From Verrucomicrobiota bacterium (lineage in GTDB: Bacteria > Verrucomicrobiota > Verrucomicrobiia > Limisphaerales > CAIMTB01), in assembly GCA_963205105.1 (NCBI GenBank), contig CAUJJW010000003.1, positions 1 through 64,000 of the forward strand: a stretch of DNA of 64,000 bases, written 5' to 3'. Each line of letters begins with the position of its first letter. Within the stretch, counting starts at the first letter, position 1. This document shows, one piece after another, positions 1-64,000 of the stretch. A model generated the notes under the pieces. That model was not told the DNA's origin. It searched no databases and saw only the letters and a list, made by a program, of their open reading frames with translations. The position numbers and the translations under genes are program-made.

Positions 1-1
1 C

Positions 2-2074
2 GGTGTTCCCACCCTCCGCGGCTTCATCGGCGTCGCCCGCGACTCCGGTCCCAACGACCTGAACGTCGAAATCGTGCCCGAAGGCCGACGGCAACTCGCT
101 CTCGAAGCGCCCCTCATGCCCGCCGGCTTCGAAGGCTCCGATCAGGCCAAGCCCGACGATACACAGGTCAAACCCGACGACCAGAACACCGGCTACCTTC
201 CGCCCCAACTCGTCGACGAGGAGTTCTATAAATCCTTCAAGGGCGACTACCGCGGCATCGAGAACCCCGTCAGCGACATCAGCCACGCCGGCGTCTTCTC
301 CGCCGCGGAAGTCCGCATCCCACTCGTCACCGTCCTCGATCCTTCCACCATCGAGATTTTCACCACCGTCCTGGTGAACATCAAACACCTCAAAGGCACC
401 GAGGACTTCGATTGCCCGCTCTCCTGGGACAACTGGATCTTCAAGCTCCCCTTCATCAACGGCGAAGCCATCCGCGCAGCTCTCACCGCCAAGGGCCTCA
501 GGATCGAAGCCTCGCGCAGCGCCCATTACCTCATCGTCACCCCACGCGAGTACCGCGATGAGCTCAACGCCTTCGCCCTCTGGAAGCAGTCCAAGGGGCT
601 CAACGTCGACTTCGCCTACGTCGGCAACGCCGCCGGTGATGACGTCGCCCCCGACCGCGCCGCCCACGACGCCTACCTCGAAGCCTACTACAGGAAGAAC
701 TACTGCCACGGCGTCTACGCCCTCCTCGTCGGCGACACCGACGTCATCCCCACCGGCCGTTCCACCCGCATCGTCGCCAGCCCCGATGCCGCCGATGGCG
801 ACTCCGACCACGTCTACGAGGTGCTCGGTTCCGATCGTTTCGCCAGCCTCTACGTCGGTCGTCTCTCGGTGAACTCCGCCGGCGAACTCACCGATCAACT
901 CGCCAAGATCCTCTCCTACGAACGCGATCCAGTCGCAGGCGATTGGCCGCTCCAGGCCACTCTCGCCGCCAACAGTGAGAACGACGACGGCTCCAACGGC
1001 GTCAGTGCTTCCCATCCCTCCAAGTACGCTGGCGCGGTCAACGCCATCGCCACCTATGGCAGCTACGACAGTCCGCCCACCTTCCAGCGCCTCCACGCCG
1101 GGGCCGCCAACAACGCCACTCCACGCGCGGTCAACCAGGACGTCACCGACGCCATCGACGCCGGTCGCGGCCACGTCCTCTACCGCGGTCACGGCGGCGG
1201 CTCCTCCTGGGTCTCCGGCTGGGATGGTTCCAGCAACTCCGGCGACAGTTGGACCGCCACCGACATCGCCGGTCTCAACAACCGCGCCTTCCCCATCGTC
1301 TACTCCATCGCCTGCCAGAACGGGCGCATCCGCAACAACGAGTCCGTCGCCGAATCCTGGATGAGCCGAGCCGGTGCCGGCGCCGTCGCCCACTGGGGTG
1401 CCAGCGTCAACAGCTACACCTCCGAGAACCACGAACGCGCCAAAGGCATCTTCCGTGCGCTCTACGAGAGCGGCTTCTCCCGCCTCGCCCCGGCCCTCGC
1501 CGAAGCCGAGCGCATCTCCCACGCCGCCACCGGCGGCGGCAGTTCCTGGGACAACAACACCTTCTGCTACCTCCTCCTCGGCGACCCCGAACTCACCGTG
1601 CGCAAGAAAGCTGTGAGCCGCTTCAAGGTCACGGCGTTCATGACGAACTTGGTGAGTGGAACAGTGATTCTGCTGCGCGAAGGGCGCGACATTCCGATCG
1701 CGGAAGCCCTGGTGAACGTGGTTCTGGCCAACGGCCGTTCGGTGAACGGCTTCTCCCGCGGTGACGGGTCCTTCCTGCTGCCGGAAATCAAATCAGATGA
1801 CATCAACGAGATCTCGGTCCACGCCGATGGCTATGCCAGCGACAACCTCCGAATCTCGAAGGCTCCTCTGATCGATCCGAAACCCGAGTTCAGCGCCCGG
1901 GACGGATTCCGTTTCAAGGTTCGTGGAGAAGCTCGGACGTACGCCGTGCAGGTATCGTCCGACCTGCGAGAATGGAAGACGGTCCAGACATTCACATCGG
2001 CTGAGTTCGAGTTCATCGACCGGGACGCGATGCGGCAGACGCGACTGTTCTATCGCGTGGTTCCCGTGGAATAA
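2..2074 (+). CDS. Gingipain-like (peptidase C25) secreted protease, 5' end outside window
   Basis: The frame is already open at base 2, so the true start and any signal peptide lie upstream; about 690 residues are visible. Bases 520-1610 have the layout of a Peptidase_C25 domain: an entry strand HYLIVTPREY, an internal LLVGDTDVIPT strand, and two segments expected to carry the catalytic pair, YRGHGGG (His codon 1190-1192) and YSIACQNG (Cys codon 1313-1315). A carboxypeptidase-regulatory-like beta domain follows (about 1620-1860), then a C-terminal module (about 1890-2074) ending FYRVVPVE. Similar ends occur in the genes at 31274 and 60494. The family cleaves peptides after export; the substrate here cannot be read. 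A different family member such as a C25-fold pseudoprotease is possible but both catalytic residues are present. Confidence 0.8.
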   Translation, partial: GVPTLRGFIGVARDSGPNDLNVEIVPEGRRQLALEAPLMPAGFEGSDQAKPDDTQVKPDDQNTGYLPPQLVDEEFYKSFKGDYRGIENPVSDISHAGVFSAAEVRIPLVTVLDPSTIEIFTTVLVNIKHLKGTEDFDCPLSWDNWIFKLPFINGEAIRAALTAKGLRIEASRSAHYLIVTPREYRDELNAFALWKQSKGLNVDFAYVGNAAGDDVAPDRAAHDAYLEAYYRKNYCHGVYALLVGDTDVIPTGRSTRIVASPDAADGDSDHVYEVLGSDRFASLYVGRLSVNSAGELTDQLAKILSYERDPVAGDWPLQATLAANSENDDGSNGVSASHPSKYAGAVNAIATYGSYDSPPTFQRLHAGAANNATPRAVNQDVTDAIDAGRGHVLYRGHGGGSSWVSGWDGSSNSGDSWTATDIAGLNNRAFPIVYSIACQNGRIRNNESVAESWMSRAGAGAVAHWGASVNSYTSENHERAKGIFRALYESGFSRLAPALAEAERISHAATGGGSSWDNNTFCYLLLGDPELTVRKKAVSRFKVTAFMTNLVSGTVILLREGRDIPIAEALVNVVLANGRSVNGFSRGDGSFLLPEIKSDDINEISVHADGYASDNLRISKAPLIDPKPEFSARDGFRFKVRGEARTYAVQVSSDLREWKTVQTFTSAEFEFIDRDAMRQTRLFYRVVPVE

Positions 2075-2144
2075 CATCCGTCACTCGACTCACGCATATC
2101 CTCCGTGAAACGCTGGCTGGGAAGCCCAAGAATCGGCATCACCC

Positions 2145-2171
2145 CTCGCCTGTCATGGAGGGAGAGGCGAG
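2145..2171 (+). terminator. Stem-loop downstream of the gingipain-like gene
   Basis: CTCGCCT (2145-2151) pairs with AGGCGAG (2165-2171); a weaker outer stem extends it on both sides. There is no T-run, so it could be a Rho-assisted terminator, an mRNA-end stabiliser or simply a repeat remnant. Confidence 0.25.
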
Positions 2172-2228
2172 CGGTGCGGTCCAAGCGGCATGGTCCACCA
2201 TCCACGGCAAATGGCCTGTGAACGTCAG

Positions 2229-3014
2229 ATGCCCAACAAGGTTCCCGTCCAAAGGTGGCGGTTCCTCATTCTCGTGGTCATGGGTCTGACGGCCTTGACG
2301 TGCGATGGTGCGGAGCCACCGCCCCAACCCTTGCTTGTCCACGGACTGACCTCGGCCCAGGTTTCGTCCTCTAGCGCCTTCGCAGGAGCTATTCAACACC
2401 TGCAACGAACCCTGAAACTTAGCGCTCTGCCAGTCCCCCTAACCGCCGACTCCCTGAAATCCGTCCGGATGGTCTGGCTGGTTTCACCGATGAGCGCCCC
2501 CCCTGGCGATGGCGCAATTCCGGACCCAGTCACCATTGCGTCCACGCTGTTGCGGTACGTGGAAGACGGCGGGTCGCTCTGGATGATGATTCAGGGCGAA
2601 GCCGGTACGCCAGGCTCGGAATGGGCTCAAGCGATCCTGTCGAGGCTGGGAGTTGTTCCGGGAAACCGCCGCACCGGAGCCAAGCGACTCCGACTGCCGG
2701 AGCGGCCTCCATGGACCGGCGGACTGACCTGGACCACTGGCGGCATCACCCCGTTGGACATCGAAGAGAGCCCGATTCTCGGAAAGGCCGTGCTGGTTCC
2801 AAACGATCTCGCGCAAAAGCCGTTCGAGGAAAAGGCGCCGGACTACGCAGGCTTGGCCATCATCCTCGGGGAACTCGGCAAGGGCCGGGTCGTGATTCTT
2901 GGGGATGCGGAATGGCTGAAGCGCCCGGCATGGGATGCGCCCGCGTCGGACAATCAACTCGTCCTCGAAGGTCTTCTCGATTGGACGATGTCCAGGGGCC
3001 AAGAACGCCCCTGA
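2229..3014 (+). CDS. Exported protein of unknown function, possible class I glutamine-amidotransferase-like fold
   Basis: 261 residues when started at the ATG at 2229; an upstream in-frame ATG at 2190 would only add a polar stretch before the signal sequence. Residues about 10-26 are hydrophobic (FLILVVMGLTAL) and followed by TCDGAEP, so it is a secreted protein, perhaps a lipoprotein with a poor lipobox. The body has strand-rich segments such as VRMVWLVSP, LLRYVEDGGSLWMM and GRVVILGDAEWL, a pattern seen in ThuA/DUF4159-type amidotransferase-like folds where a truncated flavodoxin-like core is used for binding. No catalytic triad is recognisable. It stands alone between the protease and the His-rich gene. 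The function is unknown. Confidence 0.6.
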   Translation: MPNKVPVQRWRFLILVVMGLTALTCDGAEPPPQPLLVHGLTSAQVSSSSAFAGAIQHLQRTLKLSALPVPLTADSLKSVRMVWLVSPMSAPPGDGAIPDPVTIASTLLRYVEDGGSLWMMIQGEAGTPGSEWAQAILSRLGVVPGNRRTGAKRLRLPERPPWTGGLTWTTGGITPLDIEESPILGKAVLVPNDLAQKPFEEKAPDYAGLAIILGELGKGRVVILGDAEWLKRPAWDAPASDNQLVLEGLLDWTMSRGQERP

Positions 3015-3217
3015 GTTCATATGGGCGCCCGATAGATGGCCCGATTCAAGGCGCCATGGTTTGCCCACCTGCAAACGTCTTGCGCCGATGAGGGCTCACT
3101 TGCGCGATTTCCCAGGGAATGACATAGAATTCCGGCGAACGGTAACAGACGCCGGCCATCCTGAGGGATGGCGACAAGCGCCTAAACCGACACAACCCAG
3201 AGACCCACGGACACGCC

Positions 3218-3571
3218 ATGAGCGACTGCAAGATCCACGCGAACCACGATCATCAACACGGACCTGGCTGTGGCCACCTGGCCGTGCAGCACGAAGGACA
3301 TGTGGACTACCTGCACGACGGCCACCTGCATCATCCGCATGCCGGCCACGTCGATGAACACATCCTGAAGGTCGATGCCACCCACCCCGATCGTTGCACC
3401 CCCACCCATGACTGCGGCGGGCATGAGAAAGGTCATGTGCACGGACCGGACTGCGGTCATCCAGCCGTTCCGCACGGGGACCATGTCGACTACCTGGTCA
3501 ACGGCCACCTCCACCATCCCCACGGAAACCACTGCGACGACCATGGGCCGCTCAAGACGGTGACCAGGTAA
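3218..3571 (+). CDS. Small His-rich, probably metal-binding protein with two tandem units
   Basis: 117 residues without signal peptide or membrane segment, so cytoplasmic. It consists of two similar units: GPGCGHLAVQHEGHVDYL followed by HDGHLHHPHAGH, and GPDCGHPAVPHGDHVDYL followed by VNGHLHHPHGNH. About a quarter of the residues are His, with Cys and Asp between them, which is what zinc, nickel or copper sequestering proteins look like. The single-unit form (GPxCGHxAxxHGDHVDYLHDGHLHH) is a widespread uncharacterised family, sometimes mislabelled as a transporter or dehydratase. The duplication seems to be an internal tandem copy. No metal transporter or Zur/Fur-type regulator is nearby. The binding role is inferred from composition. 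Confidence 0.8.
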   Translation: MSDCKIHANHDHQHGPGCGHLAVQHEGHVDYLHDGHLHHPHAGHVDEHILKVDATHPDRCTPTHDCGGHEKGHVHGPDCGHPAVPHGDHVDYLVNGHLHHPHGNHCDDHGPLKTVTR

Positions 3572-3593
3572 GCGGCGCCGCCTCCAAGACGGA

Positions 3594-4433
3594 TTAACGG
3601 TCCCCACCGCGCTGAAGCGGGTCCCAGAATCGCGAATTGATGAGACCATTTGCGCCGCTGGAAATGGGATCCGCAGGCGGATTGATTAGTTTGCTTTTGC
3701 GAGCTTCAGCATGACCGTCGTTGAAGACAACGATGCCAGTCCCTCCATGGCGGGTCTTATCGACGCCCTCCAAAGTGCTGGTGCCCGGCATGTCGCCCAT
3801 GCCACCCGTCGGCCACCACAGACTACTGCTCCAAGTGCCATCCGGCTTCGGCATGCCATCGCCGATGCAAACGTTCTGGGCAGGACTCAGAATGCCAGGA
3901 CGCTTGAAGTTGGGCACCGTGGCAAATGTCACACCCCCGACGCTCACTGAATGGGCAGCGTAGGGATGGACTCCGAGGAAAAAGGCGTTGTAGCCGTAGC
4001 CCACCTTGTGTGGGTCGAATTTCCAGTCCCATGTCACGCGCTGGTCCGTGCGCTTTCCCTTGATCGATGGACAACGGAAAAAATTGCTGGCTGAAGTGTC
4101 GCCATACCCAACGATGGTTCGCCCCCACCAATTGGTCAGCGACGCATTGGCATCATCGGTTCGCAATCCCTCGTTTCGATGTCCTGGGAATGTGTCGTTG
4201 TTGTCGTCCGTGTAGAGGTGCATGAACAACCCGATCTGCCGCAGGTTGTTCAGGCACTTGATCCGATTCGATTTCTCCTTCGCCTTGGCGAGGGCCGGAA
4301 GAAGCATGCTGGCCAAAATCGCGATGATGGCGATGACCACCAACAACTCGATCAGCGTGAAACCGTTTGAATTCCTGTTCGAACCGCGCCCGTACCAAGG
4401 CGGCAATGACGTTCCTGGGGATTGGGGATTCAT
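3594..4433 (-). CDS. Type II secretion/type IV pilin-like pseudopilin (H-x9-DG family)
   Basis: 279 residues. A short basic leader ends at GFTLIELL, where prepilin peptidase would cut after Gly24 and methylate Phe; the hydrophobic helix continues to about residue 45 and ends in [11 protein letters not shown]. The C-terminal part contains [16 protein letters not shown], the H-x9-DG motif typical of the many solitary pseudopilins in Verrucomicrobia, Planctomycetes and Lentisphaerae. Such proteins occur in large numbers with no adjacent pilus genes, and their function is mostly unknown. The gene is convergent with the His-rich gene (22 bp apart) and divergent from the beta-propeller gene at 4634. 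Confidence 0.88.
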
Positions 4434-4582
4434 GGACTGGGTTGGCGAGTCTTGGAGTGGAACGGAAAGGCATCACCCTGATGAATAGTCTTCTTCAGGG
4501 AACTCCATCTCCATAGCGGCCAACATTGGACTTGGCCAGCCCATAGTCAGCCTTCACACGTTCGTCGCCTTCCTAGACACAG

Positions 4583-4610
4583 TTGCTGGGAACAAATCCC
4601 AGGATAGAAT
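4583..4610 (+). promoter_or_regulatory. Candidate sigma70-type promoter for the beta-propeller gene
   Basis: TTGCTG at 4583-4588 and TAGAAT at 4605-4610 are separated by 16 bp. A start site near 4617 would leave a leader of about 17 nt before the ATG at 4634. No Shine-Dalgarno is evident in that leader. Confidence 0.45.
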
Positions 4611-4633
4611 GGCGGGTCGTCGCCCCAACAACC

Positions 4634-5857
4634 ATGCGCAACAACTCCACTTTGGCGGTGATCGTCCTCTCGGCAGGCGTTCTGAACATGCAGAACAGCT
4701 GCGGCGATGCCTGGCCGCAGCGACGTGGACCGCTCAATAACGGCATCTCATCGGAGACCGACTGGTCCAACGATTGGGGTGTCGACGGTCCCTCCATCGC
4801 GTGGAAGGCACAGGTTGGGGTTGGGTTTTCGGGTTTGAGCGTCGCAGGCAGCCGGGCTTTCACCATGGGGAATGCCGCCGACCACGACAGCGTCATTGCT
4901 TTGGAGTCGACCACCGGAGCCGAGCTGTGGCGCTTCGCCTACCCGGAAGCTTTGAACTCCAAAATGTACGAGGGCGGCCCCAATTCGACGCCAACGATTG
5001 ACGGCGACCTCGTGTTCTCAGTCAGCCGGTCCGGCAAGGTTCACACCCTCGACGCAGCCTCTGGGGTCGTGCGCTGGCAGGTGGATCTGCCTTCGACTGT
5101 GGGAAAGACCAAGAACGACTGGGGCGTTTCAGGTTCTCCGCTGGTAATGGGCGACCGGGTGTTCATCAACTACGGGAACGGCGCCACCGCACTGGAGCGC
5201 AGCAGCGGAAAAGTGCTCTGGACCATGGGAGGAGGCGACCGCAACAGCTTCTGCACACCTGTGCTGGTCGATGACTCGGGAGCGGACATCCTGCTCCTGC
5301 ACATGAAAAAGGAACTGATTGGAGTACGTCCGCGGGACGGCACACGGGTGTTCAAGCATTCCTTCGGCAAAGGATTCGAAACGCACTGTGCCGATCCCGT
5401 GGCGCTACCTCAGGGTGTGTTTATCAGTTCGGGAGACGACGGCGGGGAGCGCCTTTCTATTGCCGGCACCAGCGCCCAACGCATTTGGAAGAATCCGAAC
5501 CTGGGCACCTTCACCGGCACCGCGGTCTATCGGGACGGCTATTTGTACGGCCTGGATGCAGCCGCGTACAAACGGGCCGACCAACAACTCCGCTGCGTCT
5601 CCGTGAACGACGGAAGCATCGCGTGGTCGCTGTCGGGGTACGGCCAGGGCAGCCTGATTGCGGCCGGCGACCGATTGATTGTGCTTTCAGACCAAGGCGA
5701 ACTCTCTGTCGTCCGCGCCACTCCAACGCGCGGGGAAGTGCTCGCTACGGCTCAAGTCCTGGGAGGAAAATGCTGGACCCAACCCTCCCTGGCCGATGGC
5801 CGACTCTATGTGCGAAACGCCAAAGGCGACGTGGTCTGCTTGAAGCTCAAATCCTGA
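4634..5857 (+). CDS. PQQ-like beta-propeller repeat protein (outer membrane/periplasmic)
   Basis: 407 residues from the ATG at 4634; the TTG at 4583 lies inside the likely promoter and is not used here. A signal peptide is likely in residues 1-20 (LAVIVLSAGVL). After it come about seven blade-like repeats with the W/G pattern of PQQ_2 propellers: GAELWRFAY, GVVRWQVDL, SGKVLWTMGGG, GSIAWSLSG. The N-terminal WPQRRGPLNNGIS is the standard opening of planctomycete/verrucomicrobial propellers of this kind. There is no cytochrome motif, so it is more likely a binding or scaffold protein than a dehydrogenase. Its stop is one base from the convergent hpnH stop, so the two 3' ends share no terminator. 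Confidence 0.8.
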   Translation: MRNNSTLAVIVLSAGVLNMQNSCGDAWPQRRGPLNNGISSETDWSNDWGVDGPSIAWKAQVGVGFSGLSVAGSRAFTMGNAADHDSVIALESTTGAELWRFAYPEALNSKMYEGGPNSTPTIDGDLVFSVSRSGKVHTLDAASGVVRWQVDLPSTVGKTKNDWGVSGSPLVMGDRVFINYGNGATALERSSGKVLWTMGGGDRNSFCTPVLVDDSGADILLLHMKKELIGVRPRDGTRVFKHSFGKGFETHCADPVALPQGVFISSGDDGGERLSIAGTSAQRIWKNPNLGTFTGTAVYRDGYLYGLDAAAYKRADQQLRCVSVNDGSIAWSLSGYGQGSLIAAGDRLIVLSDQGELSVVRATPTRGEVLATAQVLGGKCWTQPSLADGRLYVRNAKGDVVCLKLKS

Positions 5858-5858
5858 A

Positions 5859-7310
5859 TTACTCGGACTTTGCGGGAACCGACTTGTCCGTGTTCGATCG
5901 GATCTTGGCCAGCAATTCATCCCGCTGGGAGGTGTCGCCACCCGTGCCACACGAACCACCGCCGGCGGCGGGAGTAGCGGAGGGAGCGGCCACGTCGTTG
6001 CCGCCGCGGGCGTACGCCGACTTGGCACCGGCCAGTTCCCGGTTCACCACGGCCTTGGCCTCGGCCAGATGGCCCTTGCCGATGGAGAAACCATTGAACG
6101 CCTTCACCTTGTGCCCTTCGGCGTACGGCGCAGGTTTCGGCCAGAAATTGTAGCGGAAATTCTTCCAGTTATCGCCGCTCTGATAGTTGGTTCCCAGGGC
6201 GCCACTCGGGTCGTACCCGCAATGGACCATGCAGTTCTCGCAGCGCGGGTCCCGGGCGACTCCATCCACGACCCCATACTTCTCCCAGGCCACCTGGTTG
6301 AGCATCTCCTTGTAAGTCCCGTAATGACCGTCGGTCATCAGGTAACAAGGAGCCTTCCAACCCTTGACGTTGAACGTCGGAATCGCCCAAGCGGTGCAGG
6401 TCAACTCCCGTTTGCCGGCCAAAAACTCCTGATACACCGGGGTTCCGAAGATGGTGAACATGTCGCCCCATCGTTGGATGTCCTTGAACTTCGCCCGGGT
6501 GAGTTCGCGGGTGAGGAAGAAGTCCTTGGGATCGCGCCCCAACCGCTTCGCCATGTCCTTTTTGGCGGCATCGTAGTCGTAGCCTGGCGAGATCGTGTGC
6601 CCGTCGACTTCCAGCCAGGAGAGGTACTTGAACATGTCCTCGAGTTCCTGGACATCGGTCTCCTTGTACACGGTGGTGTTGGTCGCGACCTGATAACCCA
6701 GGATTTTCGCCATCTTGATGGCGGCGACGCACTCCTTGAAGACCCCCTCGCGTTCCACGATGAGATCGTGGGTGAACTCCAGACCGTCCACGTGAACATT
6801 CCAGTACATCCACTTCGACGGGGCGATCGTCGGCTTGTTCCGGGCTGAGGCATCCGCCTTTCGAATCTGGTCGGCCTCCTTGTCGGTGATCAGCTCCTCC
6901 TGAACCAACCGGGCGAGCATGGGCTCCATGGATGCCACGTAGTGGGCAGCCAGGTACTCGCGCATCTTCTTCCGCATGAAGACGCCGTTGGTGCAGATGT
7001 AGATGATCCGGCCCTGAGCCCGCAACCCGGCCACCAACTCTTCGATCTTGGGATAGATCAGGGGTTCTCCGCCGCAGATCGAGACCATCGGCGCATCGCA
7101 ATCAACCGCCGCCGCCAGACACTGCTCCAGCGGAACCATGTCCTTCAGACTGGTCGAGTACTCGCGGATGCGACCGCAACCCGTACACGTGAGGTTGCAG
7201 GTGTGAAGCGGTTCCAGCTGGAGAACCATCGCGAACTTCGGGGTCCGCAGAATCTTATGTTTGACGATGTGCCGCGTGATCTTCAGCGACAGCGCAAGGG
7301 GGAATCGCAT
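5859..7310 (-). CDS. hpnH: HpnH, radical SAM adenosyl-hopene transferase
   Basis: 483 residues. HpnH adds the 5'-deoxyadenosyl group of SAM to diploptene, the first step in extended (C35) hopanoid side chains. The cluster motif is CNLTCTGC (Cys38, Cys42, Cys45), followed by CGGEPLIYP, the GGE motif for SAM. The C-terminal half carries the DUF3463-type Cys-rich region (CTAWAIPTF, APCYL, CENCMVHCGYDP). The protein is about 100 residues longer than usual: roughly residues 118-165 are an inserted helix-like segment (MEPMLARLVQEELI...) and the end has a low-complexity GGGSCGTGG tail. No other hopanoid gene is in the window. It is preceded by a small exported protein gene with which it probably shares a promoter. 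Confidence 0.88.
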   Translation of the reverse strand: MRFPLALSLKITRHIVKHKILRTPKFAMVLQLEPLHTCNLTCTGCGRIREYSTSLKDMVPLEQCLAAAVDCDAPMVSICGGEPLIYPKIEELVAGLRAQGRIIYICTNGVFMRKKMREYLAAHYVASMEPMLARLVQEELITDKEADQIRKADASARNKPTIAPSKWMYWNVHVDGLEFTHDLIVEREGVFKECVAAIKMAKILGYQVATNTTVYKETDVQELEDMFKYLSWLEVDGHTISPGYDYDAAKKDMAKRLGRDPKDFFLTRELTRAKFKDIQRWGDMFTIFGTPVYQEFLAGKRELTCTAWAIPTFNVKGWKAPCYLMTDGHYGTYKEMLNQVAWEKYGVVDGVARDPRCENCMVHCGYDPSGALGTNYQSGDNWKNFRYNFWPKPAPYAEGHKVKAFNGFSIGKGHLAEAKAVVNRELAGAKSAYARGGNDVAAPSATPAAGGGSCGTGGDTSQRDELLAKIRSNTDKSVPAKSE

Positions 7311-7349
7311 GGCTTCTTCGAATCGAAAATCGTGAAGGTACCAACTTGC

Positions 7350-7574
7350 TTAACCGGCGATGGGCTTGGAAGACGTCGGCGCCGCCGGAACATCCACCGG
7401 CAACGGGGCCGCGTCATCCGGGCGAGGCACGGTCACCTCGTGATGAATCAGACCCGGCAGGAAAAACGACGCCGGAGAAACGCTGTGACTTCCCTGAACA
7501 CCACCGCAGCCCGTCGAGACAATTCCTGCACCTGCCAGAACGGCCCCGATAATTTGAACGCGGTATCGCTTCAC
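7350..7574 (-). CDS. Small exported, lipoprotein-like protein
   Basis: 74 residues when read from the GTG at 7574: VKRYRVQIIGAVLAGAGIV, then STGCGG. The basic start, hydrophobic core and Cys at about residue 24 suggest a lipoprotein, although Ser at -3 is a weak lipobox. The mature part contains SVSPASFFLPGLI and a proline-rich tail. A second GTG at 7583 is in frame but lies inside the likely -10 box, so 7574 is preferred. The gene ends 39 bp before hpnH. I do not recognise the family. Confidence 0.55.
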   Translation of the reverse strand: MKRYRVQIIGAVLAGAGIVSTGCGGVQGSHSVSPASFFLPGLIHHEVTVPRPDDAAPLPVDVPAAPTSSKPIAG

Positions 7575-7581
7575 GACAGGC

Positions 7582-7609
7582 ACTATAGAAGGGGGTCGCT
7601 TCAAGGCAA
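7582..7609 (-). promoter_or_regulatory. Candidate promoter for the small lipoprotein gene and hpnH
   Basis: On the minus strand TTGCCT (7609-7604) and TATAGT (7587-7582) are separated by 16 bp. The expected start site, near 7575, nearly coincides with the GTG at 7574, which would make the message leaderless or nearly so. The -35 box overlaps the 3' end of ribF. Confidence 0.5.
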
Positions 7610-8542
7610 TCCCCCATTTCTGGCCCATCGCCGCACCGCCTCCACGTCGCGCCCGATTTGGGCCATCAGTTTTTCCACCGACGAAAATCGCTCCTCGCCG
7701 CGCAATCGGCGCTGAAACTCCAGACTCAACCCCTCGCCGTACAGCTCCCCGTCGAAATCCAACAGGTGAGCTTCGACGCGCACGGGCCCAGGATGGCCGT
7801 CCACGGTCGGCCGCACCCCGATATTCACCGCCGCCGGCTTGCGCCCCCCTTGTACGGTCGCCACGGCGGCGTACACCCCGTTGGGAGGCAATTGCATCCC
7901 GGCCGATTCGAGGTTGGCCGTGGGAAACCCCAGCTTTCGCCCCATTCGATCCCCCGCCACCACCTTGCCAGCCAGATCATAGGGACGGCCTAACAGCCGG
8001 CTCGCTGCCTGAAAATCACCGCCGGCGATCCGCTCACGGACCCGGCTGCTGCTGACGATCTCGCCTCCGATTTGCAGTGGCGGAATGCCTTGCACCCCAA
8101 ACCCCGCACTCTCCCCCATGCGGGTGAGCACCTCGACATTGCCGGATCGCCGATGACCAAAAACAAACCCTGAACCCACGCAGATTCCCGCGATCTTCCC
8201 GAAGCCGTCCTCCAAGCGCCGAACAAACGCCTCGGCCGATTGCCGGCTGAAATCCTCATCGAAGGGAAACACCAGCGCGGCATCCACGCCGATCTCGGCG
8301 ATTGTCTCCAGCCGTCGCCACAATGGCTGGATCATGCCGGGGGCATTGGCCGGATCCACCACCGTCGCCGGGTGCCGGTCGAACGTCACCACCACGCACG
8401 ATTCTCCGGCGGCCTTCGCGTCCTCGAGCGTCTGGCGGATGACCATCTGGTGGCCCAAATGCACGCCATCGAAAACGCCGAGCGCCAGATGAACCGGTCC
8501 TGATGTTTCCCCCAGTGGGGCGGCTTCCGACAGAATTCTCAT
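7601..8542 (-). CDS. ribF: Bifunctional riboflavin kinase / FAD synthetase
   Basis: 313 residues from the ATG at 8542. The enzyme phosphorylates riboflavin to FMN and adenylylates FMN to FAD. The N-terminal FAD synthetase domain shows GVFDGVHLGHQ (HxGH nucleotidyltransferase motif) and the SSSRVRE loop; the C-terminal riboflavin kinase domain shows GRKLGFPTANL, PPNGVYA and AVNIGVRPTV. A longer in-frame extension up to 8686 is not conserved in character and overlaps truB. The ATG shares ATGA with the truB stop (8539-8542), so translation is coupled. It is the last gene of the nusA operon. Confidence 0.96.
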   Translation of the reverse strand: MRILSEAAPLGETSGPVHLALGVFDGVHLGHQMVIRQTLEDAKAAGESCVVVTFDRHPATVVDPANAPGMIQPLWRRLETIAEIGVDAALVFPFDEDFSRQSAEAFVRRLEDGFGKIAGICVGSGFVFGHRRSGNVEVLTRMGESAGFGVQGIPPLQIGGEIVSSSRVRERIAGGDFQAASRLLGRPYDLAGKVVAGDRMGRKLGFPTANLESAGMQLPPNGVYAAVATVQGGRKPAAVNIGVRPTVDGHPGPVRVEAHLLDFDGELYGEGLSLEFQRRLRGEERFSSVEKLMAQIGRDVEAVRRWARNGGLP

Positions 8543-9255
8543 GCCTGGACAAGCTTGGAGAATGGAACCACACGCTCCTCCACCTGCTTGACGTTCATGG
8601 ACAGCAGATCGGCCAATGGGGTGGCTTCCGAGATTGAGAACTTTCCGGAATCCAACCTGCGCAGTGTCGCGAGGTGCGCGCCACAACCGATTTTGGCTCC
8701 CAAATCATGGGCGATCGACCGGACGTAGGTGCCCTTGGTGCATGCCAGTCGAAATTCACCGCGCGGTTCGACGTACGAGGTGAACCGGAAGCTGTACACG
8801 TGGACCAGCCGGGCCTCCCGCTCCACCTCCAGCCCCTTGCGCGCCAATTTGTACAATGGCACGCCCTTGACCTTCACCGCGGAGACCATCGGGGGCGTTT
8901 GCATCGTGTCCCCCACAAACCCTCCGGCCAGTTCGTTCAATTCCTCCAACGTCATCGGGGGAACCGGCAGCGATGCCACCAGTTCTCCCTCGGCGTCGTA
9001 GGTCGAGGTCTCCTCCCCAAACTTCATCACCCCGCCGTAAACCTTGTCCGATGCCATCAGCAGCTCAGAAAGCTTGGTGCCCCGCCCCAGCACGATGATC
9101 AGCAGGCCGGTCGCCGCCGGATCCAGGGTGCCGCAATGGCCCACCTTCTTGATCCCCAGGTGCCGGCGCAACCGGTCCACCACATCATGCGAGGTCATGC
9201 CCGTCGGCTTGTCGACCAGAAGGGCTCCGTCCATGGAATCGGTCACGTTAAGCAT
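8539..9255 (-). CDS. truB: tRNA pseudouridine(55) synthase
   Basis: 238 residues from the ATG at 9255. It makes pseudouridine 55 in the T-loop of tRNAs. Family motifs are DKPTGMTSHDVV, the catalytic-Asp motif GHCGTLDPAATGLL and the KGTYVRSIAHDLG segment. It has the short C-terminus without a PUA domain. It starts 2 bp after the nrnA stop and overlaps ribF by 4 bp. The truB-ribF order is common in bacteria. Confidence 0.96.
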   Translation of the reverse strand: MLNVTDSMDGALLVDKPTGMTSHDVVDRLRRHLGIKKVGHCGTLDPAATGLLIIVLGRGTKLSELLMASDKVYGGVMKFGEETSTYDAEGELVASLPVPPMTLEELNELAGGFVGDTMQTPPMVSAVKVKGVPLYKLARKGLEVEREARLVHVYSFRFTSYVEPRGEFRLACTKGTYVRSIAHDLGAKIGCGAHLATLRRLDSGKFSISEATPLADLLSMNVKQVEERVVPFSKLVQA

Positions 9256-9257
9256 CG

Positions 9258-10250
9258 TCACTTCACTGCCGCGTCGAGGGCCCGTCGTAGCGCACGCAGC
9301 ACCCGACGCTGCACACCCAGGGGTGTCCCCACGATTTTTGCACCGGCTGCGGCTTTGTGTCCGCCGCCTCCAAACTGCTGGGCCACCGCATTCACATCCA
9401 CGCTGTCGCTCTTGGATCGAAGGCTGATCCGAATCAACCCTTCCCCGGCGTCTTCGAACACACACGCCACCACCACCGGTTCGATCGAACGAATATGGTC
9501 GATCAACCCTTCGCTCTCCTCCCGCTCCGCCCCCGCCCGCACATAGTCGGCCCGCCGCAGCCAAAAATAGGCGATCCGATCATCGTGGGTGAGCCGGCAT
9601 TGCCGGTAGACATGCCGAAGAAGCCGAAACCGGGACATGGGATGCGAATCGTACACATGATGTCCGATACGCCCCAGATCCGCCCCGCTCTCGACCAACT
9701 CGGCTGCAGCGCGAAATGTCGCGGGCCGGGTCGATGAATACCGGAAGGATCCCGTGTCCGTGGAAACCGCCGCGAACAAGCAATCGGCGATGGCCGGGGT
9801 GATTTCCCATTGGGCCCGGCGAAGCAGCTGCAAGATCAACTCCCCCGTGGAGGGCACGTCGGAAACCACCCAGTTCAAATCGCCATAGAGTGTGTTGCTG
9901 GCGTGATGATCAATGTTGATCAGGAGCTTCCGATTCGTGGCACAGGCTCCCGCCGTTCCCAAGCGATCCAGGGTGGCGCAATCCGTCGCCACCACACAGT
10001 CGAAGGACTTGCCGGTCTTGGGCGTCTGGAAAAGCCCCTTCGGGTCCAGAAAGGCAAGCTTGCGCGGCATGGAGTCCTCGTTCCAGATCTGGACATCCTT
10101 GCCGGCCGCCTTCAGCGCCATGCCCAATCCGAGTTGCGATCCCACGCAGTCGCCGTCCGGACGGACATGCCCGATCACGCAGATCGAAGCCGCCCGGCGC
10201 AGTGCGTCCAAAATCGAAGTGAGTGTGTCCGATGTGCTGCTCACGGTCAT
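9258..10250 (-). CDS. nrnA: DHH-family oligoribonuclease / pAp phosphatase
   Basis: 330 residues. NrnA degrades oligoribonucleotides and dephosphorylates 3'-phosphoadenosine 5'-phosphate. The DHH core shows HVRPDGDCVGS, ATDCATLDRLG and NIDHHASN, binding two metal ions; the C-terminal DHHA1 substrate domain ends with QQFGGGGHKAAAG. Start ATG overlaps the rbfA stop by 4 bp. The rbfA-nrnA-truB-ribF order is typical of this operon in Gram-positive bacteria and many other phyla. Confidence 0.95.
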   Translation of the reverse strand: MTVSSTSDTLTSILDALRRAASICVIGHVRPDGDCVGSQLGLGMALKAAGKDVQIWNEDSMPRKLAFLDPKGLFQTPKTGKSFDCVVATDCATLDRLGTAGACATNRKLLINIDHHASNTLYGDLNWVVSDVPSTGELILQLLRRAQWEITPAIADCLFAAVSTDTGSFRYSSTRPATFRAAAELVESGADLGRIGHHVYDSHPMSRFRLLRHVYRQCRLTHDDRIAYFWLRRADYVRAGAEREESEGLIDHIRSIEPVVVACVFEDAGEGLIRISLRSKSDSVDVNAVAQQFGGGGHKAAAGAKIVGTPLGVQRRVLRALRRALDAAVK

Positions 10251-10603
10251 GATCCGGGCGTGCCCTTGTCCAATTCGTCCAGAATCTCCAGGATCCGATT
10301 TCCCCGCTCGATCGAGTCGTCGATGACGAAGAGAAGATGGGGGGTGTGCTTGAGGACCACCGATTGTCCCAGGATGTTCTGGATGAGGATGGTGTACTGA
10401 CGCAGCAGCGAGGCGCCCTGCTTTTGCTGCTCCGTGGTTCCCACGATACTGACGAACACCTTCGCGGATTGCAGGTCTCCAGCCAGACCCACGTCATTCA
10501 CCGAGATGACCCCGCCCTGGGCGATGGGGATCTGACGGCGAATAATCTCACCGAGCTCCCTTTTCAGGAGCTCACGAACACGCTCATAGCGGACTCGACG
10601 CAT
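10247..10603 (-). CDS. rbfA: 30S ribosome-binding factor A
   Basis: 118 residues from the ATG at 10603; an ATG five codons upstream is also possible. RbfA assists late maturation of the 30S subunit at the 16S rRNA 5' helix. The family signature appears as VRELLKRELGEIIRR near the start, the KH-like segment with AKVFVSIVG, and HTPHLLFVIDDSIERG near the end. It is coupled to nrnA by overlap and lies 57 bp after infB. Confidence 0.94.
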   Translation of the reverse strand: MRRVRYERVRELLKRELGEIIRRQIPIAQGGVISVNDVGLAGDLQSAKVFVSIVGTTEQQKQGASLLRQYTILIQNILGQSVVLKHTPHLLFVIDDSIERGNRILEILDELDKGTPGS

Positions 10604-10632
10604 AGATCGGCCTCCCAAAACGACCCGGAGGA

Positions 10633-10650
10633 GGCGTTCCTGTGAACGCC
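10633..10650 (-). other. Intercistronic hairpin between infB and rbfA
   Basis: GGCGTTC (10633-10639) and GAACGCC (10644-10650) form a perfect 7-bp stem with a 4-nt loop. There is no T-run after it in the direction of transcription, so it is more likely an RNA processing or stability element than a terminator. Confidence 0.4.
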
Positions 10651-10660
10651 ACGGTCGGGA

Positions 10661-13657
10661 TCAGAGCTGCTGCGCCACTTTCTCCACCGTGTACGCCTCG
10701 ATGATATCTCCCGCCTGGATCTCTTCGAAACTCGACACACGGATACCGCACTCCAAACCGGAGCGGACTTCGGCGACCTCATCCTGATACCGGCGGAGGG
10801 TCTGAAGGATGCCATCGTGAATGACTTCCTTGCGCCGCACGATACGGGCCTTGCCCTTTACAATACGGCCGTTTTGAACCATGCAACCCGCAACCCGGCC
10901 ACCCTTGGACAGATCGAAGATCTGGCGAACCTCGGCCGATCCGATGGTCACTTCCTTCAACTCCGGATCCAGGAGACCGGCCATCGCGCTTCGAACCTCG
11001 TCGATCAGCTCGTAGATGATCTCGTACTGCTTGATCTGAACGCCCTCACGCTTGGCGGCCGCAGGCACCCCGTTGTCCTGCCGCGTGTGGAATCCAAAAA
11101 TGATGCCCTTCGACGAAGCCGCCAGAAGAACGTCGCTTTCGGTGATGGTGCCCACCGCACTGTGCACGATTTCGAGACTCACCTTCGTGCTCTCGATCTT
11201 CATCAGGGCCTCGACAATCGCCTCCACCGATCCCTGCGTGTCACCCTTCACCACAACCTTCAGAACCTTGGCGCTCTGTTGTTCGATGACGGAGAGCAGG
11301 TTTTCCAGCGTGACGCGCGGTCCGCGTTCCCGGCCGGCAATCTTGTTCTGCTGCTCGCGTTCCTCGGCCATGTCGCGGGCCGTGCGCTCGTTCTCCACCA
11401 CGCTGAATTCCAGACCCGCTTCCGGAACCCCGTTCAATCCCAGCACCTTCACCGCCACGGACGGCCCCGCTTCCTTCAACCGCTGCCCCTCCTCGTTGAT
11501 CAAGGCCCGGGTGCGGCCGTAATACTCCCCGCAAATGATAATATCGCCGAGCTTCAGCGTGCCCTTGCGCACCAACACCGTCGCCGTCGGCCCGCCTGGT
11601 TCCAGTCCGGACTCGACCACGTTGCCCTTGGCCCGGCGCTTGTAGTTGGCCTTCAGCTCCAGAACCTCCGACTGGAGGACGAGCATGGAGAGGAGCTGGT
11701 CGATGCCTTTTTTGGCCTGGGCCGAAACATCCACGAAGATCGTTTCCCCACCCCATTCCTCAGCGACCAATCCATGTTCCTGAAGTTGCTGACGCACGCG
11801 CAGCGGGTTGGCTGCGGGCAAATCGCACTTGGTGACCGCCACCATGATCGGAACCTTTGCCGCCTTGGCGTGATTGAGAGCCTCCACCGTCTGAGGCATC
11901 ACCCCTTCGCTCGCCGCAACCACCAAGATGACAATGTCCGTGACGTTGGCGCCACGGGCGCGCATCGCGCTGAAGGCGGCATGACCTGGAGTGTCGAGGA
12001 ACGTCAATTGCTGCAGTTCCTTGGTCCGCTCCGGGTGGGGAACCATGATGGTGTACGCGCCAATGTGCTGCGTGATGCCACCCGCTTCCCGAGCCGCGAC
12101 GTCGGACTTTCGAATGACGTCGAGCAGGGTCGTCTTGCCGTGGTCGACGTGCCCCATGATCGTGATGACCGGAGGGCGCGGTTTCAGATCCTCCAGTTTG
12201 TCTTCCAGGTCGACCTCGACCTTTCGAACCGGCGCATGAACCTGACCGGCACCTTTTTCGCGACGTTCCACCTCGAAGCGGAAGCCGTACCGGGCAGCCA
12301 GGAAGCCAGCCACCTTTTCATCCACCGCCTGATTCAGGTTCGCGAAAACACCCAGTTCCATCAGGTCATGAAGGATCTTGTAAGCCTTGACCCCGACCTT
12401 CTCCGCGAGATCACGCACGATGATCGGCGGCTTGAGACTGATAATCTTTCCCTGGGCGGGCGGAACGTAATCCGGCAGAACCGCGGACTTACCCGCACCA
12501 CCCGGAGGTTTCGGGGGAGGTGGCGGAGGCGGCGTTGAAAAGCGCTGCTGCCCACCTTGCGTCCCATAGCGCGTTGGCCCTCCACCCTGAAGTCCAGTGC
12601 CCCGTGGCTGTTGGTACGGCTGCCCACCCGGCGGCCGTCCTCGTTGAGGTTCGACGCGCCGCGCCGGGGGCGGCGGAGGCGGCGGAGGCGGGGTCGGGGC
12701 GGAACGCGCTCCCGGCCGGCCACGAAACGGCAACTCGATCCGACCCACCAGTTCACCGATGGCCGGGGACTTCGCGGCCGGTGGCGCAGGCACCGCGGGA
12801 GCGGGTGGTGCGGTGGGGGTCGCGGGTGCAGCCGAGGCCGAAACCGGTGTCTCCGATGCGACCGGTGGTGATTCCTTGGCCGGCTCGTTCAGGATCGCTG
12901 AGGCTTCACCCATCGCTGGTTTGGTTGGAACTTCCTCAGCCACGGGAGCCGCTGCCGCTGAGGGCTGAGCCGGCGTGTCCGTCGACGAGACCAAGGTCGG
13001 GGGCGGCGAAACGGCTTCGGCGGTCACAACAGGAGTAGGCGCAGGCACCGGAACAATTGAATCCACCAAGGCGGGCACCGCGGGCGCCGCCGTAGCAGGC
13101 GTCGAGGTCGGAGCCGAAGCTGCCGACACTGGGGAAATCATAACCACCGGTTCGTGGGGCCTGGTTTCTTCACCCTTTTCATGTGATCGAGCCTCCACCG
13201 CGGAGGCGGCCGGCTCGGTCGCCGGACTTGCCGGCGACGACGAAGCGGATGGCATCGACGCAACGCTGGCTGGCGCATGGGCGTCCACAGGCACAGGCAC
13301 AGGAGTCGGAGCGTGGGCGGGAGCGGAGGGCGTCGCCGCGGCCTCGGCGACTACGGTGGACGGCGCATCGGTGGGGCCGGGAACCGACACGGAAGGTGGC
13401 GAGTCAGACCCGGACTCCGACGAAGCGGGTCCAGCGGAAGTCGTGGCAACCGATTCGCCGGCTGGATGGACTTCGGTCGACGAAGTCGCCGAGGGAGCTG
13501 GATGCGGGAGGCTTTCTTCCAAGAACTCGGCGGTGATTTTGTCGAGCGTGCTGGAAGCGACCTTCGCGTGGGTAATGCCCAGTTCCTTCGCCTTCGCGAG
13601 CACTACCTTGCTCTCGAGACCAAGCTTTCGGGCGATATCGTAAATACGAACGGGCAT
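10661..13657 (-). CDS. infB: Translation initiation factor IF-2
   Basis: 998 residues. IF-2 brings fMet-tRNA to the 30S P site. Residues 1-50 are the IF2_N helix domain (MPVRIYDIARKLGLES). Residues about 60-385 are a low-complexity Ala/Pro/Ser/Val linker with polyproline runs, then a second IF2_N-like segment. The GTPase domain starts near residue 495 with GHVDHGKTT (G1), DTPGHAAF (G3) and TKCDL (G4). Domains II-IV follow, with the fMet-binding C-terminus ending GDIIEAYTVEKVAQQL. The long linker makes it larger than the E. coli protein (890). It lies between nusA and rbfA. Confidence 0.97.
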   Translation of the reverse strand: MPVRIYDIARKLGLESKVVLAKAKELGITHAKVASSTLDKITAEFLEESLPHPAPSATSSTEVHPAGESVATTSAGPASSESGSDSPPSVSVPGPTDAPSTVVAEAAATPSAPAHAPTPVPVPVDAHAPASVASMPSASSSPASPATEPAASAVEARSHEKGEETRPHEPVVMISPVSAASAPTSTPATAAPAVPALVDSIVPVPAPTPVVTAEAVSPPPTLVSSTDTPAQPSAAAAPVAEEVPTKPAMGEASAILNEPAKESPPVASETPVSASAAPATPTAPPAPAVPAPPAAKSPAIGELVGRIELPFRGRPGARSAPTPPPPPPPPPARRVEPQRGRPPGGQPYQQPRGTGLQGGGPTRYGTQGGQQRFSTPPPPPPPKPPGGAGKSAVLPDYVPPAQGKIISLKPPIIVRDLAEKVGVKAYKILHDLMELGVFANLNQAVDEKVAGFLAARYGFRFEVERREKGAGQVHAPVRKVEVDLEDKLEDLKPRPPVITIMGHVDHGKTTLLDVIRKSDVAAREAGGITQHIGAYTIMVPHPERTKELQQLTFLDTPGHAAFSAMRARGANVTDIVILVVAASEGVMPQTVEALNHAKAAKVPIMVAVTKCDLPAANPLRVRQQLQEHGLVAEEWGGETIFVDVSAQAKKGIDQLLSMLVLQSEVLELKANYKRRAKGNVVESGLEPGGPTATVLVRKGTLKLGDIIICGEYYGRTRALINEEGQRLKEAGPSVAVKVLGLNGVPEAGLEFSVVENERTARDMAEEREQQNKIAGRERGPRVTLENLLSVIEQQSAKVLKVVVKGDTQGSVEAIVEALMKIESTKVSLEIVHSAVGTITESDVLLAASSKGIIFGFHTRQDNGVPAAAKREGVQIKQYEIIYELIDEVRSAMAGLLDPELKEVTIGSAEVRQIFDLSKGGRVAGCMVQNGRIVKGKARIVRRKEVIHDGILQTLRRYQDEVAEVRSGLECGIRVSSFEEIQAGDIIEAYTVEKVAQQL

Positions 13658-13740
13658 AGGTATTCAACTGACTCCGGCACCGGAGGCGCTCCCCTTTCCC
13701 GAAGAGGCCGCTTCCACCAGAGATAAACTAACGTCACGGG

Positions 13741-15024
13741 CTAGACGCCCGCAGTTCCCTCTCCGTTGGAACCAGATCGGCGGACCGCTTCAGCCTGCAC
13801 GGCTGCAAGAATCGCCACCGCCTGATCGCCAATCTCCGGATTGGACTGCAAATCATCGACCTCGGCCTGAGCCAGGTCCTCGAACGCATGGAAGCCCATG
13901 TGCACCAGCACACTGGCCTGGGCTTCGGACAAGCCCGGGATGCCAGCCAGATTCTGGATGGCTTCCTCCACCTTCTCCTGAAAGCCCTGAACCGGGGCTT
14001 GAACTTCCTCTTCGATGTCAACGTACCAACCCGTTAACTTCGACGTCAGACGGGCATTCTGTCCCCGCCTTCCAATCGCCAGCGACAGCTGATCCGGCGA
14101 GACGACGATCTTGACGCGCTTGTTCGCTTCGTCCACCTCGAAGTGCTTCAACTTTGCAGGTGAGAGCGCCGCGGTGACATACGACCGAACGTCAGCCGAC
14201 CAGGGAATGATGTCGACTTTCTCGTTATTCAGCTCGCGGACGATATTCTTCACGCGCTGACCACGGAGCCCGACGCAAGCGCCGACCGGGTCCACCTTCG
14301 GGTCACGGGAATGCACGGCCAGCTTGGTCCGGTAGCCTGGCTCGCGAGCAATGCCCTTGATCTCGATGGTCCCGTCCGAGATTTCCGCCACCTCCAGCTG
14401 AAACAGCTTGATCACGAACATCGGGTCGGAACGGCTGAGAATAATTTCCGGCCCATGAGCGGTGGTTTCTACCGCTTTCACGTACGCACGCAGCCGTTCC
14501 CCGGTTTGGTATTCCTCAATGGGCACCCGTTCCCGGTTGGGAAGCAGCGCCTCATACCGGCCCAAATCGACCACGACATCGGAACGCTCAAACCGCCGTA
14601 CCACGCCGCTCACGATGTCCCCGACTCGATCCTTGAACTCTTCCAGGATGAGTTGCTTCTCCGCCTTCCGAAGCTGTTGCATCACAGCCTGTCTCGCGTT
14701 CTGAGCGGCGATCCGGCCGAAATCGGAGGGTGTGACCTCGACTTCCACCTCGTCGCCGATTTGTGCATCGGCTTTCAGCCGACGCGCATTCTCCACCGAG
14801 ATTTGGTCGTGCTTCGAAATGATCTTATCGCTGACGATCAAGCGGGCGAAGGCCTTGATGGTGCCCGTCTTAGGATCGATGCTGCAGCGAAGTTCCCGAG
14901 CGGGTCCCACTGCACGCCGGGCCGCCGAGACAAGGGCCTCCTCCACCGCGCGCACTAAGATGTCGCGGCTAATGCCCTTCTCCCGTTCCCAGTATTCCAG
15001 GACTGCCAGCAGTTCTGCGTTCAT
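13741..15024 (-). CDS. nusA: Transcription termination/antitermination factor NusA
   Basis: 427 residues from the ATG at 15024; an upstream in-frame extension reads through the leader hairpin and is rejected. The order is the N-terminal RNA-polymerase-binding domain (1-125), S1 domain (about 135-200, GDIVSGVVRRFERSDVVVDLG), KH1 (GACVGLRGQRVKNIV) and KH2 (SLAIGRRGQNARLTSKLTG), then one acidic helix-hairpin-helix repeat (PGLSEAQASVLVHMGF). It has a single C-terminal repeat instead of the two in E. coli. It is the first gene of the operon; rimP, its usual upstream partner, is not here. Confidence 0.96.
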   Translation of the reverse strand: MNAELLAVLEYWEREKGISRDILVRAVEEALVSAARRAVGPARELRCSIDPKTGTIKAFARLIVSDKIISKHDQISVENARRLKADAQIGDEVEVEVTPSDFGRIAAQNARQAVMQQLRKAEKQLILEEFKDRVGDIVSGVVRRFERSDVVVDLGRYEALLPNRERVPIEEYQTGERLRAYVKAVETTAHGPEIILSRSDPMFVIKLFQLEVAEISDGTIEIKGIAREPGYRTKLAVHSRDPKVDPVGACVGLRGQRVKNIVRELNNEKVDIIPWSADVRSYVTAALSPAKLKHFEVDEANKRVKIVVSPDQLSLAIGRRGQNARLTSKLTGWYVDIEEEVQAPVQGFQEKVEEAIQNLAGIPGLSEAQASVLVHMGFHAFEDLAQAEVDDLQSNPEIGDQAVAILAAVQAEAVRRSGSNGEGTAGV

Positions 15025-15055
15025 AGGTCGTCGGCTGCACGTCCCCCCAGAGAAC

Positions 15056-15081
15056 AAAAAAGTCGGTGGATAACCGACTTT
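15056..15081 (-). terminator. Intrinsic-terminator-like hairpin in the nusA leader (candidate attenuator)
   Basis: On the minus strand AAAGTCGGT (15081-15073), a 5-nt loop and ACCGACTTT (15067-15059) form a perfect 9-bp stem running into TTTTTT (15061-15056). It lies 32 bp before the nusA ATG and in the same direction. A second small hairpin (GCTGG/CCAGC, 15086-15099) lies just upstream. Premature termination that NusA itself could influence is an inference. Confidence 0.6.
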
Positions 15082-15120
15082 GCTCGCTGGTGGACCAGCC
15101 AGTTGTCCAAGATGCAAAGC

Positions 15121-15157
15121 AGGCTAGGTAGGCAGAGAAACTACCGTCAAGCGTCAA
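15121..15157 (-). promoter_or_regulatory. Weak candidate promoter for the nusA operon
   Basis: Two overlapping TTGACG hexamers read on the minus strand (15157-15152 and 15150-15145); the second is followed after 18 bp by TAGCCT (15126-15121). The start site would fall near 15114, giving a leader of about 90 nt that contains the hairpin at 15056-15081. The -10 match is poor. Confidence 0.3.
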
Positions 15158-15271
15158 TTCCCCCGACGTTTTCCTTCCCATCTATCCTGTGGCACGCGGT
15201 TTTCATCGCTGACTCGCATTCCTTCAGGGCCTTCGGGCAACCTCCCCCAACCGATCATTGTCGCTCCTGCC

Positions 15272-16345
15272 ATGAAGCCCCAGACCTCCTCCGTCACCCC
15301 ATCCTTCACGATCACCGGGCAAAATCTTCCACGTCCAGGAGCCTCACGGCGCGGGTTCCTCAAAGCCTCCGGCGCAGCCTTCGCTGCTCTGTCCTCCGCT
15401 GCCCACCTGACCGGCTGCGCTTCCTACTCCGACTCCCAAGGTTCCCAACCCGCCACCAAGACCGCCTCCCGCCCGCTGGTGGTCTCCACCTGGGAGTTCG
15501 GTAAGCCCGCCAACGAAAAGGCCCTCGCCACCCTCGAATCCGGCGGTTCCCTGCTCGACGCCGTTGTCGCTGGCATCACCGTTGCCGAACTCGATCTCAG
15601 CAACACTTCCGTCGGCGCCGGGGGCACCCCCAACTCCGAGGGCGTCGTGTCCCTGGACGCCTGCATCATGGACGGTCCCACCCACAAGTGCGGCAGCGTC
15701 GCCGGTGTCGAAGGCATTGTCCCGGTCATCGGCGTCGCCCGGGCCGTCATGGAGAAAACCCGGCATGTCCTGCTGGTCGGCGACGGCGCCCGACGCTTCG
15801 CCCTGCAGCAAGGCTTCCAGGACACCAACCTCCTCACCGACTCCGCCCACAAGGCGTGGCTGGCCTGGAAGCAGAAGCAGTCCACCGCCGGCTCAGCTCC
15901 CCCTCAGGGACATGACACCATCGCCCTTGTCATCCTCGGTGCCGACGGCAACCTCGTCGGCGGATGCTCCACCAGCGGACTCGGTTATAAGCTGCCAGGC
16001 CGCGTCGGTGACTCACCCATCATCGGAAGCGGGCTCTACGTCGACAACGACATCGGAGCCGCAGGCGCCACCGGAGTGGGTGAAAACATCATGCGCTTCT
16101 GCGGTTCCTTCCAGGTCGTGGAGCTCATGCGCGCCGGCGCCTCCCCCGGTGAGGCCTGCGCGGAAACCATCCGCCGCATACAAAAGAAACACGCCTCCGG
16201 CGCGCCGCTGGACATCAATTTTCTGGCCGTCAACAAGCAGGGTCAGTACGGCGCCGCGGGCACGGGGAAAGGATTTCCCTACTCGGTGGCTTACCCGGGT
16301 TTCAGTGAAATCCTACCGAGCATCAAAGTACCGCCTCGGTCATGA
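15272..16345 (+). CDS. Tat-exported N4-(beta-N-acetylglucosaminyl)-L-asparaginase (glycosylasparaginase)
   Basis: 357 residues. The family cleaves the GlcNAc-Asn bond of glycoasparagine and is an Ntn hydrolase that cuts itself to expose a threonine. The predicted nucleophile is Thr216 in GHDTIALV; downstream are GLYVDNDIGAAGATGVGE and CGSFQVVELMR, both family hallmarks. The N-terminus has a twin-arginine signal (ASRRGFLKASGAA) ending near HLTGCAS, so it could also be lipidated. It is followed at 51 bp by a co-directional isomerase-like gene, suggesting saccharide use. An isoaspartyl peptidase is the alternative, but the motifs favour the glycosylasparaginase branch. Confidence 0.88.
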   Translation: MKPQTSSVTPSFTITGQNLPRPGASRRGFLKASGAAFAALSSAAHLTGCASYSDSQGSQPATKTASRPLVVSTWEFGKPANEKALATLESGGSLLDAVVAGITVAELDLSNTSVGAGGTPNSEGVVSLDACIMDGPTHKCGSVAGVEGIVPVIGVARAVMEKTRHVLLVGDGARRFALQQGFQDTNLLTDSAHKAWLAWKQKQSTAGSAPPQGHDTIALVILGADGNLVGGCSTSGLGYKLPGRVGDSPIIGSGLYVDNDIGAAGATGVGENIMRFCGSFQVVELMRAGASPGEACAETIRRIQKKHASGAPLDINFLAVNKQGQYGAAGTGKGFPYSVAYPGFSEILPSIKVPPRS

Positions 16346-16396
16346 TCCTGAACACGGGACTTCCCATCCGCCACGCCCGCCCGGCAGCCTAGCTGC

Positions 16397-17215
16397 ATGC
16401 TGAGCGCGGTCACGGTCAGTCTCGTTCCCGAAGCCCAAGCGGGCCCCTTTGTTTTCCACGGAAACCTCGAAACCTCCTGCGCCAGGGCCCAGGCGCTCGG
16501 CTTTGATGCCGTCGAGGTGTTCCCACCGGGTGCCGAGTCTCTGGATGCCCGGGAACTCCGCCGCATTCTGGACCGCACCCAACTCAAGCTGGCCGCGGTC
16601 GGTACCGGCGCCGGCTGGCTGACCCGCAAGCTGACGCTCACCAGTCCCGACCCCGCCATTCGTCATCAGGCCCGGCAGTTCATCGAAGCCATTGTCGATC
16701 TCGCCGGCAGTTTCGGAGCTCCGGCCATCATCGGCTCCATGCAAGGCCGCGCCGAGGGACAGGTCTCGCGAGACCAAGCGCTCCGTTGGCTGGGCGAGGC
16801 CCTCGAACAACTTGGCTCCCGCGCCCATATCCACGGTGTTCCGCTCCTGCTCGAACCGCTCAATCGTTACGAATCGAACCTGCTGAACACCCTCGACCAG
16901 ACGGTCGAATTCCTCGATCCCCTGCTCACCCGCAACGTTCGCATTCTCGCCGACCTCTTCCACATGAACATCGAGGAAGCCTCGATTCCCGGAGCTTTCG
17001 CCAGCGCCGGAACATGGGTGGGGCACGTTCACTTCGCCGACAGCAACCGTCGGGCCATCGGATTCGGACACACCTGCGTCGAGCCCATCGTGGAAGCGCT
17101 CCGCATGATCGGGTACCGGGGTTATCTCTCCGCTGAAATCCTTCCCCAACCTTCCGGGGAGGAAGCAGCGGCTCAAACCATCGCCAGCTTCCAAAGGCTC
17201 GGTTGCGCCCGGTGA
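16397..17215 (+). CDS. Sugar phosphate isomerase/epimerase-like TIM-barrel protein
   Basis: 272 residues, cytoplasmic, of the xylose-isomerase-like TIM barrel (AP endonuclease 2) family. Metal-binding positions are visible as LLLEPLNRYE (Glu), ILADLFHMNIEE (Asp, His), VGHVHFADSNR (His) and LSAEILPQP (Glu). These proteins isomerise or epimerise keto-sugars or inositol derivatives. Substrate cannot be told. It probably forms a pair with the glycosylasparaginase. Confidence 0.8.
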   Translation: MLSAVTVSLVPEAQAGPFVFHGNLETSCARAQALGFDAVEVFPPGAESLDARELRRILDRTQLKLAAVGTGAGWLTRKLTLTSPDPAIRHQARQFIEAIVDLAGSFGAPAIIGSMQGRAEGQVSRDQALRWLGEALEQLGSRAHIHGVPLLLEPLNRYESNLLNTLDQTVEFLDPLLTRNVRILADLFHMNIEEASIPGAFASAGTWVGHVHFADSNRRAIGFGHTCVEPIVEALRMIGYRGYLSAEILPQPSGEEAAAQTIASFQRLGCAR

Positions 17216-17264
17216 CTCAAGGGAATTGCCGGCCCGGGGCGCAGCCGTCCGCGGAGGCGCCAGC

Positions 17265-18734
17265 TTAAGCCAGAATCCCTTTCACCACGTCGCCATGCAC
17301 ATCGGTCAGCCGGTAGTCGCGACCTTGGAAGCGGAAGGTCAGCCGTTTGTGATCGAACCCCAGCAGATGCAGGATCGTCGCCTGGAGGTCGTGGACATGC
17401 ACCTTGTCCTGCACAACCCCAAAGCCCAACTCATCCGTCTCGCCGTAGGTCATGCCGCCACGAATCCCCCCGCCCGCCAGGAACATCGAGTAGCAGTCGG
17501 GATAGTGGTCGCGTCCGAGGTTGGTGGACGCCGCCGTTCGGCCTTCACGAAACGGCGTCCGACCGAATTCCCCGCCCCAGAGGACCAGGGTGTCGTCCAG
17601 CAGCCCGCGCTGACGTAGATCCTCGATCAAGGCGGCCACCGGCTTGTCGGTGCGCGCCATTTTCTCGGTCAATCCGCCGCGGATATCCTCCCCCGGACCG
17701 GTGCCGTGAAAGTCCCAGCCCCAATCAAACAACTGGACGTACCGGACACCTTGCTCCACCAGGCGCCGCGCCAAAAGGCAGTTGTTGGCGAAGCTGGCCT
17801 CCCCCGGTTTGGCCCCATAAGCCTCGATGGTTGAGGCCGATTCCCGGGAGATATCCATCACCTCGGGAACGCTCGCTTGCATGCGGAAGGCCAACTCGTA
17901 TTGCGCGATCCGCGTCGTTGTTTCCGGGTCGCCCAATTCGGACTCCTGGAACTCGTTCAATCGGCGCAACGAATCCAAAGTCCGCCGACGCATGGTCCGA
18001 TCCATGCCGGGAGGGTCGGACACATACAGCACGGGATCGCCCTTGGATCGGCATTGCACCCCCTGGAACACGGACGGCAGGAAGCCAGTGCCCCAGCATC
18101 CCTGCCCACCGCTGGGCTGGACGCCGTTGGAAATCAACACCACGAAACCGGGCAGATCGCTGTTCTCGGAACCCAGACCGTACGTGGCCCAGGCCCCCAT
18201 GCTCGGGCGGCCCTGGCGCGGGGAACCCGTGTAGAGCAGCAACTCCGCAGGCGTGTGATTGAACTGGTCGGTGTTCATGGACCGGATCACACACAAGTCG
18301 TCGGCGACCCTCTGAAAGTTCGGCACCGCGTCCGACATCCAGGTGCCACCCTGACCGTATTGGGCATACTGACGGGGCGTGCCCATCAATTTCGGGGTTC
18401 CGCCGGTGAAGGCGAACCGACGGCCCTTGGTGAATTCGTCCGGGCAGTCCTGGCCGTCGCGTTTCACCAACTCCGGCTTGTAATCGAAAATATCCAGGTG
18501 CGGCGGTCCGCCCGACATGTGGAGGTAGATCACGCGCTTGGCCCTGGCGTGATGATGCGGCTGACGCACCGCCAACGGATTCATCGGGTCGGTGACGATG
18601 TCCGATGCACGCGCGGATGAAGCACCGCCCCGCATCAGGCTTTGCAGGGCGATCGCGCCCAGGCTGAACTGCCCGGCGCTGGCCAGGAACTGGCGGCGGG
18701 TTTGGGACCGGAGTCGTTCGATGTGCGGATTCAC
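17265..18734 (-). CDS. DUF1501 protein (sulfatase/alkaline-phosphatase fold, Tat signal)
   Basis: 489 residues with a Tat-type N-terminus (TRRQFLASAGQFSLGAIAL). The DUF1501 core is recognisable from YLHMSGGPPHLDIFDYKP, DWGWDFHGTGPGEDIRGG and LVLWGGEFGRTPF. The fold is that of sulfatases and alkaline phosphatases, but the metal and nucleophile residues are not the classical ones and the activity is not known. It starts 6 bp after the PSD1 gene; the pair is one of the most repeated operons in Planctomycetes and Verrucomicrobia and is usually discussed in connection with polysaccharide breakdown. Confidence 0.92.
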   Translation of the reverse strand: MNPHIERLRSQTRRQFLASAGQFSLGAIALQSLMRGGASSARASDIVTDPMNPLAVRQPHHHARAKRVIYLHMSGGPPHLDIFDYKPELVKRDGQDCPDEFTKGRRFAFTGGTPKLMGTPRQYAQYGQGGTWMSDAVPNFQRVADDLCVIRSMNTDQFNHTPAELLLYTGSPRQGRPSMGAWATYGLGSENSDLPGFVVLISNGVQPSGGQGCWGTGFLPSVFQGVQCRSKGDPVLYVSDPPGMDRTMRRRTLDSLRRLNEFQESELGDPETTTRIAQYELAFRMQASVPEVMDISRESASTIEAYGAKPGEASFANNCLLARRLVEQGVRYVQLFDWGWDFHGTGPGEDIRGGLTEKMARTDKPVAALIEDLRQRGLLDDTLVLWGGEFGRTPFREGRTAASTNLGRDHYPDCYSMFLAGGGIRGGMTYGETDELGFGVVQDKVHVHDLQATILHLLGFDHKRLTFRFQGRDYRLTDVHGDVVKGILA

Positions 18735-18740
18735 GTTGGT

Positions 18741-21700
18741 TCAGCGCTTCATCAAGGTTTCGTCGAGATTCAACAGCACGTTCGCCACCACCGTCCAACT
18801 GGCGAGTTCCACGGGATCCACCACCGCGGCGGATGCCCCCTTCCCTTCTCCAGCCATGAGCCCGGCTCGTTTCGGATCCGCCGCAAACACGGTTCGGACT
18901 TCCTCCAGCATGCCCTTCAATTCCTCCACCTCAGCCCCGGAGGGTTCCCGGGACAGAACGGCCTCGAAGCCGCGACCCAAACGAGTTTCCGTACTCGATC
19001 CCGCCTCACACATGCGCCGGGCCAAACCTTGCGCGGCCTCCACGAACACCGGGTCGTTCAGGGTCACCAACGCCTGAAGCGGCGTGTTCGATCGGCCTCG
19101 CCTCAGCGTGCAGACTTCACGGCTCGGCGCATCGAACGTCGCCATCGACGGGTACGGGCTGGTGCGCCGCCATTCCGTGTAGACCCCGCGGCGGTAGCGG
19201 TCTTCGCCCGGACTGGGCTGCCAATCGAGGTTCCCCCCAAATGCCGCCCGCAAATCCAGGTTGGGACGGGGAGGCCGCACCGAAGGTCCGTACATCCGGC
19301 CACTGAGCAAACCAGCCGCGGCCAACGCCTGGTCGCGAACCATTTCCGCCGCCAACCGGAAGCGTGGCCCTCGGGAAACCCAGCGATTGTCGGGATCCTT
19401 CTCCAGCGCTTCCGGGGTCACCTTCGACGACTGCCGGTAGGCCGCACTGGTGACCAGGAGCTTGAGGAACCGCTTCACGTCCCAGCCGCCATCGCGCAAT
19501 TCCACCGCCAGCCAGTCGAGCAGCGCCTGGTTCACCGGGGGTTCACCCTGGGAGCCAAATTCCTCGCTGGTCCTGACGATGCCGTTGCCGAACATCTGTT
19601 CCCAAAACCGGTTCGCCACGACCCGCGCGGTCAACGGATTCTCCGGACTCACCAGCCATCGGGCCAGGGTCAGCCGATTCATCGGGGCTCCCGCAGGCAA
19701 CGGCGGCCAAATCGCAGGCACCCCTTCGGTCACCTCGTCGGAAGTGGTCAAAAAATTGCCCCGCAATTGGATCTTGGTGACACGCCGATCCTTCCCCTGA
19801 AGTTCGCGAAGCACCGGAACCACCAGCGGCTTCAGCTCGTCCCGTTCCCGCAGTACCGAGGCATATCGCTCCCGCTCGTTCCGCAGCCCCGGCGCCACAT
19901 CCCTCACGAAGTGTTCCACCACCGCCTCCCGCTGCCTCGCATCGCGAACCGACTCATCGAGAGCCAGCACAGATCGAATCGCCGGAGGCGTGTCGACATA
20001 CTCCACCGCCCGTGATTCCCCAGTCACCCCGACCCGAAAACGTCCCAGGGTCTGCCGGTCCGCGCCCGATTGCTGGGAAATCGTCACCGAAAGCGTGGCA
20101 CCCCGCGGGATCTCCACCGGTTGTCCCGTCGCCAGAAACAGCGCGTGATCACGACCGGTCGCTCCGCTGACCGACCACCCTTTCTCACCTCGCTTGCGGT
20201 AACGGATCGATTGCGGGGAGTCCGTCGCGACCAGCGCCGCATCCAGCTTCTCCTCGTTGAAGTCGGCGGAGGCATTCACGAAATCCACGTCGCGCGGGCC
20301 GGTCAGGTCCAGGGCCAGTTCCCGCTTGGAAATCGCGCCCCGACCGGAAGGCTTTTCCCAGACCAACTTCCTGTGTTCGTCCAGCGCCAACACCCGCACA
20401 CCTTCCAAGCCCGCCCCGCTGTCCCCGGCTGCAACAATCACGATCCGTTCAATCGGCCGAACCCACGCCAGGTCCAACTCCCACCAGGCTCCCGCGTCTT
20501 CCAAGGTCAACGACGCCGTTCCAGCCGAATCACCCGCCTCCGTTCGACCATCCACCGCCCGGTTGGCCACCGCCCCGTCCCGGGTGCTGCTCTGGATCGC
20601 GGTTCCTGCCCTGGCGACGTTCTCGCCACCGCTGAACGCCTGGACTTCCGCCAAAGTCAGCCCACCCGCGCGGGCCTTCTCCAGGCGGAGAAAGCGCGTG
20701 GCAGGTCCCGCCTGGTTCGGCACCGGCAGAATCTTCGCCCGCACTTGGCGCACCACGAAGTTTCCGCCCACCCCTGGTCCCTTTCCCTCCAGGGATTCAT
20801 GGATCAACGCCTCCAGCCGCACGCCGTGAATCACCGTGGCCGAGTCAAACGGCAGTTCCACAGTGTAGGTGTCACTCAGAACGTTCGTCCCTTTCGGGGT
20901 CACCAGCACACTGTCGTCGTCCAGCACGCTCAGCGTGGCCCCTGATTTCGCCGACAAACCCACCGGCCGCGGCGTCCGCCATCGCAGATCGGTCGGAAAC
21001 ATCTTCGCCCACTGGCGAGCCGCTTCACCGAGGTCCGGGTGGGCCGACTGGAACTTCGAATCCAACGCGGCAATCTCAGCGTTCAACGTCGCCTTCTTCG
21101 CCCGGACTTCCTCCGAATCGAATTCCAACACCGGCGCCTCATCCGGCCGGTCGGCGTCCGCCGTGTTGTTGAGGAAGGCGAACAGCTGGAAATACTCCTT
21201 CTGCGAGATCGGATCGTACTTGTGCGTGTGGCACTGGGCGCAGGCCATGGAGGTCCCCATCCACACCGCAAAAGTCGTGTTGACCCGGTCCACCACCGCG
21301 ACGTTCCTGAATTCCTCGTCGCTGGTGCCACCCTCACTGTTGGTCATCGTGTTCCGGTGAAAGGCGGTCGCCTTGAGTTGTTCCTCCGTGGGATTTTCCA
21401 ACAGGTCTCCGGCCAACTGCTCGATCGTGAACTGGTCGAAAGGCAGGTTTCGGTTGAACGCGCGAATCACGTAGTCCCGATACGGCCAGATCGTCCGCGG
21501 CGGATCGTCCGCGTATCCGGCCGAATCCGCGTAGCGGGCAAGATCCAGCCACATGCGGGCCCAGTGTTCTCCGTACGTTTCCTTGGACAAAAGCCCATCG
21601 ACGAACCGCTCGAAGGCGTCGCTCCGCGTGTCCTCCTCCATCGCCCGAACCTCCTCGGGTGTTGGTGGCAGTCCGGTCAGGTCCAGGGCCACCCGACGCG

Positions 21701-22415
21701 CCAGGGAACGACGATCCGCCTCGCGCTGCGGCGCCAAGCCTTCCTTCTCCAATCGCGCCAGGACAAAACGGTCCACTCCGTTGCGCACCCAACCTTGCCG
21801 CGCAACCTCAGGCAGCTCAGGACGTTGCGGAGGATCATAGGCCCAGTGGTTCGAGAACCTCGCGCCGTCGGCAATCCACCTCCGCAGCAACGCCACTTGC
21901 TCGGGCGTCACCCGCTTCTCGCTGCGCTTCGGCGGCATCAAATCGTCTTCGTCCGTCGTCACCACCCGCCGGATCAACTCGCTCTCATCTGGCTTGCCCG
22001 GAACCACCGCCGCATGCCCGCCCAGGTCCGTCCGCAGCCCCTCCAGCGTGTCGAGCCGAAGCCCACCCTTGCCGCGCGGCCCACCCTTTCGCTCCGACTC
22101 GTCAGGGCCATGGCAATAAAAGCAGTTCTCGGAAAGAATCGGGCGAATGTCCCGGTTGAAGTCGATGGGTTCCCCGGCTGCTGCTGCTTCCGCGACATCC
22201 AAGGCACCAAGCGTTCCCACCAGGATCGCAACTGCCACGACCCAACCAGGCCAACAACGGAGGGATCCGGGTCGCGGCGCGGATGAGTCGCCCCGACGTC
22301 GCGCAGGCGTTGCTCCGCTCCTGAAGCCGCCGACGACGCCCTCGGGTGAACCACACCTCGAGACGGTCAGGTCCGTCGACAACTCTCCGTGACATGGCAG
22401 GAAGACGGCTCGCAT
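18741..22415 (-). CDS. PSD1 / planctomycete cytochrome c protein (DUF1549-DUF1553)
   Basis: 1224 residues from the ATG at 22415. A signal peptide (VVAVAILVGTLGALDVAEA) precedes the planctomycete cytochrome domain with the haem motif CFYCH, expected to bind one c-type haem in the periplasm. Then come DUF1549 (LDLTGLPPTPEEV, HWARMWLDLARYADSAGY), a central galactose-binding-like beta domain (about 500-750) and DUF1553 near the C-terminus (LTLARWLVSPENPLTARV, NRFWEQMFGNGIV). It is cotranscribed with DUF1501. An electron-transfer role is inferred from the haem motif; the substrate is unknown. Confidence 0.93.
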   Translation of the reverse strand: MRAVFLPCHGELSTDLTVSRCGSPEGVVGGFRSGATPARRRGDSSAPRPGSLRCWPGWVVAVAILVGTLGALDVAEAAAAGEPIDFNRDIRPILSENCFYCHGPDESERKGGPRGKGGLRLDTLEGLRTDLGGHAAVVPGKPDESELIRRVVTTDEDDLMPPKRSEKRVTPEQVALLRRWIADGARFSNHWAYDPPQRPELPEVARQGWVRNGVDRFVLARLEKEGLAPQREADRRSLARRVALDLTGLPPTPEEVRAMEEDTRSDAFERFVDGLLSKETYGEHWARMWLDLARYADSAGYADDPPRTIWPYRDYVIRAFNRNLPFDQFTIEQLAGDLLENPTEEQLKATAFHRNTMTNSEGGTSDEEFRNVAVVDRVNTTFAVWMGTSMACAQCHTHKYDPISQKEYFQLFAFLNNTADADRPDEAPVLEFDSEEVRAKKATLNAEIAALDSKFQSAHPDLGEAARQWAKMFPTDLRWRTPRPVGLSAKSGATLSVLDDDSVLVTPKGTNVLSDTYTVELPFDSATVIHGVRLEALIHESLEGKGPGVGGNFVVRQVRAKILPVPNQAGPATRFLRLEKARAGGLTLAEVQAFSGGENVARAGTAIQSSTRDGAVANRAVDGRTEAGDSAGTASLTLEDAGAWWELDLAWVRPIERIVIVAAGDSGAGLEGVRVLALDEHRKLVWEKPSGRGAISKRELALDLTGPRDVDFVNASADFNEEKLDAALVATDSPQSIRYRKRGEKGWSVSGATGRDHALFLATGQPVEIPRGATLSVTISQQSGADRQTLGRFRVGVTGESRAVEYVDTPPAIRSVLALDESVRDARQREAVVEHFVRDVAPGLRNERERYASVLRERDELKPLVVPVLRELQGKDRRVTKIQLRGNFLTTSDEVTEGVPAIWPPLPAGAPMNRLTLARWLVSPENPLTARVVANRFWEQMFGNGIVRTSEEFGSQGEPPVNQALLDWLAVELRDGGWDVKRFLKLLVTSAAYRQSSKVTPEALEKDPDNRWVSRGPRFRLAAEMVRDQALAAAGLLSGRMYGPSVRPPRPNLDLRAAFGGNLDWQPSPGEDRYRRGVYTEWRRTSPYPSMATFDAPSREVCTLRRGRSNTPLQALVTLNDPVFVEAAQGLARRMCEAGSSTETRLGRGFEAVLSREPSGAEVEELKGMLEEVRTVFAADPKRAGLMAGEGKGASAAVVDPVELASWTVVANVLLNLDETLMKR

Positions 22416-22482
22416 GGATGGTCCCCGGAGAATGGGTGCCGTCCGGGCAAAAGACAACCCACCACACCCGACACCCGCGGGA

Positions 22483-23082
22483 TCATCTTCCTGTGGGCCC
22501 ACCCCCGATCCGCACCCATTCACCCTCCCACACCCCGCGGCGCGCTTCGCGGGCCTCCTTTTCCGCCGCCAGCAATTGCACCTGGTCCTGAACCGGCAGG
22601 CTCTTGAGCGAGGAATCGTGCACGATCACCATGCCTTCGCGCAGCAGCGCGATCCCGAGGTTCGTCCCCGCCAGATACACCCCGCCCAACCCACTCCCCT
22701 CCGGCACCATGAAGGTGTAGGCGATGCGGACGTCGTTCGAGATGGCCAACGATTTCAGGAAACCCTGGCTCCGCTTGAAGACCGCCGCGCGTTCGCTCCG
22801 CGGATGCCTCGAAGGCGGCGGCCCCAGCACTCCGGCAATGCGAAACGTCACCGTCGCCCCCTGCTCGTTGCGCACGATCACCGAATCGCCCGCCGGCACC
22901 CGGATCACCCGGCCCGTCGCTTCACCCACAATCGGCAGCGTCTCCGTCTCGGCCCGTCGCAACGTCTCCATCCATTCCTCGGCCGGCGCGAACCATACCC
23001 GGTTGGCATACAGCCACGCCCCCAGAGCGATGAGCGCGGCGCCGATCCCGACTTTCACCGCATAATGGAGAAACCAGAACAT
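22483..23082 (-). CDS. Membrane-anchored staphylococcal-nuclease-fold (thermonuclease-like) protein
   Basis: 199 residues from the ATG at 23082. Residues about 8-28 are a membrane anchor (VKVGIGAALIALGAWLY). The rest has the SNase/OB-fold layout: GRVIRVPAGDSVIV, VTFRIAGVLGPPP, SLAISNDVRIAY and the closing GIALLREGMVIVHD. In active nucleases an Arg-Glu-Arg set surrounds calcium; I cannot assign all three here. It may therefore be a degenerate binding protein. It follows the membrane protein gene at 23088 by 5 bp. Confidence 0.7.
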   Translation of the reverse strand: MFWFLHYAVKVGIGAALIALGAWLYANRVWFAPAEEWMETLRRAETETLPIVGEATGRVIRVPAGDSVIVRNEQGATVTFRIAGVLGPPPSRHPRSERAAVFKRSQGFLKSLAISNDVRIAYTFMVPEGSGLGGVYLAGTNLGIALLREGMVIVHDSSLKSLPVQDQVQLLAAEKEAREARRGVWEGEWVRIGGGPTGR

Positions 23083-23087
23083 GCGGG

Positions 23088-24002
23088 TCAGTCCTCCAAG
23101 GTTCCCGACCACAACACTTTCAAGCGCTCCGACCAACGGAGCTTGCGCCGGGCGGTCAGCGTGGGAGCGGCAGCCGCGGCTTCCTCATTTCGAAAGGCCG
23201 GGGCCGGTGATGTCTGGGTCGACGATGGCTCGGAGATGACCATCGATGCCGCGTGGTCGGGCGTGTCGATCGCTGCCTCCGGGACGCTCAAGGCCGGTTC
23301 CATCTCGGTGTTTGTCGGTCGATCCAGAGCCACACGAGGGCTCGCCGATCCTGCAGCCGGTGCAGGAGTCGCTGCCGACGTTCCCTCAAAAATCCGAATG
23401 CCTGAATTTCGCGCGGGCCGTGGGGCCGGAGGCGCCGCAGGAACCGCCAGAATCTGTGGCGTGGGAGGCGTTTCCCGCTGCTGGGACAGAATCAGGAGTT
23501 GAACCTCCGCCCTGGAGTGGAGTTTGGGCTCCCGACCGTGCTGGCGCAGGATCTTCCAGGCGCGGAGGCAATTCTCGGCGTTTTCAAAGCGCCACACTTC
23601 GCGGGCAAACACCTTCTCCAACCAGGAACCCGGCCGTGCCTGGTTCAATCCCAGAACGAAAGCCCCAGGCAAATCGGGATGTCGCACCCCCTCCAGGAAG
23701 GCAAAAAACAAGGCCAACCTCCGCCAGCGTCGCAGAGCCAGCTTGTGCGCGAATTGGAGGGTCGAATTGGTGAAATCCGCCGGGTGGCCGGTCGTGAAGG
23801 CACCCGTCAGCGGTTCCGCCATCCAATGCCCCACCCACGGCGCCCAAACCACGGCGTTCGCAATGCCAACGATCACCGCGAGCGCCAGGTAGCCGGCATC
23901 CGTTGTGCCCTCGGTCTGAGCAAACGGGCCAGCCACTTCAATCGCCTTGCCGAACACAACAAACAACGCGAAGCCGAACAGCACTCGAAGGATGGCAAGC
24001 AT
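23088..24002 (-). CDS. Membrane protein of unknown function with proline/alanine-rich tail
   Basis: 304 residues. Two hydrophobic helices lie at about 2-24 (AILRVLFGFALFVVFGKA) and 38-58 (YLALAVIVGIANAVVWAPWV). A charged middle region (about 85-175) contains GLNQARPGSWLEKVF and ENCLRAWKILRQHGREP, a probable helical domain. The last third is a disordered Pro/Ala/Ser stretch ending in basic residues. It is packed between the PilT-type ATPase (2 bp) and the nuclease-fold gene (5 bp), so the three are likely cotranscribed. I do not recognise the family. Confidence 0.6.
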   Translation of the reverse strand: MLAILRVLFGFALFVVFGKAIEVAGPFAQTEGTTDAGYLALAVIVGIANAVVWAPWVGHWMAEPLTGAFTTGHPADFTNSTLQFAHKLALRRWRRLALFFAFLEGVRHPDLPGAFVLGLNQARPGSWLEKVFAREVWRFENAENCLRAWKILRQHGREPKLHSRAEVQLLILSQQRETPPTPQILAVPAAPPAPRPARNSGIRIFEGTSAATPAPAAGSASPRVALDRPTNTEMEPALSVPEAAIDTPDHAASMVISEPSSTQTSPAPAFRNEEAAAAAPTLTARRKLRWSERLKVLWSGTLED

Positions 24003-24004
24003 GG

Positions 24005-25126
24005 TTAGCGTCCCCGGTCAGGTCGGAGAATGGCCTGCGGATTGACGATGCCCCGCAGGTGCATGTCCAGGGCATGCCGGTTGACCGCGTAATGCTTCGC
24101 CGTTTCCTCGGTGATCACCCCGGCCACCAGCAGCTCCATCAGGTACTGGTCAAAGGTGTGCATCCCCACATGGGTCGAGGCTTCGATGATCCCATGCAGC
24201 AGATGCAGTTCGTTCCCCGCAATCGCCTCCTGGACCCCGGCGTCCCGCTTCAAAATCTCCAGGCACGGCGTGCGAGCTCCGCCCGTGTTGGGGATCAGGC
24301 GTTGTTGAACCACCCCGATCAGGTTCCGTGCAAGAAGAGCACTGACGCTGTCCTGCTCCCCTGCCGGATAGAATTCCCGGATGCGGGCGATCGATTGAGC
24401 CACGGAATCCGCGTGCAGCGTTGAAATCACCAGGTGCCCCGTCTCCGCCGCCTGCATGCAGGCCCAGATACTGTCCCGATCCCGCAGCTCACCCACCACG
24501 ATGACATTGGGATCCTGACGCATCGCGTTCCGGATGCCGTCGGCGAAGCTCCCCGTGTCGACCCCCACCTCGCGCTGCTCGAAGTGCGCCAAGGCATCCT
24601 CAAACACGTACTCGATGGGGTCCTCGATGGTGATGATCCGGAGCGCCCGCCGCGCATTGAGATCCTGAACCAACGCCCGCAAAGTCGTGCTCTTCCCCTG
24701 GCCCGTCGGCCCCGTCACCAGCAGCAGCCCGCGCGGTTGCTCCGCCAACCCAGCCAGCGACAACGGCAAGTGCAGTTCCTCCAACCGCATCCGATGTTGG
24801 GGAACCACCCGGAACGAAAACGACTGCCGCCCCCGTTGCTTGCTGAAATTCGCCCGATACCGCTCCTCGCCAAAATAGAACGCCGTGTCGACTTCCCTCT
24901 CCCGCAAGATCCGCCCCTGAAGCTCCGGCGTGAACACATCCATGAACCACGAGGTCAGTGTCACGTCGTCCGGGATCGGAAACTCCGCCTCCGACACCGT
25001 CTCCAACCGGCCCTCCACCCGGATGATGAATGGATGCCCCGCCCTCCCATGAATGTCGGATGCCTGCCGTCCCCTCGACCACGCAATCAACCGTCCCAAC
25101 GGCCTGTGAGCCTCGATGCGTTCCAT
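24005..25126 (-). CDS. PilT-type secretion/retraction ATPase
   Basis: 373 residues. Members are hexameric ATPases that retract type IV pili. The N-terminal PAS-like domain (ASDIHGRAGHPFIIRVEG) is followed by Walker A GPTGQGKST (139-147), the Asp box IITIEDPIEY, Walker B VIVVGELRD and the His box TGHLVISTLHADS. The C-terminal part has the AIR-like position replaced by variable sequence. No pilin, PilB or PilC gene lies beside it; its neighbours are a membrane protein and a nuclease-fold protein. PilT versus PilU cannot be decided. Confidence 0.9.
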   Translation of the reverse strand: MERIEAHRPLGRLIAWSRGRQASDIHGRAGHPFIIRVEGRLETVSEAEFPIPDDVTLTSWFMDVFTPELQGRILREREVDTAFYFGEERYRANFSKQRGRQSFSFRVVPQHRMRLEELHLPLSLAGLAEQPRGLLLVTGPTGQGKSTTLRALVQDLNARRALRIITIEDPIEYVFEDALAHFEQREVGVDTGSFADGIRNAMRQDPNVIVVGELRDRDSIWACMQAAETGHLVISTLHADSVAQSIARIREFYPAGEQDSVSALLARNLIGVVQQRLIPNTGGARTPCLEILKRDAGVQEAIAGNELHLLHGIIEASTHVGMHTFDQYLMELLVAGVITEETAKHYAVNRHALDMHLRGIVNPQAILRPDRGR

Positions 25127-25201
25127 GGTGACACACGAAGACTACGCACGTAGGCCATGCTTGGCAAGCCTGGCGCCCCCGGAGAATCGCCCACTCCCCG
25201 C

Positions 25202-25960
25202 TTAGTGCCGCGCCGGGATCGCCTCCAACCGCGGCAGCGTCGTCGTCTCCGCGAATTCCAGGTCCTCGGGAAAATCGAGTTCCGTCCAGGGAATGCCGGT
25301 GACGTCCTCGTAGCCGAACACCCCTGCGAGAACGAGCGACCGGAGGACTTCGTCGTACGATTCCTTGCGGCGTTCACCCACCATCCGGGCCTCGGTTTCG
25401 CGGACGATCCCATCCAGGCCGGCGCGATCCATTTTGAAGAACCCGATCGATTCACCCACAAGTTCCGCGGTCCCCGTCCATTTCTTGCGGAATTCAACGG
25501 GTTTTCCACCACTCACCGGCACCAGAACCGGATCATCATCGGCTGTCGAGTAACCACGATCGATGAGCAGGGTGGAGCCGTGGGCGGACCCCATCAACCG
25601 GCCCATCAGGCGATGATCATACAGCACGTCGCCGTCCATCAGCAGCATGGGCTCACGCGCGGCGCGGATCAGGGGCAGCGATGCCGCCATGCTGATGACG
25701 CTGCCTTCGAGGTAGGCGTCGTTGAAGATTTCGATGATCTCCAGTCCCGTCTTCCGGGACACCGCCTGAATGGCCCCCGCCACCACCTCCCGCAGGTGTC
25801 CCGTCACGATGTGGAGGCGGCGAATGCCAGCCCACACCAGGAGTTCGGCATGACGTTCGAGCAGCGTCTTGCCCCCGATCTCGAGCAGAATCTTGGGGCA
25901 CTCGGCGGAGAGTTGTCCCAATCGAAAACCGCGTCCAGCGGCGTACACAATCGCATCCAT
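25202..25960 (-). CDS. NTP transferase (phosphocholine/inositol-phosphate cytidylyltransferase-like)
   Basis: 252 residues from the ATG at 25960. The nucleotide-binding loop is YAAGRGFRLG, followed by PKILLEIGGKTLLERH and LLMDGDVLYD, the metal-binding Asp motif. The C-terminal WTELDFPEDLEFAE closes the fold. This is the LicC/MobA-like branch, which activates small phosphorylated alcohols with CTP. Its place next to a CDP-alcohol phosphotransferase suggests that it makes the CDP-alcohol donor. It starts 16 bp after the flippase-like gene and is the last gene of a three-gene operon. The alcohol is unknown. Confidence 0.82.
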   Translation of the reverse strand: MDAIVYAAGRGFRLGQLSAECPKILLEIGGKTLLERHAELLVWAGIRRLHIVTGHLREVVAGAIQAVSRKTGLEIIEIFNDAYLEGSVISMAASLPLIRAAREPMLLMDGDVLYDHRLMGRLMGSAHGSTLLIDRGYSTADDDPVLVPVSGGKPVEFRKKWTGTAELVGESIGFFKMDRAGLDGIVRETEARMVGERRKESYDEVLRSLVLAGVFGYEDVTGIPWTELDFPEDLEFAETTTLPRLEAIPARH

Positions 25961-25976
25961 ACGAACGACGATTACA

Positions 25977-27005
25977 CTATTGGCCCCGGGTCCTGTTCCA
26001 GTCCCGACCTGACAAATTTCCGTCAACCGCCGGGCGTGCCCCTCCCCAGAATGCCAGCAGCGCCCACCCCACCGCCGCGTACAGCAGTTCGCGCACCCGC
26101 CGCAGCACCGCATAGGTCGGACCGAACAGCGCCGGAGCCCCCACCCACCTGCCGATGAGAACAATGCCTGACTCCTGCACTCCCAACGCCCCAGGAACCC
26201 AAAGCCCCACCACCTTGACCACCCCGGTGAACGACTCCAGCACCAGCGCCTGATTCCAACTCAGCGGCATGCCCAAAAGCTGCCCCGCCAGATACACCTC
26301 CACGGTGTCCAGCAGCCATCCCGCGAAAAACCCGGCGGTGCAGACCGCGAACCGCAGTCGGCGCGCACGATAGAACCCCGCCACAATGCGATCCATCGAC
26401 TCCAACCCGGCGCGCCTGGCCGCCACACGGCGCGACCGAATCCCCAACCGCTCCATCCAGCCCAGCAGCGTCGAGGCCACACCACGACGCTGCAGCCACA
26501 GCAACAGCCCCACCACCCCGCACCCTCCCGCCACTACCAGAACCAGCCCCCAAGCCAATCCCCGCTCCCGCCCCTCGCCCCGGATCACCAGGTAGGCGCC
26601 CGCACCGGCGATCAGAAACAACACCTGCCCGATCGTTTGGGCCGTCTTCGAAATCAGGGCGGCGGCTGTCGACTCCGAGGCTTGCACCCCCTCCCGTTGG
26701 AGCAGCAGCACCTTGACCGCTTCCCCGCCGACGTACGCCGTCGGCACCAGGTTGTTCACCGCCTCGCCGCACCACCGGATTCGAAACATCCGCCAAAAGC
26801 CAACCCCCGTCGGGCTCCCGAACGACATGCGCCAAGCCCAGGCGTCCACCACGTACACGACAAAGTACGGCACCAACAGCAACACCCCGAGATACCCCAG
26901 CCCCTTCAAAGCGCCCCCTACCGCCACCCAATCCGTCTGGCGGAGGTACAGTGAAAACACCAACACGCCGACCAGCAGCGCCAGCCACCTGCCCCAACCC
27001 TTCAC
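25977..27005 (-). CDS. Flippase-like integral membrane protein (lysylphosphatidylglycerol synthase TM family)
   Basis: 342 residues with about eight predicted membrane helices, beginning with LALLVGVLVFSLYLR. The conserved arrangement EAVNNLVPTAYVGGEAVK and WVPGALGVQESGIVLI identifies the UPF0104/AglD2 family. Members include the membrane half of aminoacyl-phosphatidylglycerol flippases and proteins that act in lipid or glycolipid transport. It overlaps the CDP-alcohol phosphotransferase gene by 4 bp, so a role in moving the lipid made by its neighbours is a reasonable inference. Confidence 0.85.
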   Translation of the reverse strand: MKGWGRWLALLVGVLVFSLYLRQTDWVAVGGALKGLGYLGVLLLVPYFVVYVVDAWAWRMSFGSPTGVGFWRMFRIRWCGEAVNNLVPTAYVGGEAVKVLLLQREGVQASESTAAALISKTAQTIGQVLFLIAGAGAYLVIRGEGRERGLAWGLVLVVAGGCGVVGLLLWLQRRGVASTLLGWMERLGIRSRRVAARRAGLESMDRIVAGFYRARRLRFAVCTAGFFAGWLLDTVEVYLAGQLLGMPLSWNQALVLESFTGVVKVVGLWVPGALGVQESGIVLIGRWVGAPALFGPTYAVLRRVRELLYAAVGWALLAFWGGARPAVDGNLSGRDWNRTRGQ

Positions 27006-28147
27006 GCGGCACCCCGCCGATCCGGGACCTCACGCCACTGAAGGCACCCCAGCAGCGCCCAAAACACATGGCTGCCGATCGCCGCCAGCCAAAGAAACAC
27101 CTCCAGCCGATCGACACAGGCCAGCGCCAACACCAGCACTGAAAAATCCCGGTTGGTCGCCGCATCCAGAAAGCGCCCAAGTAAGCGGTTCCCATCCTTC
27201 CCCGCTGGTCGGCGCATGCCACGCAACACCATCAGGAAAGACATCAGCGCCCCCACAATCGCCGCCAACCCCAGCCAGCCCACCGGCGCCTCCGAACCGT
27301 CCCGGGCCAATCCCACCGCGATGCCGGCAAACACCGACACATGCACCACCTGGTCGCCGATCAAATCCAGCCATTTCCCCAGGGGCGATTCCTTGAAGAC
27401 GATCCGCGCCACATCGCCATCCACGCAGTCCAGGACCGCCGACAGCTGAAACAAAAGCCCGGCCGCGATGGCCCATTCCCGTTGCCCCACCCCGAACAGG
27501 ACTCCCGCCATCACCCCCAGAACAATCGAGGCCAGCGAGATCTGGTTGGGCGTCACCCAGGTTCGACTCAACCATCGTGCCAGAGGCCGGCCCACCGGCC
27601 GGTTGAATACCCGGTCCACCCAGCCATCCGACGAACTGGTCAGCGATCCCCACAGCACGCGAGCCGCCTGCCTGGCCTCCGCTTCGTTCCGAACCCAGCA
27701 AGCCACCCCCTCCGCTCGCACCGGCACATTTCCCGCCAGGGATTGTTCCCAGTCGCCTGCAGCATCAACCACCACCCCCACCGGAAACGCTTCCCCCTTC
27801 GCCCCAACCAATCGGTTCGGCCCGTCCGCCAACCGCTTCAGGTCCGCCACCTGAACCAACACCTCCGCCCGCAGGATCAACGTCGGTCCCTGGATCGGCG
27901 GGAGCTCGTGAACCACGGAAAATGTCACCCCCCAAACCTGGGCCCTGGGGGCCGCCGGAATCGGCTCCCGTCCAACCACCTGGATGTCGCGGTAGCCCGC
28001 CCGATGCAGGGCCACCAGCAGCCGGTCCAACACGGTCAGTGCCGCGACGTTTAGCTCTGACGTCCCAGGCGCGAGGATCACCACCGCGGTGAGAGCAGAC
28101 TGGGGTACCAACTCAACCGACTTGGGGAATGAATTCGCGACGGACAT
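27002..28147 (-). CDS. CDP-alcohol phosphotransferase with degenerate nucleotidyltransferase N-domain
   Basis: 381 residues from the ATG at 28147. The C-terminal half has the CDP-alcohol phosphatidyltransferase signature: DCVDGDVAR, then GKWLDLIGD, giving the full D-x2-DG-x2-AR...G-x3-D-x3-D set; it is surrounded by about six membrane helices. The first 200 residues look like a nucleotidyltransferase (VVILAPGTSELNVAALTV, AGYRDIQVVG) but lack the G-rich phosphate loop. This layout resembles the fused inositol-phosphate cytidylyltransferase/DIPP synthase, with the active transferase supplied by the separate gene at 25202. The true start may be later than drawn. Confidence 0.85.
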   Translation of the reverse strand: MSVANSFPKSVELVPQSALTAVVILAPGTSELNVAALTVLDRLLVALHRAGYRDIQVVGREPIPAAPRAQVWGVTFSVVHELPPIQGPTLILRAEVLVQVADLKRLADGPNRLVGAKGEAFPVGVVVDAAGDWEQSLAGNVPVRAEGVACWVRNEAEARQAARVLWGSLTSSSDGWVDRVFNRPVGRPLARWLSRTWVTPNQISLASIVLGVMAGVLFGVGQREWAIAAGLLFQLSAVLDCVDGDVARIVFKESPLGKWLDLIGDQVVHVSVFAGIAVGLARDGSEAPVGWLGLAAIVGALMSFLMVLRGMRRPAGKDGNRLLGRFLDAATNRDFSVLVLALACVDRLEVFLWLAAIGSHVFWALLGCLQWREVPDRRGAA

Positions 28148-28275
28148 TGCAAAGCGCCGAACAACGGGGCCAAGGCTCGCCGAACCCCAGGTCCCAGCCA
28201 AGCCCGCTCTCAGGACCCGGCTTCGCGCCGTGGACAACCGCGATTCAACTTTTCCAAACGACACTCAATCTATCT

Positions 28276-28285
28276 CTCTATAGAG
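28276..28285. other. Short palindrome in AT-rich divergent spacer
   Basis: CTCTATAGAG is a perfect 10-bp palindrome in the only strongly AT-rich stretch of the area (about 28265-28395), between the divergent lipid operon and the aspartoacylase-like gene. It could be an operator; no regulator gene is adjacent. Confidence 0.25.
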
Positions 28286-28448
28286 CATTCTAAATCACTC
28301 TTTAGACATTGCCCCTCAGTGCTTTAGAAACCAAAAAGCGATTCCAAAGCGGCTTATTATCTATCTGTCTATTGACTTTATAGTTATGTATCGGAATTCT
28401 GTGGGCCGTCGCGACCAACATCGGCCCCGGATTCAACTCCTTCCCATC

Positions 28449-29291
28449 ATGAATACCGCTCTTCTGCCCACCCTCGCTCCTTCCACCGCCTTCCGCTCGA
28501 CACGAAACGCGCCTTCGCCAACACGCCGGTCCTTGGATCGAATCCTTGCCCCGCTGGATGAACTCGCCTGCACTTCCGATCATTTCCTCCGCAAACCGCT
28601 CGGACGCCACGCTGACGGTTCGATGGTCCTGCCGCGGTACCTGCATCTCGGCCCCCGAGGCGGTGGCGATTACGTGCGCCTGGGCATCTTCGCGTCCATT
28701 CACGGTGATGAACCCGAGGGCGCCCTGGCCCTGACCCGGTTTATCTCCGAACTCGAACGCCAACCGGAACTCGCCAAGGGCTACGCCATTTTCATCTACC
28801 CCGTGTGCAATCCCACCGGGTTCGAGGACAACACCCGACATTCACGCTCCGGCAAGGACCTGAACCGCGAGTTCTGGCGCGATTCGGCTGAACCCGAAAT
28901 CCGCTGGCTGGAGACCGAGATCTGGACCCACGCCTTTCATGGAATCATCAATCTGCACTCCGATGACACCAGTCAGGGGCTTTATGGATTCGTGAATGGC
29001 GAGGTGCTTTCCGAGTACTTGCTCGAGCCCGCGCTTCAATCCGCCGAAGCCCATCTCCCGCGCGACCGCCGTCGCCGAATCGACGGTTTCCAGGCCAAGC
29101 GCGGCATGATCTACGAATGCTACGAGGGTGTGCTTCGCTCGGTTCCCGGGCTGAGTCCGGCTCCTTTCGAGCTGACACTGGAAACCCCGCACAAGGCGCC
29201 CCTGCATCGCCAGGTCGAAGCTTTCAACGCCGCCCTGCAAACCATCCTGGTCGAATACCGTTACCTCACGGCGGTCGCCCAAGGCATCTAG
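28449..29291 (+). CDS. Succinylglutamate desuccinylase/aspartoacylase-family zinc hydrolase (M14 fold)
   Basis: 280 residues from the ATG at 28449. Zinc ligands are visible as HGDEPEG (His85, Glu88) and INLHSDD (His170); SGKDLNREF carries the substrate-binding Asn-Arg pair and the probable catalytic Glu lies in LTLETPHK. The family hydrolyses N-acyl amino acids or acts as a carboxypeptidase. No arginine catabolic genes are nearby, so the substrate is open. It stands alone, divergent from the lipid operon. Confidence 0.82.
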   Translation: MNTALLPTLAPSTAFRSTRNAPSPTRRSLDRILAPLDELACTSDHFLRKPLGRHADGSMVLPRYLHLGPRGGGDYVRLGIFASIHGDEPEGALALTRFISELERQPELAKGYAIFIYPVCNPTGFEDNTRHSRSGKDLNREFWRDSAEPEIRWLETEIWTHAFHGIINLHSDDTSQGLYGFVNGEVLSEYLLEPALQSAEAHLPRDRRRRIDGFQAKRGMIYECYEGVLRSVPGLSPAPFELTLETPHKAPLHRQVEAFNAALQTILVEYRYLTAVAQGI

Positions 29292-29312
29292 GCTTCAGTC
29301 TCGGCTCGCTGC

Positions 29313-29338
29313 CTGTCAGCAGATTGTCCCGCTGTCGT
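29313..29338 (+). promoter_or_regulatory. Possible Pho-box-like site upstream of the porin gene
   Basis: CTGTCAG (29313-29319), a 4-bp spacer and TTGTCCC (29324-29330) have the spacing of a PhoB box (two CTGTCAT-type heptamers every 11 bp). CTGTCGT follows at 29332-29338. The first heptamer matches 6 of 7, the second only 4 of 7. It lies about 150-190 bp before the porin start. Confidence 0.3.
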
Positions 29339-29522
29339 TGATCGAAGCGGCGGTCGGATCCCCATGCCCGGGGGTTCCTTTCCAGATCCCCCCGAATTTC
29401 TCCAGCGCCCACCCAAGAGCTCCGCGAGGTCGCTCGCTGGCGATCTGCGCCGTGCATCAGCCACCGATGCCTCCTGCGACAGAATGAATCCTGCCCACCC
29501 TCCATCCCCACCTGCGATCGCC

Positions 29523-31238
29523 ATGACTTCGCTTCTTCCGCGTCATCGGGGCCTTTCCGCCGGACTCGCTGCGCTGATCGCGGCGACACCTGGAACGTCC
29601 TGCGCTCAAGGCCTTGTTCGGCCCTCCGTTGAGGCGCCCTCCCCGGCCACCAACACTGCGGCAAGCACCACCCCGACGACGGCACCTTCCAGCCTCGCGT
29701 TGGAGGCTCTCCTCCAGCGCATCCAGGATCTCGAACGTCGGGAGGCGGAACGCGCCAGGACCGCCACCAACGATCCCAACGCCTCGCTCGTTCAAACTCT
29801 GCAGCAGCGCATCGTCGATCTCGAATCCAAGATTCAGTCCCTCGAACGCAGCGTCGTGGTGCCGGAACTCGTCGCCATCCCCGACCCCGCCCCCACCAAC
29901 GCCGAACTCGATCAGCAGATCCGCACCGTCGATCGCAAACGCGAACTCGCCGAGGAGGAAGCCGCCGCCCGCGCCAAGGAAATGCCCCAGCTCTCCATCG
30001 GCTCCACCGGGTTCGTGATGCGTTCCGCCGACACCAATTTCGTTCTCCGTATCCGGGGTCTCATCCAGGCCGATTCACGGACTTTCTTCGACGACAACTC
30101 CCTCGACGACGACAACTCGGGCTTTCTGTTGCGACGCGCCCGTGTCGGTCTCGAGGGAACCGCCTTCGGAGACTTCGATTACCAGTTCAACGCCGAACTC
30201 GGCGACGGCGGTCTCGGCGCCTCCAACCTTCAGGTGCTCGACGCCAACATTGCCTACCGCCTCCAGCCCAACCTCCGCTTCCGCGTCGGCAAATTCAAAG
30301 GGCCGGTCGGCTACGAGCAATACATCCCGGTCACTGCGTTGTTGTTCAACGAGCGCTCGATGGCCACCGACCTGGCTCCCGTCCGGGATAGCGGCGTTCA
30401 AATCGAGGGCGAGGCCTTCGACGGCGTGCTGGGCTATGCCGCGGGCGTCTTCAACACCGTCGGTGACCGCCGCAATCCCAGCCCATCAACGATTAGCGAT
30501 GACTTGCAGTACGGAGGGCGCTTCCAGCTTCAACCGTTCAAGCATTCCGACAACAGCTGGTTCAAGGGACTCGCCTTCGGTGCCGGTGGTTCCTACAGCC
30601 AGATTTCTTCCAACGTGGCCGGACTGCCCAACCCGATTGGCGGCACGATCCCCGGTTACGCCACTCCAACGCTCCAGCAGTTTTTCGCCTACAATTCGCC
30701 CGCAGGCACCGTGGTCGCCGACGGCGTGCTCTGGCGCTTCAATCCCCACCTCCAGTACGTCAAAGGCCCGTTCGGTGTGCTCGGTGAGTACATTCTCAAT
30801 GGTCAGGACGTTCTGAACGCCACCACGCTGCGGTCCGCCCACCTGAATCACTCCGCCTGGCAGGCCTCGGCCCAGTGGGTGTTGACCGGCGAGGACGCCT
30901 CCTTCGGAAACCTCACGCCCCTGCGGCCGTTGCGTCCGTTGGATGGTGGGTGGGGCGCCTGGCAACTGGTGGCGCGACTGTCGCGTTTCGACGTCGATTC
31001 GCAGGCCTTCGAAGGCTTCTCCAACCCCGCCACGTCCGCCAACTCCGCCCTGTCGTGGTCGGTGGGCATCAACTGGTGGCTCACCCGCAACGCCCGGATT
31101 CTCACCAGCTTCACCCACACGTCCTTCGATGGCGGCGGGACGGTCAATGCCATCGATCCCACCACCCAGTTCCCACCGGCCACCGTCACGCACCAGGACG
31201 AACAGGCCCTGATGACCCGCTTTCAACTCTCCTACTAA
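29523..31238 (+). CDS. Phosphate-selective-type (OprP/OprO) porin with coiled-coil N-domain
   Basis: 571 residues from the ATG at 29523; ATGs at 29484 and 29364 are in frame upstream. A signal peptide (LSAGLAALIAATPGTSCAQG) is followed by a coiled coil (LLQRIQDLERREAER, LQQRIVDLESKIQSLE), probably a trimerising stalk, and then the Porin_O_P barrel with the early strand signature FLLRRARVGLEG, FRVGKFKGPVGYEQ and a final LMTRFQLSY ending in Tyr as outer membrane barrels do. OprP-type channels favour phosphate or polyphosphate. It is the first gene of the porin-PstS-TPS-ExbBD run. Confidence 0.9.
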   Translation: MTSLLPRHRGLSAGLAALIAATPGTSCAQGLVRPSVEAPSPATNTAASTTPTTAPSSLALEALLQRIQDLERREAERARTATNDPNASLVQTLQQRIVDLESKIQSLERSVVVPELVAIPDPAPTNAELDQQIRTVDRKRELAEEEAAARAKEMPQLSIGSTGFVMRSADTNFVLRIRGLIQADSRTFFDDNSLDDDNSGFLLRRARVGLEGTAFGDFDYQFNAELGDGGLGASNLQVLDANIAYRLQPNLRFRVGKFKGPVGYEQYIPVTALLFNERSMATDLAPVRDSGVQIEGEAFDGVLGYAAGVFNTVGDRRNPSPSTISDDLQYGGRFQLQPFKHSDNSWFKGLAFGAGGSYSQISSNVAGLPNPIGGTIPGYATPTLQQFFAYNSPAGTVVADGVLWRFNPHLQYVKGPFGVLGEYILNGQDVLNATTLRSAHLNHSAWQASAQWVLTGEDASFGNLTPLRPLRPLDGGWGAWQLVARLSRFDVDSQAFEGFSNPATSANSALSWSVGINWWLTRNARILTSFTHTSFDGGGTVNAIDPTTQFPPATVTHQDEQALMTRFQLSY

Positions 31239-31273
31239 GCCGCGACTGAACCTCATCTCGACCCACAAAACCC

Positions 31274-32275
31274 ATGAAACCCTTCGATTCACCTTCGCGC
31301 TTTCGACCCGCTGCCGCGTGGCTCGCCACCCTGGTTGCCGCCGGCGGCACCCATGCCTTGGCTGCGCCCTTCCTCTACACGCCCACCGATCTCATCCTGC
31401 TCGTCCGACAGGTCGGTAACGCGTCCGACCTGGTCGTCAATCTCGGCAGCGTCACCAATTTCAACACCCTGCCCGCTGGTTCCTCGCTGCCCATCCCGCA
31501 GGTTTCTCTCGCCCAGTTCACCGCGGCGTTCCCCAACCTGAATGGCCTGCTCTGGTCGGTAGCCGCCGCCAACCGCCCTCCGGCCAACCCCAATTTCCCG
31601 CTCCAAACGCTCTGGGTCGCCGCTCCGCGCACCGAACCGGCCACGCCGGCCACCCCCTGGCTTCGCAAGGGCCAGTTCGTCCAAGGCAACGCCGCCAGCC
31701 AGATCGATGGCGTCGTCGCCAACGCCGCCCTCACCAGCAGCCTCATCCCCGGCGGCCCCAACAACACCGCCACCAGCGTCGTGCTGCCCGTCGCCGCCAA
31801 CTTTCCCATCGCCCCACTGCTGGGTGCCGATGGGAATTACGTCGGAACGTTTCAAGGCAAAGTCGAAAGCCTGACTCCCGACGACTTCGACAGCGCTCCG
31901 GACAACGTGGCTCGAACCGATCTCTTCGAACTCCTCCCCGGCACCTCCGCGGCCGGAACCCTGAACCAGCCCGGGCGCTACTTGGGAACTTTTGAACTCA
32001 CGTCCGCCGGCAACCTATCGTTTGTGGTCGCCAGCGCCGCGCCTCCGGCACCCACCCTTACCGGCATCACCCGGGTGGGCGACGTTTCCACCGTGTCCTT
32101 CACCACGGCTGCCGGCTTCACCTACCGACTCCGTCGCACGGGCGCTGAAGGGCTGACCACTCCGATCTCGGGATGGACCTCCCTCGGCACCACCACCGGA
32201 ACCGGTTCCACCGCTTCCCTTCAGGACAACTCACCCGGTGGACCGGGTTTCTACGCCGTCGAAGTCACTCCCTGA
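31274..32275 (+). CDS. Secreted protein of a verrucomicrobial family, C-terminal FYxVE module
   Basis: 333 residues with a signal peptide (residues 10-30, AAWLATLVAAGGTHALA). The opening YTPTDLILLVRQVGNASDLVVNLGS is typical of a large uncharacterised family of secreted proteins in Verrucomicrobia that often end with a sorting signal. Here the end is a module (about 270-333) with YRLRRTG, PISGWTSLG and FYAVEVTP, related to the C-termini at 1890-2074 and 60494-60660. It is 35 bp after the porin and 53 bp before the PstS-like gene, so it belongs to that operon. The function is unknown. Confidence 0.7.
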   Translation: MKPFDSPSRFRPAAAWLATLVAAGGTHALAAPFLYTPTDLILLVRQVGNASDLVVNLGSVTNFNTLPAGSSLPIPQVSLAQFTAAFPNLNGLLWSVAAANRPPANPNFPLQTLWVAAPRTEPATPATPWLRKGQFVQGNAASQIDGVVANAALTSSLIPGGPNNTATSVVLPVAANFPIAPLLGADGNYVGTFQGKVESLTPDDFDSAPDNVARTDLFELLPGTSAAGTLNQPGRYLGTFELTSAGNLSFVVASAAPPAPTLTGITRVGDVSTVSFTTAAGFTYRLRRTGAEGLTTPISGWTSLGTTTGTGSTASLQDNSPGGPGFYAVEVTP

Positions 32276-32328
32276 ACCATCCACAAACCACTTTCCATCA
32301 CCTCAACCTTTTCCCTACCGCCATTCCC

Positions 32329-33414
32329 ATGAACACCCAGACGTTTCTCAAGCTCTCGCTCGCCGTCGCCTCCCTCGCCACCACCCAGGCCTTCGCCCAG
32401 GTCGAGATCCGACTCTCGGGCGCAGTCGCCTTCCGCGATACCGCCTACCGCTCCATTCGAAATCTCTTCGGCCCCAATCTCGCCTCCCAAAACCCCGCCG
32501 ACGGCCCCACCGCACCCACCCAGTTGAAGGTAACCTGGACCGGCAAACTTCCCGCCCTCTACGGGGAACAGGACGTCACGGTCTACGCCTTCTACAACGG
32601 CGCCGTCGCCGGCGTTCAGGACCTCACCCAGAATCGCCTCGTCAACTTCCTGGCCTCCTCCACTCCGGCCACGACCAACACTATCAACCTGCAGTCGGAC
32701 ATCGCCTTCTCCTCCGTCTTCCAACAAGCGACTGAGTTCACCACACCCACCCTCGAAGACTCACTCTTCGGCGCCACGCCCATCAACCTCGTCAAGAGTT
32801 CGTCGGCCCCCGCCGGGATCACCAACATCACCACCCACCAGTTCAAGACGCTCGCCGCAAACGGTGCGGTGCCCGCCTGGTTCCTAACTGGCAATTCCAA
32901 CGACACGCAGCTGGTCCACTTCATCAACCGCGATCCCACCGCTGGCCAGCGCGTGACGATCTTCAAGGAGGCGCTCTTCACCGGGAACCCCATCCAGTAC
33001 GCCTGGGACACCTCCCGTAACGAATTCGTGGTCGATCCCATCGGACGCAACGCCGCCCAGATCACCACGCACCTCAACACCTACGGACCGGCCATCAGCT
33101 ACCTGATCTCGGTCGATTCGTTCAACGTCAACGGCGGACAAAACGTACTCGGTTACAACGGCTCCAAAGCCTTCGCCGGCACCTTCAGCAACACCGCCAA
33201 CAACTTCAGCCCCGTCATCAACGGCCAGTACAGCCTCTGGGTGTACGAGCATCTGCTCAACCGCACCACCGCCTCCGCCAACATCCGCGCCTTCCGCGAC
33301 GCCCTCATCGCCTCCATCAACGCCGAGCTCGAAGTCTCCGCCTTCTCCGTGCCCATCAGCCGTCTTCGCGTCGAACGCACCGCCGACGGCGCCCCCGTGG
33401 CACCGATCGAGTAA
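32329..33414 (+). CDS. PstS-like periplasmic substrate-binding-fold protein
   Basis: 361 residues from the ATG at 32329, with a signal peptide (LKLSLAVASLATTQAFA). After it comes VEIRLSGAVAFRDTAYRSI, resembling the first phosphate loop of PstS-type proteins, and later HFINRDPTAGQRVTIFKEA, resembling the R-x-x-S/A-G-T-x-x-x-F loop. The match is loose, but the neighbours (phosphate-type porin, ExbBD) fit. It is followed by a 568-bp non-coding spacer with two repeats. If not a phosphate binder it is at least a periplasmic-binding-like fold. Confidence 0.55.
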   Translation: MNTQTFLKLSLAVASLATTQAFAQVEIRLSGAVAFRDTAYRSIRNLFGPNLASQNPADGPTAPTQLKVTWTGKLPALYGEQDVTVYAFYNGAVAGVQDLTQNRLVNFLASSTPATTNTINLQSDIAFSSVFQQATEFTTPTLEDSLFGATPINLVKSSSAPAGITNITTHQFKTLAANGAVPAWFLTGNSNDTQLVHFINRDPTAGQRVTIFKEALFTGNPIQYAWDTSRNEFVVDPIGRNAAQITTHLNTYGPAISYLISVDSFNVNGGQNVLGYNGSKAFAGTFSNTANNFSPVINGQYSLWVYEHLLNRTTASANIRAFRDALIASINAELEVSAFSVPISRLRVERTADGAPVAPIE

Positions 33415-33675
33415 CGCTCCATGGACCTTCCCATGCAGGCCATCGCGAGGGTTGAAACGGGCTCCCTCACCCCAACCCTCTCCCGGGGGGAGAGGGAGTC
33501 GCGTCCTGCCCTCAGCGACATGACTCAACCTCGTCCTTCCGAGCCGTCTCGACTCTTTCCAGACAACGCCCGGCTTGGCCCTCCGAAATCCGCGGCGACT
33601 CTTCTCCTTCTCCCTCCGGGAGAAGGCCGGGATGAGGGCCGCTCACTCCATTCCTCGCGCCCCGGTTCATGGTCC
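33415..33675. repeat. Intergenic repeat family A, copy 1
   Basis: Begins directly after the stop of the PstS-like gene. A left arm (about 33463-33499) with the hairpin CCCTCTCCC/GGGAGAGGG and a right arm (33601-33645) with CTTCTCC/GGAGAAG are roughly inverted to each other (CCTCACCCCA against TGAGGGC), separated by about 100 bp that are also partly conserved. With B copy 1 it fills the 568-bp gene-free stretch 33415-33982. ATG-to-stop frames inside it are artefacts. Confidence 0.8.
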
Positions 33676-33721
33676 CCATACGTGTCCAAATTTTTGGAAA
33701 ACGCTCCTCCCCATGAACCGT

Positions 33722-33868
33722 GCCTCCGTAGCGGCGGGCGTCCCGCCTGCCGTAGAGGGGGGCGTCCCGCCCCCCGGAATCTCTTTCCAGGTCAAATCGG
33801 TTACGCCGCCCGTTCCGCCGGGCAAGATGCCCTGCTCTACGGCAGGCGAGACGCCTACCGCTACAACA
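33722..33868. repeat. Intergenic repeat family B, copy 1 (inverted pair)
   Basis: Left half (33725-33780): CCGTAGCGGCGGGCGTCCC then GCCTGCCGTAGAGGGG. Right half (33829-33865): CTCTACGGCAGGCGAGACGC then CTACCGCTAC, which is the inverted complement of the left half. The unit is palindromic over about 145 bp. Confidence 0.8.
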
Positions 33869-33982
33869 CCGGCGTCCCCGGCTCTGCCCGGTTCAACGGC
33901 CATGAGAAGGTCGATTTCGAACAGGTGACTCACCCGAGCCTCTCACGATCCTAAAACCGGCTCCCCTCCGAAACCCAGTCCC

Positions 33983-36250
33983 ATGCCCGCGAAAGCCCAC
34001 CGGACCACCGACGGCTCATCGCCCGAGCTGCGCCGAAGTTCCCTGGCGCACTGCTCGTCGATCCTCCTGCTCCTTTCCCCGTTACCCGCCAACTCTTTCC
34101 ACGCGTCCACCGCCTTCACCCCTCCCGCCAACGCAGTCTCGGCTCCCTCCGGCGCCGGCGCCAAAGTCGCAACCACTTCCGTCCAACGCTACGTGCTCCG
34201 AGGCAGCACCGCCCTCGCCCAGGACGAGGTCGATCGCATCACCGGGGGCGCCACGGGATCCTCCGTAGATCTGTCCCGCATCCGCGAGGCTCTCGCTCAT
34301 CTCCAGAAGTCCTACCGCGACCGCGGCTATCCGAATGCCACCCTCCGCCTGCCCCGCCAGCTGCTCAGCGATGGCGTGCTGCAGATCGACGTCTCGGAAG
34401 GCGCTCCCAGTCCCACGAAACTCCCGTCTATAGGGGCAGGCGTCTCGCCCGGCGGACTTCCTACGGGCGAATCCAAGCCGCCCGCTCCGCCCGAACGCAC
34501 GTTCGAAGTCCGTCACTACGAAGTTCTGGGTACCACCGTGCTTCCCGCCGAGACCGTGGACGGCGCCTTCACCAACGCCGTCGGCGCCCCGGTCTCCCGC
34601 TCCCCGGTCCAGCAGGCCCTCGGCGCCCTGCAACTCGCCTACCGCGAACGCGGCTTCGCCACCGTGTCCGTCGGTCTACCCCAGCAACAGATCACCAACG
34701 CCACCATCAAGGTCCAGGTCACCGAAGGCGTTCTCTCCGACATTCGCGTCACCGGCAATCGCCACTTCAGCAGCAACAATATCGTTCGCGCCCTGCCCAG
34801 CCTGAAAACCAACGAGCTGCTCAACAGCCGGGTCTTTCAGCGCGAACTCGACAGCGCCAACCAGAACCGCGACCGACAGATCTTTCCCGTTATCGGGCCG
34901 GGCGCCGAACCCGGCACCAGTTCCCTCACGCTCCGGGTCAAGGATCGCCTGCCCCTGCACGGCCGCATCGAGGTCAACAACCACAACACCCCGGGCACCC
35001 CCGACTGGCGCCTCAACTCCTCGGCCCAGTACAACAACCTCTGGCAGCTCGATCATCAACTCGGGCTCAGCTACGGATTCACTCCGGAGGAATTCAAGCA
35101 GGGCGATCCTTCCCCGGATTACCTGCTCAATCGCCCGTTGATCGCCAATCTCGGCGCCTATTACCGACTCCCGTTCGGCGCCCCCGAGTCCGTCTCCGAA
35201 CGCATCGCCACTTCCGGTGGTTTTGGTTTCGATGAAGCCACCCGCCAGTTCCGCCTTCCTCCTGCCGGTGGACAACCCGACCTCACCTTCTTCGCCAGCG
35301 CCTCCTCCATCGACACCGGTGTCCAGTACGGCCCCGCCCGAACCGTCTCCCAAACTCCCCTGCTCACCATCGTTTCCCAGGACACCGGCCAGAATCTCTC
35401 CCTCAACGAAAGCGTTGGCGCCCGCTTCAATCTGCCGCTCGCCCTCGGCCGTACCGACACCCGCCGATTCGGGCTCTCTGGTGGCATCGATGGACGGCAC
35501 TTCGGCCTCGAGAGTTTCAACACCAACAACTTCATCATCACCACCGTCGTCACCAACGCCCAGGGTTCGCAGACCATCGAATCGCGCGTCTCGTCCCCGC
35601 AACCCGCCCGCAAGAACCACGTCAACTACCTGCCGCTCGTCGCCGCCCTGGACTTCGCCCAAACCGATCGCACCGGTTCCACCACCGCCAATCTCTCCCT
35701 CGCCGGCAACGTCACCGATGACGCCGAGAACTTCCGTCAGCTGTCCTACTCCCAGGAGACCGACTCCCTTTACGCCAAGCTCAACCTTTCCCTCGCCCGA
35801 GACCAGAAGCTCGGCGGGGACTGGAGCCTGCTCGCCCGCGCCGCCGGACAGGTCGCCACCGGCCCTCTCCTCGGCATCGAACAGTTCTCCATCGGCGGCC
35901 TCAACAGTGTCCGCGGGTATTACGAGGGCGATGAGTTCGGCGATCACGGCTGGTTTGGCAGTCTGGAACTCCGGTCACCCTTCCTCCAGGAACGCGTGCC
36001 GGTCGGCTCTGATTTCGCGCCCGTCTGGCTCCGTGGCACCGCGTTCGTCGATGCCGGCCAGCGCATCCTCAGCGATGCACCCGTCGCCGCCCGATCCGTC
36101 CGCACGCTGATGGGCGCCGGGTTCGGCGTTTCCGCCAACCTCAACAACCGGGTCGACCTGCGCATCGTGGTCGGCTGGCCGCTCTTCGAGACGCTCAACA
36201 CCGAGAGCGGCGACCCCCGCGTCTACTTCTCCCTCGGAGGACAATTTTGA
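33983..36250 (+). CDS. Two-partner secretion transporter (FhaC/ShlB family) with an apparent extra POTRA domain
   Basis: 755 residues. TpsB proteins export one large beta-helical partner across the outer membrane. A signal-like segment (about 22-48) is followed by three POTRA-like units instead of the usual two: residues 65-140 (YRDRGYPNATLRLP), 172-250 (YRERGFATVSVGLP) and 250-325 (IRVTGNRHFSSNNIVRAL). The first two are alike and look duplicated. The barrel ends with the Omp85 hallmark SIGGLNSVRGYYEGD and a terminal Phe (YFSLGGQF). Between the first two POTRAs is a linker (GAGVSPGGLPTGE) whose DNA resembles repeat B. The partner gene follows after a 424-bp spacer. Confidence 0.9.
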   Translation: MPAKAHRTTDGSSPELRRSSLAHCSSILLLLSPLPANSFHASTAFTPPANAVSAPSGAGAKVATTSVQRYVLRGSTALAQDEVDRITGGATGSSVDLSRIREALAHLQKSYRDRGYPNATLRLPRQLLSDGVLQIDVSEGAPSPTKLPSIGAGVSPGGLPTGESKPPAPPERTFEVRHYEVLGTTVLPAETVDGAFTNAVGAPVSRSPVQQALGALQLAYRERGFATVSVGLPQQQITNATIKVQVTEGVLSDIRVTGNRHFSSNNIVRALPSLKTNELLNSRVFQRELDSANQNRDRQIFPVIGPGAEPGTSSLTLRVKDRLPLHGRIEVNNHNTPGTPDWRLNSSAQYNNLWQLDHQLGLSYGFTPEEFKQGDPSPDYLLNRPLIANLGAYYRLPFGAPESVSERIATSGGFGFDEATRQFRLPPAGGQPDLTFFASASSIDTGVQYGPARTVSQTPLLTIVSQDTGQNLSLNESVGARFNLPLALGRTDTRRFGLSGGIDGRHFGLESFNTNNFIITTVVTNAQGSQTIESRVSSPQPARKNHVNYLPLVAALDFAQTDRTGSTTANLSLAGNVTDDAENFRQLSYSQETDSLYAKLNLSLARDQKLGGDWSLLARAAGQVATGPLLGIEQFSIGGLNSVRGYYEGDEFGDHGWFGSLELRSPFLQERVPVGSDFAPVWLRGTAFVDAGQRILSDAPVAARSVRTLMGAGFGVSANLNNRVDLRIVVGWPLFETLNTESGDPRVYFSLGGQF
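34424..34472 (+). repeat. Repeat-B-like sequence inside the TpsB gene
   Basis: In-frame segment coding the linker IGAGVSPGGLPTGE; it shares TAGGGGCAGGCGTCTCGCCC-type sequence with the intergenic B units (identical core GGCGTCTCGCCC, followed by a CGGA end). Length is a multiple of three, so the frame is kept. Confidence 0.5.
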
Positions 36251-36279
36251 TGAAGAAACTGCAGTTCAAAACGGACTGC

Positions 36280-36340
36280 GCCTCCGTAGCGGCGGGCGTC
36301 CCGCCTGCCGTAGAGGGGGGCGTCTCGCCCCCCGGAATTC
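36280..36340. repeat. Intergenic repeat family B, copy 2
   Basis: Near-identical to copy 1 over the core (GTAGCGGCGGGCGTCCCGCC, then GTAGAGGGGGGCGTC). It lies in the 424-bp gene-free stretch between the TpsB and TpsA genes (36251-36674). Confidence 0.8.
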
Positions 36341-36381
36341 CTGGTTCAGGGTCGGTGGGCAGATCGGTTTCGAAGCGGTGG

Positions 36382-36640
36382 CGCTCCACGAACCTTTCCC
36401 TGCACGCCGTCGCGAGAGTTGCAACAGGCTCCCTCACCCCAACCCTCTCCCGGGGGGAGAGGGAGCCGCTTCTGACCCTCGGCGACCTGCCAGAAGCCCC
36501 ATTGTCCGAGTTGTCGCGAATCGCTACCACCAAAGCCCTCCTCAAACCTCGGAAACCCGCGGCGCACATTCTCCTTCTCCCCCCGGGAGAAGGCCGGGAT
36601 GAGGGCCGCTCCGTGTTCTCCTCGCTGAGCGGCGCATGGT
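36382..36640. repeat. Intergenic repeat family A, copy 2
   Basis: Same architecture as copy 1, including about 50 bp of shared sequence before the left arm (TCGCGAG.GTTG.AAC.GGCTCC) and the GGTCCCCA tail. The left arm is at 36430-36466 and the right arm at 36569-36610. Order is B then A here, the reverse of copy 1. Confidence 0.8.
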
Positions 36641-36674
36641 CCCCACACAGGCTAATCCTTTCGTCCTCCCGCCC

Positions 36675-39600
36675 ATGAACACCTTCGCCCATCACTCCCT
36701 CGACGACTCGTGCGACGCCCGTCCCTTCTTCCTGGTCCTCGCCTCATTCCTGCCCATCGGCGCTCTCGCCAACCCCCAGGGACCCGTCGTCCAAAGCGGC
36801 TCCGCCTCCTTCTCCACTTCCGGTGCCCATACCCAGATCACCGCCTCTCACAACGCGGTCCTCCACTGGCAATCGTTCAATCTCGCCGCCGGCCAGTCCG
36901 CCACCTTTGTTCAACCGTCCGCGTCGTCCGTCGTCTGGAACCGTATCCTCGGCGGCAACCCGTCCGAGATCCACGGCTCCATCACCGCCAACGGCGTCGT
37001 CGTTCTGATGAACCAGGCCGGCTTCCACTTTGGCCCCTCTTCCTTCGTCAGTGCCGCTGGACTCGTGGTCTCCACCGCACCCGCCACTCCCATCGAGTCG
37101 GGTGCCGGCCTCTTCTGGCAGTTCAACGGCGCACCCCCCGGCGTTTCCATCGTCAATTATGGCCATCTCCAGGTCGGCCAGGGTGGTTCGGCGTTTCTCA
37201 TCGCCGATCACATCGCCAACCACGGCTCCATCACCGCCCCCGGTGGCACCATCGGCCTCGCCGCCGGCCGTGAGGTCCTCCTCTCCGAACGCCCCGACGG
37301 CCGTGGCCTCAGCGCCAATGTCCAGTTGCCCTCCGGTTCCGTCGACCAAACCGGGCGGCTGGTCGCCGACGCCGGCGCCATTGCTCTTCACGCACGCGTC
37401 GTCAATCAATCCGGTCTCCTCCAGGCCAATGCCATCCGGGAACGCGACGGCGTCATCGAACTCTACGCCACCGACGTCAACCTCGGCACCTCCGGCGCCA
37501 CCACCCCACCTTCCGATCCGCCCCCGCCCACCCTCCACGTCGACGTCAACAGCGCCTTCGTCGGCGCCTCGCGCATCGAGATTCAGGCCACCCGCAACAT
37601 CACCCTGGCCGCCGGCACCACCTGGGACCTTCCCAGTTCCACCGGCACCGACGCCGCGGGCCACCACTTGAGCCTGGAGGCCGGCAACAACATCACCTTC
37701 GCCAATGGCTCCAGCCTTCGCGCCGGAGAGCAGTGGTCGGTATCGCTCCAGGCAGGCCGAGATCTCACATCTCCCGATGGCATCCTTCCTGGAACCGGTT
37801 CCATCGTTCTCGCCGGCAGCGCCACCCTTCAAGCCGGCCGCGGTTCCATCGATCTCGCCGCCGGCAACAACATCACCGTCGGCAGTGGCGCCATCCGGAC
37901 CACCGCCGGCGGCAGCATCACCGCCCACGCCGTTGCCGGCACCATCAACACCGGCACGCGCGCCAGCGGCTTCGTCTTCCGACCCAACGGGTATGCCGTC
38001 GACCCCGCCCTGGGCGGCATCAGCACCGCCGCCGGGGGGGATGTCCACCTGCGCGCCGACACGGATATCATCAGTTTCCTGCCGATCTCAGGCGGCACCC
38101 AATCCGACGCCGGCAGCGGCGCCTTCGGAGCCGAACCGGGCAACGTCAGCCTTGAGGCCGGCCGCGATGTTGCTGGTCACTTCGTCGTCCGCAACGGCCA
38201 GGGTTCCATCACCACCGGCCGCGATGCAGGCACACCCGGGCGCCTGCTGGCCCTGAGCCTGGCCCGTGGCGGCTGGACCCTCGACGCCACCCGCGATGTG
38301 CTGCTCCAGGAAATCCGCAATCCCAACGGCCTCTTCAACAACCTCGGTTCCTCCACTTCGGCCAATCGCCACCGCTTCGATTACGACCCGCTCGCCTTCG
38401 CCTCCATCCAGGCAGGTCGAGGCATCGAACTGCGCGGCACCGCCCTGCCACGCTACGCCGATGTCTTTTCCCAGGGCATGCCGCCCCTCTATCCGGGCAC
38501 GCTCACCCTGGAGGCCGGTGCCGGCGGGGTGACGCTGGGCAATGACGTGATACTCTTCCCGTCCACCCACGGCCAACTCGCCATCACCACCACCGACGGT
38601 GGCGGTCTCCACGGCACCAAGCCCGGCGACCTCGCTCAACTCGTCGTCTCCGACAGCGCCAAGTCCCAATACCGAGCCTTCGGCGACTTCGGCATCGCCG
38701 ACCACAGCGACAACCCCTTTCAACGCGAGAACCTCGACCCCGTGCGCCTCGACATCGCCGGCGACATGACCGGCATTCTCCTGGGTTTGCCCAAGCGCGC
38801 CGAGATTCACATCGGCGGCAACATGATCAACAGCCGTCTCGAAGGTCAGCACCTCCAAGCCTCCGACGTCACCCGACTGCGCGTCGACGGCGACATCCGC
38901 AACCGCAACGAATTCACCAGCGCCCCGCTGGACCGCGAACCCGACTTCACCCCGTTCTTCCTCGACCTCATTTATCCGCCCGTCACCGGCTCCCTCGCCG
39001 GTATCGAAACCCGGTTCTCCTACAACCGGGTCACCCGCACCTTGACCTTCCAAGGACGCATGTCCGGGGAACAACTGCAGTTCCTCCGCGCCGCTCCCGT
39101 CCGGGTCTTCGACGCCAATGGTGTTCCCGTCCTGCTACCGAATGGCGAACCTCAAACCCAACCCGTCGAACTCATTCCCGCTGCCGTCCTGGAGCGTCTC
39201 TACGCCGACTCCCAGGACATCCCGCTCAACCCCGACACCGGGTATCGCATCGGGGGCGGCGGGCGCCTCGAAATCTCCGCCCGCAACCTCGATCTCGGCG
39301 CAACCGCCGGGGTCGTCTCCTATGGCCCACGCGGCAATCCCGCACTCGCCCAGCGCTTCGACCGTGGCGCCGACATCGCCCTTTCCCTCACCGGCGATCT
39401 CGACATGTTCTCCACCCGAATCGCCTCCCTCAGCGGCGGCAGCATCGACTTGACCGTCGATGGCCACATCAATGCCGGGTCCCGCGACTTCACTTCCAGC
39501 GACACCACCGCCCGCGGCATTTACACCGTCGACCGCAGCGACATCACCGTCATCGCCCGCGGTGACATCGACATCAACGGCTCACGCATCGCCGCCTACG

Positions 39601-40424
39601 ACGGCGGCAACGTGGTCGTCCGCTCGCTTGAGGGCAACGTCAACGCCGGCACCGGCGTCAGTGGTTCCGCCACTGTCGAGAAGATTTACGTCGATCCGAT
39701 CACCCGCCGCATCCTCTCCTACTCCCCCACCATTCCCGGTAGCGGCATTCTCGCCACCACCTTCCCGCCTTCCCTCGATCCTGCCTTTCCGAACTCACAG
39801 GCCACCGTCGGCGACATCCTGGTCGAGACACCCCGGGGTGACATCATCGCCAGCGCGGGCGGCGTGGTCCAAGTCCCCCTCAATGGGGTGGGTTCCAGCG
39901 CTGGTACCGTGACCCTGCGTGCCGGCACTCGTGACGCGGAAGGCAACGTCATCCACGACGGCAATATCAACGCCTCCGGTTCCGGCGTGATCGGCAGTAC
40001 CGTGAAGCTGGAGGCCACCGGCAGCATCGAAGGCCTCGTCTTCGCCCGGGAAAGCATCGACCTCTCCGCCGTTCAGAACGTCAACGTCACCGCCCTGGCT
40101 CAAGGCAGCGTCAGCGTCAACGCCGGGGGCAACGTCTCCGGAACCCTGGTGGGTGTGGGTTCCGTCAGCGCCTCCGGAGGCGGCTCCGTTGATGCCGCCC
40201 TCCTGTCCCAGAACGTCACCACCAGCGGTGATGCCAGTTCCGCGCAGGTGGGCTTCTCGCAGGGCACCGCCGCCAACGCCGCCACCCAGGGCACCCAGGC
40301 GGAGGAGACGGACGCCGCGGCAACCACCGCCTCCAAGGAGGACGAGGAGGAAAAGAAACTCGCCAAAGCCATCGCCCCCCGCCTCACCCGTACCACCGGC
40401 CGCGTCACCGTGATTTTGCCATGA
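36675..40424 (+). CDS. Filamentous-haemagglutinin-type TpsA exoprotein
   Basis: 1249 residues from the ATG at 36675. A signal segment (FFLVLASFLPIGALA) precedes the TPS (haemagglutination activity) domain: LHWQSFNLAAGQSATF, VWNRILGGNPSEIHGSI and MNQAGFHFGPSSFVSAAGL. The usual NPNG motif is NQAG here. The long body is a run of beta-helix-like repeats (LEAGNNITF, LAAGNNITV, LEAGRDVAG) with one insertion (about 690-850), and it ends with a charged KEDEEEKK stretch and TTGRVTVILP. Such proteins are adhesins, toxins or phosphate-starvation effectors; no toxin domain is recognisable. The partner transporter is the upstream gene. Confidence 0.9.
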   Translation: MNTFAHHSLDDSCDARPFFLVLASFLPIGALANPQGPVVQSGSASFSTSGAHTQITASHNAVLHWQSFNLAAGQSATFVQPSASSVVWNRILGGNPSEIHGSITANGVVVLMNQAGFHFGPSSFVSAAGLVVSTAPATPIESGAGLFWQFNGAPPGVSIVNYGHLQVGQGGSAFLIADHIANHGSITAPGGTIGLAAGREVLLSERPDGRGLSANVQLPSGSVDQTGRLVADAGAIALHARVVNQSGLLQANAIRERDGVIELYATDVNLGTSGATTPPSDPPPPTLHVDVNSAFVGASRIEIQATRNITLAAGTTWDLPSSTGTDAAGHHLSLEAGNNITFANGSSLRAGEQWSVSLQAGRDLTSPDGILPGTGSIVLAGSATLQAGRGSIDLAAGNNITVGSGAIRTTAGGSITAHAVAGTINTGTRASGFVFRPNGYAVDPALGGISTAAGGDVHLRADTDIISFLPISGGTQSDAGSGAFGAEPGNVSLEAGRDVAGHFVVRNGQGSITTGRDAGTPGRLLALSLARGGWTLDATRDVLLQEIRNPNGLFNNLGSSTSANRHRFDYDPLAFASIQAGRGIELRGTALPRYADVFSQGMPPLYPGTLTLEAGAGGVTLGNDVILFPSTHGQLAITTTDGGGLHGTKPGDLAQLVVSDSAKSQYRAFGDFGIADHSDNPFQRENLDPVRLDIAGDMTGILLGLPKRAEIHIGGNMINSRLEGQHLQASDVTRLRVDGDIRNRNEFTSAPLDREPDFTPFFLDLIYPPVTGSLAGIETRFSYNRVTRTLTFQGRMSGEQLQFLRAAPVRVFDANGVPVLLPNGEPQTQPVELIPAAVLERLYADSQDIPLNPDTGYRIGGGGRLEISARNLDLGATAGVVSYGPRGNPALAQRFDRGADIALSLTGDLDMFSTRIASLSGGSIDLTVDGHINAGSRDFTSSDTTARGIYTVDRSDITVIARGDIDINGSRIAAYDGGNVVVRSLEGNVNAGTGVSGSATVEKIYVDPITRRILSYSPTIPGSGILATTFPPSLDPAFPNSQATVGDILVETPRGDIIASAGGVVQVPLNGVGSSAGTVTLRAGTRDAEGNVIHDGNINASGSGVIGSTVKLEATGSIEGLVFARESIDLSAVQNVNVTALAQGSVSVNAGGNVSGTLVGVGSVSASGGGSVDAALLSQNVTTSGDASSAQVGFSQGTAANAATQGTQAEETDAAATTASKEDEEEKKLAKAIAPRLTRTTGRVTVILP

Positions 40425-40431
40425 GTCAACG

Positions 40432-40625
40432 CCCTCACCCCAACCCTCTCCCGGTGGGAGAGGGAGCCGCGTATCACCCGACCTTGTTCGCATCGCCCCA
40501 AGCGTTCGAGCCGTCGAATCCCATCGCAGCGAACCCCTGGCCCAGCCCTCCGATAGCCGCTGGACGATCTCTCCTTCTCCCTCCGGGAGAAAGCCGGGAT
40601 GAGGGCCGCTTGCGACTCCCTTCGC
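40432..40625. repeat. Intergenic repeat family A, copy 3
   Basis: Left arm 40432-40468 (stem CCCTCTCC/GGAGAGGG) and right arm 40571-40610 (TTCTCCC/GGGAGAA), filling the 270-bp spacer between the TpsA and ExbB genes. Confidence 0.8.
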
Positions 40626-40694
40626 TCCACGGTTCACAGCCCCTGAGCATTTGATTCCCGGACCCGCATTTCTCCTGAAACCCATTCCACAACC

Positions 40695-41510
40695 ATGCCC
40701 TCCCCCCTCCTAGCCTCCGGCGCCCTCCAGTTCGCGTTCGAGAAAGCCACCCTCGAAGGCAAGATCACCATCGGCGCGTTGCTCATCCTCTCGCTCTTCA
40801 GCTGGACGATCATCATCACCAAAATCCGCCAGCTCTTCATCGCCACCAAATGGTCCAAGCGTTTCCTCGCAGCCTACGCCACCACCCGCGATCCACTCGA
40901 CATCCGCCGTCAGAAGACGGACTTCGACGGCTCCCCGGCCTTTGAACTCTATCAACGCGGCGCCGAGGAACTCGAATATCACCTCCGCGAAAACCCTGTC
41001 CCCGTCCGCGGCACCGCCCGCATCAGCACGCCATCGTTTGAAGCCGTCAAAGTGGTGCTCGAAGAAGCCGCTGCCGCCGAAGCGGTCGCTCTCGAAAAGG
41101 GCATGATCGTGCTCTCCACCGCCGTCGCCGGCGGCCCCTTCATCGGCCTGCTCGGCACGGTCTGGGGCGTCATGGAAACCTTCGCCGGCGTGGCCCGCGC
41201 CAACTCCGCCAGTCTCACCGCCATGGCTCCCGGCGTCGCCGGCGCCCTCATTGCCACCGTCATCGGCCTGCTCGTCGCCATTCCCGCCATGTTCGCCTAC
41301 AACTTCATGGTCACCACCGTCCGCGGCATCACCCAGGAACTGGACGGCTTCGCCTCCCGCTTCGCCAACCAGATCGAACACGCCTACGTCGACAACCGAC
41401 CGCTCTCCGAGGAGATCAAGGTCGCCAATGAAGCGCTCTCCGAACGCATCCTCACCGCCTTCGGCCGCCACGTCCCACCGCCCCCCGCCGAACCGCTCAG
41501 CCAGATCTAG
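40695..41510 (+). CDS. exbB: ExbB/TolQ-type proton channel protein
   Basis: 271 residues. Three membrane helices are seen at about 27-47 (ITIGALLILSLFSWTIII), 135-160 (GGPFIGLLGTVWGVMETF) and 175-200 (GVAGALIATVIGLLVAIP), with the conserved GLLGTV and the A-x-x-T-x-x-GL motif. ExbB pentamers with ExbD pass protons and drive TonB. The GTVWGVMETF segment is typical. It is followed 5 bp later by exbD. Confidence 0.93.
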   Translation: MPSPLLASGALQFAFEKATLEGKITIGALLILSLFSWTIIITKIRQLFIATKWSKRFLAAYATTRDPLDIRRQKTDFDGSPAFELYQRGAEELEYHLRENPVPVRGTARISTPSFEAVKVVLEEAAAAEAVALEKGMIVLSTAVAGGPFIGLLGTVWGVMETFAGVARANSASLTAMAPGVAGALIATVIGLLVAIPAMFAYNFMVTTVRGITQELDGFASRFANQIEHAYVDNRPLSEEIKVANEALSERILTAFGRHVPPPPAEPLSQI

Positions 41511-41515
41511 GTGTC

Positions 41516-41929
41516 ATGAAGAAGTGCTCCCACAGCGCCCATCACACGCTCACCGAGATCAACATCACCCCGTTGCTCGATCTCGCCTTCGTGCTTCTCG
41601 TCATTTTCATCATCACCACCACCCCCGTCGTCAATGACCTCGACCTGAGCCTCCCCAAAGCCACCCGCCACGAAAAGGACCCGCCTCGTAAAGCCAACTA
41701 CATCACCGTCGAAGCCTCCGGCCGCACCTTCCTCAACAAACAACAAGTCGAAGGCCAGGCCCTGCTCGAAGCCCTCATTGGACTGCGCCTCGCCGATCCC
41801 GACCTCAGCGTCATCATCCGCGGCGACGGCAAGGCCAAGTACAGGCAGATCCGCTCCGTCGTCGACCTCTGCCAGCAGGCCAACGTCGTTCAAGTCGAAC
41901 TCGCCACCGAGGCCGCCGATCCCCGCTGA
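41516..41929 (+). CDS. exbD: ExbD biopolymer transport protein (first copy)
   Basis: 137 residues. One N-terminal helix with the proton-carrying Asp in ITPLLDLAFVLLVIFII, followed by a periplasmic domain (ITVEASGRTFLNKQQV, YRQIRSVVDLCQQANV). ExbD couples proton flow through ExbB to TonB. It lies between exbB and the TonB-like gene. Confidence 0.93.
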   Translation: MKKCSHSAHHTLTEINITPLLDLAFVLLVIFIITTTPVVNDLDLSLPKATRHEKDPPRKANYITVEASGRTFLNKQQVEGQALLEALIGLRLADPDLSVIIRGDGKAKYRQIRSVVDLCQQANVVQVELATEAADPR

Positions 41930-41954
41930 ACAGGCTCCTCCGCACGATCGCTCT

Positions 41955-42788
41955 ATGAACGCCCCCCATCCCAACCCTCCACAACCCGCGGAGCGACCTC
42001 TCCCTCTCCCCCCGGGAGAGGGCCGGGGTGAGGGCCGCCCGCCACACTCCTCGCTTCACGGTTCAGGCTTCGATCGCGCCCATCTCCCCACCCCGCCACC
42101 GCGACGTCGACGCAATTCCTCCAGGATCAATCTCCTGATCTCCGCCGTCTTTCACGGCGCCATCGTGATCCTCCTCACCTACTTCGCCGCGCGCGAGGGT
42201 TTGCTCGGTAAGGAACTGCGCAAGATCGCCGTGGAAATGGTCCGCGAAAAAGCACCCGAACCCGAGAAAGCCCCGGAGCCGGAGCCCAAACCCCAGGAAA
42301 TCGCCCAGGAACCCGACCCGGAAACCCCTGCCCCCACCCCCGACAATCCACCTCCCGTGGAAGTCGCCAAGGCTCCTGCTCCCGCGACGGCTTCCGACTC
42401 AGGGACACTGGCTCCGCCTCCCGTAGCACCCCCGGCCATCGACGTTCCAAGCTTCTCCTTCGAAGGCGGTCGCGCGGTGAGGACCAGCTCCGATCCCGTC
42501 GAGTTGTACCGCAGCCTCATCGAACATTCCCTGCGCTCCCGTTGGGAACGGCCCGCCGATGTCGCCGATCGCTACTTCGTCGCCGAAGTCGATGTGGAGG
42601 TCGACCGCAAGGGAACGGTGGGCGCTTCGACGTGGAAGAAGAAATCCGGGAATGCGCGCTGGGACGCCTCGGTTCAGGTCGCGCTGACGTCCACCACCTC
42701 CATTTCACGACCTCCCCCGACTAATTTCCCCGGAAAAGTCACCATCCGCTTCGACGTCCAGGAAGTGGTCGACGCCCTCGCTGAATAG
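41955..42788 (+). CDS. TonB-like energy transducer with repeat-derived N-terminus
   Basis: 277 residues. After a cytoplasmic stretch there is one membrane helix (INLLISAVFHGAIVILLTYF), a Pro/Glu-rich spacer (EKAPEPEPKPQ) and a C-terminal TonB domain with VEVDRKGTVGASTWKKK and KVTIRFDVQEVV. Residues about 13-32 (RPLPLPPGEGRGEGRPP) are encoded by an A-repeat. No other ATG, GTG or TTG lies in frame between this repeat and the helix, so the start at 41955 must be used if the protein is functional. It sits between two exbD genes. Confidence 0.83.
   Translation: MNAPHPNPPQPAERPLPLPPGEGRGEGRPPHSSLHGSGFDRAHLPTPPPRRRRNSSRINLLISAVFHGAIVILLTYFAAREGLLGKELRKIAVEMVREKAPEPEKAPEPEPKPQEIAQEPDPETPAPTPDNPPPVEVAKAPAPATASDSGTLAPPPVAPPAIDVPSFSFEGGRAVRTSSDPVELYRSLIEHSLRSRWERPADVADRYFVAEVDVEVDRKGTVGASTWKKKSGNARWDASVQVALTSTTSISRPPPTNFPGKVTIRFDVQEVVDALAE
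41985..42065. repeat. Repeat family A, copy 4 (right arm only), inside TonB-like coding sequence
   Basis: The segment with CTCTCCC...GGGAGAGGGCCGGGGTGAGGGC and the CCGCGGAGCGAC lead matches the right arm and inner spacer of copies 1-3. The left arm is truncated. It is read in frame as part of the TonB-like protein. Confidence 0.7.
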
Positions 42789-42794
42789 CCTGCC

Positions 42795-43223
42795 ATGAAA
42801 AAGACCTCCCGCTCCCAACACGGCACGCTCAATGAGCTCAACATCACTCCGCTGCTCGACCTCGCCTTCGTGCTGCTGGTCATCTTCATCATCACCACGC
42901 CGCAGTTGGTGAATCATCTGGAGATGACCCTCCCTTCCGGCCAACCCCCGCCGCCAGCGGAGGACGCCCCCAAGCCCGAGGTGAACAAGATCCTCATCAA
43001 CAGCCAGGGAACCCTTTTCTTCAACGGCAGTCCCACTACGCTGCCTTCCCTGAAGGAAACCCTAACTTCCCGCAAACGGTCCAACCCGGAGCTGGCGGTG
43101 GTCGTGAACGGATCGGACGACGCGGATTACCAAAACATGATCAACGTCCTGGACCTGCTTCAGACTCTCGAAATCACCCGCGTCGGCCTCGCCACCGACT
43201 CCATTCCCAGCCCAGCCCCCTAA
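42795..43223 (+). CDS. exbD: ExbD biopolymer transport protein (second copy)
   Basis: 142 residues with the same helix motif, ITPLLDLAFVLLVIFII, and a periplasmic domain (KILINSQGTLFFNGS, YQNMINVLDLLQTLE). It is 6 bp from the TonB-like gene. A second ExbD beside the first may give a mixed complex, as for TolR/ExbD pairs; that is inference. Confidence 0.93.
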   Translation: MKKTSRSQHGTLNELNITPLLDLAFVLLVIFIITTPQLVNHLEMTLPSGQPPPPAEDAPKPEVNKILINSQGTLFFNGSPTTLPSLKETLTSRKRSNPELAVVVNGSDDADYQNMINVLDLLQTLEITRVGLATDSIPSPAP

Positions 43224-43400
43224 ACTATTGTTCATCAACGCTTGGCGGTTTCCATCCGCTTGGCTCTTCATTCTGTCTAAGTTCCAATGAACTTTTCTTG
43301 CACAATTATTAGACAATAGATGAACACACACCATCTTGGGGCGTGTTCGAGGCCATGACGGCCCGCGATTCATTCGAAAACAGATCAACAAAAATTACAC

Positions 43401-43889
43401 ATGAAGAAAACCTTGATGATGGCGGTGGTTCTGGGGCTCACAGCGTTCGTCGGAGTGGCCCGGGCCGAAGACAAGAAGCCGAAGGACATTGTCGGAGTGG
43501 CGGTGGAAGCCGGGCAGTTCAAAACGTTGGTCGCTGCCGTTCAGGCCGCCGGCCTCGTTTCCACGCTCCAGGGCACGGGACCGTTCACGGTGTTTGCTCC
43601 GACCGATGCCGCCTTTGCGAAGCTGCCCGCCGGCACGGTGGAAACGCTGCTCAAGCCTGAGAACAAGGCGAAGCTTGCCGCGATCCTGACCTACCACGTT
43701 GTCGCTGGCAAAGTGATGGCCGCCGATGTGAAGACCGGCAAGGTCAAGTCGGTGCAGGGACAGGAACTGTCGCTCATGGTCAAAGACGGCGCAGTCACCG
43801 TGGATGGCGCGAAAGTGGTGAAGGCCGACATTGTGGCCTCCAATGGTGTGATCCACGTGATCGATTCCGTGGTTTTGCCGAAGGAGTAA
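43401..43889 (+). CDS. Exported fasciclin (FAS1) domain protein
   Basis: 162 residues with a clear signal peptide ([18 protein letters not shown]). One FAS1 domain fills the rest: [19 protein letters not shown], the H1 motif [28 protein letters not shown] and the H2 motif [18 protein letters not shown]1 proteins act in adhesion or as envelope proteins. It is monocistronic, with an AT-rich 170-bp upstream spacer and a strong terminator. Confidence 0.92.
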
Positions 43890-43935
43890 CCGGGTCGGAA
43901 CCTCGCGGACCAGACGCGATCAAGCTGACAGGTTG

Positions 43936-43970
43936 AAAAGGCTGCTCTCCGTGAGGGGGGCAGCCTTTTC
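43936..43970 (+). terminator. Intrinsic terminator after the fasciclin gene
   Basis: AAAAGGCTGC (43936-43945) and GCAGCCTTTT (43960-43969) form a perfect 10-bp stem, the right arm ending in TTTT. The A-run/T-run symmetry makes it usable in both directions. Confidence 0.8.
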
Positions 43971-44144
43971 GCGTTGAGCAAAGCTGGGAAAAGCGCTTGG
44001 TCCGACCTTCCGATCCAACGCATTCTGAAGCGCGTGCGAACACGAACCACCCACCCCATTCCTCCAGCGCCATGCGCAAGGGACCGCAGCCAATCCTAGC
44101 CGCCGACTGACTGGCTGACGACAGCTCCCAGCGTTCCCTCGATC

Positions 44145-46181
44145 ATGCATGGCCTGACCTTTTTGCAGGATCTCGCGGTGGTGTTGATCACCGCGGGTTT
44201 CGTGACTCTGCTGTTCCACCGACTGAAGCAGCCGGTGGTTTTGGGCTACATCATCGCCGGGCTGATCATCGGGCCCCACACCCCTCCGTACTCGTTCATC
44301 CAGGATGAGCACACGATCACCACGTTGTCCGAGTTGGGCATTATCCTGCTGCTGTTCTTTCTGGGGCTCGAATTCAACCTGCGGAAGCTGACCAAGGTGG
44401 GGGCCACCGCGGTGTTGGGTGCGCTCTTCGAGATCGCGGTGATGGTGTCGGCGGGTTACGGCATCGGTCGGGCCTTCGGCTGGGGCGGCATGGACAGTCT
44501 GTTTCTGGGCGCGATGCTGGCGATCTCCTCCACGACGATCATCATCAAGGCGCTTCACGATCTCGGCCTCTCGCGAGAGCCATTCGCCGGCATGATCTTC
44601 GGTATCCTGATCATCGAGGACATCCTGGCGATCGTGATGATCGTGCTGCTCTCCGGGATCGCGATGACGGGCTCCCTGAGCGTGGGGGATCTGGGTCTGA
44701 CGGTGGGCAAGCTCGCCATCTTCCTCGTCACGGCCTTGATCCTTGGGTTCATCGTGGTGCCCCGCCTGCTCAATTATGTCGGGCGTTTCCGCAGCAACGA
44801 GATGCTGCTCGTGACGGTGCTGGGACTTTGCTTCGGGTTCTCGCTGCTCGCGGCCAAACTCGGCTACAGCGTCGCGCTGGGGGCGTTTGTGATGGGCGCC
44901 ATCATTTCGGAATCGCGGGACATCGTGAAAATCGAGCGTCTGGTGGAGCCCGTCCGGGACATGTTCAGCGCCGTGTTCTTTGTGGCGATCGGCCTGATGA
45001 TCGACCCCAAGCTCTTGCTTGAACACGCCTTCCCCATCGCCGTCATCACCATCGTCACCATCATCGGCAAGGTCCTGAGTTGCGGACTGGGCACCTTCCT
45101 GGCCGGGAACGACGCCCGCACCTCCCTCAAGGTGGGCATGGGGTTGTCCCAGATCGGAGAGTTCTCGTTCATCATCGCCTCACTGGGCCTGCAATTGGAG
45201 GTCACCAGCAGCTTCCTGTATCCCATTGCCGTCGCTGTTTCCGCCATCACCACCTTGTCCACGCCCTATCTGATCCAGGGCTCCGACGGCATCATCGGCT
45301 GGTTCTACCGCATCGCCCCGCAGTCGGTCATCGGTTACCTCAACCTCTACACCCAGTGGGTCGGTCAATGGGGCGGCGCCCGCAAGAATAGTCTCGCCGG
45401 AAAACTCCTCCAACGGTGGGCCTTCCAAATAGCTCTCAATCTCGCACTGATCGCCGCAGTGTTCATCGCCGCGGGTTTTGCCGGACGCTCGGCGCCGGGT
45501 TGGCTGCCCAAGGCTTTCGCGGAACCCAGCACGTACCGCACGGTCATCTGGCTGCTGGCGGTGGTGCTGACCCTGCCCATGTTCATCGCCGCGTTTCGCA
45601 AACTTCAGGCCCTCGCCATGGTGCTGGCGGAACTGAAAGTGAAGCGCGGACACGCCGGCGATCGCACGGACGCCATCCGCAACGTCCTCTCCCAGGTCAT
45701 CACCTTCATCGGACTCATCGGTCTTGTGCTCTTCGGACTCGGCCTCAGTTCGACACTGCTCCCACCTCTCAACACCCTGCTCGTCCTCCTGGTCGTCGTC
45801 GCCCTGCTCGTCTGGCTGTTGTGGGGCGCCGCCATCCGCGTCCATTCCCGCGCCCAGGTCGCCCTCGAAGCCACGCTGTCCCAACCGCCCGTCCCCAGGC
45901 ACCTGCCCGAAACCCCCAAAGTCGCCGCACTCCTGCGTGACGCCGATCTCGAAACCGCCACGCTGCCGGACCGTTCCCCCCTGGCGGGACGCCGCTTGCG
46001 CGAACTGGAGCTTCGCGCCAAATCCGGAGCCAGCATCGTGGGCATCGAACGGCGCGGGGAAGCGCGCATCAATCCGGGCCCCAACGAAGTCCTGCTCGCC
46101 GGCGACCAACTGCTCCTGCTCGGCACCGCCGACCAACTCGTGGACGCCAAGCGATTCCTGGCCGAGGTTCCCCCAGCCTGA
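44145..46181 (+). CDS. CPA2-family cation:proton antiporter (KefB-like) with RCK-C domain
   Basis: 678 residues. The N-terminal exchanger module has about 12 helices with the signatures GYIIAGLIIGPHT, LGIILLLFFLGLEF and MGLSQIGEFSFII. Four further helices lie at about 415-565. The C-terminal TrkA-C/RCK-C domain (about 605-675) contains SPLAGRRLRELELR and LLAGDQLLLLG. The NAD-binding TrkA-N domain found in KefB/KefC is absent. Family members export potassium or sodium in exchange for protons, or sense nucleotides through RCK-C. It is followed by a different gene family after 85 bp. Confidence 0.9.
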   Translation: MHGLTFLQDLAVVLITAGFVTLLFHRLKQPVVLGYIIAGLIIGPHTPPYSFIQDEHTITTLSELGIILLLFFLGLEFNLRKLTKVGATAVLGALFEIAVMVSAGYGIGRAFGWGGMDSLFLGAMLAISSTTIIIKALHDLGLSREPFAGMIFGILIIEDILAIVMIVLLSGIAMTGSLSVGDLGLTVGKLAIFLVTALILGFIVVPRLLNYVGRFRSNEMLLVTVLGLCFGFSLLAAKLGYSVALGAFVMGAIISESRDIVKIERLVEPVRDMFSAVFFVAIGLMIDPKLLLEHAFPIAVITIVTIIGKVLSCGLGTFLAGNDARTSLKVGMGLSQIGEFSFIIASLGLQLEVTSSFLYPIAVAVSAITTLSTPYLIQGSDGIIGWFYRIAPQSVIGYLNLYTQWVGQWGGARKNSLAGKLLQRWAFQIALNLALIAAVFIAAGFAGRSAPGWLPKAFAEPSTYRTVIWLLAVVLTLPMFIAAFRKLQALAMVLAELKVKRGHAGDRTDAIRNVLSQVITFIGLIGLVLFGLGLSSTLLPPLNTLLVLLVVVALLVWLLWGAAIRVHSRAQVALEATLSQPPVPRHLPETPKVAALLRDADLETATLPDRSPLAGRRLRELELRAKSGASIVGIERRGEARINPGPNEVLLAGDQLLLLGTADQLVDAKRFLAEVPPA

Positions 46182-46266
46182 GCCCCACCGCGACTCGCCA
46201 GCCACCGGAGAAGAACTTGACCGTTCCTCAGCACCCTCCGAGCGTAGCCGACATCCTTCACGCCTC

Positions 46267-47802
46267 ATGATGCCGCGGACTTGCATGACCCTGCGCGTGC
46301 TGTTGGGCCTCGCCCTGCTCGCGGCCGTCGAATCCATGGTTGAGCCGTCCGCACGGGCCGCTGAAACCACCCGCCCCTTCTCCTTGTCTCTCGGCCGGGA
46401 CACCTTGCTCGAACTCGTCCTCGTCCCACCCGGCAGCTTCGAACAGGGCTCCCCGGAATCCGAACCCGATCGGGGCCCCGACGAAACCCGCCGTGTCGTC
46501 ACCCTCACCCGCGAGTTCCTGATCGGGCGCTTCCCGGTGACCCGCGCTCAATTTGAGCGTTTCGTGGCCGCCACATCGTACCGCACGGAGGCCGAGAAAG
46601 GGACCAGCGGCGGTTTCGGTTGGTCCGGAAACGGGTTGCGCCAGAACAAGGCCTTCACCTGGCGCACGCCGGGTTTCCCTCAGGAAGCCGACCATCCCGT
46701 CACCATGGTCACCTACGAGGATGCCTTGGCCTTTTGCCGCTGGCTCAAAACCAAGACGGGCCGCGAATTCACGCTGCCCACCGAGGCCCAATGGGAATAC
46801 GCCTGCCGCGCGGGAACCACCAGCGCCTGGCACAATGGTTCAGTCGCAGCACAAGCAGCGGACATCGCCTGGTTCCGCCCGCTCGCCAACCACACCACCC
46901 ACCCGGTCGGCTCGTTGCGCGCCAATGCCTGGGACCTGCACATGGGCGGAAACGTGGCCGAATGGTGCCTCGACTGGTATGGCCCTTATCCGCCCGGCCC
47001 CGCCACCGACCCGCTCCAAACCAATCCCAATCTCTCGGACAAACCCCGCCGCGTGCTCCGTGGCGGCTCGTGGCTGCGCGACGTCCAGCACACCCGGTCG
47101 GCGGCCCGCTACCGAAATGACCCGGGAAGCCGGAATGCCGACAACGGCTTCCGCGTGCTCACCTACCAGATCCAGCCGCCACCGCCACCGCCGTCCACGC
47201 CGGCGTCCACCGCTACTCCTGGAGCACTTCCGCCCCGCCCCACAGTCTCCCCACCATCGACCGAGCCCCCTGCGGCACCGGCGCCCTTCACCGTCACTCC
47301 TGTTGCTCCGGCCAGCCATGGCCCACCGGTGGCTCCCTTCCGTCCCTGGGGCACCCGGCTCATGGCCACGCTGTTCGGAGGCGGACTATTTGGCATCGCG
47401 ATCGTCGCCTTCCTGATTCGTCGTGTGACCAGCCCGGCAGGTCGGACCCGCTCCACTTCGGTCTCCACCAACCGAGGCGCGCACGCGGGTTCCTTGTCAT
47501 CGCCCCAACCTGTCGATGATGGTTTCTGGTTCACGTCGGATGCCTCCTCCGAAGGTGCCCGATTCCTCTACTCGTACTGGCTGAACCAGCAACTCCACCA
47601 AGGACACGTCATCTACCAGCCCGGCATCGACGGACAGCAGTTCGTGTTCACCGGTGCCCGCCCCGATCGCATCACCCTCCAGGCCGAACCCGACGACAAC
47701 CAGCCGACCTCGCCGATGATCCTTCCCGACCGCCCCAGCGAACCGGACCTGTCGCCCACCGACCGTTTCCTGTCCTCGGGACCGTTTCCTCCCGCCTACT
47801 GA
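46267..47802 (+). CDS. FGE-sulfatase-fold (SUMF1-like) membrane protein with unknown C-terminal domain
   Basis: 511 residues from the ATG at 46267 (a second ATG is adjacent). A signal peptide is present (LRVLLGLALLAAVESM). Residues about 40-290 are a SUMF1/FGE-type domain: LVLVPPGSFEQGS, ALAFCRWLKTKTGREFTLP, GNVAEWCLDWYGP and LRGGSWLRDVQHTRSAARYR. The two cysteines that formylglycine-generating enzymes use lie in the segment after GGSW; neither is present here, so it is probably not a real FGE. A Pro-rich linker, one membrane helix (about 365-385) and a C-terminal domain (about 405-470, FWFTSDASSEGARFLY and YSYWLNQQLHQGHVIYQPG) follow. It ends 4 bp before the glycosyltransferase gene. Confidence 0.75.
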   Translation: MMPRTCMTLRVLLGLALLAAVESMVEPSARAAETTRPFSLSLGRDTLLELVLVPPGSFEQGSPESEPDRGPDETRRVVTLTREFLIGRFPVTRAQFERFVAATSYRTEAEKGTSGGFGWSGNGLRQNKAFTWRTPGFPQEADHPVTMVTYEDALAFCRWLKTKTGREFTLPTEAQWEYACRAGTTSAWHNGSVAAQAADIAWFRPLANHTTHPVGSLRANAWDLHMGGNVAEWCLDWYGPYPPGPATDPLQTNPNLSDKPRRVLRGGSWLRDVQHTRSAARYRNDPGSRNADNGFRVLTYQIQPPPPPPSTPASTATPGALPPRPTVSPPSTEPPAAPAPFTVTPVAPASHGPPVAPFRPWGTRLMATLFGGGLFGIAIVAFLIRRVTSPAGRTRSTSVSTNRGAHAGSLSSPQPVDDGFWFTSDASSEGARFLYSYWLNQQLHQGHVIYQPGIDGQQFVFTGARPDRITLQAEPDDNQPTSPMILPDRPSEPDLSPTDRFLSSGPFPPAY

Positions 47803-47806
47803 TCCC

Positions 47807-50716
47807 ATGGGTTGCCGGGCATTCGTTTTCCAATCGCGCCCCGGTGACCACTACCGGGTGGGACGCACCCTGCGTTCCCTGCACGCCGCGGGAATCCCTG
47901 TCGAGGCCATCGGCCCTCTGGACGCCTCCGGTTTTCAGCGCGTGCTCGAACTGTCCGAGCCCGTCCTGCTCGTCCGGGCTGGCGCGTGGCTCGCCAATCC
48001 AGGAACCCTCGCCCTGCCCGCGCCCAGTGCCACCGGTCGGGGCACTTGCACCTTCGGTTGCCTCCGTCCCCTGGCTTCGGCGCTGCCAACGGTTCACCCA
48101 GCCTTGGAAGCCTGGCGAAAGTTGTTCGCGGCCACGGGCGGTGATTTCAACCGCGCCCGAGGGTTCGCCCAGGAATTCCCCGACTGGATCACCGTCCATC
48201 TCGACGTGCCCGCGGTTCTGGCGAGCCGCCGACTCGCCCAACCGAGTCTCGGAGCGTGGGTCAACGACCTCCCGGACGCCGGACTTCGAGTGGTCCATTA
48301 CCCGCCGTTGGACGTCTTCGACGACGAAGGTTTGCGGGTGCATCAGATCATCACCGCGCTGCATCGCGGCGGGGCCGAACGGCTCACACTCGACCTGTTC
48401 GAAGTGCTTCCCGAGATGAATGTGGCCTGCCGGCTGACCACACTCGGCAAGGCCCTTCGAACGGCTTTCCCCACTCCCTTGGACACGCTGGAGCTCGGCC
48501 TCCTTCCGGGGTCGGCCGAAGACCGTTGGAATCGGCTGAAGAAACAGACACTTCAGTTCGGCACCGACGTTCTCCACGCGCACCTGTTGTCACGCGAACA
48601 ACTGCACGGGCTCGCCCGCGTCGGGCCTCCCATTCTCGCGACCTTGCACAACGCGCAACCCGGTTGGCCTCCCGGCATGGCCGAACTCCAGGCCACCGAC
48701 GTCGCCCTGCTGGCCGCCTGCTCCCAGGCCGTCGAAGCCGAGGCGCGCGCCCTCGACCTCGCGCCGCCGATACGCACCGCCTGGAACGGAATCCGCACGG
48801 ACTTATTCCGGCGCACCCCACACCGCGCCATCGCCGCCCAACGTCTCCGGGAAGTCTGGGGGTTCAGCCCGGACGATCTGGTGTTGCTGTCCCTGGCCAA
48901 TTTTCGCCCCCAAAAACGGCTCCACCTGCTGCCCGCCATCGTCGAAGCCCTACGCACCATCATCACATCATCGGCGAAAACCCAACGGATGGTTCGCCTC
49001 GTCTTCGCCGGCGAATCGTTGCGCGACGACTCCGAAACCCGCGCGTTGGAGCAATCCCTCCGCGATGGTTTTCATCAGCGGGGTCTGGACGCTTCCGTGC
49101 TCTGGCTCGGATCCACGGTCGATGTCCCCGCCGTGCTGGCCGCCAGCGACGTCCTCATTTCGACAGGCGCCCACGAAGGTCTGAGCCTGGCCCACCTCGA
49201 AGCGTTGTCCATGGGATGTCCTGTTGTGGCAACCCGGGTCGGAGGCGCCCCGGAGGTTGCCGCCCAACAAACCGGCCTCCACCTCGTTCCCGCGGACGCG
49301 AGTCCGGAGACCTTCGCGGACACCGTCCTCGCCGCACTCGGATGGAGCAACCGCCACTCCGGGCATGAACCCCGCGGCGTGACGTCGTCCTCAACGCGCT
49401 TCGATCGCCCTCCTCGCCCCTGGATCCAGGACCCCATTCTCCCCTCGTTCACCACCGAACGGATGGCGCACCGCTACCGGTGGCTGTACCGCCGCGCGAT
49501 CGCGAACGCCGCCCAGTTGGGCAAGCCGTCCGGCGAAGGGCTTTGGCTGATCAGCAACAATTTCTCCACCGGTGGCGCCCAATCCAGCGCCCGCCGTCTC
49601 TTGCTGGCGCTCAAACGGCGCGGCATGCGGGTCGGCGCCGCCGTGGTCCAGGAATCCCCCCTTCATCCCACCCCCGGTCGTCGCGCCTTGCAGGACGCGG
49701 GCATCCCCGTCATCGCCATTCCCCCCATCGCCGAAACAGATCCCGCACTGGCCCTGGAACCCCTGCTGGAGGCCATGGATCAAGACCCGGCGTCCACCGT
49801 GTTCTTTTGGAACCTGATCCCCCTTCACAAGGTCCTGCTCGCCGACGCCCTGTGCCAGGCACGCGTCTACGACATCAGTCCCGGGGAAATGTTCTTCGAA
49901 TCCCTCCATCGCTATTTCAACGATCCCCGACCGGGCCTGCCTTACCGATCCACCCTGGACTACGGAAGTCGCCTGGCGGGGTGCGTGGTCAAATACGCCG
50001 CCGAAGCCGACCGTGCCCGCGCGGCTCTCGGCGCTCCCGTCCAGGTGATTCCCAACGGAGTGGCTCCCGACGACTACCCGCTCGCGCGCATGCTGGACGC
50101 GGCCCCAGGCTCGCGCCCGTTGACCTTGGGAACCGTTGCACGGCTGAACCCGCACAAACGGCTGGAGGATCTGCTCGCCGCTCTCCGCATCGCCAGTCCC
50201 CAACTGCCACCCTGGCGATTGCGCATCGCAGGAGGCATGGAACCCGGTTTCGAATCGTACGCCGCCCAACTCCAGGCATCCGCCAACGACCTCCCGATCG
50301 AATGGCTGGGCGATGTCGCCGATGTCCGACCCGTCCTTCAGGAGCTCGACTTGTTCCTCATGATTTCCGAACCCGCCGGTTGCCCCAACGCCATCCTGGA
50401 AGCCATGGCCACCGGCCTGCCCGTCCTGGCCACCGCCGTGGGCGGGGCAACCGATCTGCTGGAGCACGGAACCAGCGGATGGCTGGTGCCGCCGCGTCAC
50501 GCTGCGTCGCTGGCCGAGGCCATTCTTCAACTCGCCGCCGATCCCGCCCGGCGCCGCGAACTCGGCCGCGCCGCCCGCGATCGGATCCTCCACACCTTCA
50601 GCCTCGACCGGATGACCGACCACTACGAACAACTCATCCTCGGTCCTCACGCGCCCTCGCTCCAAAAAGGAGGGCTCGCCCAACCTTCCGCTCCTCATCG
50701 CACCGGACCCACGTAG
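47807..50716 (+). CDS. Double GT-B (family 4-like) glycosyltransferase fusion
   Basis: 969 residues. Residues 1-180 are an unassigned N-domain. A first GT-B unit spans about 181-490: acceptor-side HRGGAERLTLDL, NFRPQKRLHLLP and donor-side EGLSLAHLEALSMGCPVV. A second unit spans about 575-945: SNNFSTGGAQSSARRLLL, ARLNPHKRLEDLL and EPAGCPNAILEAMATGLPV. Both have the E-x7-E donor motif, so both may be active, giving a bifunctional enzyme for surface polysaccharide or glycan synthesis. It follows the FGE-fold gene by 4 bp. Its 3' end overlaps the convergent gene at 50695 by 22 bp. Confidence 0.85.
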   Translation: MGCRAFVFQSRPGDHYRVGRTLRSLHAAGIPVEAIGPLDASGFQRVLELSEPVLLVRAGAWLANPGTLALPAPSATGRGTCTFGCLRPLASALPTVHPALEAWRKLFAATGGDFNRARGFAQEFPDWITVHLDVPAVLASRRLAQPSLGAWVNDLPDAGLRVVHYPPLDVFDDEGLRVHQIITALHRGGAERLTLDLFEVLPEMNVACRLTTLGKALRTAFPTPLDTLELGLLPGSAEDRWNRLKKQTLQFGTDVLHAHLLSREQLHGLARVGPPILATLHNAQPGWPPGMAELQATDVALLAACSQAVEAEARALDLAPPIRTAWNGIRTDLFRRTPHRAIAAQRLREVWGFSPDDLVLLSLANFRPQKRLHLLPAIVEALRTIITSSAKTQRMVRLVFAGESLRDDSETRALEQSLRDGFHQRGLDASVLWLGSTVDVPAVLAASDVLISTGAHEGLSLAHLEALSMGCPVVATRVGGAPEVAAQQTGLHLVPADASPETFADTVLAALGWSNRHSGHEPRGVTSSSTRFDRPPRPWIQDPILPSFTTERMAHRYRWLYRRAIANAAQLGKPSGEGLWLISNNFSTGGAQSSARRLLLALKRRGMRVGAAVVQESPLHPTPGRRALQDAGIPVIAIPPIAETDPALALEPLLEAMDQDPASTVFFWNLIPLHKVLLADALCQARVYDISPGEMFFESLHRYFNDPRPGLPYRSTLDYGSRLAGCVVKYAAEADRARAALGAPVQVIPNGVAPDDYPLARMLDAAPGSRPLTLGTVARLNPHKRLEDLLAALRIASPQLPPWRLRIAGGMEPGFESYAAQLQASANDLPIEWLGDVADVRPVLQELDLFLMISEPAGCPNAILEAMATGLPVLATAVGGATDLLEHGTSGWLVPPRHAASLAEAILQLAADPARRRELGRAARDRILHTFSLDRMTDHYEQLILGPHAPSLQKGGLAQPSAPHRTGPT

Positions 50717-51642
50717 CGCTTCGCGATCACCACGTTGTCGAACCACACCACGTTGGTTGGGTGCTTCGTCCAGCGGTCGGTGATGTAGCTTTCCAACGTC
50801 AACGCATTGGCTTTCAACGCACCCGACGTCCGCCAGTTCAGCCCCTTCCAGTGGCCCTGAAGAACGCCGTCGATCCAAAACGCCTGCTCGCCATCCGGCT
50901 TTCCCGGCGTGTTGTGCTTCACCATGAATTCGACCGCAATCCAGCGTCCCCGGGGAATCAACGGCGCGGCAGGAACCCCGAACGAATTCCCCCAGTACTT
51001 GCCGTCCCGCGAAACGTCCATCTCATGCCAGTAGCTGTAGAAGTTCCATCGGCCCGGAGGCGCGTTCCGGCCCCAATTCCCCCAGGGCTCAATCGCCGTG
51101 GAGAATCGCTCGCCACCCTCCGGCTTCAAACCCGCACCTCCGAAGCCACTCCACCGATCCCGCCCGCTCAGGCTCTTGTTGGCGCGCAGGGTGACGAAGT
51201 GATGCACGTAATCGCAGTCGTCGGCAAAACGGGTGTAGAAGCGAACGAAGAGCGCGTCCGCAGATTCAAACCATCGGGTCAAGCCGCCCCCGGTGTCCTG
51301 CCCCAGATGGGCCTCCACCCGCAGACAGCGCCGACCCAGCCCCGTCGGAGCACCTTCTCCCGGTTCCACCCAACTCAGGACCTTGCCACCCTTGTTGCCC
51401 ACTTCGTCCCAGCCTTCACCAAGGGCGCCCTTCTCGAAGGCATCGGCAAAGATCACGTCCGCGTGACTCGCCAGATTCGAGTCGCCTGGAAACTCCGCCG
51501 CCAGACCAGGCCCTGAGGGCAGCAGTTTCTGGGCGGCGAGGTTCGCGGTCCCTTCCGGATCGCCTCCGGCCAGCGCAGTCCCCGAAACGCACAACCCCAC
51601 CGTTGCCAGAACCCATGCAACACCGCGGCGAAGCCTTCCCAT
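50695..51642 (-). CDS. Secreted concanavalin-like (polysaccharide lyase-like) protein
   Basis: 315 residues from the ATG at 51642. A signal peptide (VAWVLATVGLCVSGTALA) precedes a jelly-roll-type domain: ADAFEKGALGEGWDEVGN, ADALFVRFYTRFADD, WGNWGRNAPPGRWNFYSYW and RGRWIAVEFMVKHNTPGK, ending NVVWFDNVVIAKRYVGP. The pattern is that of LamG/concanavalin-A-like families such as polysaccharide lyases, with aromatic residues lining a binding face. No catalytic residues can be named. Upstream are repeats B and C. Its stop lies inside the end of the glycosyltransferase gene. Confidence 0.62.
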   Translation of the reverse strand: MGRLRRGVAWVLATVGLCVSGTALAGGDPEGTANLAAQKLLPSGPGLAAEFPGDSNLASHADVIFADAFEKGALGEGWDEVGNKGGKVLSWVEPGEGAPTGLGRRCLRVEAHLGQDTGGGLTRWFESADALFVRFYTRFADDCDYVHHFVTLRANKSLSGRDRWSGFGGAGLKPEGGERFSTAIEPWGNWGRNAPPGRWNFYSYWHEMDVSRDGKYWGNSFGVPAAPLIPRGRWIAVEFMVKHNTPGKPDGEQAFWIDGVLQGHWKGLNWRTSGALKANALTLESYITDRWTKHPTNVVWFDNVVIAKRYVGPVR

Positions 51643-51650
51643 GAACCTGC

Positions 51651-51755
51651 CTACCGTAGCGGCGGGCGTCCCGCCTGCCGTAGAGGGGGGCGTCTCGCCC
51701 CCCGGAATCCCCGGTTCCAAGTTCGTGAGCAGGTCATTCTTGAACAGGAGGCTTT
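51651..51755. repeat. Intergenic repeat family B, copy 3
   Basis: Core TAGCGGCGGGCGTCCCGCC (51656-51675) and GTAGAGGGGGGCGTC (51680-51694), then a GGTTC...GTGAGCAGGTCATTCTTGAA tail shared with copy 2 and with 56565-56600. It is outside the 29-43 kb cluster, in the 362-bp gene-free stretch 51643-52004. Confidence 0.75.
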
Positions 51756-51867
51756 TCATGAGCCGATCAAGCCTCCGCCTACTCAGCGGCGTCAACGTTT
51801 TGTCCCCGCCTGCATCGCCCCCGGGCGCATCTCCGTTGTGTGGATGGGAGATCCAAGCCTCGGAGGG

Positions 51868-51962
51868 TTTTGGACAGGATTCACAGGATGAACAGGATGC
51901 CCAAGAACCCAAACATGACGGCAATTCATCCTGATCAACGAGTTCATCCTGACAAAAACAGG
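51868..51962. repeat. Intergenic inverted repeat family C
   Basis: The left arm TTTTGGACAGGATTCACAGG (51868-51887) continues with GAACAGGATG; the right arm TTCATCCTG...TTCATCCTGACAAAAA (to 51962) is its imperfect inverse. GGATTAACAGGAT-type repeats are common in spacers of Planctomycetes and Verrucomicrobia (recalled, not checked). Together with B copy 3 it fills 51643-52004. Confidence 0.6.
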
Positions 51963-52004
51963 GCCGTGTCCCCCGACAACACGGAGATGCGCCCTCGCCC
52001 CCAC

Positions 52005-52733
52005 CTAACGAAGCCGCGGATCCCGCGACCACGCCACATGACCATCCAACCAGAGCCGGTTCCGGCCCTTGGCGTGCGCCGCCCAGCCTCGCAGCGCGTC
52101 GTCCACTCCCGGTGCGGCAGCCGGGAAATAAACATCCACGGCAAATTCCACTTCAGAAACCCCGCTCGGCGTTCCGACCACCGGATTCTTGGCTTCCAGG
52201 AGTTCCTGCATGACTCCGTCCCGCCGTTTGCCCCAGAAGTTGTCGAGTGCCACCGGGTCGTCGATCCGATCAAAGCGCCACATCCAGTATCGGACGGGCG
52301 GTTGATTGGTCTGGGCGAATTGCCGGGTCATTTCCACGTCCAGATGGCGGCGCCCCAGGAGGCTGGGACACTGCCAGATCGCGGAAGCCGGCAGTTCATT
52401 GGTCAACGCCAACGGCGCCCAGCCCGCCCGCGGATCGCTGGTCGGCCAGCCCGCCCACGGCTTGAAGCCACCGGGCAACGAGGCCTTCAAATCCCGTCGG
52501 TCGGGGAACCGTTCCTCGTGATCGCCGAGGTAGATTTCCCAGGCCAGACCGATCTGTTTGAGATTGGAGCGACAGGAGGTCGCCTGGGCCTGGGCCTTGG
52601 CACGTCCCAGTGCGGGCAGGAGCATCGACGCCAGAATGGCGATGATGGCGATCACCACCAGCAGCTCGATGAGCGTGAAACCGCGTCGGACGCGAGCAGA
52701 GTCGCCGGGAGGATGGAAGCGTAGGCAGATCAT
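52005..52733 (-). CDS. Pseudopilin with H-x9-DG tail, translationally coupled to a quinoprotein
   Basis: 242 residues. A basic leader is followed by [18 protein letters not shown] and [11 protein letters not shown]; prepilin peptidase would cut after the Gly. Near the end, [16 protein letters not shown] is the H-x9-DG-type motif. Its ATG shares 4 bp with the stop of the quinoprotein gene (52730-52733), an unusual coupling for a pseudopilin. Such solitary pseudopilins have no assigned function. Confidence 0.88.
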
Positions 52734-54898
52734 TCGGACGGCAGAGCGAACGCGACATAGGCGTCCCCGCTCTTGGTACCCAGTTTACCGCCCCCACAGG
52801 CAATCACGACGAACTGCCTTCCGCCCACCGAATACGTCGACGGCGTGGCATACCCGCCGGCCGGCAACGGCGCCTGCCAAAGCACCTGGCCCGTTCGCGC
52901 ATCGAACGCGCGAATGCGCTCATCCTTGGACGCCGCGATGAACACGAGCCCACCCGCCGTCACCACCGGCCCGCCATAGTTTTCCGTGCCCGTCGGCGGC
53001 ACTCCTTGCGCCGTCAGCTCGGGAACTTCACCGAGTGGCACCTGCCAGGCGATTTCGCCGCGGTTCAAGTCGATGGCCGCCAGTGTGCCCCAGGGTGGCT
53101 TGATCGCCGGATACCCGTCCGGATCCGTCCACCGATTGTAGCCGGTGTGACCGTACGGAGCGCGGATCAGGGCTGCCGACACCGGTGGCTCCGGATGCCG
53201 TTCCACCGCGGGCGCGCTCCGATCGGGCGCCGGCTCCTGAATACCCAGCAGCAGGCGCGCGAGCCCGCGACGTTCGGGTTCCGCCAGGAAGCTGAAGGAA
53301 GGCATCGTTCCCCTGCCCGTGGCGAGAAGTTGAACGATGTCGTCCTCCTTCAACCGTTCACCGACGTTGATGAGCGGCGGAATGTTCCGTCCCAACTCGC
53401 CCTTGCGATCGATGCCGTGACAGGCGGCGCAGACCGCGTTGTAGAACTGCTCGGGGGTACCGAGGTTGCCCTCTCCTCCCGCTGCCGCGGTGGGGACCAT
53501 TTGGAGAATCCAGGGCATCTCGTTGGAATTCACATACAGCCACCCGGACGCCGGATCGAAACCCGCCCCGCCCCACTCCGCTCCGCCATCAAAGCCGGGA
53601 AACACGATGGAACCGTTGGTGCTCGGAGGCAGCCAGGGTTGGTGAGCCAGGATCTGCCGCCACCGGGCGAACACTGCCGCACGGGCCTCCGGAGTGCGAT
53701 CGGTCACGATGTCCTCGGACAGGAATTGTCGCGCGAACGGCGGTGGTTTCAAAGGCACCGGCTGGGTCGGCCATGCGGATTCCCCCATCAACGCCGAAGG
53801 TGGCACCGGCCGTTCCTCGATCGGAAACAACGATCGCCCGGTCTCCCGCTCGAAGACATACACGTGTCCCGACTTCGTGGTCTGGGCGACGGCGTCCACG
53901 TTCTTTCCCTCGTGCCGAACGGTCACCAAGGTGGGTGGCGCCGGAAAATCCCGATCCCAAAGATCGTGATGCACCGCCTGAAAATGCCAGAGCCGCTTTC
54001 CGGTGCGCGCATCCAGCGCCAGCAGGCAATTCGCAAACAGGTTCTGTCCGATCCGATCGCCGCCCCAGAAATCGAAGGCAGGCGAACCGGTCGGCACAAA
54101 CACGATGCCGCGCGTTTCGTCCACCGCCATGCCGGCCCAGCAGTTGGCGCCGCCCGCCGTCTTCCAGGCGTCCGGTGGCCAGGTCTCATAGCCGTATTCG
54201 CCCGGATGCGGAATGGTGCGGAACGTCCACACGATCTTGCCCGTTCGCACATCGAAGGCGCGGATATGGCCCGGGGAAGCCGGGCCCGGTCCTTCGGAAA
54301 CCCGGGTGGGAAGAATCAGCAGGTCCTGAAACAGTGCCCCGGGTGTGTTCCCCAGAACGAACTGTTCTTCCACCGGTCGATCCAGACCTTCGCGGATGTC
54401 CACCTGGCCGTCCTTGCCGAAGCCCGAAATCCGACGACCGGTGACCGCGTCCACCGCGTGCAACGCCTGACCTGCAGTGAACAGGATGCGTTTCTCGTCA
54501 CCGTTTTTCCAAAAAACCACCCCGCGATTCACCCCCATCGCGTTGTTGCCCTTCATTCCCTCGAACGGGTCGAACCGCCAAAGCTCGCGCCCGCTCGCCG
54601 CATCCAACGCCACCAGCTTGAGGGTGGGCGTGGTTCCATAAAGGACGCCCTCCACGATCACCGGATTGCACTGGATCTGGGACCGGTTCTGCGGACTCGC
54701 ATCGCCGCTGCGGAAGGTCCACGCCATCTGCAGCCGACGGACGTTGCCCGTGTGCACCTGACTCAAGGCGGAGTAGTGGCGTTGCCCGGGATCCCCCAGG
54801 GCAACCGGCCAATCCGCCGAGTTTCCCCAGCCGTTCCTGCCGATTCCAATGGCCAGACTGCCCGCGAGCAGGGAGAGAAACACGGAACGCGAGATCAT
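52730..54898 (-). CDS. PQQ-dependent dehydrogenase with inserted cytochrome c domain
   Basis: 722 residues from the ATG at 54898. A signal peptide ([16 protein letters not shown]) precedes an eight-bladed propeller of the glucose/quinate dehydrogenase branch: [53 protein letters not shown] and the closing [16 protein letters not shown]. Around residue 495 a cytochrome c insertion carries CAACH. Such enzymes oxidise sugars or alcohols in the periplasm and pass electrons through the haem to the respiratory chain. No PQQ biosynthesis gene is in the window. It lies 51 bp after cutA. Confidence 0.88.
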
Positions 54899-54949
54899 GG
54901 TGGCGCCCAGTGTGCCCGGCACCCGCCCAAACTCCAGCCTCCGACCCCA

Positions 54950-55279
54950 TCAATCCGCAGTGCTCGCGTCGATCCAGTCGAGGTACAATTCGCTGCCGGC
55001 CTTCAGCGCCGTGACCACGAACTCAGGAGTCTCGAAGGGATGAACTTCCCGAACCAGCTGTTCCAAGGTCTTCAGCCGATGCTGGGTGGTCTTCATCAGA
55101 AGCAGAAGTTCGCGGCCCGTCTCGATCCTGCCCTTCCACCAGTACTGCGATTCCACCCCCGGCACGATGTTCACACAAGCCGCGGCTTTGGCCGAGAGCA
55201 CCGCCTTCGCCACCCGCCGCGCGGTAACCCGATTCGGAACGGTCACCCACACCATCACGTGCGTTCGGGTGGCTTTCAT
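54950..55279 (-). CDS. cutA: CutA divalent-cation tolerance protein
   Basis: 109 residues, trimeric family. The signature pattern runs from VMVWVTVPNR through KAAACVNIVPGVESQYWW and LLLLMKTTQHRL to REVHPFETPEF and LDWIDA. CutA was linked to copper tolerance, but its molecular role is unclear. It shares 4 bp with the mnmA stop, so it is translated with mnmA. Confidence 0.95.
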   Translation of the reverse strand: MKATRTHVMVWVTVPNRVTARRVAKAVLSAKAAACVNIVPGVESQYWWKGRIETGRELLLLMKTTQHRLKTLEQLVREVHPFETPEFVVTALKAGSELYLDWIDASTAD

Positions 55280-56385
55280 GCCGCGACGTTCTCAGCCCGG
55301 CTTCGCGAAATCCAACCACCGCCCAGCACCACCTCGCCGTCGTAAAACACACAAGCCTGACCGGGCGTGATAGCCCGCTGGGGCTCGTGGAAGCGCACCA
55401 CCGCCGTGCCGCCCGGCCCGGACCGGATGGTCGCGCGCGTGCCGGCGTGGTTGTAGCGGATCTTCACCAATGCCTCGATTTCCGACGGCGGTTCCTCGCT
55501 GAAGATCCAGTTGCAGCGTTCGGCCACCAGTGAGTCCCGTTCCAGGTCCGCCTCATCCCCCACCACTACCCGGTTCCGCACCGCATCCAGATCGAGCACA
55601 TACAACGGTTTGGCCGCCGCGATGCCAATGCCGCGGCGCTGGCCAATGGTGAAAAATTCAATGCCATCGTGGTGGCCCAGCACCTTTCCGGTCAGATCCA
55701 CAATCTCCCCGCGATGCTTTTCCACCAGTTTGGCCTGCTGAAGGAAGCGCCCGTAGTCGTTGTCCGGCACGAAGCAGATCTCCATGCTCTCTTCCTTGTC
55801 CGCGGTCTTGAGTGCCGATTCCCGCGCGATATCCCGCGTGTCGGCCTTCGTCAGTTCTCCCAGGGGAAAGCACGTGCGGGCGAGCTGCTCCTGCCGCAGG
55901 GAAAACAGGAAATAGCTCTGGTCCTTGCGCAGATCCTTCCCTCGCTTCAGCAGGTAACGCCCGGTCGCAGGATCCCGCTCCACCCGGGCGTAATGCCCGG
56001 TCGCCACTTTGTCCGCCCCGAGACTCTTCGCCCGTCGCAGGAGGGTGCCAAACTTCAGCTTTTCATTGCACATCACACACGGATTAGGCGTGCGCCCGGC
56101 GCGGTACTCATCGGCGAAGTACTGCACAACTTCCCGCTGAAAATCCTCCGCTTCATCCACCAGGTAGAACGGGATGCCCAACCGATGCGCCACCGCCCGC
56201 GCGTCCGCCACCGCCTGCGGACCGCAGCATTTGTCCTCGGCCCGGGACACGCAGTCCTGAGGCCACAGCTTCAACGTGATCCCCACCACATCGAAACCCT
56301 GCTCCAGTAAAAGTGCCGCCGCCGCCGATGAATCGACGCCGCCGCTCATTCCAATCACCACCCGTTCGCGTTCCTGACCCGACAT
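55276..56385 (-). CDS. mnmA: tRNA 2-thiouridine(34) synthase
   Basis: 369 residues from the ATG at 56385. MnmA adenylates and thiolates U34 in Lys, Glu and Gln tRNAs. The PP-loop is GMSGGVDSS (residues 12-20); the catalytic cysteines lie in TPNPCVMCNEKLKFG and MEICFVPDNDY. The D-C-(P)K pair is present. A 14-codon upstream extension has no conserved character. It leads mnmA-cutA. Confidence 0.96.
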   Translation of the reverse strand: MSGQERERVVIGMSGGVDSSAAAALLLEQGFDVVGITLKLWPQDCVSRAEDKCCGPQAVADARAVAHRLGIPFYLVDEAEDFQREVVQYFADEYRAGRTPNPCVMCNEKLKFGTLLRRAKSLGADKVATGHYARVERDPATGRYLLKRGKDLRKDQSYFLFSLRQEQLARTCFPLGELTKADTRDIARESALKTADKEESMEICFVPDNDYGRFLQQAKLVEKHRGEIVDLTGKVLGHHDGIEFFTIGQRRGIGIAAAKPLYVLDLDAVRNRVVVGDEADLERDSLVAERCNWIFSEEPPSEIEALVKIRYNHAGTRATIRSGPGGTAVVRFHEPQRAITPGQACVFYDGEVVLGGGWISRSRAENVAA

Positions 56386-56494
56386 GGCCGGGCAACCTAG
56401 GAGCAGCGGCGAATGCTGTAAAGCCATGCTCCCGACCGAAGCTCAGTCCGCGACCACCGCGGCCGGCAGCGTTCTCGATGGACGCCCCATGAAC

Positions 56495-56600
56495 CTCCCG
56501 TCCTCCCGTCCTCTCGTCATCTCGTCATCGTAATCCTACTCCTCATCGTAATCCCCCCGCCTCCCCCGGTTCATGGTCCGTGAGCAGGTCGACTTCAAAC
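56495..56600. repeat. Low-complexity direct-repeat tract and partial B-tail
   Basis: Short iterations of TCCTCCCGTCC, TCTCGTCATC and CATCGTAATCC (56495-56555) followed by CGGTTCATGGTCCGTGAGCA, a match to the tail of repeat B copies 2 and 3. It occupies most of the spacer between mnmA and hemW; I see no gene in it. Confidence 0.5.
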
Positions 56601-57866
56601 CAGAGACTTCCCCAACTTCCGGTCCATGAATCCATCAAATCGCCGCACCTCCCCGTCCGCGTCGGGACGGAGAAACTCGCTGCCCGCCGCGTCGGCGAAC
56701 CGAAGCCCCTCCGCTGTCAGCCGAAACCCCGCGTCGTCCATGGATCCCCATCCCTTGGCCACCAATTCCCTCATATCGGTCTGCCATTCCGTCCGGAGAT
56801 CAAAACCCGTGGCCTGTTGAAAGGCCGCCCACGGCCACCCCACCTGCATGCGGAGACCGAAGGCGGCAATCTCACCCGCCCGGGCCAGCGGGGTCAGGCG
56901 TTCCTCCCAATCCACTGCCCGTTCACCGGCCTCGATGCGTTCACAATACCGCTGCGTGTTGGCGACATTCCGATATCTCCAGCCATCGTGAAACCCCGAT
57001 GCACTGGGGCCAAGGGCCACGTAAGCGCCTCCCCGCCAGTAGTTGACGTTGTGGCGGCACGCTTCCGACGGAATCACCATCCCGGGCGGTTGGCTCGAAG
57101 TCTCCGCGGGCAAGGCCGATGGCCGATGACGGGCAAAGTTGGCGACTTCGTAAGGGTGAAACCCTGCGTCGCAGGCGGCCCTCACCAATTCCTCGAACAT
57201 GGAGTCCGTGAGGGCTTCATCGACATCGAATTCCCCCGCCTTCAACTGCTCGTACAACGGGGTATCCTCTTCGTAGATCACCTCGTAACAGGAGAGGTGC
57301 TCGCTCCCCATCGCCAAGGCTTCGTGCAGGGTGGCCTGCCAGATCTCCAGAGTCTGGCCCGGGATGCCAAACATCAGGTCCAGATTGATCCTTTCGAAAC
57401 CGGCGGTCCTCAGCACGTCGTAGGACCGGAAAACCATGTCCCGGCTATGGACCCGCCCCAACCGATCCAGCAGACCTTCGTCCAGGGATTGCACCCCCAT
57501 GGAGACGCGGTTCACGCCCGCGGATCGCAGCAGACGTGCTTTGTCGAGGGAGACGGTGGCTGGATTGCACTCCACCGTCCATTCGCCCGCTCCGAGAAGT
57601 TGATGGGTACGGAATGCCTCGAAGACGGTTTCCCACTGGCGGAGTGTCAGCAGCGAAGGCGTTCCACCACCGAAGAAGACCGTGGACGGAGGAGTCGCAA
57701 TCTCGGCCCGCCGCAGCGCGAGTTCACGAACCAGACTCGCGACATACCGATTCACCAACGCCCCATCCGCAGCGGTCGAGTAGAACGCACAGTACTCGCA
57801 CTTCTGCGAACAAAACGGAACGTGGATGTACAAACTTCCCGCCGGGGATGTGGCTCCGTCTCGCAT
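56595..57866 (-). CDS. hemW: Radical SAM haem chaperone HemW
   Basis: 423 residues from the ATG at 57866. The cluster motif is CSQKCEYCAF, preceded by LYIHVPF, with FFGGGTPSLL as the SAM-binding GGG. NLDLMFGIPGQT and LSCYEVIYEEDTPLY are typical, and a C-terminal HemN-like domain is present. It has only the three cluster cysteines followed by AF, as in HemW, not the fourth cysteine of HemN. Cold-shock and mnmA genes flank it. Confidence 0.93.
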   Translation of the reverse strand: MRDGATSPAGSLYIHVPFCSQKCEYCAFYSTAADGALVNRYVASLVRELALRRAEIATPPSTVFFGGGTPSLLTLRQWETVFEAFRTHQLLGAGEWTVECNPATVSLDKARLLRSAGVNRVSMGVQSLDEGLLDRLGRVHSRDMVFRSYDVLRTAGFERINLDLMFGIPGQTLEIWQATLHEALAMGSEHLSCYEVIYEEDTPLYEQLKAGEFDVDEALTDSMFEELVRAACDAGFHPYEVANFARHRPSALPAETSSQPPGMVIPSEACRHNVNYWRGGAYVALGPSASGFHDGWRYRNVANTQRYCERIEAGERAVDWEERLTPLARAGEIAAFGLRMQVGWPWAAFQQATGFDLRTEWQTDMRELVAKGWGSMDDAGFRLTAEGLRFADAAGSEFLRPDADGEVRRFDGFMDRKLGKSLV

Positions 57867-57974
57867 TCGTGCGAGACTAATCCCCGACCGTGCTCCGTCC
57901 AAGGAACCGTTTGCCGTGTCGCCGTGTGAACCGCCCTCTGAGCCGCTCAGCGAGGCGCTCGGCAATGGAACAGT

Positions 57975-58181
57975 TCAGGCAGCAGCGCGCTGGACGTTTT
58001 GCGCCTTGAGCCCCTTCTCGCTTTCGACCAGGTCGAATTCAACCAGTTCGCCCTCCTTCAAGGTTTTGAAACCGCCACCTTGAATGGAGGAATAATGCAC
58101 GAAGATGTCAGTGCCACCTTCGTTCGCAATGAAACCAAAGCCCTTCTTATTATCGAACCACTTCACATGACCGCTCGCCAT
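57975..58181 (-). CDS. Cold-shock domain protein (CspA family)
   Basis: 68 residues from the ATG at 58181. RNP1 is KGFGFIANE and RNP2 is DIFVHYSSI; the start is [12 protein letters not shown]. It binds single-stranded RNA and DNA. A long untranslated leader of about 130 nt is possible upstream, as for many cold-shock genes. Confidence 0.95.
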
Positions 58182-58316
58182 AACTACGGGTGGGGTTGGG
58201 AGTAGTATGTTGCCGAACACCCGGCTAATGGATGTCACTAGGTGAACCAGCTAAATCCTACATCCAACTTCACCGTACCGTTTGAAGGCTGTGAAGATGT
58301 ATGCCCGGGAACGCGC

Positions 58317-58347
58317 CTAGTAGATAAGGTGTATCAAAAATGGTCAA
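58317..58347 (-). promoter_or_regulatory. Weak candidate promoter for the cold-shock gene
   Basis: TTGACC (58347-58342) with TACTAG (58322-58317) on the minus strand, spacing 19 bp. It would leave about 130 nt of leader. The -10 match is weak and the spacing long. Confidence 0.25.
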
Positions 58348-58422
58348 GAACCCTCTCACACACCCGCGTTTACGCGCCGAGTCACCGTTTGACCCCTCTA
58401 GATTCATTCCCTAGCTTCGGGC

Positions 58423-59853
58423 GTGGCTTCCAGCCCTAGCCCGTCATCCACATCACCCGCCGCCCACCTGCTCGCGCAGTCCGGTCCCGAGGTCGCTCAA
58501 AGGATTCGATCCCTGCTCCCACCCGGCGGCCTTTTCGCCGATCAACATTGGCGCATCGCCCCCGGCCCCTTGGTGCTGTCCCCAAAGCTCGCCCAGGATC
58601 TCGAATCCCTCGGACGCGTCCTGCTTCAGTTTTACCGCAGTCTCCAAATCCTTTATCGCCGTTCCATCGAGGGAAAAGCCCCCGAATGGGTCGCTTCTCT
58701 GCTCGATCAGGGCAAACCCGCCGAACTGATCCAACTCCAACGCGACCCCGCCTTCCGACTCGAAACACCCCGCATCCTCCGACCCGACTTGCTGCTCACC
58801 GAGGAGGGTTTCGCCCTCACCGAACTCGACTCCGTCCCCGGCGGTGTCGGACTCACCACCTGGCTTTATCAGAGCTACGAAAATGCTTTAAGCGATCCTA
58901 CTGTATTTACTCACCTAGGGAATTCCGCTGGATCCCCAGTCACTTTTCTCGGCAACCGCAAGCGCATGCTAGAAGGGTTTGCCGGCATCTTCGGTACCGC
59001 CCCAAAGGTGCATCTCGTCGTTTCGAAGGAATCCGCCACCTACCGCCCTGAGATGCAGTGGCTGGCGGAGCAATTGCCGGATCGGCAAATGACGGTCCAA
59101 GACGAGCACTTCTCCGGATGGCAAGACGGTGATGCCGTCTATCGATTCTTCGAGTTGTTCGACCTTCCGAACATTCCCGCCGCCCGCGCTCTTTTCGCTG
59201 ATGCCCAGGCCAAGCGGGTGCGCGTCACCCCGCCGCCCAAGCCCTTGTTCGAGGAGAAACTGACCGCAGCGTTGCTGTGGAACCGCAATCTCCGGCCATT
59301 TTGGCGACAGGAGCTTGGGGAGGGCTTCCTCAAGCGCATGCAGGCCATCACGCCCTACAGTTGGGTCCTCGACCCGTCCCCGCTTCCCCCGCATGCCGCC
59401 TTCCCCGAAATCCAACTGACCGACTGGCAGCAGTTGAAGCAGTTGTCCCAGCGGGATCGGGACCTGATTCTCAAGATCTCGGGGTTCTCGGAGAACGCCT
59501 GGGGTTCGCGCGGCGTGTATCTGGGCTCCGATCTCAGCGCCGCGGACTGGTCTGCCGCGGTGGACACCGCACTGGCGGCGTGGCCGCAGTCCCCGTACGT
59601 GCTGCAGCGTTACCACAAGCCGCGGGTCGTGGACGGGAGTTGGTTCGATTTCGAGAAGAACGTGCTGATGCCGATGCCCAGCCGTGTGCGCCTTTGCCCC
59701 TATTACTTTGTTCATGGCGAAGGCGATGCCGCCCGACCGCACCTGGGCGGGGTGCTGGCCACGTTGTGTCCCGCGGACAAGAAGATCATCCACGGCATGC
59801 GTGACGCCGTGCTCGCTCCGTGCGCGATCGAAGCCCCACCCGTCGTGCCATGA
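58423..59853 (+). CDS. Conserved protein with ATP-grasp-like C-terminal half
   Basis: 476 residues from a GTG at 58423. The first half contains RPDLLLTEEGFALTELDS, like the acceptor region of circularly permuted ATP-grasp proteins. The second half has LILKISGFSENAWGSRGVYLG and YVLQRYHKPR, strands that would bind ATP and metal. Glutathionylspermidine-synthase-like and related peptide ligases share these features. The stop shares ATGA with marC, so the two are translated together. I do not know the substrate. Confidence 0.6.
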   Translation: MASSPSPSSTSPAAHLLAQSGPEVAQRIRSLLPPGGLFADQHWRIAPGPLVLSPKLAQDLESLGRVLLQFYRSLQILYRRSIEGKAPEWVASLLDQGKPAELIQLQRDPAFRLETPRILRPDLLLTEEGFALTELDSVPGGVGLTTWLYQSYENALSDPTVFTHLGNSAGSPVTFLGNRKRMLEGFAGIFGTAPKVHLVVSKESATYRPEMQWLAEQLPDRQMTVQDEHFSGWQDGDAVYRFFELFDLPNIPAARALFADAQAKRVRVTPPPKPLFEEKLTAALLWNRNLRPFWRQELGEGFLKRMQAITPYSWVLDPSPLPPHAAFPEIQLTDWQQLKQLSQRDRDLILKISGFSENAWGSRGVYLGSDLSAADWSAAVDTALAAWPQSPYVLQRYHKPRVVDGSWFDFEKNVLMPMPSRVRLCPYYFVHGEGDAARPHLGGVLATLCPADKKIIHGMRDAVLAPCAIEAPPVVP

Positions 59854-60482
59854 CCCTGTTCGAATACTGCCTGTTCGCCTTCAGTTCGCTGTTCGTGATC
59901 ATGGACCCGATCGCGACGGTGCCGGTGTTCCTGGCCATGACCCCGCATGACACCATGGAAAAGCGGGTTCGCATGGCGCGCATCGCCTGTCTGGTGGCCA
60001 CCGGGGTGCTGCTGGGGTTTGCCTTTGCCGGGCGGTGGGTGTTCGCGCTGCTCGGCATCACCATGCCGGCCTTCCAGATGGCGGCGAGCATCGTGCTCCT
60101 GCTGGTCGCCCTCGACATGCTCCGTGCGCAGCGTTCTCCGGTGAAGGAAAGTTCCGAGGAAACCACCGCCGCGGCCCAAAAGGACGACATTGCCATCACC
60201 CCTCTCGCGGTCCCCCTCCTGGCCGGTCCAGGCGCCATCTCGACCGCCATCCTGCTTCACAACAAGGCCGACACGTTTCCCAAAATCGCGGCCCTGCCCG
60301 TCGTCATCGTCGTGGTTTGCCTGGCGTCCTTCCTCATCTTCGCCCTGGGCGCCCGCACCGCCGGCTGGTTTGGACCCATCGCCATGAAGCTGGTGGAGCG
60401 ATTGATGGGACTGCTGCTCGCCGCCATCGCCTGCCAGTTTCTTCTCAACGCCCTCCGGGATTTGAAGCTGGTCGCGTTCTGA
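59850..60482 (+). CDS. MarC-family integral membrane protein
   Basis: 210 residues from the ATG at 59850 with six helices: FEYCLFAFSSLFVIMDPIAT, VLLGFAFAGRWVFALLGI and PLLAGPGAISTAILL are typical MarC segments, with the internal duplication around MDPIATVPVF and PLLAGPGAIS. Members have been called antibiotic-resistance or amino-acid transporters; the function is not settled. It overlaps the preceding gene by 4 bp and ends 11 bp before the convergent matrixin gene. Confidence 0.9.
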   Translation: MTLFEYCLFAFSSLFVIMDPIATVPVFLAMTPHDTMEKRVRMARIACLVATGVLLGFAFAGRWVFALLGITMPAFQMAASIVLLLVALDMLRAQRSPVKESSEETTAAAQKDDIAITPLAVPLLAGPGAISTAILLHNKADTFPKIAALPVVIVVVCLASFLIFALGARTAGWFGPIAMKLVERLMGLLLAAIACQFLLNALRDLKLVAF

Positions 60483-60493
60483 CCGCGCACCCT

Positions 60494-62266
60494 TCACGGC
60501 ACCATTTCCACCCGATAGAATCGCACCGTCCGCGTCGCCGCAGGATCGATGAATTCCACGGTCTGGGAAGCCGCCGTCACCGGACCACCCACCGCCTCCC
60601 ACGGCGTCCCTTCCGCAGTGTCACGTCCCCGAAGTTGAAACCGTTTTCCCGGAGCCGCCTCGGTGCGCACCACCGTTCCATTGGCGGTGACCCGGACCGA
60701 CTCCACTTCGAAATGAGCGGACAGGGCGTTGGTGGGGATCGAGCCGGTGCCGTGCTCCCAGTCGTTCAGGAAGCCATCCCCGTCGGGGTCCGCCCGTGGC
60801 CCGGCTTCGGGCACCGTGAACCGTGACCAGTAACGGCGCTGGAAGGTGTCATCCAGCCCGTCCCCGTTCGCATCCGGAAACGGGGGCAAAATCTCCAGAA
60901 AGCCATGCGCCCATCCCGATTGGGTCGCGTTCCTCAGTCGAAAGCTCCGCAGCCCAGGCACCGCCTCCGGCGACACCGTGAGCGTCATGGCCACCAAGGC
61001 CATGCCCGGAAGCGCGTTGGTGCGGACGACGATGGGGCCCGCCTCGAAACCCTTGCCCGTCACTTCCAACCGCAGATCCGCACTCGCAGCCGCCGTGGTC
61101 AGCACCCCCACATACTGCGGGTTGCCGTCCGCAGATAGAGCCACCCGGTAGCTGGTGTACGACGGCGATGCCAGATTCGCCGCCGGCCGCAAAATCCGAG
61201 CGATCCGCGGTATCGATCCCACCGTCACATTCAAATCCGCATTCCCCGAGGTGCCACCCGCCGACACCGTCACCACCCGGTCCGCGGACGGCGCGAAGGT
61301 CGTCGTCGCCGTGGTGTAGGCCGAGGAAATGTCCATGCCGCGAACGAGGTAGTTGGGGGCGGAAAGCGGATCCAACGGTGCCGCGCGCACCACCTGCACG
61401 CCCGGCGGCAAACCGGCCAGGGTGTACGTCCCATCCGCCAGACTTACCGTCCCTGCGAGCAGTTCACCCTGCGCATTCTCCGCGAACACAGCGGCGCCAA
61501 ACACGGGCTGGCCCGAGAGCGTCACCCGCCCCCTCACCTGACCCACCTGGTTCGCCGTGCCGCTGGTTGGATAGAGACCACGCGACGCCGTCCACTCGTC
61601 CCATGACAAACCCACCTGGGCGTTCAGTCCCAGTTCACCGGCAACGAACATCGTGGATGCCCCCACAGGCGAATGCTGCAAACCCAGCGCATGCCCGGCT
61701 TCGTGCAGCGCGATGGCTTCCACGAATGCTTGGGGGGTCGTCGGCTGGGAGGCATCGGTGAACCAACCGTACTCGACCCCGTTGAAGACCGTGTCTGCAT
61801 CGAAGATCACGTTGCCGTCCCGAAAGGAGGCCACATACGTCAGTGCCAGAATGCCGCGCAGACTGTCGCGCCCACCGTTGATGGTCAGGCTGCGGGCCCA
61901 AAAGACCGAGTTGGTGTGATCGGCGCTGTCGACGTCGACCGTGCCCGTCAAGGCGGGACCTTCCTCAAACTTCACCCGTGTTCCCAACACGCCCTGCCAT
62001 TGGTCGAACGCCGCCCGCACAGCGTCGAGCTCGGCTGAGGCGTTGGCTGCCGAGAACGCAGCCGAATCGAGCCGATAAATAATGGCCCGCGTCTCGCGAT
62101 TCACCGAGGAGGTCTTCACCCGGCCGTCCGGGTTCTCCAGTTGCCATCGACGCAGTTGCCCCGAGTCATTGACCTCCGAAACATACCCGAGCGCTGGAAT
62201 CACGAAGTGCCCCAGCATACCCACCGCAACAGCGACTCCGCACCACCGGCGTCCTGCATCGTTCAC
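60494..62266 (-). CDS. Secreted matrixin metalloprotease with IPT- or Ig-like and C-terminal modules
   Basis: 590 residues from a GTG at 62266 that shares GTGA with the stop of the upstream gene. The zinc motif HEAGHALGLQH (His188, His192, His198) and a Met-turn STMF identify a matrixin. A signal or anchor segment (VAVAVGMLGHFVIPALG) is at the start. After the catalytic domain come a carboxypeptidase-regulatory repeat (VRGRVTLSGQPVFGA, GTYTLAGLPPG), an IPT/Ig-like domain and a DANGDGLDD calcium-type loop, then a C-terminal module ending FYRVEMVP. It is co-translated with the gene at 62263. Confidence 0.87.
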   Translation of the reverse strand: MNDAGRRWCGVAVAVGMLGHFVIPALGYVSEVNDSGQLRRWQLENPDGRVKTSSVNRETRAIIYRLDSAAFSAANASAELDAVRAAFDQWQGVLGTRVKFEEGPALTGTVDVDSADHTNSVFWARSLTINGGRDSLRGILALTYVASFRDGNVIFDADTVFNGVEYGWFTDASQPTTPQAFVEAIALHEAGHALGLQHSPVGASTMFVAGELGLNAQVGLSWDEWTASRGLYPTSGTANQVGQVRGRVTLSGQPVFGAAVFAENAQGELLAGTVSLADGTYTLAGLPPGVQVVRAAPLDPLSAPNYLVRGMDISSAYTTATTTFAPSADRVVTVSAGGTSGNADLNVTVGSIPRIARILRPAANLASPSYTSYRVALSADGNPQYVGVLTTAAASADLRLEVTGKGFEAGPIVVRTNALPGMALVAMTLTVSPEAVPGLRSFRLRNATQSGWAHGFLEILPPFPDANGDGLDDTFQRRYWSRFTVPEAGPRADPDGDGFLNDWEHGTGSIPTNALSAHFEVESVRVTANGTVVRTEAAPGKRFQLRGRDTAEGTPWEAVGGPVTAASQTVEFIDPAATRTVRFYRVEMVP

Positions 62267-62904
62267 GGCGCGACCTCCCGGGTCCGTCGCTTCAAATCCT
62301 CCAGACTCAAGGGTCGGGTGGGAGGCCATGCCGCCAACCGGGCCTGCCCCACTTCAGCCGCCGCGCCCCAAAACAGATTGTGCACCCAACAACGACCGCT
62401 GCGATCGTCGCGGGTGACTCGAAAGCGCCCCTGGTCCATGCCCAACGTCACCCAATCGCCACCGACGCCACGCACCAGATAGGCCACCACTTCGTCGCCG
62501 ACCGCATACTCCGGCTGGCCGACGGCCCGGACCACCGTCTCGCCCAAAGCCCCGCCACCCGACACCACCGTGCACGAGCCTCCGGTGATCGGCCCTTTCC
62601 ACACGTCCTGAACCGACAGTTCCACCCGCGTGAAAATACGACCCTGGCCGTCACGCTGGCACTCGAGCGCCATGACCCGGCCATGCACCACCGCGTTCGC
62701 GTCGCGGGCGAGTTCCTCGATCGTCAACCGCACAAAACGCGTGGCTTCGACCGGCCGAATGGTCATCCCCAACCACAGAACCAGCAGCGCTCCCGCCAGC
62801 CCTGCCCGTCGACGGCCTGCCCCGAAACCGGAGCCCCGGTGGATCGAATGCCCGGCCTCAGCAGCTCCACCGGCCGACAACCCACCCTCGGTTCCCTGCT
62901 TCAT
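62263..62904 (-). CDS. Secreted partner protein of the matrixin
   Basis: 213 residues from the ATG at 62904. A signal segment (LAGALLVLWLGMTIRPVEA) precedes FVRLTIEELARDANAVVHGRV and RIFTRVELSVQDVWKG, a pattern that recurs in short proteins placed beside matrixins in Verrucomicrobia and myxobacteria. The function is not known; a chaperone, inhibitor or substrate-recruiting role is inferred only from the pairing. The stop overlaps the matrixin start by 4 bp. Confidence 0.7.
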   Translation of the reverse strand: MKQGTEGGLSAGGAAEAGHSIHRGSGFGAGRRRAGLAGALLVLWLGMTIRPVEATRFVRLTIEELARDANAVVHGRVMALECQRDGQGRIFTRVELSVQDVWKGPITGGSCTVVSGGGALGETVVRAVGQPEYAVGDEVVAYLVRGVGGDWVTLGMDQGRFRVTRDDRSGRCWVHNLFWGAAAEVGQARLAAWPPTRPLSLEDLKRRTREVAP

Positions 62905-62988
62905 CGTTCGAAATGGCCTCCAATCCATGGCGCCTGAGGAAAGCCCGATCCCACCTTCCCCGCAAGCGCGCCCTAATTGGAGCGTCCG

Positions 62989-63660
62989 TCACGGATGTTC
63001 CAGCCTTCCAATGGCCGCCACGATCTCGTCGGACACTTGCTGATAGATCTCCTTCACCCGCGTTCGCGAGGCCTCCTGGGCCTCGGCCACCAGGGCATCG
63101 AACCGCAACGGTGGTCCGAAACGGACGCCGATCGGATGGCGCTTGGGCCACTTGCGATGACGTCCCCACGACTCGTACGTTCCGAAAATCCGGACCGGCA
63201 CCACCGGCGCGTTCGATCGCAACGCGATCATGCCCACTCCGGAACGGCCCGGCTGGAGTTTGCCATCCAGGGTTCGTGTGCCCTCGGGGAACAGGATGAT
63301 CCCTTCGCCCGCCAGCAGCCGTTCCAGGATCGTCTTCAGTCCCTTGCCACTGCTCCCGTCCCGGTCCAATCCCACGGATCCCACCGAGCGCAGCAGCCAG
63401 CCGACCGCCCAGTTCGAAAACAAGGACTCGCGTCCGAGATAGCACAGCGCCCGCGGGCAAGAGGCACCGATCATCGGCGGATCCATGTAGCTCGCATGAT
63501 TGGCGGCGACGATCAGCGGGCCCTCCAGCGGGACATGCTCCCACCCGGCTTCCCGCCCGCTCAGAAGATGACCCGCCACCCAACGCGACATCGACCAACA
63601 CAGGTGGTAGATCGCCGGACGCCGGTACTTGCTCGTCCCCTTCGAGAAATGAAGCCGCAT
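62989..63660 (-). CDS. plsC: 1-acyl-sn-glycerol-3-phosphate acyltransferase
   Basis: 223 residues from the ATG at 63660; in-frame sequence further upstream is not conserved in character. PlsC makes phosphatidic acid. The H-x4-D motif is NHASYMD (His55, Asp60), followed by LFPEGTRTLDG, the substrate-binding motif. It lies before the matrixin pair on the same strand and may be transcribed separately. Confidence 0.93.
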   Translation of the reverse strand: MRLHFSKGTSKYRRPAIYHLCWSMSRWVAGHLLSGREAGWEHVPLEGPLIVAANHASYMDPPMIGASCPRALCYLGRESLFSNWAVGWLLRSVGSVGLDRDGSSGKGLKTILERLLAGEGIILFPEGTRTLDGKLQPGRSGVGMIALRSNAPVVPVRIFGTYESWGRHRKWPKRHPIGVRFGPPLRFDALVAEAQEASRTRVKEIYQQVSDEIVAAIGRLEHP

Positions 63661-63829
63661 CCGGCTCGATCGCGTCGCCCGCCCCAACTCGTTCGTGGAA
63701 CCATCCGTCACCCGGGAATTACGCGAAAAAGCCCCACGCCCACGCAAGCCCGGCGCGGCACGTTCTCCGATGTGCCCCAGCCCCAACTCCGCACTCCCCT
63801 CCCGCCGCGACACCGCCCAGAATCCACCC

Positions 63830-64000
63830 ATGCCGCGCGCGTACAACCCGCTGATCCTTGCCCTCGACGTTCCCGACGCCACCGCCGCCCTCCAACTGGC
63901 CGCCGCCGTCGGCCCTCACGTGGGTGCCCTCAAGATCGGCATGGAACTCTTCACCGCCGCCGGCCCCGACCTCGTGCGTCGCATCCGCGACACCGGCGCC
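63830..64000 (+). CDS. pyrF: Orotidine 5'-phosphate decarboxylase, 3' end outside window
   Basis: The first 57 residues are present, from the ATG at 63830. They show the start of the TIM barrel with the catalytic-loop Asp in LILALDVPD, and the KIGMELFTAAGP strand of this pyrimidine-pathway enzyme, which decarboxylates OMP to UMP. The rest lies beyond base 64000. It is divergent from plsC, with about 170 bp between the starts. Confidence 0.85.
   Translation, partial: MPRAYNPLILALDVPDATAALQLAAAVGPHVGALKIGMELFTAAGPDLVRRIRDTGA

Follow-up and report, generated by a model that had tools for sequence, protein, structure and literature searches.

Three minus-strand genes of the 64-kb window, by which we mean the whole stretch of DNA analysed, encode a CDP-alcohol phosphotransferase (CDP-AP), a polytopic membrane protein that is a putative flippase (FLP), and a stand-alone nucleotidyltransferase (NT) (Table 1). 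The three-gene operon with its short overlap and gap, as originally predicted, is confirmed by the open reading frames, the sequence and its recurrence in relatives. Of 40 homologous loci, 37 have CDP-AP>FLP on the same strand and 27 have the complete CDP-AP>FLP>NT order, a recurrence that points to an operon arrangement beyond chance. The predicted domains also hold, all matches being above the Pfam cut-offs: PF01066 for CDP-AP (E 7.4e-13), PF03706 for FLP (E 2.7e-28, 99.7 bits vs a cut-off of 33.4), and both PF12804 (E 4.6e-10) and PF00483 (E 5.6e-07) for NT. Against the HpnL model TIGR03476, FLP scores 162 bits, under the cut-off of 195.65. Clustering of gene families from the 40 loci and the 64-kb window gave, beyond the three operon genes, mostly antisense shadow ORFs (judged from overlap), and conserved additional operon genes were rejected on these grounds. 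The genuine extra neighbours, present in some relatives, are PEP mutase (PepM), phosphonopyruvate decarboxylase (Ppd) and 2-aminoethylphosphonate (AEP) transaminase (AEPT), together with a 2OG-Fe(II) oxygenase.

Table 1. Features of the operon, with positions in the 64-kb window
Feature	Position	Strand	Details or basis
CDP-alcohol phosphotransferase (CDP-AP), 381 aa	27002-28147	minus	ATG at 28147, stop ending at 27002; PF01066
LPG_synthase_TM / HpnL-like polytopic membrane protein (FLP), putative flippase, 342 aa	25977-27005	minus	GTG at 27005, stop ending at 25977; PF03706
Stand-alone nucleotidyltransferase (NT), PntC/LicC-like, 252 aa	25202-25960	minus	ATG at 25960, stop ending at 25202; PF12804/PF00483
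4-base overlap of CDP-AP stop with flippase start	27002-27005	minus	ORFs and sequence
16-base gap, flippase-like gene to NT	25961-25976	minus	ORFs and sequence
CDP-AP catalytic motif D240-x2-DG-x2-AR-x8-G-x3-D-x3-D265	27353-27430	minus	Complete here; alignment of 39
N-terminal NT-like domain of CDP-AP without GxGxR-type signature, residues ~17-150	27698-28099	minus	Alignment, model, AF2299 fold match
Asp109 codon (DGD motif), aligned to Tde-PntC Glu104, AEP amine contact	25634-25636	minus	Sequence/profile alignments
Asp203 codon, aligned to Tde-PntC Glu196, second AEP amine contact	25352-25354	minus	Sequence/profile alignments

Within the catalytic motif of CDP-AP, residues D243, G244, A247, R248 and G257 are invariant in all 39 aligned sequences, and D240, D261 and D265 are each present in 38. 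The N-terminal ~150 residues have no Pfam match. The best sequence relative is the archaeal enzyme AF2299 (4o6m, phmmer E 1.1e-17), and the predicted structure (mean pLDDT 88.8) matches AF2299 over essentially its whole length, the N-terminal domain included (fold match E 3.1e-13). Because this fold is matched while the nucleotidyltransferase signature is missing, the degenerate NT domain attributed to the phosphotransferase in the original prediction is real. Its comparison with the fused IPCT/DIPPS enzyme stands for the two-domain layout; the architecture, a degenerate domain followed by a CDP-AP domain, resembles AF2299 more than an active bifunctional IPCT/DIPPS.

The active-looking transferase is encoded separately, as had been suggested: the GxGxR-type signature is found in the stand-alone enzyme. 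The best PDB sequence match of NT is the PntC-AEPT fusion 6pd1 (phmmer E 3.9e-10), and a profile search ranks PntC (5.8e-27) over LicC (1.6e-18) and the T. maritima enzyme 4jd0 (1.4e-14). By fold, PntC takes ranks 1-7, with 6pd2 the best match (E 9.6e-19) and an identity of 22-24% in the structural alignment. Tde-PntC contacts the AEP amine through Glu104 and Glu196 (PMC6697681). The aligned positions 109 and 203 are both Asp in 24/24 NT sequences of this operon's type, with Glu at 203 in 4/4 divergent-type NTs, and acids occupy both in all 58 stand-alone NTs that are informative there; in our reading of the profile alignment, neither 4jd0 nor MurU has this pair. The signature and metal-Asp residues A8, G9, R13, K23, D111 and D229 are invariant in the same 24 sequences. 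In PepM-fused NT domains the signature Arg is lost and position 109 is F/Y (14/14), so that, judging from these alignments, the stand-alone enzyme is the likely active one in these loci.

Nothing in the 64-kb window itself names the substrate of the operon, and the link between the NT operon and AEP synthesis genes, absent in this genome, is seen in Verrucomicrobia and Nitrospira relatives. The CDP-AP/FLP pair adjoins PepM in Verrucomicrobia and in one planctomycete, where CDP-AP, FLP, PepM and Ppd are consecutive; in several Verrucomicrobia, PepM and the operon also have Ppd and AEPT as neighbours. In Nitrospira, genes for a Ppd-like alpha/beta match, an AEPT-like match, NT, CDP-AP and FLP all run in one direction, the first two preceding NT and CDP-AP in 27 of 28 loci. 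We consider it reasonably probable that the three genes of the operon form an aminophosphonate-type headgroup module, comprising activation by NT, transfer by CDP-AP and flipping, and supplied here with salvaged AEP or phosphoethanolamine. Gene content and order, conserved motifs, neighbourhoods and co-occurrence are the observed basis from which we infer the substrate, the acceptor, the flipping and the salvage. The predicted activation of a small alcohol or phosphonate, followed by transfer and probably flipping, is supported. Several observations count against the module reading: NT does not adjoin the pair in 13/40 homologous loci; the planctomycete locus has a degenerate fused NT only; the Nitrospira matches fall below the curated cut-offs (Ppd-like 129.8 and 174.6 vs 312.5, AEPT-like 345.1 vs 360.8); and PepM lies within only 2/28 Nitrospira loci, in one of them at 31% identity.

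Co-occurrence was analysed in 320 genomes of the order, 53 of which carry this CDP-AP; these carriers were obtained from 56 matched genomes after G056, G297 and G298 were dropped for partial, C-terminal-only matches. True PepM (over the TIGR02320 cut-off) is present in 12 of the 320 genomes, and 11 of these 12 are carriers (11/53 vs 1/267 non-carriers, Fisher p 1.1e-8, phylogeny not corrected for). Detectable PepM is missing from the other 42 carriers, this genome included. Among PepM-negative genomes, AEPT is found in 31/42 carriers vs 95/266 others (p 5.7e-6, again uncorrected for phylogeny), the present genome being counted as positive on a match that is shortened by a contig edge and below cut-off. 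Two observations weigh against the module reading here: the 11 PepM-negative carriers without AEPT, 10 of them in one family, and the commonness of AEPT in the order (138/320 genomes), much of it catabolic. AEPT was rejected as proof of AEP synthesis, its conserved neighbours in PepM-less genomes being the breakdown genes PhnA, PhnY-like and PbfA-like.

In the genome under study neither PepM (at E 1e-60) nor Ppd (at E 1e-40) was found, both of which results count against the module reading; a phnA over cut-off adjoins a phnW that is cut off by the contig edge. These absences could be explained by an ordinary de novo phosphonolipid pathway whose PepM and Ppd were missed by the assembly, which is 93% complete in 412 contigs and does truncate phnW. 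We regard this as very unlikely, given that phnW is flanked by phnA, as is typical of AEP breakdown, that the congeneric carriers G206 and G207 likewise have neither PepM nor Ppd, and that PepM is absent from most carriers. The absence of both enzymes instead suggests that the headgroup would come from salvaged AEP, for which PhnW and PhnA are encoded, or from phosphoethanolamine.

The original prediction left the alcohol unknown and named AEP, inositol-1-phosphate and phosphocholine among the substrates to be assayed. The context in three phyla and the NT pocket bear out AEP as a candidate and narrow the choice to AEP or its isostere phosphoethanolamine, one of which is the likely headgroup here. 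Inositol-1-phosphate is not borne out. A cytidylyltransferase for it, acting with a di-myo-inositol-phosphate or PIP-type synthase, would agree with the best NCBIfam match of CDP-AP, the IPCT/DIPPS family (70.2 bits vs a cut-off of 580), and with 4mnd as its fifth fold match. This route is nevertheless extremely improbable: inositol-phosphate synthase (PF01658) occurs in 0/53 carriers, this genome included, vs 9/320 genomes of the order (Fisher p 0.36, no proof of avoidance); NT is closer by profile to PntC and LicC than to inositol enzymes, and to PntC by fold too; its acid pair is missing in the aligned 4jd0; and the domain fused to CDP-AP lacks the signature of an active cytidylyltransferase.

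A stronger competitor is a bacterial CDP-ethanolamine/CDP-choline route, in which the PepM-less members, including this one, would place phosphoethanolamine (or phosphocholine) onto a lipid or soluble acceptor. Besides the isostery and the missing PepM, it is favoured by LicC as the second-best PDB match of NT and by the Asp/Asp pair, which equals LicC D105/D192 and not the Glu/Glu of Tde-PntC and so counts against the AEP module. The same pair, however, is equally found in same-type stand-alone NTs of PepM-positive genomes. Choline/ethanolamine kinase (PF01633) is encoded in 1/53 carriers and was not found in this genome, so that phosphocholine made by such a kinase is not borne out, and PS decarboxylase, present in 47/53 carriers including this one, makes ordinary PE synthesis available. 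On balance we judge this route improbable. PE synthesis as the purpose of the operon was rejected, the operon not being needed for it. No alignment column separates the PepM-positive from the PepM-negative loci, either for NT (11 vs 15; shuffled labels gave a mean of 0.004 columns) or for CDP-AP (10 vs 29), a low-power search whose outcome is in line with one shared substrate.

The acceptor is a separate matter. Only six membrane helices are read from the CDP-AP model; according to PMC4634129, the characterised CDP-APs with six helices use soluble acceptors, and lipids are not substrates of AF2299 or of AfDIPP synthase. The modelled six-helix domain therefore argues against diacylglycerol as acceptor. 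With its AF2299-like fold, it also agrees with a rival reading of the acceptor alone, which partly coincides with the headgroup module: the CMP-headgroup would go to a soluble or glycan acceptor, not a lipid, and the HpnL-like protein would export or serve a glycan-lipid intermediate. A glycosyltransferase-like ORF indeed follows a Nitrospira operon (L161 9864-11102), but gene-family clustering gave no conserved glycan gene next to the operon in Verrucomicrobia, and the adjacency of a polytopic flippase-like protein to CDP-AP in nearly all homologous loci suggests a membrane-bound product. Such an acceptor seems to us somewhat unlikely.

A CDP-alcohol transferase, an NTP transferase and an HpnL-like protein are components of predicted phosphonolipid clusters in a lichen Nostoc and in Burkholderia (PMC5987646, citing Yu et al. 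2013), so this kind of cluster is already known. All three are present here (HpnL by PF03706), and relatives of the operon also share pepM, ppd, AEPT and the 2OG-Fe(II) oxygenase; in contrast, pepM and ppd are missing from this genome, its transaminase gene belongs to a catabolic locus elsewhere, and the operon has no adjacent oxygenase gene. NT shares with PntC (6pd1/6pd2, PMC6697681) the fold, the CTP-binding signature and acids at both amine-contact positions, but it is not fused to AEPT, has Asp/Asp for Glu/Glu and is known from sequence and fold. With LicC (CTP:phosphocholine cytidylyltransferase, 1jyk) it shares the fold and both Asp residues, whereas choline kinase was not found in this genome. 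CDP-AP has the NT-like N-terminal domain, six-helix CDP-AP domain and complete motif of AF2299 (4o6m/4o6n/4q7c), for which PMC4634129 gives CDP-glycerol as the donor; the genomic context and expected donor of CDP-AP differ. The CDP-AP domain and overall layout are shared with IPCT/DIPPS (4mnd), but here the NT activity would reside in a separate gene and inositol-phosphate synthase is absent from the genome.

In the headgroup module, the stand-alone NT would form a CMP-conjugate from CTP and a small phosphonate or phosphate that bears an amine, AEP being the most likely; CDP-AP, with its apparently inactive NT-like domain as in AF2299, would pass the headgroup to a membrane-associated acceptor, and the HpnL/LPG_synthase_TM protein would then bring the product to the outer leaflet. 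AEP-making relatives keep PepM, Ppd and AEPT, often beside the same genes. What is new relative to known phosphonolipid clusters is the existence of carriers without PepM, here also without Ppd, yet with AEP breakdown genes; no description of a PepM-less version was found in the literature, judged by titles and abstract openings. Only tentatively do we propose a salvage phosphonolipid pathway that forms no C-P bond: environmental AEP would be taken up, activated by the stand-alone PntC and built into membrane or surface lipids, PhnW/PhnA would also mineralise AEP, and repeated loss of PepM, with the tailoring genes kept intact, would be its origin.

Steps beyond AEP in cell-surface phosphonate pathways have been called enigmatic (PMC6697681), and the operon is a compact, testable candidate system in which a headgroup would be activated, transferred and flipped; its homologues in Verrucomicrobia, Nitrospira and a planctomycete are linked with phosphonate genes. 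If the PepM-less members use salvaged AEP, environmental phosphonate would have a so far unrecognised sink in membranes, and surveys for PepM would underestimate the number of bacteria that bear phosphonates. Since the PepM-fused NT domains in these loci have lost the signature Arg, a fusion of this kind should not automatically be taken for an active PntC.

The operon under study is organized as originally predicted: the open reading frames of its three genes lie at the expected positions, and each domain assignment has a Pfam match (see the table). In the CDP-alcohol phosphotransferase (CDP-AP), motif residues D243, G244, A247, R248 and G257 are invariant in all 39 aligned sequences, and D240, D261 and D265 are kept in 38 of them. 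Residues 1-150 form the degenerate domain that had been anticipated from sequence, having a nucleotidyltransferase-like fold without a GxGxR-type signature by both alignment and structure model. The best fold match of the model (pLDDT 88.8) is the archaeal enzyme AF2299 (E 3.1e-13), which shares this N-terminal architecture, its own being a cytidylyltransferase-like domain according to PMC4634129.

Features of the operon, its neighbours and related loci
Feature	Location	Strand	Basis or remark
CDP-alcohol phosphotransferase	28147 to 27002	minus	ORF reading, Pfam
Polytopic membrane protein (flippase-like)	27005 to 25977	minus	shares four bases with the CDP-AP gene; Pfam
Nucleotidyltransferase	ATG 25960 to 25202	minus	starts past a 16-base gap; Pfam
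T2SSE/PilT-like ATPase	window 24005-25126	minus	downstream of operon, same strand
304-aa protein	window 23088-24002	minus	no Pfam match; downstream of operon, same strand
SNase-domain protein	window 22483-23136	minus	downstream of operon, same strand
AstE/AspA-type deacylase/zinc carboxypeptidase-like protein	window 28386-29291	plus	divergent neighbour of operon
PhnW, then PhnA phosphonoacetate hydrolase (AEP breakdown)	L191 1-3230, contig C93, own genome		PhnW truncated at contig edge
2OG-Fe(II) oxygenase	L057 8546-9289		Pfam, NCBIfam
2OG-Fe(II) oxygenase	L055 4737-5519		Pfam, NCBIfam
2OG-Fe(II) oxygenase	L064 10831-11598		Pfam, NCBIfam
Ppd, AEP transaminase and PepM-fusion remnant	L201 5527-8493 (genome G096)

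The three genes downstream of the operon on its strand occupy window positions 22483-25126.

CDP-AP homologues, full-length or nearly so, occur in 53 of the 320 genomes of the order (56 matched, and three with C-terminal-only matches were dropped). Among the 40 carriers whose surroundings underlie the gene-order counts, 37 have the flippase-like gene after the CDP-AP in the same orientation and 27 have a nucleotidyltransferase following, 23 of the window type (about 48-60% identity) and four of a divergent type (about 27-31%).

The neighbourhood in relatives points to 2-aminoethylphosphonate (AEP), or an isostere, as the likely substrate. In several of them the operon either diverges from or precedes a fusion of PEP mutase (PepM) with a nucleotidyltransferase domain, phosphonopyruvate decarboxylase (Ppd) and AEP transaminase, all exceeding NCBIfam cut-offs in the scanned Verrucomicrobia examples. 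Across the order, PepM is found in 11 of 53 carriers versus 1 of 267 other genomes (p 1.1e-8, kinship ignored). When genomes with names were scanned (80 loci retained of 130), 15 of the 80 fetched stretches held a PepM match, partial and weak matches counted. The 28 Nitrospira loci carry genes for Ppd-like alpha and beta, AEP transaminase-like protein, nucleotidyltransferase, CDP-AP and flippase in one direction; the Ppd-like and transaminase-like matches are present in 27, the exception being a 3.25 kb contig, and one contig stops short of the flippase. These two proteins fall under curated cut-offs in L161, the sole Nitrospira locus scanned, and PepM lies inside only 2 of the 28 stretches, once at 31% identity. 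Clusters of this kind are already published as a prediction, since PMC5987646 (Fig. 7) describes a Nostoc phosphonolipid cluster (CDP-APT, NTPT, hpnL, OG-Fe(II), pepM, ppd, AEPT) and a Burkholderia homologue.

The stand-alone nucleotidyltransferase retains its signature: all 24 window-type sequences share A8, G9, R13, K23, D111 and D229. Profile ranking of solved structures places the AEP cytidylyltransferase PntC first (5.8e-27), followed by the phosphocholine cytidylyltransferase LicC (1.6e-18) and T. maritima 4jd0 (1.4e-14), and PntC fills ranks 1-7 of the fold search. According to PMC6697681, Glu104 and Glu196 of Tde-PntC are placed to contact the AEP amine, their LicC equivalents being D105 and D192; the window enzyme, like LicC, has Asp at both positions, whereas Tde-PntC has Glu/Glu. 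Both are acidic in all 58 informative stand-alone enzymes (26 Asp/Asp, the window included, and 32 Asp/Glu; L130 was excluded, its row being too short to judge). In contrast, all 14 PepM-fused domains examined (loci L113, L115, L116, L119, L124-L127, L131-L133, L137, L156 and L180) have the signature Arg replaced (by Glu in 12, Gln in one and His in one) and F or Y at amine-contact position 109, so that the acidic contact is gone. Judged from these residues, the stand-alone protein is the likelier AEP cytidylyltransferase, although one planctomycete locus, with CDP-AP, flippase, PepM fusion and Ppd consecutive, shows no stand-alone enzyme.

In the proposed mechanism, the nucleotidyltransferase would convert CTP and AEP (or an isostere) to a CMP-conjugate, CDP-AP would transfer the headgroup from it, and the HpnL-like protein would flip the product. 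The acceptor is the weakest part of this model and may be a lipid, a ceramide-like molecule or a glycan. By our reading the CDP-AP model has six membrane helices, and six-helix CDP-APs are linked with soluble acceptors in PMC4634129, whereas the adjoining flippase-like gene argues for a membrane-bound product.

Searches of the window's genome (8.18 Mb draft, 412 contigs, 93% complete), which has four CDP-AP genes in total and a PS decarboxylase, found no PepM, Ppd, inositol-phosphate synthase or choline kinase. PhnA (473.7 bits, over the cut-off) directly follows PhnW in this genome, which points to AEP breakdown. AEP transaminase is present in 31 of the 42 carriers that lack PepM, versus 95 of the remaining 266 genomes without PepM (p 5.7e-6, kinship ignored), and a single family (f5) accounts for 10 of the 11 carriers in which the transaminase is missing. 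Among 20 transaminase loci sampled from the 31 carriers that have it, its neighbours are PhnA-like in eight, PhnY-like in five and PbfA-like in five, one member per cluster being identified by NCBIfam. We found no description in the open-licence literature of the PepM-less form together with AEP breakdown in one genome.

Nine changes in the PepM label are needed to fit the CDP-AP tree, with Nitrospira counted as positive through its Ppd/AEPT-like neighbours. The window groups with its two PepM-negative congeners, which have the CDP-AP gene at full length (98/90), and beyond the drawing root lie the Nitrospira and planctomycete rows, every one with phosphonate-type genes. A low-power comparison found no alignment column splitting PepM-positive from PepM-negative enzymes. 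Genome G096 keeps Ppd and AEP transaminase beside a PepM-fusion remnant, PepM itself not being detected, possibly a phosphonate cluster in decay. Repeated PepM loss fits both the tree and this remnant, the direction not being proven by the tree.

A HalD/BesD-like 2OG-Fe(II) oxygenase is encoded immediately upstream of CDP-AP in 5 of the 40 loci (L052, L053, L055, L057 and L064), all in PepM-positive genomes, and is perhaps an AEP or lipid hydroxylase.
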